Assembly: GCA_011620315.1 (NCBI GenBank) | Contig: WOZO01000144.1 | Span: forward strand, 1-37,472 | Length of the DNA: 37,472 nucleotides | Source of the DNA: Sideroxydans sp. | GTDB taxonomy: Bacteria > Pseudomonadota > Gammaproteobacteria > Burkholderiales > Gallionellaceae | Direction: 5' to 3' | In this document: in pieces, positions 1-37,472 of the stretch | How the letters are laid out: each line of letters begins with the position of its first letter | Position numbering within the stretch: the first letter of the stretch is position 1 | The notes under the pieces: generated by a model | Databases searched by the model: none | The model's input: the letters and a program-made list of their open reading frames with translations, nothing else | Told to the model about the DNA's origin: nothing | Translations under genes and position numbers: made by a program

Positions 1-5
1 GATTC

Positions 6-647
6 ATGATTGCCGATGGTCGCGAGGGGGATACGGTAGCCAAGAAGAGTCCTAGGCTGACTGCACGTGTGCATTATAGTCTGTGGGAACCTGAAACAAA
101 CTACGGATACCTCGGGACCTATCTGGGTACGCAAAAGGTGCTGACCATCGGGGCTGCCTACGATAAGCAGGATAACGCAGCCTATGCCAATTACCCTTCA
201 CGCAGTGACATAAAGAACTACAAGGCATGGACCGTAGATGCCTTCATGGAGTACCCGTCGGAAACCGGGGTCTACACCCTGTCGGGCGCTACCTTTAATT
301 ACGATACCGGCGGTGCATATAACCAGTCTCCAGATCCTCTTCTACCGGTCAACAGTGACTTGAAGGGCTATTACATCAAGGGCGGGTACATGATTCCAGG
401 ACGAGTCGGGGCTGGACGACTTCAATTCTTTGGGCGCCATGAAAAATCTGATTATGGCGTAATAGTCGGAACTGCCTCCTATCACGATCAAAGGTGGAGC
501 AGCTTGGGGGCAAACTACTATATCGACGGGCAAAAGCTGAAACTCACTGTCGAGTATGCCAAGATATCGTTCGACACCCCACATCCGACCGATCACACGC
601 TACAGGATTACTCGCAAGCCACGATGGGGCTGCAGTTTATCTTCTGA
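6..647 (+). CDS. Outer-membrane beta-barrel/porin-like protein, C-terminal part (likely continues upstream of the window)
   Basis: Alternating aromatic/polar beta-strand pattern, C-terminal Phe (GLQFIF*); reading frame is open to the window edge. Confidence 0.7.
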   Translation: MIADGREGDTVAKKSPRLTARVHYSLWEPETNYGYLGTYLGTQKVLTIGAAYDKQDNAAYANYPSRSDIKNYKAWTVDAFMEYPSETGVYTLSGATFNYDTGGAYNQSPDPLLPVNSDLKGYYIKGGYMIPGRVGAGRLQFFGRHEKSDYGVIVGTASYHDQRWSSLGANYYIDGQKLKLTVEYAKISFDTPHPTDHTLQDYSQATMGLQFIF

Positions 648-777
648 TCTTCTTGGTGGCGGACATGGTGATTCAGCCCCCGGATTTTGGTAAAGGCAAG
701 TATCATCGGCTCGTTATGGGGCGTCTTTCTGGGTGCCCAGTTTCGGTGGGGCGACCGGGAAGGGCTGGCTGTTCAAG

Positions 778-823
778 ATATGCGCACACTGCAGGACTAG
801 ATATGCGCACACTGCAGGACTAG
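778..823. repeat. Perfect 23-bp tandem duplication (atatgcgcacactgcaggactag x2)
   Basis: Two adjacent identical 23-mers at 778-800 and 801-823. Confidence 0.95.
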
Positions 824-978
824 GGGCATGGTTTGCAGATGATTTGATCGTCGCTGATGTAAGTCCTGTCGGCGCTCTGGTCGAAGCGTAGAATGCACTT
901 CGGCACGCTGGTTTAGAAGGCACTCGCGGGCTGAGTGGGGAGGGGGCAGCAACCGACTGTGCAATTTAGTGCGCTGTA

Positions 979-2313
979 ATGGATCGAGGCATCATGTACT
1001 GGTTGATTGGTGTTTTTCTGTTTTTGGCATTCGCCTATCTTGTGGTGCGCTTATGGGCTGAGATTAGCGCGCTCAAGCGTCTGGAAGCGAATATCCGGAA
1101 TGCGCGGGAGGGCTTGCTGGAGCCTGCTGCTATCGGTCGACTGGGCTGGACCTGCGCCGGACGAGCCATCAGCGAATACAACGCCACGATCTCAACGTTG
1201 CGCTGGATGTTCAAAAACGTCGAGGATTGTCAGAGCCGTTTCCACAACGAATATACCCGCAGCAGCACCATTCTTCAGAGCCTGCCAGGTGCCTTGCTAA
1301 GTCTGGACGAAGAGCTTCACGTAACCATCGCCAATCAACAGGCCGAGTCGCTTTTCGGAGCTGAAACAGAGAAGTTGATAGGTGCCAACCTGTTCGAATT
1401 GCTAAACCTGAACGAGCGCGACCGCGAATTGCTGCGCGATGCTTTTCTGTACAAATATCGCATCCGCAATCAAGATATCTCGCTCAACATACTCGGGAAG
1501 ACGCGCTTTTTCTCGCTCAATCTCGGGTTCTACAATGACAAGGAGTACGACATGGGTGGCGTGCTCATCCTGCAGGACATCACCGAATATAGGGAGTTGA
1601 TGGAAAGTCTGGCGATGAGCGAGAAACTGGTTGTGATGGGGCAACTGGCAGGCGGTGTCGCGCATGAGTTAAATACGCCTTTGGGTAACATTCTTGGTTA
1701 TGCTCAGCTTGTCGAGCGGGGTGCCTCCGCCTTGCCCGCGCTTTCCGGCTACGCACGGGTGATATCGGAGGAGGCTCAGCGCTGTTCGCGCGTCATTCAG
1801 GATCTGCTGAGATATGCTCGCCACGAGCAATGCACCGACAATACATGCGACATCAACCAACTGACTGTCGAGCTGATTGACGCATTCCTGACCTGCCGCC
1901 TCAAGCGCTATCTGATCGAAGTGCAGATGAACCTGTCCCCGGGCAGATTGGTGGCTGAAGGAAGCGGTGGGCAACTCGAGATCGTATTGACCAACCTTCT
2001 GAACAATTCAATCCAGGCACTTGACAACGTTCCCGACCCTCGGATCGTGATTGAAAGCAGGTTCGAGGCTCCCTATGCGATACTCAGCGTCACCGATAAC
2101 GGGCCAGGTGTGCCACCGGATATTCGCAATCGGGTGTTCGATCCGTTCTACACCACCAAGCCTGTCGGACAAGGCACTGGTTTGGGACTTTCCATCAGCA
2201 ACGCCATTGTGGCCAAGCAAGGCGGGTTCATCGTATATGACGGCGATTACAGCGATGGGGCCCGCTTCGTCATCAAGTTACTGGCAGTCGATATGAATCG
2301 GGTAAGACAATGA
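979..2313 (+). CDS. Membrane-anchored PAS sensor histidine kinase, NtrB-like
   Basis: N-terminal TM segment, PAS-like region, H-box GGVAHELNTPLGNILG, N-box LNNSIQAL, G-boxes DNGPGVP and GQGTGLGLSIS. Confidence 0.93.
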   Translation: MDRGIMYWLIGVFLFLAFAYLVVRLWAEISALKRLEANIRNAREGLLEPAAIGRLGWTCAGRAISEYNATISTLRWMFKNVEDCQSRFHNEYTRSSTILQSLPGALLSLDEELHVTIANQQAESLFGAETEKLIGANLFELLNLNERDRELLRDAFLYKYRIRNQDISLNILGKTRFFSLNLGFYNDKEYDMGGVLILQDITEYRELMESLAMSEKLVVMGQLAGGVAHELNTPLGNILGYAQLVERGASALPALSGYARVISEEAQRCSRVIQDLLRYARHEQCTDNTCDINQLTVELIDAFLTCRLKRYLIEVQMNLSPGRLVAEGSGGQLEIVLTNLLNNSIQALDNVPDPRIVIESRFEAPYAILSVTDNGPGVPPDIRNRVFDPFYTTKPVGQGTGLGLSISNAIVAKQGGFIVYDGDYSDGARFVIKLLAVDMNRVRQ

Positions 2314-3740
2314 GACAGGGAAAAGACATGATCGCCGGATATGGAGCCAAGCACGGCGACTACAGCCCCGTCATCTTGGTTACCGAAGATGACAAGAACA
2401 TGCGCGAGCTGATCGTCACGGTGCTGGGTGAATCGGAAATGGACTTTGATGTTGCGGCTGCCGAAAATGCACATGAGGCGATGTCCTTTCTGGAGAAACA
2501 TTGTGTGGCTGTGGTACTGACCGACCTGCGAATGCCGGGAGCCGATGGGCTGGATCTGCTGAAGTTCGTAAAAGCGCGTGATGCGTTGACACAAGTTGTG
2601 CTGGTCACAGGCTATGCGACTGTGGAATCTGCTGTTTCCGCACTCAAGGATGGGGCGTACGACTATGTCCAGAAGCCATTCGACACTGTAAAGCTGCGCT
2701 GTGTGGTTGAAAAGGCACTGGAGTTCTATCTGCTGTCGACCGAGAACGAGCGCCTGAGATTGCAGCACCGGGCTTACGAGGACGGCGGGGAGATGATCGG
2801 TCAGTCGCCGGCGAAGGAGCGAGTGGAAAAGCTCATTACTGCCGCTTCTGCGTACGATTCGAGTGTATTCGTGTTCGGAGAGAGCGGTACAGGAAAGGAA
2901 CTGGTTGCGCGCCAGATACACTTGAGAAGCAAGCGACGGGAGAAACAGTTTGTTGCGATCAATTGCGCCGCGATCCCGGAGAACCTGATCGAGAGCGAAC
3001 TGTTCGGATTTCGCAAAGGTGCATTTACCGGCGCAGAGCGAAGCAAACCGGGGCTTTTCGAAGTGGCAGAGGGCGGCACGATCTTTTTTGATGAAATCAA
3101 TAATGCCTCGATGTCGCTCCAAGCCAAACTGCTGCGTGTCGCCCAGGATGGAAGCTACTATCCCATGGGGGCGACTGAGGAGATACATGTCGATGTACGC
3201 ATCATCGCTGCCTGCAATCGACCCGTCGCCGAGCTGGTTGAAAAGGGGCAATTCCGTGAGGATCTGTTCTATCGGCTCTCGGTCATCGAGATCACAGTCC
3301 CCCCGCTGCGCGAGCGGCGTGAGGATATTGCGCTGCTGACCTATTATTTCCTGAACAAGCACACCCTCCGGCTCGACAAACACATTACCGGCGTCAGCAC
3401 TGCGGTATTGGGTGCATTGATGCGCTACGAATGGCTTGGCAACATAAGGGAACTTGAAAACGTGATTCAGAGGATGATCATTCTGACCGAGTCAGAACAG
3501 ATCGATATCGATGTGCTTCCGCCCCGCTTGCTGGAACAGAAGGAAGTGCGCGGGCGGACGATGGATTACCTGCCCCCTCAGAGTCTGGATGATGTTGAAG
3601 CCTATTTCATTCGCAAGACTTTGCGGGAGACACGGGGTGACCGCTCACTGGCTGCGGAGATCCTTGGTATCGATAAGTCCACCTTGTGGCGAAAGGTTAA
3701 GCGCTACAGTATCGAAGAGTCAGAGTTCGTCGAGAAGTAG
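2310..3740 (+). CDS. Sigma-54-dependent response regulator, NtrC family
   Basis: Receiver domain (VLTDLRMPGADGL), Walker A GESGTGKE, GAFTGA loop, C-terminal Fis-type HTH (LAAEILGIDKSTLWRKVKRY); ATGA overlap with the kinase gene. Confidence 0.95.
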   Translation: MRQGKDMIAGYGAKHGDYSPVILVTEDDKNMRELIVTVLGESEMDFDVAAAENAHEAMSFLEKHCVAVVLTDLRMPGADGLDLLKFVKARDALTQVVLVTGYATVESAVSALKDGAYDYVQKPFDTVKLRCVVEKALEFYLLSTENERLRLQHRAYEDGGEMIGQSPAKERVEKLITAASAYDSSVFVFGESGTGKELVARQIHLRSKRREKQFVAINCAAIPENLIESELFGFRKGAFTGAERSKPGLFEVAEGGTIFFDEINNASMSLQAKLLRVAQDGSYYPMGATEEIHVDVRIIAACNRPVAELVEKGQFREDLFYRLSVIEITVPPLRERREDIALLTYYFLNKHTLRLDKHITGVSTAVLGALMRYEWLGNIRELENVIQRMIILTESEQIDIDVLPPRLLEQKEVRGRTMDYLPPQSLDDVEAYFIRKTLRETRGDRSLAAEILGIDKSTLWRKVKRYSIEESEFVEK

Positions 3741-3964
3741 ACCACATAGATGAATTGCTATTTGCAAAGGCTTCACAGAAGATCGATTGCCATGGATTCA
3801 GCATGTTGGTCGGTCATGCGAGCCATTGGGGGTTCGATAGCATGCCCCGCGACGCAAAAGCGGATTCTCGCTTGCACTTCCTTGCTGAGCGCCCGCTACG
3901 GCTGATCGATCACCTATAAGCTTTCACCCCGCCACTCACCGAGTGACAGGTCTCTAGCACCAAC

Positions 3965-5854
3965 TCAGGCAACAAATCCTTTCTTCTTCAGCGTCTCGAT
4001 GATCTCGTTGATCACACCCGGATCGTCGATGGTGGACGGTACGTTGTATTCCTTGCCGTTGACGATGCCGTTCAGCGTCTTGCGCAAGGTCTTGCCGGAA
4101 CGGGTCTTGGGCAGGCGTTTCAATATCACCGAGTCCTTGTAGCAGGCGATGGCGCCGATGTGTTCGCGGATGTTGGCGACGAGTTCTTTTTGCAGCACGG
4201 TTTCCTCGATGCTGACTCCGGATTTGAGCACCACCAGGCCCATCGGCACCTGGCCTTTGAGCTCATCGTCGCGTGCAATGACGGCGCATTCGGCCACCAA
4301 GGGATGACCTGCCACCACTTCCTCGATCTCGCCGGTGGACAGGCGGTGTCCTGCCACGTTGATCACGTCGTCCACGCGGCCCATCACGAACACATAGCCT
4401 TCGTCGTCGATGTAACCGCCGTCGCCGGTGGTGTAGTAGCCGGGCAGGAATTGCAAATAGCTGTCGCGGAATTTGAAGTCGTCACCCCACACGCGGTTCA
4501 TGCAGGAGGGCGGCAGCGGCAGCCTGATGGCGATGTAGCCCTGCTCATTGCGCGCCAGTTGCTTGCCGTTCTCGTCGAGGATGCGCACGTCGAAGCCCGG
4601 TGTGGGCAGGGTGGAGGAACCGAGCTTCACCGGCTTGGGTTCCACGCCCCACAGGTTGGCGGTGATGCCCCAGCCGGTCTCGGTCTGCCACCAGTGGTCG
4701 ACCACGGTCTTGCCGCTCTTTTCGGTGAGCCATTCCTGCGTGGGCGGGTCGAGGCGTTCGCCTGCCGAGAAGATCACTTGCAGGCTCGACAGGTCGTACG
4801 GTTTCATCAGCAGCGCATCGGGGTCTTCTTTCTTCACCGCACGGAACGCGGTGGGCGCGGTGAAGAACGACTTCACCTTGTACTCGGAGATGATGCGCCA
4901 CAGCGCGCCGGCGTCCGGCGTCATGATCGGTTTTCCTTCGTAGACTATCGTGGTGCAGCCGTGCAGCAGCGGGCCATAGACGATGTAGGAGTGACCGACC
5001 ACCCAGCCAACATCTGACGCGGCCCAGAACACATCGCCCGCTTCCACGTTGTAGATGGACTTCATGCTGTAGTTGAGCGCCACGGCATGGCCGCCGTTCT
5101 CGCGCACCACGCCTTTGGGTTTGCCGGTGGTGCCGGAGGTGTAGAGGATGTATAGCGGGTCGCTGCCTTTCACCGGCGTGCAGTCCACTGCTTTGGATTT
5201 TTCCAGCAGCGATGACCAATCGTGGTCGCGACCTTCGATCATGCTCGCAGTCGCTTGCGGACGTTGCAGCACCAGGCAGCTCTGCGGTTTGTGTTTAGCC
5301 AGTTCGAAGGCTTTGTCCACCAGCGGTTTGTACTCGATGACCTTCTTCACTTCGATGCCGCAGGAAGCGGTCATGATCACTTTGGGGGTGGCGTCGTCGA
5401 TGCGCACCGCCAGCTCGGGCGGCGCGAAACCGCCGAACACCACCGAGTGGATCGCGCCCAGTCGCGCCACCGCCAGCATGGCGACCACGGCCTCCTGGAT
5501 CATCGGCATGTAGATGATGACGCGGTCGCCCTTGACCACACCGAGGTCGGCCAGCATGCCCGCCGTGCGTGCGACTTGGTCGGTCAGCTCGGCATAAGTA
5601 ATCTTCGTTTTCGTATTGGTGACGGGAGAGTCGTAGATGATCGCAGTCTGCTCGCCGCGGCCGTTCTTCACGTGATAGTCGAGCGCCATGTAGCAGGTGT
5701 TCATCTCGCCGTCGGCGAACCAGTGGCCGATGCCGTCAGCGTCGGTGCTCAATATCTGCTGCGGGAATTTGTACCACTCCAGCAACTTGGCCTGGTCGCC
5801 CCAGAAGCCCTCCGGATCATTCATCGAACGGTCGTACTCTGATTGGTAACTCAT
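3965..5854 (-). CDS. prpE: Propionate-CoA ligase
   Basis: AMP-binding motif YTSGTTGKPKG, ACS-type C-terminus (KTRSGKTLRK). Start moved from ORF 6001 to MSYQSEYDRS at 5854, preceded by AGGGAGGAG. Confidence 0.95.
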   Translation of the reverse strand: MSYQSEYDRSMNDPEGFWGDQAKLLEWYKFPQQILSTDADGIGHWFADGEMNTCYMALDYHVKNGRGEQTAIIYDSPVTNTKTKITYAELTDQVARTAGMLADLGVVKGDRVIIYMPMIQEAVVAMLAVARLGAIHSVVFGGFAPPELAVRIDDATPKVIMTASCGIEVKKVIEYKPLVDKAFELAKHKPQSCLVLQRPQATASMIEGRDHDWSSLLEKSKAVDCTPVKGSDPLYILYTSGTTGKPKGVVRENGGHAVALNYSMKSIYNVEAGDVFWAASDVGWVVGHSYIVYGPLLHGCTTIVYEGKPIMTPDAGALWRIISEYKVKSFFTAPTAFRAVKKEDPDALLMKPYDLSSLQVIFSAGERLDPPTQEWLTEKSGKTVVDHWWQTETGWGITANLWGVEPKPVKLGSSTLPTPGFDVRILDENGKQLARNEQGYIAIRLPLPPSCMNRVWGDDFKFRDSYLQFLPGYYTTGDGGYIDDEGYVFVMGRVDDVINVAGHRLSTGEIEEVVAGHPLVAECAVIARDDELKGQVPMGLVVLKSGVSIEETVLQKELVANIREHIGAIACYKDSVILKRLPKTRSGKTLRKTLNGIVNGKEYNVPSTIDDPGVINEIIETLKKKGFVA

Positions 5855-5916
5855 TTCGACTCCTCCCTGATAGTGCAGCCCATGCGGGCAAACAAAGTTA
5901 TTCGGTTGAAACGAAT

Positions 5917-7104
5917 CTAAAAACTGTCTCCCGGAACATGCACCCAGCCTTCCATCAGCACGCGCGCGCTGCGGCTCATGGTGACTTTCTCGACCTTCCA
6001 CTCGCCGCCGTTGTTGCTGGCGGCCGCACCGACTCGTAATGTACCGGAGGGATGGCCGAACTTCACCACATCGCGTTCACCGCCGCCCGCGGCCAGATTC
6101 ACCAGCGTGCCGGGGATCGCTGCGGCCGTGCCGATGGCGACCGCTGCCGTGCCCATCATGGCATGGTGCAGTTTGCCCATCGACAGGGCGCGCACCAGCA
6201 GATCGACTTCGGAAGCGCTGATCTTCTTGCCGCTTGATGCCACATGGTCGACGGGTGGCGCAACAAACGCGACCTTCGGGGTGTGCTGCCGGGTCGCGGC
6301 TTCTTCCGGGGTTTTGATCAAACCCATGCGCAATGCACCAGCCACGCGGATCTTTTCGAAACGCGCCAGCGCTGCAGGGTCGGTGTTGATGGCTTCGCGC
6401 AGTTCGGTACCGGTGTAGCCGATATCCTTTGCATTCACGAATACGGTCGGGATACCGGCGGTGATCATGGTGGCCGGGAAACTGCCGACACCGGGGACAT
6501 CGAGCTGGTCGACCAGATTGCCGGTCGGGAACAGGCTGCCGCCTTCTTCACTGTCATCGGAGGGGTCCATGAACTCCAGCACGATCTCCGCTGCAGGGAA
6601 GGTCACGCCGTCCAGTTCGAAATCACCTGTCTCCTGCACCTGACCGTTGCTGACCGGCACATGCGCGATGATGGTCTTGCTGATGTTGGCCTGCCAGATG
6701 CGTACGGTGCAGACGCCCTCTTTAAGACGCGCGGCATCGATATATCCGGCATGGATCGCGAAAGCGCCTGCGCCTGTGGAGAGGTTGCCGCAGTTGCCGC
6801 TCCAGTCGACGAAGTCCTTGTCGATGGAGACCTGGCCGTAGAGGTAATCCACATCATGGTCGGGGCGAGTGCTCTTGGCCAGGATCACGCACTTGCTGGT
6901 ACTGGAGGTCGCGCCCCCCATGCCGTCGATCTGTGCGGCGTAGGGGTCTGGGCTGCCGATCACGCGCTGGAACAATTTGTCGCGCGCCTTGCCGGGGACC
7001 TGCGCGGCTTGCGGCAAGTCTTCCAGGCGGAAGAACACCCCCTTGGAAGTGCCGCCGCGCATATACGTGGCGGGGATCCTGATCTGCTGTGCTTGGGCCA
7101 TCAT
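5917..7104 (-). CDS. prpF: 2-methylaconitate cis-trans isomerase PrpF
   Basis: PrpF motifs (IPATYMRGGTSKGVFF, GSPDPYAAQIDGMGGATSSTSK); ATGA overlap with acnD. Confidence 0.95.
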   Translation of the reverse strand: MMAQAQQIRIPATYMRGGTSKGVFFRLEDLPQAAQVPGKARDKLFQRVIGSPDPYAAQIDGMGGATSSTSKCVILAKSTRPDHDVDYLYGQVSIDKDFVDWSGNCGNLSTGAGAFAIHAGYIDAARLKEGVCTVRIWQANISKTIIAHVPVSNGQVQETGDFELDGVTFPAAEIVLEFMDPSDDSEEGGSLFPTGNLVDQLDVPGVGSFPATMITAGIPTVFVNAKDIGYTGTELREAINTDPAALARFEKIRVAGALRMGLIKTPEEAATRQHTPKVAFVAPPVDHVASSGKKISASEVDLLVRALSMGKLHHAMMGTAAVAIGTAAAIPGTLVNLAAGGGERDVVKFGHPSGTLRVGAAASNNGGEWKVEKVTMSRSARVLMEGWVHVPGDSF

Positions 7105-9707
7105 GCCGCTCCTTCGAGGAAGTCCTGCGCAAAGCGTTGCAGTACACCGCCCGCCTTGTAGACACGCACTTCGGCAGCGGTATCCAGACGGCAGGTGACC
7201 GGGATGCGCACCGAAGCACCATTCCTGCGGTGCATGATCACGGTCAGTTTTGCGCGCGGCGTGATGTCGCCTTCCACATCATAGGTCTCGCTACCGTCGA
7301 TGGCGTAAGTCTTGCGCGTATCGCCCGCCTTGAACTCCAGCGGCAGCACGCCCATGCCGACCAAATTGGTGCGGTGGATGCGCTCGAAACCTTCCGCAAC
7401 GATGACTTCCACACCGGCCAGACGCACGCCTTTGGCTGCCCAGTCGCGCGAAGAGCCCTGACCGTAGTCGGCGCCCGCGATGATGATCAGGTTCTGCTTG
7501 CGCTCCATGTAAGTCTCGATGGCTTCCCACATGCGCATCACCTTGCCGTCCGGTTCGACGCGGGCGAGGGAGCCTTTCTTTACCTCACCATCGAGCACGG
7601 CCATCTCGTTGACCAATTGCGGATTGGCAAACGTGGCGCGTTGCGCGGTGAGGTGGTCGCCGCGGTGCGTCGCATAGGAGTTGAAGTCCTCTTCCGGCAG
7701 GCCCATCTTCGCCAGATATTCACCGGCAGCAGAGTCGAGCAGGATCGCGTTCGAAGGCGACAAGTGGTCGGTGGTGATGTTGTCCGGCAATACGGCAAGC
7801 GGACGCATTCCCTTCATCGTGCGAACACCTGCCAGTGCGCCTTCCCAATACGGCGGACGACGGATGTAGGTGGACTTTGGCCGCCAGTCGTACAACGGGC
7901 ACTTCGCCGCTTCGATCACGCCCAGATCGAACATCGGGTTGTAGACCTGCTTGAACTGTTCCGGCTTCACGCTGGACGCAACGATCGCGTCGATCTCTTC
8001 GTCGGCAGGCCAGATGTCTTTCAGCGTGACTGGCTTGCCGGACTTGTCCGTGCCCAGTGCATCTTGTTCGATATCGAAGCGCACCGTACCCGCGATGGCG
8101 TAAGCGACCACCAGCGGCGGGGAAGCCAGGAAGGCCTGCTTCGCATACGGGTGGATACGACCGTCGAAGTTGCGGTTGCCGGACAGTACGGCGGTGGCGC
8201 ACAGGTCGCGGTCTATGATCTCCTGCTGGATCTTGGGATCGAGTGCGCCGGACATGCCGTTACACGTGGTGCAGGCGAAGCCGACGATGCCGAAGCCCAG
8301 TTTCTCCAGTTCCGTCAGCAGGCCCGCTTCTTTCAGGTAAAGCTCGGCGACTTTGGAGCCGGGCGCAAAAGAAGTCTTGACCCAGGGCTTGCGCAGCAGA
8401 CCCAGCGCGTTGGCTTTCTTCGCCAGCAGAGCCGCTGCCACCACGTTGCGCGGGTTGGAGGTGTTGGTGCAGGAAGTGATGGCCGCGATGATGACCGCGC
8501 CATCCGGCATCAGGCCTTGCGCTTCTTCGGCCTTGCCCGCAGCCAGCTTGGTTTCGTCGGCGATGCCGCGCTCATGCAGGGCGGACGTCGGCAGACGACG
8601 GTGAGGGTTGGACGGGCCGGCCATATTGCGCACCACGCTGGACAGATCGAAGTTCAGCACGCGCTCGTATTCGGCGGCAACCATCTGGTCCGCCCACAGG
8701 CCGGTGGTCTTGGCATAGTTCTCCACGAGGGCGACCTGCTCGGGCTCGCGGCCGGTCAGCTTCAGGTAGGTGATGGTCTGCGCGTCGATGTAGAACATCG
8801 CCGCCGTCGCTCCGTATTCCGGGCACATGTTGGAGATGGTCGCTCGGTCGCCGATGCTGAGGCTGTCCGCACCCGCGCCGAAGAATTCGACCCAGGCGCC
8901 AACCACTTTTTCCATGCGCAAAAACTCGGTCAGCGCCAGCACGATGTCGGTGGCGGTGATGCCGGGCTGCCGCTTGCCGACCAGCTTGACGCCGACGATG
9001 TCCGGCAGGCGCATCATGGAAGGCAAGCCCAGCATGACGGTCTCCGCTTCCAGACCGCCAACACCAATCGCGATCACGCCGAGGGCATCGACATGCGGCG
9101 TGTGCGAGTCGGTGCCCACGCAGGTATCGGGGAAGGCAACGCCGTCGCGCGCCTGGATCACCGGCGACATCTTCTCCAGATTGATCTGGTGCATGATGCC
9201 GTTGCCGGCCGGGATCACGTCAACATTCTTGAACGCGGTCTTGGTCCACTCGATGAAATGGAAACGGTCCTCGTTGCGACGGTCTTCGATCTCGCGGTTC
9301 TTGCGGAATGCATCCTTGTCGAAGCCGGCCGCTTCCACGGCTAGCGAGTGATCGACGATTAACTGCGTCGGCACCACCGGGTTGATCAAGGCCGGGTCAC
9401 CGCCCCGGTCGGTGATCGCGTCACGCAGACCGGCGAGGTCCACCAGGGCGGTCTGGCCGAGGATGTCGTGGCACACCACACGTGCGGGATACCAGGGGAA
9501 ATCGAGATCGTTCTTGCGCTCGATGAGTTGTTTCAGCGCATCGGTCAACGCTTCCGGTTCGCAGCGGCGCACCAGTTGTTCTGCCAGCACTTTGGAAGTG
9601 TAGGGCAGCTTGGCATAAGCGCCGGACTGGATGGCTTCGACTGCCGCTCGGGTGTCGAAGAAGTCCAGCTTGGTTCCGGCCAAGTGCTTGCGGTATGCGG
9701 TATTCAT
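7101..9707 (-). CDS. acnD: Fe/S-dependent 2-methylcitrate dehydratase AcnD
   Basis: 868-aa aconitase-type protein (TSCTNTSNPRN, ACTTCNGMSGALDP, DYGQGSSRDWAAKG) next to prpF. Confidence 0.95.
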   Translation of the reverse strand: MNTAYRKHLAGTKLDFFDTRAAVEAIQSGAYAKLPYTSKVLAEQLVRRCEPEALTDALKQLIERKNDLDFPWYPARVVCHDILGQTALVDLAGLRDAITDRGGDPALINPVVPTQLIVDHSLAVEAAGFDKDAFRKNREIEDRRNEDRFHFIEWTKTAFKNVDVIPAGNGIMHQINLEKMSPVIQARDGVAFPDTCVGTDSHTPHVDALGVIAIGVGGLEAETVMLGLPSMMRLPDIVGVKLVGKRQPGITATDIVLALTEFLRMEKVVGAWVEFFGAGADSLSIGDRATISNMCPEYGATAAMFYIDAQTITYLKLTGREPEQVALVENYAKTTGLWADQMVAAEYERVLNFDLSSVVRNMAGPSNPHRRLPTSALHERGIADETKLAAGKAEEAQGLMPDGAVIIAAITSCTNTSNPRNVVAAALLAKKANALGLLRKPWVKTSFAPGSKVAELYLKEAGLLTELEKLGFGIVGFACTTCNGMSGALDPKIQQEIIDRDLCATAVLSGNRNFDGRIHPYAKQAFLASPPLVVAYAIAGTVRFDIEQDALGTDKSGKPVTLKDIWPADEEIDAIVASSVKPEQFKQVYNPMFDLGVIEAAKCPLYDWRPKSTYIRRPPYWEGALAGVRTMKGMRPLAVLPDNITTDHLSPSNAILLDSAAGEYLAKMGLPEEDFNSYATHRGDHLTAQRATFANPQLVNEMAVLDGEVKKGSLARVEPDGKVMRMWEAIETYMERKQNLIIIAGADYGQGSSRDWAAKGVRLAGVEVIVAEGFERIHRTNLVGMGVLPLEFKAGDTRKTYAIDGSETYDVEGDITPRAKLTVIMHRRNGASVRIPVTCRLDTAAEVRVYKAGGVLQRFAQDFLEGAA

Positions 9708-9739
9708 GATGTCTTTCTGGCTAAAGTCAAAAGCTATTT

Positions 9740-9843
9740 GCCACAGAGAACACAGAGCACACAGAGATGGAAGGTTAAGGCCTTCAACGCGCCGCTCTGA
9801 TTGTTTATGCTGTTTTCTCTGTGACCTCTGTGTTCTCTGTGGC
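9740..9843. repeat. Long imperfect inverted repeat of CACAGAG type between prpC and acnD
   Basis: gccacagagaacacagagcacacagag (9740-9766) versus ctctgtgacctctgtgttctctgtggc (ending 9843). Confidence 0.9.
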
Positions 9844-9860
9844 TAAATTGTTTTCAGGTT

Positions 9861-11009
9861 TTAACGCTTCTCGATCGGCACCCAAGTCAGATTCTCCGGC
9901 CCGACGTAGTTCGCACTGGGGCGGATGATCTTGCCGTCGGCGCGTTGTTCCATCACATGCGCGCCCCAGCCGGTGACGCGGGCGATCACGAACAGCGGCG
10001 TGAACATCTCGGTCGGTACGCCCATTTGGTTGTAGGACACGGCCGAGAACCAATCCAAATTCGGGAACATCTTCTTCAGGTCCCACATCACGCTCTCCAG
10101 CCGGTCTGCGATGTCGAACATCAGCGTGTTGCCGTTTTCCTCCGACAACTGCTTTGCCACATGCTTGATCACTTCGTTGCGCGGGTCGGAGATGGTGTAC
10201 ACCGGATGGCCGAAGCCGATGACGATCTCCTTGCGACCCACGCGTTCGCGGATGTCGGCCTCTGCTTCGTCCGCACTCTGGTAACGGCTCTGGATGCGGA
10301 ACGCTTCCTCGTTCGCACCGCCGTGCTTCTGGCCTCTGAGCGCACCGATCGCGCCGGTGATGCAGGAATAGATGTCGGAATTGGTGCCCGCGATCACGCG
10401 TGCGGTGAAGGTGGAAGCATTGAACTCATGCTCGGCGTAGAGGATGAGCGAGGTGTGCATCGCGCGCACCCACGAAGCCTTGGCCGGTTTGCCGTGCAGC
10501 AGATGCAGGAAGTGCCCGCCGATGGAATCGTCGTCGGTCTCGACCTCGATGCGTTTGCCGTGGTGGCTGAAGTGATACCAGTACACCAGCATGGAACCGA
10601 AGCTGGCCATCAGGCGGTCGAGGATCTGCTTGGTCTGTTGCGGATCGTGCGACGGGGATTCCTGTTCCAGCGTGCCCAGCACCGAGCACCCGGTGCGCAT
10701 CACATCCATCGGATGCGCACCGGGGGGGAGTGCTTCGAGTGTCTGTTTGACGGCCTGAGGCAGGCCGCGCAGTGTGCGCAGTCTTGCCTTGTATGCCGCG
10801 AGTTCGGTGGCGGTCGGCAGCGTGCCGTGGATCAGCAGGTGGGCGATCTCCTCGAACTCGGCCTGCTCGGCGAAATCGAGGATGTCGTAACCGCGATAGT
10901 GCAGATCGTTGCCGGTGCGGCCCACGGTGCACACCGCAGTGTTGCCCGCGACAGTGCCGGAGAGGGCGACGGATTTTTTCGGTTTGGGTAAGGTGGTCTC
11001 TTCGGTCAT
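9861..11009 (-). CDS. prpC: 2-methylcitrate synthase
   Basis: Citrate-synthase family ([38 protein letters not shown]); start [13 protein letters not shown] at 11009 rather than ORF start 11102. Confidence 0.95.
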
Positions 11010-11031
11010 CGCTTGCTCCCTTGCTGGATAA

Positions 11032-11925
11032 TCAATCTGCGCCCCTCTCGGCGAACAGGCGGTCGAGCTGCTGCTCGTAAGCGTGGTAGCCGAGATAGTC
11101 ATAAAGGTCCATGCGTGTCTGCATGGTCGGTACCACGCGTTGTTGTGTGCCGTCGCCGAGGATGTGCTGGTACACGTTCAGCGCGGCCTGGCTCATGGCG
11201 CGGAAGGCGGACAGCGGATACAGCACTAGTCCGATGCCCACGCCCGCCAGCTGCTCGGTGGTGAACAACGGTGTCGCGCCGAACTCGGTGATATTGGCCA
11301 GCACCGGCACCTTAACGGTCTTGGTGAATTCGGCGTATTGCTCCAAGGTGGTCATCGCTTCGGGGAAGATCATGTCGGCACCGGCTTCGGCGCAGGCTTG
11401 TGCTCGGTCGATGGCGGAACTCATGCCTTCCACGGCCAGCGCATCGGTACGCGCCATGATGACGAAGCTGTCGTCGGTGCGCGCATCCACTGCCGCCTTC
11501 ACGCGATCCACCATCTCTTGTTGGCTGACGATGGCTTTGTTCGGGCGGTGGCCGCAGCGCTTCTGCATCACCTGGTCCTCGATGTGGAAACCGGCTGCAC
11601 CGGCCTGCGCCACTTCGCGTGTGGCACGCGCGATGTTGAAAGCGCCGCCCCAGCCGGTGTCGATATCCACCAGCAGCGGCAGGTCGCTGGCGGCGGTGAT
11701 GCGGCGCGCGTCCTCGCACACGTCGTGCAGGGTGGTGATGCCGAGGTCGGGGATGCCGAGCGAAGAAGCCGCCACGCCGCCGCCGGAAAGGTATAGCGCC
11801 TTGTGCCCGCTTTTCTGCGCGAGGATGGCGCAATAGGCGGTGACCGTGCCGACCACTTGCAGGGGATGATTGTCTGCGACGGCTTGGCGCAGTTTTTGGC
11901 CGGGGGTAAGAATCGTCTGCTTCAT
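11032..11925 (-). CDS. prpB: 2-methylisocitrate lyase
   Basis: PEP mutase/ICL superfamily; [27 protein letters not shown]. Confidence 0.95.
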
Positions 11926-11951
11926 TATTTTTTCTCCACTAAATTCAAAAT

Positions 11952-11982
11952 CCCGTCATTCCCGCGCAGGCGGGAATGACGG
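11952..11982. repeat. Perfect intergenic palindrome, REP-like (ccgtcattcccgc-gcag-gcgggaatgacgg)
   Basis: 13-bp perfect stem with a 4-nt loop between the GntR gene and prpB. Confidence 0.9.
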
Positions 11983-11992
11983 CTAATTGAGG

Positions 11993-12673
11993 TCATGCGA
12001 CTTGCTCCTCTTTATCGATCATTTCGCTGATGCTGCGCCAGGCGCCCTGAATGTGGCGGCGCATCAAAAGTTCGGCCAGTTCGCCATCGCGGTTCGCCAG
12101 CGCTTCCACGATCTGGCGGTGCTGGTTCAGTGCGGGCTTGGTGCGTTGGGCGTTGCGGCTAGTGCGGTAGCGGCACATGCGCAGTAGCTGGTATTGCTCG
12201 CTGCCCAGCATGTCCATCAGCATCTGGTTGCGGCTGCCGCGCGCGATCTGGTAGTGAAAATCGAGGTCGCCTTCGCTCTGTGCGTAGACCTTGCCGCCTT
12301 GTTTGGCGATCTGCGTTTCGTGGCTGTCGAGCAGGGTGCCCAACTGGGCGATCTCATCGCTGCTCATCTGCGCGGCGGCGATGCGGCAGGCCATGCCTTC
12401 CAGTGCTTCGCGCACGGTGTACAGGTCGGAGAGTGTCTTGCGGTCCAGCACCACTACGCGCGCACCGGCGTTCGGGGTACGTTTCACCAGCCGCATGCCT
12501 TCCAGATGGCGCAATGCTTCGCGCAACGGGCCGCGTCCCATGCCGAAGCGCTCGGCCAGTTCGGCCTCGTTCAGTTTCTGTCCTTGCGCCAGTTCGCCGG
12601 TCACGATGCTCTGCGCCAGTTTGTGGGTGGCCAGATCGGACAAGGTGCCTGATGGCGGGTGGGGGATCAACAC
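11993..12673 (-). CDS. GntR/FadR-family (FCD domain) transcriptional regulator, probable prp regulator
   Basis: wHTH LNEAELAERFGMGRGPLREALRHLEGMRLVKR plus FCD domain. ORF extends to 12736, but GTG at 12673 with upstream CGGAG is a better start. Confidence 0.85.
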   Translation of the reverse strand: MLIPHPPSGTLSDLATHKLAQSIVTGELAQGQKLNEAELAERFGMGRGPLREALRHLEGMRLVKRTPNAGARVVVLDRKTLSDLYTVREALEGMACRIAAAQMSSDEIAQLGTLLDSHETQIAKQGGKVYAQSEGDLDFHYQIARGSRNQMLMDMLGSEQYQLLRMCRYRTSRNAQRTKPALNQHRQIVEALANRDGELAELLMRRHIQGAWRSISEMIDKEEQVA

Positions 12674-12686
12674 TGGAAAACTCCGA

Positions 12687-12696
12687 TTGTCGACAA
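12687..12696. promoter_or_regulatory. Candidate GntR operator TTGTCGACAA
   Basis: Perfect 10-bp palindrome just upstream of the preferred GntR start. Confidence 0.6.
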
Positions 12697-12749
12697 AGTG
12701 GCCGAATGCTAGCACCAAAACATTGGCAAATAGCAAGAAAGTTTAGTTT

Positions 12750-12759
12750 ATGTCGACAA
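12750..12759. promoter_or_regulatory. Second candidate GntR operator ATGTCGACAA
   Basis: Core TGTCGACA shared with 12687-12696, centre-to-centre 63 bp. Confidence 0.55.
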
Positions 12760-12811
12760 AGATGGTTTTACTGTTTGGGCCGGATGCGGATAAATGGTTG
12801 AAAGATAGGGG

Positions 12812-12845
12812 CGAAAACAAAACGGCCCGCATGAGGCGGGCCGTT
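12812..12845 (-). terminator. Intrinsic terminator downstream of folA
   Basis: Minus strand: AACGGCCCGC-CTCAT-GCGGGCCGTT followed by TTGTTTTC. Confidence 0.85.
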
Positions 12846-12862
12846 GCAGGAAAGATTGTCGA

Positions 12863-13396
12863 CTATCGCCGCCGGTAGGTGACGAAGTGGTATTGCAGTG
12901 CCTGCGGTTCGCTCTGGCTGCGCACCTCGCGGGCGACTTCCTGCCATGCGTTCTGATCGAACGCGGGGAAGTGCGCATCGCCGTCCACGTCCTGCCGGAT
13001 CTCGGTGATGTACAAGGTGTCCGCCAGCGGCAATGCCTGTGCGTAGATATCCGCGCCGCCGACGATGAATATCTCCTCATCATCTTTGCTGGCGGTGATG
13101 GCTTCCTGCAGCGAGTGCGCGACGAGACATCCTTCCACTTTCAGCGCGGCATTGCGCGTGACGATCACCGTGGTGCGCCCCGGCAACGGTTTGCCGATGG
13201 AATCGAAAGTCTTGCGCCCCATGATCATGTGATGCCCCATGGTCAGCGCCTTGAAGTGCTTGAGGTCTTCCGGGCAGCGCCAGGGCAGGGTGTTGTTCGC
13301 GCCGATGGTGCGGTTCTGCGCCATGGCGACGATCAGGGAAAGGCGGGATTCTGGATTCTGGATTCTGGATTCTGGTGGGGGCGCCGATGGACTCAT
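12863..13396 (-). CDS. folA: Dihydrofolate reductase
   Basis: LSLIVAMAQNRTIGANNTLPWRCPEDLKHFKALTMGHHMIMGRKTFDSIGKPLPGR; N-terminal extension encoded by the heptamer array. Confidence 0.95.
   Translation of the reverse strand: MSPSAPPPESRIQNPESRLSLIVAMAQNRTIGANNTLPWRCPEDLKHFKALTMGHHMIMGRKTFDSIGKPLPGRTTVIVTRNAALKVEGCLVAHSLQEAITASKDDEEIFIVGGADIYAQALPLADTLYITEIRQDVDGDAHFPAFDQNAWQEVAREVRSQSEPQALQYHFVTYRRR
13346..13373. repeat. Heptamer array (GGATTCT)x4
   Basis: Four perfect contiguous 7-bp units at the 5' end of folA. Confidence 0.95.
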
Positions 13397-13398
13397 GG

Positions 13399-13758
13399 TT
13401 ATTCTTCTTTTGTTGATAGAGAGCGGATCAGTCCGTTCAGCATCTTGCCGATTGCATTGGTTTTGGAAATCAAATCCGAAAGGCTATCTGAGCCAATAAG
13501 TTCTAGCCTGGCTGAAATTTGCAGTTGGGTTTCCACTTCCATCAGCGAGCCGTGAGCAATAGAAAGATGATTCAGATATGCACCAGTTGATTTACGCCCA
13601 TGCCCCTCTGCAATGTTTGATGGAATGGAAACAGCAGCACGTCGAATTTGGGAGGTGAGTCCGAATCGCTCGTCAGTTGGAAAAGTGCCGGTCACTTTGT
13701 AGATATTAGTGACCAGCTCCATCGCCTTCTGCCAAACAACCAACTCATAATATTTCAT
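13399..13758 (-). CDS. Four-helix-bundle protein (23S rRNA IVP/S23 family)
   Basis: MKYYELVVWQKAMELV...LTSQIRRAAVSIPSNIAEGHGR...YLNHLSIAHGSLMEVETQL is typical of the family. Confidence 0.93.
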   Translation of the reverse strand: MKYYELVVWQKAMELVTNIYKVTGTFPTDERFGLTSQIRRAAVSIPSNIAEGHGRKSTGAYLNHLSIAHGSLMEVETQLQISARLELIGSDSLSDLISKTNAIGKMLNGLIRSLSTKEE

Positions 13759-13768
13759 CGCGCCCCCC

Positions 13769-13796
13769 TGAATCCAGAATCCTTGATCCTGAATCC
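13769..13796. repeat. Heptamer array, 4 units (TGAATCC AGAATCC TTGATCC TGAATCC), inverted relative to 13346-13373
   Basis: Four contiguous 7-mers between the four-helix-bundle gene and the thyA stop codon. Confidence 0.9.
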
Positions 13797-14590
13797 TAGA
13801 CAGCCACCGGCGCCTTGATGGCCGGATGCGGGTCGTAGCCTTCCAGTGTGAAGTCCTCGAACGTGAAACCGAAGATGTCTTTAACGTCGGGATTGATCTT
13901 CATCGTCGGCAACGCGCGCGGTTCGCGCGACAGTTGCAGCGCGGTCTGTTCCATATGGTTGGAATAGAGGTGCGCATCGCCGAAGGTGTGCACGAAGTCG
14001 CCGTACTCCAGCCCGCACACCTGCGCCATCATCATGGTCAGCAGTGCATAGCTCGCGATGTTGAACGGCACGCCGAGGAAGATGTCGGCGCTGCGCTGGT
14101 AGAGCTGGCAGGAGAGCTTGCCGTCGGCCACATAGAACTGGAAGAAGGCGTGGCAGGGTGCCAGCGCCATCTTGTCCAACTCACCCACGTTCCAGGCCGA
14201 GACGATGATGCGGCGCGAATCAGGATTGGTCTTGAGCTGCTCGACCGCGATCTTGATCTGGTCGATCACGCGGCCATCGACAGTCTCCCACGAGCGCCAC
14301 TGCTTGCCGTACACCGGGCCGAGGTTGCCTTTCTCATCCGCCCATTCGTCCCAGATCGAAACACCGTTGTCCTTGAGATATTTGGTGTTGGTGCTGCCCT
14401 GCAGGAACCACAGCAATTCATGCACGATGGACTTCAGGTGGCACTTCTTGGTGGTGACCAGCGGAAAGCCCTGCGAGAGGTCGAAGCGCATCTGGTAACC
14501 GAACACACTGGTGGTGCCGGTGCCGGTGCGGTCGGATTTGGTAGTGCCGTGGTCCAGCACGTGTTGCATCAAGTCGAGGTATTGGCGCAT
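13796..14590 (-). CDS. thyA: Thymidylate synthase
   Basis: [57 protein letters not shown]; start at 14590 rather than ORF start 14914. Confidence 0.97.
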
Positions 14591-14793
14591 GGGGTAGCTC
14601 TTGTCATCACTGCATGGAGTACAAATCGGAGCGCGAATCCTAGCATAACTGTCCCTTGCTTTCGTTTCGGTATATTTCGTCGCAAGGGCGGTAATGATGC
14701 GCATGGTCGCCAACCTCTCAAAGCCAAACTGCTCGTTTTCCGCAAATGTTTCGAGTGCCTTTGCAGGTATATCACTGCGCAATCTAGAACTCT

Positions 14794-14812
14794 GGTACTT
14801 CTCGGTTACGAA
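14794..14812 (+). promoter_or_regulatory. Shared upstream motif copy 1 (GGTACTTCTCGGTTACGAA)
   Basis: Same motif as 15734-15752, lying 87 bp upstream of the 14881 start. Confidence 0.5.
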
Positions 14813-14880
14813 CGGCTGTATGAAACGGCAAGGTGCGAACCATTGATGCAGGGCGCATCTTAACCAAGAAAGGAAATGCC

Positions 14881-15693
14881 GTGAGCAAGCAAGCCAACAC
14901 CACAGTTGCCGCAAAAACCACCTACGAAGGCACTGTCATCACGCGAGCAATTGCTCGTGCTGGGAATAATCCCCATCTCAAGGGGCACGTTCACGAAATC
15001 CTGACCAAGGATGCCATGAACCTCAAGGATGTCTTTAGGGGGCAACATACCGAACTGACTAAAAGCACAACAGCCAAGGTGGTTGATTTGGTCACCACCA
15101 AGGGCGGGAAAGTCGTCGGACGCATTCAGGTGAAAGACACGCTCTCTCCAAGCGGAATCAACAAGCTTGTTCGCCAAGTTGCTGATGGGAAGTACCGAAC
15201 CACAAAACTGGTTGGCACCGAAGAGACCACCAAGCTGGTGAACGCGGCCTTCAAGAAGGCAGGATTAAGCAAGCGGATGGTCAGTTCCGGCACATCGTCC
15301 AACACGACTACGACCCTTGCGCAACGTGCGGGAGCAAGTGGCTCTGGCACGCTGGGATGTGCCGTCGGACAGGCTGCCAAATCTGGCGGGGCTGTTGGTG
15401 CCGCAGTAGGGGCTGGTATTGAAGTGGTCGGCGGTATTGTTGATCTGACGAATGGCAAGCGTGACGCTGGAGAGGTTGCAGTTGCGGTAGCAAAAGCCGG
15501 AGCCAAGGGATACGCCACAGGGGCGTCGGCAGGCGCAGCAGCAACAGTCGGAGGCGCGCTGGCAGCAGAAGGATTGGTCGTAATTGGAGCCGGAGCAACG
15601 TTCACAACGGTTGCCACATTTGCTGCGCCAGTAGTGGCTGCCGTGGCAGTCGGCTATGTGGTTTCGGAAGTATGGGGTTGGCTGTTCGACTAA
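14881..15693 (+). CDS. Hypothetical protein: soluble N-terminal domain plus glycine-zipper/hydrophobic C-terminal domain
   Basis: GTG start after AAGAAAGGAAATGCC; ORF track starts at 14833. C-terminus ...[46 protein letters not shown]. Confidence 0.75.
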
Positions 15694-15733
15694 TGGCTTT
15701 ATCGATGCTTCCGCAGATGTAAACGTAGTGTCG

Positions 15734-15752
15734 GGTAGTTCTCGGTTACTAA
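15734..15752 (+). promoter_or_regulatory. Shared upstream motif copy 2 (GGTAGTTCTCGGTTACTAA)
   Basis: Same motif as 14794-14812, lying 84 bp upstream of the 15818 start. Confidence 0.5.
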
Positions 15753-15817
15753 ATTCATCCCAGCCAGTCACAATTCACTCATCGACACATCGGATGTCGC
15801 AACCAAAGGAGAAGCAG

Positions 15818-16018
15818 ATGAACACGAAAGACAACAACACGAAAACCGTCGCAAGTACAATCGGCGGCGTAACGGCAGCAAGTGGTTTGGCTGCAATCGG
15901 CACCGGCGAGGCAAGCATTGTCGCAGCACCTGCTGCAGTACCGTTGGTCGTTGTATTTGGGGCCGGGTACATTGCGGGGTGTGCGGTATCGAAAGCGTGG
16001 GATTGGTTGGTAGATTAG
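15818..16018 (+). CDS. Small (66 aa) glycine-rich membrane protein, paralogous to the C-terminal domain of the 14881 gene product
   Basis: ATG after AAAGGAGAAGCAG; alignable with the C-terminus of the upstream protein (xTxGG...AAxGLxxIGxG...GYxx...SxxWxWLxD). Confidence 0.7.
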   Translation: MNTKDNNTKTVASTIGGVTAASGLAAIGTGEASIVAAPAAVPLVVVFGAGYIAGCAVSKAWDWLVD

Positions 16019-16106
16019 ATTCCCCCCCCATCCTGTATTCGGCTATAACCGAGAAACCATAGTTTTTACTTATCGGCGCATTAAGTGCCACAAATGGGAG
16101 ATTAAA

Positions 16107-17315
16107 ATGGACGCAACAAAGAACGCGCAATTGAAAGAAATTTTGGAGTCGGCGTTTAAGCATGCAGCCAGTCAAAATATTTCTTCCCCTATCAATTTGG
16201 CAACGCTTGGCGGCATTATAAAATTCTTGAATAGTGACTTTTCTTTCCGTGATTACGGGCATGAGAAGCTTCGTCCATTATTGGAAGAAATGTCCGATGT
16301 TGTCGAACTAGAAAGAGATGACACCTATGCCATGCCAGTGTACTTCGCGAGCCTAAATAAACACCCCTCTGCTCCAATACCAAAGAGCGCCAGTCAAAAT
16401 CTGACAACAACACGCAGTAATGAAATGTCGCTCCCTCGAAACTTTATTAATGAGGTCAGGGCACCCGCTTCCAAGTGGAAGGAGCTTGTCTCGGATAAAG
16501 CATTATTGGAGGAAAACTGGGGCGACCCAGATGATTTGCCGCTGCTTCGTAATTACATTAACTATACCTATGTCCGGCTATTCAACGAAAAGAAGGTGCT
16601 AGTTAAACAATCTGAAGGTATGCCTGTCATTGCCTTTAATACCGGACTTGTTGACCGGCGCTTTGAACCCATATATGCGCTTCTTCAAAAGAACGCTAAA
16701 ACTGGCGACCCTCTTGTTTGGTTTTTGTCCGGTTTTTGTTGCGCTGGCGAAGACTTTCTAGGTAAACAACTTGTAGATTTATTCAATCCACTCCCGGAGG
16801 CAGCCTACTACCTAGAGAAACAGTCAGACGCAATTTATGACATCAGCGCTGGTGAACCTTATATTGACTGGGAACATGTCATTAAAGAAAACGCAGATCG
16901 CATCCCGGCAGAATTACTTTCACGAACAACTAGGGGGTTTGAGACTAAGAACTGCGAAAACATGAATAAGGGCGAACGCGAAAAGTACAAACAAAGTTTT
17001 GCCGCATATATACGCCAAGATGATTTCGCCTATCGCTCCTTAATTGATGCTTTTAAGAGAGCTGTTGAGCTTGCAATCAAGAAAGTACGGTGGAATTACA
17101 AAACTGCTGTCCCCATCTACTTTCCATCTGAAAATACCGTTAGCCTCTTGCTCCCTTTAAGCTTGCTCTCGGATGGTCGCGTTGACTTGGCTATGGTTGT
17201 CGAGAAGCAGCAATCTGGAAACTATCAAGGACACACGATATACACGCTCGACATGGCATACAGCAATGCTCGGCTTATCGCTCGACCTGAAAGTGCGTGG
17301 TTAAAAGAGCTGTAA
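16107..17315 (+). CDS. Protein with OST-HTH/LOTUS-like N-terminus and DUF3825-like C-terminal domain
   Basis: N-term LGGIIKFLNSDFSFRDYGHEKLRPLLEEMSDVVELERD (LOTUS-like); C-term VIAFNTGLVDRRFEPIYALL...AVPIYFPSENTVSLLLPLSL...VDLAMVVE...YTLDMAYSNARLIARPESAWL (DUF3825-like). Confidence 0.8.
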   Translation: MDATKNAQLKEILESAFKHAASQNISSPINLATLGGIIKFLNSDFSFRDYGHEKLRPLLEEMSDVVELERDDTYAMPVYFASLNKHPSAPIPKSASQNLTTTRSNEMSLPRNFINEVRAPASKWKELVSDKALLEENWGDPDDLPLLRNYINYTYVRLFNEKKVLVKQSEGMPVIAFNTGLVDRRFEPIYALLQKNAKTGDPLVWFLSGFCCAGEDFLGKQLVDLFNPLPEAAYYLEKQSDAIYDISAGEPYIDWEHVIKENADRIPAELLSRTTRGFETKNCENMNKGEREKYKQSFAAYIRQDDFAYRSLIDAFKRAVELAIKKVRWNYKTAVPIYFPSENTVSLLLPLSLLSDGRVDLAMVVEKQQSGNYQGHTIYTLDMAYSNARLIARPESAWLKEL

Positions 17316-17341
17316 TCTGTAATCGAAATAAATATTCAAAT

Positions 17342-18970
17342 ATGACTACCGCTAATAATTTAGGGAAACTATTCGATCTGCTTCCATTGCACGCCGAAGA
17401 AGGTCGTCTGCGAAATTCGGTGTCGGAAGATGTCATCATCTCGCAACTCGGCAGTTCTGATTCGGCAACTATCGTGGCGCTTTTTCGGCGCATATTTGAA
17501 AGCTTTTCTCTGCTCGACAAGCATGAGTTGGGCGGGGGTAATTGGGCATTCGTTTCCTTTCCCGCATCATTGATGGCGCGTTCGTTGGTGGCGGCATGGG
17601 CAGTGCCGGGTCAACGATTAGTTGATGAAGGTTATTGGGAAGATGCGGCATTTTCAGAAGATCAGCGCATATTGCTGCATCAACTGGAAGCAGGCAGAAA
17701 TCGCCATCACCCTACAAGCAATGCAATGCCGATCCGCTTTGTACATGTTGCATGGGCACTCATCAGGTTCGGAAATGTTTTTTTGCTGCACCAGCGGGAA
17801 GACAAACTGCGACCAGATGCCAAGCAGTATGTGCTACCCGGTGGGCGCTTACGGCCATCGGATTGTCGAGAAAACCAGCCATCTACCGAGATACTCAAAG
17901 ACTTGTCGTCCGAAAACTCCTGCGTTGCTTCTGCGTCTCTGCCAAATACGCTGATTCGCGAGATTGAAGAAGAGCTTGGCCTGCAAGACGGAATTCATTA
18001 CACATTTGAACCGTGGCGTTCGATCAAGCCCTATTGTGCGGTCGAGGGCGGGGGCAATAAGCACGCTCTGTCACGCTACGAAATCACCTTGTACGCCGTT
18101 AAATTAACTTCACTGGGTGAAACATGCTTGCTGAATCAAATTGTTGCAGATTCTAAACAGTTGCCATTTTTCACTCTTGATGATCTTGTCCAAGGCAAAC
18201 GACCTGATGGGGCTACTGCCTTTATTGATGCGCTGTATCAGGATATGGAAGGGGAATTCGCAGAGCTATTCGATTCGATTCCGGACTCGTCAGGTACGCC
18301 TTACACTTTTGATAAAGCCGAATTGGCAGTTGATTTGCCATCTTGCAGAGATATGCCATTTTTGCGGGGAAAAACAGGGAAGGAGCGCGAAGTTCTGGTC
18401 ACCCTTGATGATTTTGAATGGGAACTCATTTTATTTCTTGGTTGGTGTGCACGGGGTTTTTCGCTGCGCAATGTTAGCGAAGACGTTCTGGTGTTGGGCG
18501 GCGGCTGGGTCAAGTTGCTCAATGTGGATGAGGTCAAAGCAGCCAAGGAAACAGCGCGCAAACTAGAGAAGATGGATTTGCCGATAGTGCAATTTTCTGG
18601 GGACGCATTGAGGCTGGCAATCAAGCCAGAATACACCTATTTTTCTGATCAATTGTTTTCCTACACATATGAGTCTTCAAACAACGAGGGAGGACAGATT
18701 GATTTGTATCTCAAAGAGAAAATAACCCGTTTCGCTGTTCTGTCTGCTCAACAGCACCGTTTAAACGTGCCAAGAAATATTGCGATCGTGATTGAAACGA
18801 TACATGCAGGCATAGACACATCACAGGTTGCAGTTATAAGAAATGCAGAAAAAAGCATACAGAAGCAGAATCTTGATACGGTAACAAAAGAAGTTTCTCG
18901 GATGGGGCTTCGGCGTTTAATAAAAATGCCTAATAACGGAGGGATGTCTATTGTTGCGTTGAATCGATAG
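17342..18970 (+). CDS. Nudix-domain protein with a large C-terminal region of unknown function
   Basis: LPGGRL ... LIREIEEELGL (Nudix G and REXXEEXG elements separated by an insertion); start MTTANNLG at 17342, 26 bp after the preceding gene. Confidence 0.75.
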   Translation: MTTANNLGKLFDLLPLHAEEGRLRNSVSEDVIISQLGSSDSATIVALFRRIFESFSLLDKHELGGGNWAFVSFPASLMARSLVAAWAVPGQRLVDEGYWEDAAFSEDQRILLHQLEAGRNRHHPTSNAMPIRFVHVAWALIRFGNVFLLHQREDKLRPDAKQYVLPGGRLRPSDCRENQPSTEILKDLSSENSCVASASLPNTLIREIEEELGLQDGIHYTFEPWRSIKPYCAVEGGGNKHALSRYEITLYAVKLTSLGETCLLNQIVADSKQLPFFTLDDLVQGKRPDGATAFIDALYQDMEGEFAELFDSIPDSSGTPYTFDKAELAVDLPSCRDMPFLRGKTGKEREVLVTLDDFEWELILFLGWCARGFSLRNVSEDVLVLGGGWVKLLNVDEVKAAKETARKLEKMDLPIVQFSGDALRLAIKPEYTYFSDQLFSYTYESSNNEGGQIDLYLKEKITRFAVLSAQQHRLNVPRNIAIVIETIHAGIDTSQVAVIRNAEKSIQKQNLDTVTKEVSRMGLRRLIKMPNNGGMSIVALNR

Positions 18971-19054
18971 AAGCTGGTCTTTGTATTTTGTCTTCCATCC
19001 TGTTGTGTCATAGATTCGTATAATCGCGCACTCCATCATTTCTCTAGGTCAAAA

Positions 19055-20488
19055 ATGACACTCGCCAAACTGACTTTTTCGAACACCCTTTCCGTTTCCC
19101 ATCAACTGATCGTTCTTCCTAAGTACAAGGCCCTGCCAAAAGACGCGCCGCACGGCGATCTGCTCGCCGCGGTGCTTAAGCGCCGCGACATGAAGGCGGA
19201 CGAGCTGGTGAAATCGCCGGTGGCGGCGAACGCGGCGGACGGGACGCTGGTGGCGTGGGCGATGCTGGATGATGCCAAGGATACGTTCGCGCAGCAGGTG
19301 CTGGTGCGCAAGGCTTTGCAGTTGTTGCTGGACGAGCAGCCGAAGCAGATCGCTATCGCCGTGTCCGGCGCAACGGCGCAACGCGCGGCCGAGCTGGCAG
19401 TGTACGGCGCATGGGTGAACAGTGCGTTGCTGCCGATGCGCAAGAAGAAGGACGAGCGCAAGCCGCTGCAGAAGATCACGCTGGTCGGCGAGGTGGACAG
19501 GAAGGTGTTCGATGCACTGCGTGCACAGTCCGAAGGAAACCTGCTGAGCCGCGAACTGACCGTGACGGCGCCAAACGAATTGACGCCGGAACTGTATCGT
19601 CAGCGCATCAAGCAGTTGGCGCAGGACAAGGGCTGGAAGCACGAAGAGTTCGACATGAAGAAGCTGCGCAAGCTGGGCGCGGGCGCGTTCGTCGCGGTGG
19701 CGCAGGGCAGCGATCCCGAGGACGCGGCCATCGTGCATCTGTCGTACAAGCACCCGAAGGCGAAACGCACCGTCGCGCTGGTCGGCAAGGGCATCTGCTT
19801 CGACACTGGCGGCCACAACCTGAAGCCGTCGCGCTACATGCACAACATGCACGAGGACATGAACGGTTCGGCGGTGTCGCTCGGCATCCTGCTGGCGGCA
19901 AGCGAACAGAAACTGCCGGTGAACATCGACTGCTGGCTGGCCATCGCGCAGAACCACATCAGCCCCAAGGCCTACAAACAGAACGATATCGTCAAGGCGC
20001 TGAACGGTACGCACATCGAGATCATCCACACCGACGCCGAGGGCCGCATGGTGCTGGCCGACACGCTGACGCTCGCCTCGCGCGCCAAACCGGACTTGAT
20101 GATCGACTTTGCCACGCTCACCGGCAGCATGGCAACCGCGCTGGGCGCGCGCTATTCCGGCGTGTTCGCCAGCAGCGACGAACTGGCGCAGCGCGCAGTG
20201 AACACCGGCAAGCAGACCGGCGAGCGCCTGTGCGCGTTCCCGCAGGACGAGGACTACGAGGCCGAACTCGATTCCAAGGTGGCCGACATCAAACAGTGCA
20301 CGCTGACCGGCGACGCGGATCACATCCTCGCCACGCGCTTCCTCAAGCGTTTCGTGGAGCACGACACGCCGTGGCTGCATGTGGACTTGTCTTCCAGTCG
20401 CTGCGAAGGCGGCTTGGGTATCGTTGCTGGTGAAGTGAACGGCTTCGGTGTGGCGTGGGGGCTTTCTATGCTGAGAGGCGCGATCTGA
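19055..20488 (+). CDS. M17 family leucyl aminopeptidase
   Basis: GKGICFDTGGHNLKPSRYMHNMHEDMNGSA, HTDAEGRMVLADTL, DFATLTGSMATALG. Confidence 0.93.
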   Translation: MTLAKLTFSNTLSVSHQLIVLPKYKALPKDAPHGDLLAAVLKRRDMKADELVKSPVAANAADGTLVAWAMLDDAKDTFAQQVLVRKALQLLLDEQPKQIAIAVSGATAQRAAELAVYGAWVNSALLPMRKKKDERKPLQKITLVGEVDRKVFDALRAQSEGNLLSRELTVTAPNELTPELYRQRIKQLAQDKGWKHEEFDMKKLRKLGAGAFVAVAQGSDPEDAAIVHLSYKHPKAKRTVALVGKGICFDTGGHNLKPSRYMHNMHEDMNGSAVSLGILLAASEQKLPVNIDCWLAIAQNHISPKAYKQNDIVKALNGTHIEIIHTDAEGRMVLADTLTLASRAKPDLMIDFATLTGSMATALGARYSGVFASSDELAQRAVNTGKQTGERLCAFPQDEDYEAELDSKVADIKQCTLTGDADHILATRFLKRFVEHDTPWLHVDLSSSRCEGGLGIVAGEVNGFGVAWGLSMLRGAI

Positions 20489-21105
20489 TGCCTTATTGGC
20501 TGCTCTGTCTGGCGTTGCTGCTGACTGGTTGCGGCGAAACGGAGAAGTTTCCCGCCTTGCCGCCCGGCAGCGTGGTGCTAGCCTTGGGCGACAGCCTCAC
20601 CGCTGGCGCGGGCGTGACGCCGGAACAGGCTTGGCCGAAGCTGTTGGCGGAAAAGACGGGCTGGCAGGTGATCAACGGCGGCGTGAGCGGCAACACCAGT
20701 GGCGATGCGCTGGCGCGTTTGCCCGATCTGCTGGATGAGCACAGACCGGTGCTGGTGATATTGACGCTGGGCGGCAACGACATGCTGCGTAACCTGCAGG
20801 TACAGGAGATCGAGTCGAATCTCGCAAAGATGATCGTGCAATGCAAAGCGGCGGGCGCGCAGGTCGTGATGCTGGCGACGCCGGAACCCAGCCTGGCGGG
20901 TGCCGTGTTGCGCAATCTCTCGGCACCGGAATTCTATGGCCGGGTGGCGGGTTCCCATCAGGTGCCGCTGGTCGAGGATGCCATCGCCGATGTGCTTTCC
21001 GATCCCCTGCTCAAGGGTGACCAGGTTCATCCGAATGCGGCAGGCCATGCACGGCTGGTCGCGAACATTTTTGAGGCTTTGCGGGATATCGGCTACGCGA
21101 ATTGA
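20488..21105 (+). CDS. SGNH-hydrolase lipoprotein, arylesterase/TesA-like
   Basis: Lipobox LLLTGC; LALGDSLTAGAG, GNDMLRN, DQVHPNAAGH; TGATG junction with the M17 gene. Confidence 0.88.
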   Translation: MPYWLLCLALLLTGCGETEKFPALPPGSVVLALGDSLTAGAGVTPEQAWPKLLAEKTGWQVINGGVSGNTSGDALARLPDLLDEHRPVLVILTLGGNDMLRNLQVQEIESNLAKMIVQCKAAGAQVVMLATPEPSLAGAVLRNLSAPEFYGRVAGSHQVPLVEDAIADVLSDPLLKGDQVHPNAAGHARLVANIFEALRDIGYAN

Positions 21106-21170
21106 GCGGATCAAGTTAATAGATTGCGGAAGCGGATATTGCCCTGCTAGTATGCCTGCGCGGCAACTTT

Positions 21171-21198
21171 GCTGTAACCGTATCCATATAGTTACAGC
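21171..21198. promoter_or_regulatory. Dyad GCTGTAAC-N12-GTTACAGC upstream of the PA2779-like gene
   Basis: 8-bp perfect inverted arms about 30 bp upstream of the start codon. Confidence 0.5.
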
Positions 21199-21228
21199 CT
21201 TTATTCAACCTGTTCAGGAGGATTCAAG

Positions 21229-21630
21229 ATGACGATGCAAAATTCCCGTTTCATGCGCTGGACCAGCCGCGTGATGATTGTGCTCATGACGTGCATGGCG
21301 ATGCCGCTGACCGCTTCTGCCGCGATGGTGGAAACCGATGTCATCGTCGATCACGCGCTGGCAGAACAGGGGCGAGCAAAGATCATGGCGCTGGTCAATC
21401 GCGACGATGTGCGCGCCCAGTTGGAGATGCGCGGTGTCACGACCGAGCAGGCGCAGACTCGCGTCGCCGCACTGACCGACGACGAGGCGATGCAGATCTC
21501 GGGCAAGCTGGACCAATTGCCGGCCGGTGGCGACATCCTTGGTACGGCTGTATTCATCTTTATCGTACTGTTGGTGACCGACATTTTGGGTTACACCAAA
21601 GTCTTCCCCTTCACGCGTTCCGTGCGCTGA
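21229..21630 (+). CDS. PA2779 family protein
   Basis: Signal peptide, DVRAQLEMRGVTTEQAQTRVAALTDDE, C-terminal TM GTAVFIFIVLLVTDILGYTKVFPF. Confidence 0.88.
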   Translation: MTMQNSRFMRWTSRVMIVLMTCMAMPLTASAAMVETDVIVDHALAEQGRAKIMALVNRDDVRAQLEMRGVTTEQAQTRVAALTDDEAMQISGKLDQLPAGGDILGTAVFIFIVLLVTDILGYTKVFPFTRSVR

Positions 21631-21636
21631 TTTAGA

Positions 21637-22584
21637 TTGTCCAAAACCAATGCCAGCCTGATGGCTGGCATATTCCTTCTCCTTCTCGGGGGATGCAAGA
21701 CGCTCCCGCCTCCGGCTGCATTGTCGAAAGACACCGCAGCCTCATTGCCGCGGCAGGTCGAGCTATTCGATGTGCCGTTCTTCGCGCAGGAGGATTTCCA
21801 GTGCGGGCCAGCCGCGCTGGCGATGGTCATGAAGTATGCGGGCGTCGAGGTGGATACGGAGGTGCTCAAGCCGGAAGTCTATCTGCCGGGACGAGAAGGC
21901 AGCTTGCAGGTCGAGATGTTCGGGGCGGCGCGCCGCCACGGGCTGGTGGCTTATCAAATGTCGCCCGTACTGGGCGAGTTGCTGGAGGAAGTCGCCCGTG
22001 GCACGCCGGTGGTGGTGTTGCAGAATCTGGCGCTGGACTGGTATCCGATCTGGCACTACGCCGTCGTCATCGGTTACGACCTGGACAACAAGGATGTCAT
22101 CCTGCGTTCCGGTCGCGAGCGTCAGCAGCGCATATCCCTTGTGGCATTCGAAAACACTTGGGCGCGCAGTGCGCATTGGGCGATGGTCGCCCTGCCGCCG
22201 GAAAGAGTGCCTTTTACCGCCAAGGAAACGCGTTATATCGCGGCGGTGAATGCATTCGGCAGGGCAGGGCAGTTGCCCGCGTCGCGCACTGCCTACCTGG
22301 CCGCGAAGAAACGCTGGCCGGACAGTCTGGGCGTCAGTATCGCGCTGGGTAATGTCGACTACATGATGAAGCGTATGGACGAGGCAGAGGCCGAGTTCAG
22401 AGCTGCCGTCACTGCCCATCCAGATTCAGTCGCCGCACTGAATAATTTGGCGCAGACACTTTCCGATATGGGGCGCGATGAAGAAGCGCTGGCATATGTA
22501 AAGCGCGCAGAGGAGCTGGGCGGGCCATTGAAGGAAATCGTTTCCTCGACGCGGGCCTCCATTGAACGCAAGCTGCAGCATTGA
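21637..22584 (+). CDS. PA2778-like C39-type cysteine peptidase with TPRs (lipoprotein)
   Basis: Lipobox LLLGGC, FFAQEDFQCGPAALAMV, HYAVVIGYD, TPR-like C-terminus; start TTG 21637 or ATG 21661. Confidence 0.88.
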   Translation: MSKTNASLMAGIFLLLLGGCKTLPPPAALSKDTAASLPRQVELFDVPFFAQEDFQCGPAALAMVMKYAGVEVDTEVLKPEVYLPGREGSLQVEMFGAARRHGLVAYQMSPVLGELLEEVARGTPVVVLQNLALDWYPIWHYAVVIGYDLDNKDVILRSGRERQQRISLVAFENTWARSAHWAMVALPPERVPFTAKETRYIAAVNAFGRAGQLPASRTAYLAAKKRWPDSLGVSIALGNVDYMMKRMDEAEAEFRAAVTAHPDSVAALNNLAQTLSDMGRDEEALAYVKRAEELGGPLKEIVSSTRASIERKLQH

Positions 22585-22585
22585 T

Positions 22586-22999
22586 TCAAGCTGTCAGCGC
22601 GATCACCAGATAGCGGGCAAACTTCCCCAGCAGCATGAACAGTGCCGCGTGCCAGGGATTCAGGCGCAGCCAGCCCGCGGCCAGACACAACGCATCACCG
22701 ATCAGCGGTAGCCATGCGAGCAGCAATGCTGGTGTGCCGTGTGTTCTTACTTTCTCCACATGCTTGAGTTGCTGTGTCTGCGGCAGCAACCAGCCCATGC
22801 CGAACGAGATCATGCCGCCTATGGTATTGCCCAGTGTGCCGACCAGCAGTGCGGGCCAGAACAGTTCGGGGTGCAGTTTCAGCACGCCGAATAGCACCGC
22901 TTCGGAGCCGCCGGGCAGCAGTGTCGCGGCCAGCAGGCTGCTGATGAACAGGCCCCACAGGCTGAGGTCGCTGGAAAGGTAGGCGGCGAGCGTATCCAT
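22586..22999 (-). CDS. YqaA/DedA-like small membrane protein
   Basis: FISSLLAATLLPGGSEAVLFG, GNTIGGMISFGMG, WLPLIGDALCLAAGWLR. Confidence 0.88.
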   Translation of the reverse strand: MDTLAAYLSSDLSLWGLFISSLLAATLLPGGSEAVLFGVLKLHPELFWPALLVGTLGNTIGGMISFGMGWLLPQTQQLKHVEKVRTHGTPALLLAWLPLIGDALCLAAGWLRLNPWHAALFMLLGKFARYLVIALTA

Positions 23000-23075
23000 C
23001 TATGTGGCGGGGCCGGTCACGCAGGCTAACCGTTGTCCGGAGTTTTGCGGTTCGCTGGACGCAGTCTGCTTGCGG

Positions 23076-23833
23076 TCATGACGGGCGCAGGGCGGAGAAT
23101 ATCTTTCGGGCCAAATCGCCGGTGGCTTGCAGCGGGTGGGCGCGAATCTCTTTTTCCTGCTCTGCGATCATCAGATACAGGCCGTCCAGTGCCTTGCGGG
23201 TGATGTAGTCGTCAAGGTGTGCGTCCTGTTCTTTGACCAGTCCGAGCTTTACGCCTTTGTCGGCGAAGCGGTCATATGTTTGGGCAAGGCTGACTTTTTG
23301 CATCGCGCGCACGACGACGGGTTTGAACTTGCCGCTCAGCGCAGTCTCGGTGTTGCGCCGGAAATACTGCGTGGCGGCGTCATCCTTGCCGAGCAGGATG
23401 TCCTTGGCATCGTTCACGGTCATGTTCTTCACGGCCGCGATGAGCAACGACTTGGCTTCCGGAACAGCCGCTTCGGCGGCACGGTTCATCGATGTGATCA
23501 GTTCGTCGGAATACTTGCCCAGATGCAACTTGCGCAGCGCACTGTCCGCCTTTTTTAGATTCTCCGGCAGCGGGATATGCACTTTGGGGTTGCCAAGATA
23601 GCCGTCCGCGCGTGCCAGATCCTTGACGGCGGATTCCGCGCCTTGTATGAGGGCTTGATTGAGACTTTCCGCCTGCTGCTGCGGAGAGTAGGCAGCGAGT
23701 CCCGTGGCTTGGGACGAAGAGGGTGTGGTGGCGGGTTGCTTCAGTCCGTCGATCCTGGACTTGAGGTCGTTCAGGTCGAACGCCGCGACCGGCATGCTCA
23801 GTGTGAGCATGCCGAGCAGCAGGACGCGTCCGA

Positions 23834-23837
<4 letters not shown>
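23076..23837 (-). CDS. DUF4197 family protein
   Basis: Signal peptide; LGNPKVHIPLPENLKKADSALRKLHLGKYSDELITSMNRAAEAAVPEAK; ATGA overlap with lpdA; upstream ORF extension rejected. Confidence 0.88.
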
Positions 23838-25600
<1,763 letters not shown>

Positions 25601-25613
25601 ATTCTTCCTCTAT

Positions 25614-25731
25614 GCCGTCATTCCGGCGAAGGCCGGAATCCAGTTATTTAAATGAGTCCTCGTAATGCGAGGACAAAAACTAATGCATTGTGAATAAAAC
25701 CGCCGGATACCGGCCTGCGCCGGTATGACGG
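25614..25731. repeat. Composite REP-like element A
   Basis: gccgtcattccggcgaaggccggaatccag ... gtcctcg-taatg-cgaggac ... ccggataccggcctgcgccggtatgacgg (inverted outer units, central hairpin). Confidence 0.85.
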
Positions 25732-26991
25732 TTAGATTCTGATCTGCCCGTTGCCGAGCACGATGTATTTCTGCGAAGTCAAACCTTCCAATCCCACCGG
25801 TCCGCGCGCGTGGATCTTGTCGGTGGAGATGCCGATTTCCGCGCCCAGGCCATATTCAAAGCCGTCGGCGAAACGCGTGGAGGCGTTCACCATCACGCTG
25901 GCCGAATCCACTTCGCGCAGGAAGCGCATCGCCTTGCTGTAGTTCTCGGTGACGATGCTGTCGGTGTGCTGCGAGCTGTAGGTGTTGATGTGGTCAATGG
26001 CTTCATCCACATTCGCAACCACACGCACACTGAGGATGGGGGCGAGATATTCCGTGTACCAGTCCTCTTCGGTGGCTGCGCTCATCTGCGCCACGAGTTT
26101 GCGTGCCGCGTCGTCACCGCGCAGTTCAACCCCCTTGTCGAGGTAGGCTTTGCACAAGCCAGGCAGGACTTTCTCCGCGATGCCCGTATTCACCAGCAAT
26201 GTCTCCATCGCGTTGCACACGCCGTAACGATGCGTCTTGGCGTTGATGGCGATGCGCGTGGCTTTGTCGAGGTCAGCTTCGTCGTCGATGTACACATGGC
26301 AGATGCCGTCCAGATGCTTGATCACCGGCACCTTGGCGTCTTCTGCGATGCGCGCGATCAGGCTCTTGCCGCCGCGCGGTACGATCACGTCCACGTAGTC
26401 CTTCATGGTGATCAGTTCGCCCACGGCCGCGCGGTCGGTGGTGCTGACCACCTGCACGGCTGTCTCGGGCAGTCCGGCTTCACGCAGGCCTTGGTGCACG
26501 CAAGCGGCGATAGCCTGATTGGAATGGATGGCTTCGGAGCCGCCGCGCAGGATCGCCGCGTTGCCGGACTTCAGGCACAGGCCGGCCGCGTCGGCGGTCA
26601 CGTTGGGGCGCGATTCGTAGATGATGCCGATCACGCCCAGCGGCACGCGCATCTTGCCGACCTGGATGCCGGACGGGCGGTATTTCATGTCGCTGATCTC
26701 GCCGATGGGGTCGGGCAGTGCGGCGATCTGGCGCAGACCTTCGGCCATGCCTTTGACGGTCTTTTCGGTGAGCGTGAGGCGATCCACCGAGGCGGCATCC
26801 AGTCCGTTCGCTTTAGCCGATGCGACATCCTTGGCGTTCTCGGAGATCAGCTTGGCGCTGTCGAGCAGGATAGCGGTGGCGATGTTCTCCAGCGCGAGAT
26901 TCTTGGCGTTGGTATCCGCCATCGCCATCGCGCGTGATGCGGTGCGGGCTTGCTGCCCGACGCTTTTCATGTATGCCTTGATGTAGTTCAT
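25732..26991 (-). CDS. proA: Gamma-glutamyl phosphate reductase
   Basis: [50 protein letters not shown]; start at MNYIKAYM. Confidence 0.96.
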
Positions 26992-27072
26992 GGTGCTGGT
27001 TTGGATATCATTGGCGCGCATTTTAGCATCGTGCATGCGTTAGAATGCGCGCCTTATTCAAGAGAACCCAGC

Positions 27073-27861
27073 ATGTCCGACATCCTCAACAAGATACTCG
27101 CAGTCAAAGCGCAGGAAGTGGCCACCGCGCTATCGGCCAAGCCCTTGCCCGTGATACGTGCGGAAGCACAGCAGGCGCTACCGGCGCGTGATTTCGTGGC
27201 CGCCATCCGTGCCAAGATCGCCGCCGGGCAGGCTGCAGTGATCGCCGAAATCAAGAAAGCCAGCCCCAGCAAAGGGGTGATCCGGGAAGATTTTCATCCG
27301 GCCCGGATCGCGCGGAGTTACGCGCAGCACGGTGCGGCCTGTCTGTCTGTGTTGACCGACCAGCAGTTCTTCCAAGGCAGCGCCGAATATCTGCAGCAGG
27401 CACGCGCGGCCTGCGAATTGCCGGTGCTGCGCAAGGATTTCATGGTCAGCGAATATCAGGTCTATCAGGCCCGTGCGATGGGAGCAGATGCGATCCTGTT
27501 GATCGCCTCGGCGTTGTCGCTCAAACAGATGCAGGCTTTCGAGAAGCTGGCGCAGCAACTGGGCATGGCGGTGCTGGTCGAAGTGCACGACGGCAAGGAG
27601 CTGGAAGTCGCATTGCAATTGAAGACACCGTTGATCGGTATCAATAATCGCAACCTGCGCACTTTTGAAGTCAGTCTGCAAACCACGCTGAATCTGCTGG
27701 GGCAGATCCCAGCGGATCGCATCGTCGTTACCGAAAGCGGCATCTCCACCGCTTCGGATGTAAGGCGCATGCGCGACCAGCAGGTTCATGCCTTCCTAGT
27801 TGGCGAGGCTTTCATGCGCTCAAGCGAGCCGGGCGAAGAGTTGACGAAAGTGTTCGCTTAA
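27073..27861 (+). CDS. trpC: Indole-3-glycerol phosphate synthase
   Basis: [50 protein letters not shown]. Confidence 0.97.
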
Positions 27862-27909
27862 GGTTCCTGTCTGCTTTTCTGTGGTAATTCAGCAACAATT
27901 TTTGGTTTT

Positions 27910-27923
27910 TTGACGCAGGTCAA
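27910..27923. promoter_or_regulatory. FNR/CRP-family-like box TTGACgcagGTCAA upstream of the porin
   Basis: Perfect 5-4-5 dyad resembling the FNR/Anr/FixK consensus TTGAT-N4-ATCAA. Confidence 0.5.
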
Positions 27924-28019
27924 ATTGCCTCGTCTCCGAGTGTGGAAAATCGCCCCGAGCTCGCGGTCGGGGCTTGAAAACAAGAATGCGGTATGACGTG
28001 CTTGTTGCGGATTTGTGAC

Positions 28020-28037
28020 TTGTAAGCATTTTGTAAG
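28020..28037. promoter_or_regulatory. 11-bp-phased direct repeat TTGTAAG-N4-TTGTAAG upstream of the porin
   Basis: Two identical 7-mers starting at 28020 and 28031. Confidence 0.4.
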
Positions 28038-28121
28038 GTGCCCAGAGTACGTTTCGCGGCCAGACGAAGCAGTCTTGTGATCGTCTTTATGGCAATCAAC
28101 TTATAACTAGAGGAGTTTCAC

Positions 28122-29153
28122 ATGCAAAAGAAAATCATCGCACTGGCTGTTGCTGCCGCTTTCTCCGCGCCGGCTTTTGCCGACACGACCGTATACGGCA
28201 TCGTCGATGCTGCCATCACCAATATATCCAAGACCGGCTTCAAAAGCCGTCTGGATGTAACTTCTGGCGGTCTGTCGACTTCACGTTTGGGCGTCAAGCA
28301 CACTGAAGGTCTGGATAATGGCATGACAGCGGTTGTTGTTCTGGAGTATGGCTTGGATGTTGCAAACAAAACGGCTCTTGGTGCAGCGTCTGGTACTACC
28401 TACACTCCTAACGCACGCCAGCAGATGCTGGCGCTGGCAGGTGATTTCGGTACCGTTGCAGCAGGTTTTCTGCAAACCACAGGCTATGATTTTTCCGGGA
28501 AGTTCAACCCGTTCGCCGGTTCTGCCGTAGACCCGTATTCGGCTGCTAACCCTACCACGTTCATCACAACTGGCTCGCGCGCTGCGCATGCTGCTGCTTA
28601 CATCTCGCCAAGCATGGGTGGTGTGACGGTTGCCTATAACCACGCATTCAATGCTGGCAACGAAAGTTTGACTCCAGACGGCTCGACTACCGCCAATCCA
28701 ACAACAGCGGACTTGCTGTCCGTGACATTTGATCAGGGACCGTTGTCTGTGGGCGGTGTGTACGCGGGTACAGCCGATGACGATGCTGCCTACGCTAAGG
28801 TGACTGAAATGGGTCTGGGTGCTTCCTATGACTTCGGCGTGGCCAAAGTCAACGCTACCTATTTGTCGACCAAAACGGACGCAACTGGTGTGGCTGGCAA
28901 TACCGACAGCATGATCGGTTTGAGCGCGGTCGCCCCGGTTGGTCCCGGCGCAGTGGTGTTTGGTTACGACAAGAACACCAAGGACAGCACTACGGCTGCT
29001 GACAATACATCGGCATACACCCTGGCTTACCTGCAAAACCTGTCCAAGTCTGTGACTGCTTATGGCGCCATTGAAAAAGTCAGCACCGAAACCACTACTG
29101 GTTCTAATGTTGACACAACCGTGTTGGCTGTTGGTCTGCGCAAGAAGTTCTAA
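28122..29153 (+). CDS. Gram-negative trimeric porin
   Basis: Signal peptide MQKKIIALAVAAAFSAPAFA, DTTVYGIVDAAIT, C-terminal GLRKKF; RBS AGAGGAG. Confidence 0.95.
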   Translation: MQKKIIALAVAAAFSAPAFADTTVYGIVDAAITNISKTGFKSRLDVTSGGLSTSRLGVKHTEGLDNGMTAVVVLEYGLDVANKTALGAASGTTYTPNARQQMLALAGDFGTVAAGFLQTTGYDFSGKFNPFAGSAVDPYSAANPTTFITTGSRAAHAAAYISPSMGGVTVAYNHAFNAGNESLTPDGSTTANPTTADLLSVTFDQGPLSVGGVYAGTADDDAAYAKVTEMGLGASYDFGVAKVNATYLSTKTDATGVAGNTDSMIGLSAVAPVGPGAVVFGYDKNTKDSTTAADNTSAYTLAYLQNLSKSVTAYGAIEKVSTETTTGSNVDTTVLAVGLRKKF

Positions 29154-29182
29154 ATCAGCCTTACCCTCTGATTTGGATGAGA

Positions 29183-29209
29183 ACGGGCCTCTGCGGAGGC
29201 CCGTTTTTT
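29183..29209 (+). terminator. Intrinsic terminator downstream of the porin
   Basis: acgggcctc-tgcg-gaggcccgt followed by a T6 run. Confidence 0.92.
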
Positions 29210-29283
29210 ATGGGGCATTTCCGCGAGGTCTGGAATCCAGTACCCTATGGTCTACTGGGACAAATGTTCAGGGAGAGTTTCAG

Positions 29284-29553
29284 ATGCCGACCATCAGCAT
29301 GTTTTACGGAATTGTCATTTATTTGTATTTTTTTGATGATGAGCGCCATAAACTACCGCACATTCACGCCAGATACCAAGGTGGCGATGCTTCGTTTTCA
29401 ATTATTGATGGCACCGTTATAGCCGGGTCTATTCCGCAAGGAAAGATTAAATTGGTTCAGGCTTGGATCGAGATTCACCGTGAGGCATTAATGGCCGATT
29501 GGGAGTTGGCTGTGAATGGAGAAGAGCCGTATAAAATAGAGCCCCTTAAATAG
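29284..29553 (+). CDS. DUF4160 family protein
   Basis: MPTISMFYGIVIYLYFFDDERHKLPHIHARYQGGDASFSI ... KLVQAWIEIHREALMADWELA. Confidence 0.88.
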   Translation: MPTISMFYGIVIYLYFFDDERHKLPHIHARYQGGDASFSIIDGTVIAGSIPQGKIKLVQAWIEIHREALMADWELAVNGEEPYKIEPLK

Positions 29554-29562
29554 GAGTCGGGT

Positions 29563-29799
29563 ATGGAATCCGTCACGAAAGTCCACGCAAGAGAAGATTT
29601 TAAAATCGAATTGGTTTTCAGTACGGGAGAGGCACGCCTTTTCGATGTGGCCCCCTATTTGGAGAAGGGGGGGTTCAAACGACTGAAAGATGTTTCGTTG
29701 TTCAAGCAGGCCTACATCGCTTTCGATACGGTTTGCTGGCCCGGAAATCTCGATATTGCACCGGAGACGCTATACGATGCTTCGGTACCGCTGCAATAA
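29563..29799 (+). CDS. DUF2442 family protein
   Basis: [35 protein letters not shown]...[16 protein letters not shown]. Confidence 0.88.
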
Positions 29800-29819
29800 G
29801 AAATCATCAGGAGAACGTC

Positions 29820-30446
29820 ATGCTGAATCTGGATACCTTGATCGTCGAATTCGACAAAGGCTTGCGCACGCTGTTCGCCAAAGCACCGACGGCGCGTCCT
29901 TACCCCGATGCGAACACCCCCGATGCGACGATGAGCGATGCGGAGAAGAAGCATGCTGCGGCTTTGATGCGCATCAACCATACCGGCGAGATATGCGCGC
30001 AGGCGTTGTATCAGGGGCAGGCGCTGACGGCGCGCGACCCGGTGGTGCAGGAGAAGCTCAATGGTGCGGCATGGGAGGAGACCGAGCATCTGGCTTGGAC
30101 CTCGCATCGCGTGCATGAGCTGGGCGGCCGACTGAGTCTGCTCAATCCGCTGTGGTACACCGGTTCGCTGGCGATCGGCGCTATTGCCGGGGCGCTAGGC
30201 GACAAATGGAATCTGGGATTTCTGGCCGAAACAGAGCGTCAGGTCGGGGCACACTTGCAGCATCATCTGGATACCTTGCCGCCGCAGGATGCCAAGAGCC
30301 GTGCCGTGGCGCAGCAGATGTATGTAGACGAGGTGGGCCATTCCGACATGGCTGTGGCGCTGGGTGCTGCGGAATTGCCGCTGCCGGTGAAGCTGGCGAT
30401 GCGAGGTATGTCCAAGGTGATGACCAGGACGGTGTACTGGGTTTAG
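29820..30446 (+). CDS. coq7: 2-polyprenyl-3-methyl-6-methoxy-1,4-benzoquinone monooxygenase (Coq7 family)
   Basis: [28 protein letters not shown], di-iron E...E..H pattern. Confidence 0.95.
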
Positions 30447-30448
30447 CT

Positions 30449-30595
30449 GTCATACCGGCGAAGGCCGGTATCCAGTGGGTTTATCAAACAAGCCTTTTGC
30501 TTTTGCCCTCGCTTCGCGAGGGTTGTTTTTTTCTGGATACCGGCCAGACCGCAGGTCTGTTTATCCTGAACCCGCCGAAGGGCCGGTATGACGAC
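30449..30595. repeat. Composite REP-like element B, interrupted distal unit
   Basis: gtcataccggcgaaggccggtatccag ... hairpin ... ctggataccggcc[insert]ggccggtatgacgac. Confidence 0.85.
30506..30532 (+). terminator. Intrinsic terminator downstream of coq7, inside element B
   Basis: ccctcgc-ttc-gcgaggg followed by ttgttttttt. Confidence 0.88.
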
Positions 30596-30597
30596 AA

Positions 30598-31014
30598 CTA
30601 GCCCTCTTGTATCTCGAAATCGTGCGTGATGTCTGCCGTCTTGCCCAGCATGATGGAAGCCGAGCAGTATTTATCGGCCGACAGCTTGATCGCCCTTTCT
30701 ACCTGTTCGTGTTTCAAGCCTTTGCCCGACACGATGAAATGCATGTGGATCTGGGTGAACACCTTGGGGTCGGTCTCTGCGCGTTCTGACTGGATGTCCA
30801 CAACGCAGTCGGTGATGGGCTGGCGCGCTTTCTTGAGGATGTGCACCACATCGTAGGCGGTGCACGCGCCGGTGCCGATCAGCAGCATCTCCATCGGGCG
30901 CGGGCCGAGGTTTCGACCGCCGCCGGCCGGCGGGCCGTCCATCAATACCGCATGGCCGCTCTCTGTCTCACCCAGGAAAGATACTTCCTCTACCCATTTG
31001 ATGCGTGCTTTCAT
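30598..31014 (-). CDS. OsmC family protein
   Basis: MDGPPAGGGRNLGPRPMEMLLIGTGACTAYDVVHILKKARQ. Confidence 0.92.
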   Translation of the reverse strand: MKARIKWVEEVSFLGETESGHAVLMDGPPAGGGRNLGPRPMEMLLIGTGACTAYDVVHILKKARQPITDCVVDIQSERAETDPKVFTQIHMHFIVSGKGLKHEQVERAIKLSADKYCSASIMLGKTADITHDFEIQEG

Positions 31015-31039
31015 GTGATCACCTCGTAAGTTGGTTGCG

Positions 31040-31780
31040 TCAGGATTTTAGCCGATACCACAGCATGCCGATGACTTCGTGCATGAAGCGATAGCTGTCA
31101 TGTAATGCGGCGGCATTGGGGATGAAGGTCAAAAGGTTGGTTTCGTGGCGGGTGGTGTAGGCCGTGGCAGCCGGCACGACAGTAAAGCCTGCGCGCTCGA
31201 AGGCTTGTACGGATCGCGGCATATGCGAGGCATGGGTCACAAGATAGATGCGGGATATTCCATCTTGCGCCAGCAGTTTGTGGCTGTGGCGCGCGTTCTC
31301 CAGCGTGTTGTCCGAAGTGTCTTCCAGCCATCGCACTGGAACGTAGTATTCCTGTTCCAGCACTTTTTTCATCAACGGTGCCTCGGCACCGCCCCCTTGT
31401 GGATTGCCGCCGCTGACCAACACCGGCTTGCCGGTCCGGCGATAAAGCATGGCGGCGTAGCGTATGCGCTCAAGCGTTTCTTTGCTGACAGTGTTGCCGC
31501 CATATTCCACGGCATTGAAGTGCTGGCCGCCGCTCAAAACGACAATGGCATCGGCGGATAGTTTGCTCGGATCGGCCGTTTTGCCTTCGATGCTTTGCAG
31601 CAGGCTGTCCGCCACGAACGGGGTGGAGAGCAGCCAAATCCCTGCTGCGGCAACCGAAACAAGAATACGCGCAGTGCGCGGGCGCTTGTGCCACAGGAAT
31701 ATGCCCAAGCCCGCCGCAAGCAAAAGATTGAGGGGCGGCAGCAGCGCGGCACCAACGAGGTTGGTAAGGAACCAGGACAT
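31040..31780 (-). CDS. YdcF/ElyC family membrane protein (DUF218)
   Basis: Two N-terminal TMs; ADAIVVLSGG, VSGGNPQGGGAEA, TSDNTLENARHS, VTHASHMPRS. Confidence 0.92.
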   Translation of the reverse strand: MSWFLTNLVGAALLPPLNLLLAAGLGIFLWHKRPRTARILVSVAAAGIWLLSTPFVADSLLQSIEGKTADPSKLSADAIVVLSGGQHFNAVEYGGNTVSKETLERIRYAAMLYRRTGKPVLVSGGNPQGGGAEAPLMKKVLEQEYYVPVRWLEDTSDNTLENARHSHKLLAQDGISRIYLVTHASHMPRSVQAFERAGFTVVPAATAYTTRHETNLLTFIPNAAALHDSYRFMHEVIGMLWYRLKS

Positions 31781-31861
31781 GGGAAAAGACACGAAAACGG
31801 GTGGCGCATGATACGCCTGCACGGCGAGTGAAAGCCAGCGCGCGGCAGGTACAATGCCGGT

Positions 31862-33001
31862 ATGAATATCCCCTTGCAGGCACGTCATCATCCTTCCGGG
31901 CTGAATACAGGTTTTGCCGGAGAAGGCTTGTCTTTCGCCGACTATATTCGCAAGGTCAAGGAGATGCTGCGGCAAGTGCATGCAGGCAAGCCGGATGCCG
32001 AGCAGATCGTGGCGGGTAATGCGCCGTTTGAATTGCAGCCGTCCGGTGACTTTCAGAAAGGAAGCGGGAAGCTATACCGTCGCGGTGTGTTGCTTGCCCA
32101 TGGTCTGAGTGATTCGCCCTATCACATGCGCCATTTAGGCGAATTCTTTCAGCGCAACGGGTTTCGTGCGATGGCGGTGTTGCTGCCGGGGCATGGCACG
32201 CAGCCCGGCGATCTGCTGGATGCGCGCTGGGAGGATTGGGCGGAAACAGTGGCTTATGGCGTGCAGTGTTTGGCTGGCGAAGTGGATGAGGTTTATCTGG
32301 CGGGTTTCTCGGCCGGGGCCGCGTTGAGCCTCTCTCAAGCCGGCAAAGATGAGCGAGTGAAAGGCTTGTTCATGTTTTCACCGGCGCTGGCAATCGCCAG
32401 TCGTGCGCGCCGCTCGCATCTGCACCGACTCTATAGCTGGCTGTTGCCGCGAAGCGCCTGGCTGAGCGTGATGCCGGATCAGGATCGTTACAAATATGAA
32501 TCGTTCTGCTTGAATGCCGTGACGCAGATGTGGCGCTTGACGCAGGCCTTGCCGCAAGGCGAATTGAACATTCCGGTATTTGTGGCGGCCAGTGCAGATG
32601 ATGCGACGGTGAGTTCGATTGCGGCACTTGGCTTCCTGAGTAGAGTGAAACACCCCCTGCGCAAGATGCTGTGGTACGCCGCTGCCGATCCGCAGCAGGC
32701 GGACGTGGAATGGGTGAAGAGTGCGCTGCCGGATAAACGCATTCTGTCCAGTGCACATACTGCCGTCGTCATGTCGCCGGACGATGCGCATTATGGGGAA
32801 ACCGGTGAATATGCGAACTGTCTGCATTACTTCGCTCAAGATGATGAGCACTATTCCGCCTGTCTGGCATCGCAAACTGCATGGCTGGGTGAAGTGACGC
32901 CGAACAACTTGAAGTACGGATTATTGCGACGACTCATGTACAACCCGCATTACGCGGAGATGGAAACCGCCATGCAGAATTTCATTGAAAGGCTGCCGTG
33001 A
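31862..33001 (+). CDS. Alpha/beta hydrolase (carboxylesterase/lysophospholipase-like)
   Basis: LLAHGLSDSPYHMRHLGEFF, nucleophile elbow GFSAG, catalytic-type Asp/His near the C-terminus. Confidence 0.88.
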   Translation: MNIPLQARHHPSGLNTGFAGEGLSFADYIRKVKEMLRQVHAGKPDAEQIVAGNAPFELQPSGDFQKGSGKLYRRGVLLAHGLSDSPYHMRHLGEFFQRNGFRAMAVLLPGHGTQPGDLLDARWEDWAETVAYGVQCLAGEVDEVYLAGFSAGAALSLSQAGKDERVKGLFMFSPALAIASRARRSHLHRLYSWLLPRSAWLSVMPDQDRYKYESFCLNAVTQMWRLTQALPQGELNIPVFVAASADDATVSSIAALGFLSRVKHPLRKMLWYAAADPQQADVEWVKSALPDKRILSSAHTAVVMSPDDAHYGETGEYANCLHYFAQDDEHYSACLASQTAWLGEVTPNNLKYGLLRRLMYNPHYAEMETAMQNFIERLP

Positions 33002-33735
33002 GCAAGACCTTGATCTATGCCCATCGCGGCGCAAATCGCGAGGCGGCCGAGAATACGCGAACTGCATTTGAGCGGGCGCTGACCTACCCCATCGATGGTA
33101 TAGAGACCGATGTGCAATTAACTCGCGATGAGGTCGCGGTGTTGTGGCATGACCGGGACCTGAAGAAGCTCGGTTTGCCTGATAAACGCATCGATGACTA
33201 CGACTATCGACAGTTGCGGGCGATGAATTTTGCAGGGCATTTCCCGGGCGCGCAGCCCGAAGGTGTGATGCGCTTGCGGGAGTTCGTCGCCGCCTACCGC
33301 GCACGATGCGGCTTGTTGCTGGAGATCAAGAATCGCGGCTGGGAAGATGTCGCGCGGCATGAAATCAAAGTGCGCCAGACGTTGGCGCTGGCAGGGGAGG
33401 AGGCGGATGGTGTTCTGATCTCCTCTTTTAATCTGGATAGCCTGGTCTATGCGCATGGCGTCGCGCCCGACTTTCCATTGGTGCTCAATCTGGAGCCGGA
33501 GCATACGGTGGATGATGCGCGCCGGGCGCTCGATGCGCATCCCTTCCTGCATGGCTTGTGCGTGGAGATTTCCACACTGGATGTGAATATGGTCGATTCG
33601 CTGCGCAGCAGAGGCAAGTCCATTGCGGTCTATACCTGCGACAGTGACGCAGAGATAGCACGGGCTTTGATGCTGGAAGTGGACATCCTGATCAGCGATG
33701 TGCCGCAGAAAGCATTGCGGATGAGGGATAGATGA
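32998..33735 (+). CDS. Glycerophosphodiester phosphodiesterase
   Basis: YAHRGANREAAENTRTAFERAL..GIETDVQLTRDEVAVLWHD; GTG start overlapping the previous stop. Confidence 0.95.
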   Translation: MSKTLIYAHRGANREAAENTRTAFERALTYPIDGIETDVQLTRDEVAVLWHDRDLKKLGLPDKRIDDYDYRQLRAMNFAGHFPGAQPEGVMRLREFVAAYRARCGLLLEIKNRGWEDVARHEIKVRQTLALAGEEADGVLISSFNLDSLVYAHGVAPDFPLVLNLEPEHTVDDARRALDAHPFLHGLCVEISTLDVNMVDSLRSRGKSIAVYTCDSDAEIARALMLEVDILISDVPQKALRMRDR

Positions 33736-35292
33736 AACGAGATTTTCCCGGACTGCAAGGCGAGTTTGATCTGCTTGTGTGCGGTGGCGGGATCTATGGC
33801 GCATGGACGGCATATGACGCGGCGCTGCGCGGCCTAAAGGTCGCGCTGGTGGAACAGAGTGATTGGGCCGGCGCAACGTCGTCCGCTTCCAGCAAGCTGA
33901 TCCACGGTGGTCTGCGTTATCTTGAGACTTATGATTTTAAGCTGGTGCGCAAAGCGCTGAAGGAGCGGCAGTTGCTGTTGGAGATCGCGCCGCACCGGGT
34001 ATGGCCTTTGCGTTTTGGTGTGCCCGTCTATGCCGATAGCCGCAACGGCACGTTGCTGCTGAAAGCCGGGCTGACGCTGTATGACGCATTGGCGGGATTC
34101 CCCGGCGAGCCGATGCGGCACCACCATTTCTTTAAGCGCGAATTTTCAGCGCACTTCCCGTTTCTGGTTGAGGCAGGTTTGCATGGCGGCTTCACCTACG
34201 GCGATGCGCAGACTGACGATGCGCGGCTGGTGCTGGAATTGGTCGCGGGAGCGATGGCGAACGGTGCGGTATGCGTCAACTACGCGAAGCTGATCGATTG
34301 GCGCGAAGAAAACGGCAAGGTGTGCGGTGCCGAAGTGCGTGATGTGCTCAGTGGCGAGATGCTTCAGGTGCGCGCCCGACAATGCGCGAGTACATCCGGC
34401 CGATGGGCGATGTTGGGCGAGCAGACACGGGAATGGTGCCGTTTTAGCAAAGGTGTGCATCTGCTCTTGCCGGCATTGCCGACGCGTGAGGCGCTCTTGC
34501 TCACCGCTAGGAAAGATGGCCGAGTGTTCTTCATCATTCCCTGGTATGGCCGCACGTTGCTGGGTACGACCGATACCGACTATAGCGGAGATGTCGGACA
34601 AGTGAGGGCCGAAGAGGCGGATATCGAATATCTGCTCGATGCCGCCAATGGCTATCTGAAGCAGGCATGGCACCGGGCGGATGTGATCGGCAGCTATGCC
34701 GGTGTGCGCGTAATGAAGCAAAGTGAGGATGCGAATCCGTCTGCGGTCAGCAGAGACTGGGAGTTGAAGACGACTGCAAACGGCCTGCACCGATGCAATC
34801 GGCGGCAAGCTCACCTCGGCGCGTGAAGATGCTGCGGTGCTCGTGGATAAAGTTTGCAAAAAGCTGGGTGTTGCAGCGGCATGTGCCGGCAAAGGAAGTG
34901 TGCTGCCGTGGACGCCCGCGAGGGATTTTGCGGAGTGGTCGTGTGAATCGCGAGCGCTGGCGCAAGAACTCGGTATCGACGAAGAGAGTGCGCTGTGGCT
35001 GCTGCGCCGACACGGCATGCGCGTCGCGGACGTCTTCGATGTCGTCAGGGAGACTCCGCAGTATGCCTCGCGCATCGTGTCGGCGGTACCGTTGATCTTT
35101 GCGGATCTGTTGCTATGCGCGCGAAATGAGATGGCGGTTCATCTGTCGGATTTATGGTGTCGGCGAATGCCATTGCTGATTCTGGACAAGTTGGATGCGG
35201 ATCAATTGCGGCATATCGCGGAACAGCTGGCACCTGTACTGCATTGGGATGCGCAACGCATCGCGGATGAAGTGGCGGCTTGCCTTTCATGA
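33732..35292 (+). pseudogene. glpD: Glycerol-3-phosphate dehydrogenase with a single frameshift near 34797-34798
   Basis: N-part 33732-34826 (CGGGIYGAWTAYDAALRGLKVALVE...); the +1 frame continues IGGKLTSAREDAAVLVDKVCKKLGV to 35292. Confidence 0.85.
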
Positions 35293-36700
35293 TTGTTGCC
35301 GTCGCACTTGATCTGGGTACAACCGGCATCAAGGCGGGGTTGTTGTCTGCAAACGGTGAGCTGGGCGGGATCGTGGCTCGTCATGCGCCGCCTGTGGCAG
35401 TTTACGCGGGGCGCTATGAGAGCGATGCCATCGCCTATGCGGAAGCAGCGGATGTCGTGCTTGCCGAATGTCTGGCGCAAACGGATGTGCGGCCACCACT
35501 CGGACTATGTAGTCAACGCTCCTCCTTTTTAATGTGGGAGCGAGTCAGTGGTCATCCGGTCACGCCGCTAATCTCCTGGCAAGACGACCGGGGTATGGCG
35601 AGTTGCAAGGCCTTGCGCGAAAAAAAAGCGCGCATTCACGCGCTCACCGGTCTGCCACTGACACCCTATTATCTGGCACCAAAACTGAGCGTGCTGCTCG
35701 GAGAGCATCCGGCATGGCGCGCACATCTGGAGAGCGGTGTGTGGATGCTGGGTACGCTGGATACTTTTCTCATATGGCGCTGGACGGGCGGCAAGCAGCA
35801 TGTGACCGATGCTTCGATGGCGGCGCGCACGCTGTTGATGGATATCCATAGCCCGCAATGGTCTGCCGAACTGTGTGAATTGTTCGAACTGGATGCTGGC
35901 ATCTGGCCGAAGATACTGTCCTCCGCCGGATTGAAGATTCAACTCGACAATGGCCTGTGTTTGCAGGCTTGTGCAGGCGATCAATCGGCGGTTTTGTGGC
36001 ACGGCATTGCGCCGGGACGCCGCGAGGCGATGGTCAATCTGGGAACCGGAGGATTCGTTGCTGCATACTGTGCGCAAGACAAAAACAGCCGCCGGGATAT
36101 TTGCAGACGCTGGTATGTATGGATGCGCAGCGGCAAGTGCATATGGCTTGCGAAGGGACGTTGAATTCAATTGCGGCAGCGCTGGCCGCGTATCCGGTTG
36201 AAAGCTGCTCGCCGGATGATTTGGCGAGTGATGATATTTATTGTGTGGCGGAGCCGAGTGGCTTGGGTGCGCCGTATTTTCGGCGCGATATCGGGCTAAG
36301 CTTTTCGGAATCCGTCGATCATCTGGACAAGCACCGTATTGCCTTGCTGTTGCAGGAAGGCATCATCTTTCGAGTGGCGCGGATCGTTGGGGATTTTCAG
36401 CGTGCGTTGGATGTGGATAGCGTCTATCTTTCCGGCGGTTTGTCCAATCTGCCCTGTTTGCAGCAAGGCATCGCCAGTCTGGTGCCAGTTGCGTTGCGCT
36501 TGATGCAGTCAGATGCCGGCTTGGTCGGGGCGGCTCAGCTGGCGTCCGGGGCGGCTGCGGGAGGTTTCAGGCGGGCCAAAAAGCTTGAGGCGATTGCCGT
36601 GCAAGCACGGCTGCAGCGGAAGTTTGAGGGGCGGCAGTCGTGGCTGAACGAGTTGCTTGAATCCGGGCCGCCGGGGCGGGGGAAGCCGGGAGCTCGATAA
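35289..36700 (+). pseudogene. FGGY carbohydrate kinase (glycerol kinase-like) with a -1 frameshift at the A5 run 36081-36085
   Basis: 35289-36164 (ALDLGTTGIKAGLL...MVNLGTGGFVAAY); the C-terminal part continues in the other frame as QPPGYLQTLVCMDAQRQVHMACEGTLNS... to 36700. Confidence 0.82.
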
Positions 36701-36704
36701 GCGT

Positions 36705-36733
36705 TTGACAGGTGTAATGGTCTCGCATAGAAT
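36705..36733 (+). promoter_or_regulatory. Sigma-70 promoter of rplM-rpsI
   Basis: TTGACA (36705-36710), 17-bp spacer, TAGAAT (36728-36733). Confidence 0.85.
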
Positions 36734-36780
36734 GCGCGCCCTTCGCAGTCCGTTATTCATTTATTGTTTTAGGAAATGCC

Positions 36781-37218
36781 ATGAAAACATTTTCCGCTAA
36801 AGCGCAAGAAGTCCAGCACGACTGGATTCTGGTCGACGCAGCTGACAAAGTGCTGGGCCGTTTGGCCAGCCAGATCGCTACCCGCCTGCGCGGCAAGCAT
36901 AAGGCTATTTATACGCCCCACGTAGACACCGGCGATTTCGTCGTGGTCGTGAACGCTGAAAAAGTGCGCGTGACCGGCAATAAAGCCCAGGACAAGATGT
37001 ACTACCGCCATACCGGTTTCCCCGGCGGTATCTACGAAACCAACTTTATCAAGATGCAACAGCGTCACCCGCAGCGTCTTTTGCAAAAGGCCGTGCGCGG
37101 CATGCTGCCGAAGGGGCCGCTGGGCTACGCAATGCTGAGCAAGCTGAAAGTGTATGCGGGTGCAACGCATCCGCATAGCGCGCAGCAACCCAAACCTATC
37201 GATCTGTTGAAGGCTTAA
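36781..37218 (+). CDS. rplM: 50S ribosomal protein L13
   Basis: [41 protein letters not shown]. Confidence 0.99.
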
Positions 37219-37220
37219 TC

Positions 37221-37472
37221 ATGAGCGTGACTTATAACTATGGAACTGGCCGTCGCAAGAGCGCGGTGGCACGTGTGTTCATCAAGGCTGGCAAGGGCGA
37301 CATCGTCGTCAATGACAAGCCGCTGGACGTATTCTTCTCCCGTGAGACCGGCCGTATGGTTGTCCGTCAGCCTCTGGAATTGACCGAGATGATGGGCAAG
37401 TTCGATATCATGGTTAACGTCTGCGGTGGCGGCGAATCTGGTCAGGCTGGTGCGGTGCGTCACGGCATCACC
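37221..37472 (+). CDS. rpsI: 30S ribosomal protein S9, 5' part (truncated by window end)
   Basis: [39 protein letters not shown]...[16 protein letters not shown]. Confidence 0.98.

Follow-up and report, generated by a model that had tools for sequence, protein, structure and literature searches.

A four-gene insertion with a Nudix protein and a LOTUS-DUF3825 protein in Sideroxydans sp., and its possible relation to defence-type gene islands

The insertion between thyA and the M17 peptidase gene

The window, that is, the whole stretch of 37,472 nucleotides of Sideroxydans sp. DNA that was analysed (contig WOZO01000144.1), carries a block of four plus-strand ORFs, P0001 to P0004 (Table 1), between thyA (minus strand) and an M17 peptidase gene (plus strand). 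An earlier reading made from the letters alone (the sequence-only reading) had described these four same-strand genes at this place and a distance of 26 bp between the last two; all four ORFs and the 26-bp spacing of P0003 and P0004 were found. The edges were placed by comparison with the empty site: the common sequence stops at ...GGGGTAGC (about 14598) and restarts with CGTATAATCGCG at about 19017. Of 15 same-genus genomes, 11 have no block here and only 16-160 bp between thyA and the peptidase gene, and different inserts of about 0.8-1.3 kb were found in the remaining four. P0004 was absent from all 60 genomes searched (33 same-genus genomes and 27 other relatives). The block is a recent acquisition at a core site, and its description as accessory, as opposed to ordinary content shared by all close relatives, was borne out; it was also met again in other genomes. 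A PIN pair was observed at the thyA-peptidase site in the locus L083. The GC content was 0.44-0.50 over P0002-P0004 and 0.57-0.64 over much of the flanking sequence; P0001 (0.54-0.56) was not more AT-rich than the thyA side, so that three of the four genes fit the description of the block as visibly AT-richer.

Table 1. Positions of the insertion, its genes and the shared leader element in the window
Feature	Position	Strand	Description
Insertion, 4.4 kb	14599..19016 (about)	.	Empty site in same-genus genomes; P0004 absent from 60 relatives
TTCTCGGTTA in P0001 leader	14799..14808	+	10-mer common to three leaders
P0001	14881..15693	+	N-terminal E...D...QxK domain and C-terminal glycine-rich membrane-type tail
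TTCTCGGTTA in P0002 leader	15739..15748	+	10-mer common to three leaders
P0002	15818..16018	+	66 aa, small glycine-rich membrane-type protein; like P0001 C-terminal tail
TTCTCGGTTA reversed, in P0003 leader	16046..16055	-	10-mer common to three leaders
P0003	16107..17315	+	OST-HTH/LOTUS (aa 7-73) and DUF3825 (aa 134-398)
P0004	17342..18970	+	N-terminal domain (about 1-125), Nudix domain, C-terminal domain (about 340-542)

Proteins and leader elements of the block

P0004 alone matched the Pfam Nudix profile (PF00293) with an E of 0.0033, under the Pfam cut-off, but 36 of the 37 members of its family match this profile (best 2e-9), and the AlphaFold model of P0004 (pLDDT 89) has the Nudix fold, by which the earlier Nudix assignment was upheld. 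Comparison of the model with the PDB by Foldseek gave 38 matches with E <= 0.001; those listed were Nudix-fold proteins and included NrtR structures. R206-E207-x-x-E210-E211 of the catalytic REUxEExGU and the GGR were invariant in all 37 Nudix relatives. P0004 resembles the Nudix hydrolases of PF00293 in its fold, in the REUxEExGU helix and in the GGR ahead of this helix, and differs from them in that the GX5EX7REUXEEXGU box is interrupted by roughly 30 aa between GGR and REIEEELGL in all family members, that the first-position Glu (GX5E) is not conserved, and that extra N- and C-terminal domains are present. The word split, as used by the sequence-only reading, is thus apt for the insert inside the Nudix box and not for the gene, which is not broken; a frameshift or sequencing error was rejected because the insert is conserved across the family. 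The N-terminal domain is helical in the model and was matched by no HTH profile, PDB entry or helix-turn-helix family. P0004 is probably an active Nudix hydrolase with additional domains on both sides.

The OST-HTH and DUF3825 domains that had been named for P0003 were confirmed by profile search, with E 8.2e-10 (PF12872; 38.8 bits against a gathering score of 23.8) and E 2.5e-63 (PF12873; 214 bits against 27), respectively. P0003 is like the bacterial OST-HTH/LOTUS proteins in its single OST-HTH domain and unlike them in its fusion: almost all described members are fused to a DUF88/NYN nuclease, and a fusion of OST-HTH to DUF3825 is not described there (Anantharaman 2010, PMC2848206), whereas in P0003 the Pfam search found no DUF88/NYN nuclease and DUF3825 as the sole fusion partner. 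DUF3825 was rare in samples of other genomes (1 of 397 and 1 of 398), and no DNA match to its Enterobacter plasmid copy was found in E. coli genomes. DUF3825 genes occur on plasmids and phages, where most lack a Nudix gene and many are solitary, and DUF3825 domains elsewhere are fused to LOTUS or cold-shock domains. No catalytic residues were evident in DUF3825, its PDB profile search gave no credible match, and no paper naming it was found in the literature searched. A structure model of P0003 from a 3-sequence alignment was discarded (pLDDT 44). Given this pLDDT and the lack of evident catalytic residues, an RNA-acting role of P0003 is a guess, made from its position and from the LOTUS and cold-shock domains fused to DUF3825.

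The first two genes had been taken for membrane-active small proteins, a description that has to be revised for P0001, which has 270-286 aa depending on the start (longest ORF from 14833) and carries a soluble nuclease-like domain. GTG at 14881 is the better-supported start, with AAGGAA upstream and agreement with the N-terminus of the homologue in L108. Numbered from this start, E39, D69, Q83 and K85 were invariant in five homologues, and the E...D...QxK residues were retained in a distant phage homologue as well; by this motif, and not by a profile hit, the N-terminal domain is a putative PD-(D/E)XK (restriction-endonuclease-like) domain, P0001 having given no credible match to Pfam or PDB profiles. 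Its aa 42-145 weakly resemble component M72B of the PADLOC candidate system PDC-M72 (E 0.004, below any safe threshold), no other component of which was found. The likeness of P0002 to the P0001 tail amounts to 42% over 55 aa (tblastn, E 4e-6).

The 10-mer shared by the leaders of P0001, P0002 and P0003 has four copies in the 2.9-Mb genome, three in the window and one elsewhere, and such sharing among leaders was reached in 0 of 20,000 simulations. The P0001 leader also holds, at 14861-14870, an inverted copy with one mismatch. The number of sites in a generic promoter and terminator scan was not above that of shuffles. The shared 10-mer suggests local co-regulation, with P0001-P0003 probably under the joint control of a factor belonging to the island.

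Gene neighbourhoods of the Nudix relatives

About 50 loci with Nudix relatives were compared, and the Nudix gene was constant while its partners varied. One partner set (24 loci) was a Sel1/TPR histidine kinase, with the kinase H invariant in 24 of 24, and a receiver-like protein in which R-N-x3-H, the HEPN RNase motif, was invariant in 23 of 23; the receiver partner is accordingly called HEPN RNase-like by motif and not by profile hit. This linkage of kinase, receiver and Nudix gene is retained across methanotroph species. The set is reminiscent of Detocs (defensive two-component system) in its kinase and receiver pair, and unlike Detocs it has no purine nucleoside phosphorylase effector and its receiver carries the HEPN-like motif; the kinase/receiver neighbours gave no PADLOC match. 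The window itself has neither kinase nor receiver, and no receiver homologue of that family was found in the genome.

Complete or partial known defence systems adjoin relatives of P0004 or P0001. Mokosh MkoA/MkoB adjoin the Nudix gene in L025 and L027, and MkoA lies near a truncated Nudix gene in L054; a CBASS cyclase with S_4TM adjoins it in L061, and type I R-M in L052, L053 and L056. Homologues of P0001 adjoin the Nudix gene in L060, L026 and L054, with a remnant in L061, and another adjoins BrxL in L108. A small Gly-rich protein next to Mokosh in L027 is like P0002 in position and style, with no significant alignment between the two. None of Mokosh, CBASS, type I R-M and BREX is present in the window, and the window proteins gave no confident PADLOC match (best E 0.0012, weak). 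PIN/antitoxin genes adjoin the Nudix gene in methanotrophs.

A GGAG-N7-GGAG site is found at other Nudix loci immediately 5' of the Nudix gene, and a second, inverted copy follows at the 3' end of that gene, before the partner genes. In L013, L016, L022, L024, L026 and L060 such inverted pairs enclose no gene other than the Nudix gene, and the two copies agree within L013, L016, L022 and L024 and differ between loci. In L014 the sites stand in direct orientation around kinase, receiver and Nudix genes, and around the Nudix gene of the window they are absent.

Explanations of the block

Close relatives of the Nudix protein are encoded, in about 50 other bacteria, next to phage-defence or RNA-cutting gene sets of many different kinds, and the block is therefore probably a small immune island. 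The sequence-only reading had guessed at defence; the context of the relatives (Mokosh, CBASS, type I R-M and BREX, and also RNase-like genes) supports this guess, and the function itself we infer. In full, the preferred explanation is of a horizontally acquired, defence-type (abortive-infection-like) island of exchangeable parts with the Nudix protein as shared enzyme or regulator, and it is held tentatively, at somewhat less than an even chance. P0004 would be the widely conserved part. It would act on a molecule of nucleotide type that is associated with infection or stress, and would restrain the partner genes by consuming this signal, as a local regulator, or both. P0003, with its RNA-binding LOTUS domain and DUF3825, would be the partner, which may act on RNA since at other loci RNases of HEPN type or known defence systems stand in its place. 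P0001, which joins a nuclease-like domain to a membrane tail, and P0002, which is the tail alone, would be add-on membrane components, P0001-P0003 being switched through their common leader element. A bolder form, in which the loci make up an undescribed family of defence modules with a constant Nudix enzyme that controls, via a nucleotide signal, an exchangeable RNA-acting effector (receiver-HEPN, other HEPN-like, or LOTUS/cold-shock-DUF3825), DUF3825 being a new RNA-targeting effector domain, is possible and rather unlikely.

P0004 might instead be mainly a transcription regulator of NrtR type, with a Nudix-like domain for ligand sensing and a winged helix for binding to the leaders of partner operons; the working systems would then be the partners (DUF3825, HEPN, CBASS, Mokosh). 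One site common to all three leaders in the window, the NrtR structures among the Foldseek matches and the GGAG-N7-GGAG copies, which are alike within and unlike between loci and therefore fit a co-evolving binding protein, speak for it. A Nudix domain within a multi-domain protein and repeated elements in the leaders of neighbouring genes are features in common with NrtR/AraR. However, the Nudix boxes of NrtR/AraR regulators are impaired (PMC4666351), whereas R-E-x-x-E-E is invariant here; P0004 is also much larger, its N-terminal domain matches no helix-turn-helix family, and the inverted site abuts the Nudix stop codon and not the partner start. Membership of P0004 in NrtR was rejected on its intact Nudix box residues, and the broader regulator explanation is considered rather unlikely. 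The inverted pairs around the Nudix gene alone, together with the change of partners, could also mean that the Nudix gene is a cassette, mobile or hitch-hiking, that inserts into defence islands and is functionally independent of the genes around it, the pairs being its ends; the unflanked copy in the window, the direct sites in L014, the failure to identify a transposase or target duplication and the linkage retained in methanotrophs make this improbable.

An obligate two-gene core of DUF3825 and Nudix, as proposed by the sequence-only reading, is very hard to maintain. The two genes do stand side by side in three genomes (the window, L060 and L024), so that adjacency recurs elsewhere, and the gap in the window is short, but among the roughly 50 Nudix loci these three are the only ones with DUF3825, DUF3825 frequently occurs without a Nudix gene, and the gene order varies; the obligate pair was rejected on these counts. 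On the Nudix tree the three loci fall in three separate places, the two genes having been joined separately in each genome. An ordinary accessory island of the stress or toxin-antitoxin kind, with no relation to phages, would be in keeping with the PIN/antitoxin neighbours in methanotrophs and the PIN pair in L083, and is quite improbable against the Mokosh, CBASS, R-M and BREX genes beside the relatives.

If the defence-type explanation is true, some 50 loci of beta- and gammaproteobacteria, frequently methanotrophs, would be recognisable as defence modules by one uncharacterised Nudix family, DUF3825 would gain its first functional lead, LOTUS domains would be tied to bacterial immunity, and an undescribed kinase/receiver-HEPN system would be added.

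Insertion between thyA and the M17 peptidase gene

All four genes were found on the + strand where the sequence-only reading had placed them, with 26 bp between P0003 and P0004. Its description of an AT-richer block held for P0002-P0004 (GC 0.44-0.50) and failed for P0001 (0.54-0.56), which is similar to the adjacent thyA. The thyA-M17 peptidase site was compared in 15 same-genus genomes: the matched coding ends of the facing genes were separated by 16-160 bp in 11 of them, and other inserts of ~0.8-1.3 kb lay in the gap in 4. The match to the empty site ended at ~14598 and restarted at ~19017 (CGTATAATCGCG), giving an insert of ~4.4 kb. P0004 was not found in the 33 same-genus and 27 other relatives searched. 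Based on the empty or otherwise occupied sites and on this absence, the block is accessory content gained by horizontal transfer; it sits at a small insertion hotspot and is not ordinary content of all close relatives.

The four loci with other inserts in the gap are L076, L077, L082 and L083; the insert of L083 includes a PIN/antitoxin pair and that of L082 a coiled-coil membrane-type protein. Between thyA and DHFR, window positions 13399-13758 encode a four-helix protein of the 23S rRNA-intervening-sequence/bAvd-like kind (PF05635, E 1e-39); two of the 15 relatives (L080, L081) have it at the corresponding position.

Positions of the four genes and of the repeated leader element in the window
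Feature	Position	Strand	Location
P0001	stop 15693; longest ORF from 14833; likely start GTG 14881	+	
P0002	15818-16018	+	
P0003	16107-17315	+	
P0004	17342-18970	+	
TTCTCGGTTA	14799	+	P0001 leader
TTCTCGGTTA	15739	+	P0002 leader
TTCTCGGTTA	16046	-	P0003 leader

The Nudix family of P0004 and its exchangeable partners

P0004 alone matched Pfam Nudix under the cut-off (E 0.0033), and 36 of 37 P0004 relatives matched it (best 2e-9). The AlphaFold model of P0004 (mean pLDDT 89, 36-sequence alignment) was matched by Nudix structures throughout the Foldseek matches listed. The Nudix box is split by an insert of ~30 residues that all family members share. When one genome per species was searched with three P0004 relatives, 49 loci were found, all in beta- and gammaproteobacteria; a Methylomonas plasmid brings the number to ~50. 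No description of the family was found among the papers listed in the Nudix, anti-phage and HEPN searches, which covered few subscription papers. In L009 (8001-9686, a plasmid Nudix gene) the annotated CDS start, 8622, is too late, since the conserved N-terminal 207 residues (LPRHAEEE... FVSFPA) start at 8001. L024, titled as a Klebsiella pneumoniae MAG, is possibly a mislabelled bin, since the Nudix protein encoded there clusters among those of betaproteobacteria (Gallionellaceae, L022).

Clustering of the neighbours at the ~50 loci showed a constant Nudix gene with variable partners. Genes for a Sel1/TPR histidine kinase and for a receiver-like protein accompany it in 24 loci (L009, L013-L015, L019, L021, L029-L033, L036, L038-L040, L042, L043, L046, L047, L049-L051, L055, L058). 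Among full-length rows, all 24 kinases keep the histidine and the N-box asparagine, and all 23 receiver-like proteins keep acidic residues and R-N-x3-H; by motif, the latter would be the RNase motif of HEPN domains. In most methanotrophs the receiver and Nudix genes are separated by PIN/antitoxin genes, which are variable and exchangeable. The kinase/receiver/Nudix members tested gave no PADLOC match, and kinase, HEPN-like receiver and Nudix protein apparently form an undescribed system. A tiny acidic ORF lies directly upstream of the kinase gene, first in its operon, in L015 (MNDDYDDYQQDLMQEIVQEVYEYSSNCQRSEDEGWFYPDEDEE), L016 and L019, and perhaps upstream of that gene in L013.

Other partners belong to known defence systems: L025 and L027 have Mokosh MkoA (E 9e-230) and MkoB (E 4e-84), L054 has MkoA close to a truncated Nudix gene, L061 has a CBASS cyclase (E 5e-189) and its S_4TM effector, and L052, L053 and L056 have type I R-M genes. 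In L061 (7260-9826) the cyclase and S_4TM genes stand where P0001 would be, and a P0001 remnant (9689-9826) adjoins the Nudix gene, apparently after an exchange of partners.

DUF3825 as one of the partners

P0003 was recognized correctly from sequence as a LOTUS and DUF3825 protein (OST-HTH/LOTUS, E 8e-10; DUF3825, E 2.5e-63). Its neighbourhood with Nudix recurs: besides the window, where LOTUS-DUF3825 lies upstream, DUF3825 adjoins the Nudix gene in L060 (Chitinilyticum aquatile; same record as L006/G173) and, downstream of it, in L024. A cold-shock domain precedes DUF3825 in L024 (by Pfam) and L060 (by eye). DUF3825 was present in 1/397 other genomes of the order and 1/398 of the phylum, and with this rarity three adjacencies in ~50 loci are far beyond chance. 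The three linked Nudix proteins stand apart in a quick tree, parsimony giving three changes: that of L024 neighbours L022 (HEPN-like partner), that of L060 neighbours L061/L026 (P0001-type partner), and that of the window neighbours L013 (kinase/receiver), its exact placement being uncertain on a long branch. The suggested DUF3825/Nudix core was not borne out: 47 Nudix loci are without DUF3825, and DUF3825 occurs without a Nudix gene on plasmids, phages and in genome G486. DUF3825 and Nudix are not an obligate pair.

DUF3825 was mentioned in no paper of the literature searched, which covered few subscription papers; the paper naming OST-HTH describes bacterial members as almost all DUF88 fusions (PMC2848206). 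In Streptomyces anulatus (L090, 4776-9537) a DUF3825 gene directly precedes helicase and type I-E CRISPR genes.

P0001, the leader element and the proposed mechanism

The N-terminal domain of P0001 carries four invariant residues, arranged as E...D...QxK, which a phage homologue of 37% identity retains. This is the pattern of PD-(D/E)XK nucleases, for which profile and structure searches gave no supporting match. The protein ends in a glycine/alanine-rich tail of membrane type, to which P0002 is similar (42% over 55 aa, E 4e-6). P0001 homologues adjoin the Nudix gene in L060, L026 and L054. The type is found in a BREX neighbourhood too: in L108 (145-6082), from a genome without the Nudix gene, it lies near an IS3-type transposase, a GmrSD_N protein and BrxL.

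TTCTCGGTTA stands in the leaders of P0001, P0002 and P0003 and has four copies in the whole 2.9-Mb genome; a shared 10-mer occurred in none of 20,000 simulated leader sets. The leader copies lie in both orientations, which fits a DNA site better than an RNA element. Other betaproteobacterial loci have a different but related-looking element, GGAG-N7-GGAG, before the Nudix gene and again inverted at its 3' end (L013, L016, L022, L024, L026, L060), or on one flank or in direct orientation (L014, L015, L018, L019, L025, L027, L054, L061). The copies are alike within a locus and unlike between loci; they may serve a co-evolving regulator as operators or mark where a mobile cassette ends.

The strongest rival explanation is that P0004 is purely regulatory, like NrtR. 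Nudix boxes are impaired in NrtR-type regulators (PMC4666351), whereas the catalytic residues of the P0004 family (R206-E207-x-x-E210-E211) are invariant in 37/37 relatives, as is G167-G168-R169. We think that P0004 is instead an active Nudix enzyme, which would consume or sense a nucleotide-type signal and by this control step restrain exchangeable effectors. The effectors of the window would be P0003, putatively RNA-binding and in the position taken elsewhere by HEPN-type RNases, with RNA as its possible target, and P0001, nuclease-like and anchored in the membrane, together with P0002. We infer that the block would function as a defence-island module, which may act against phages.
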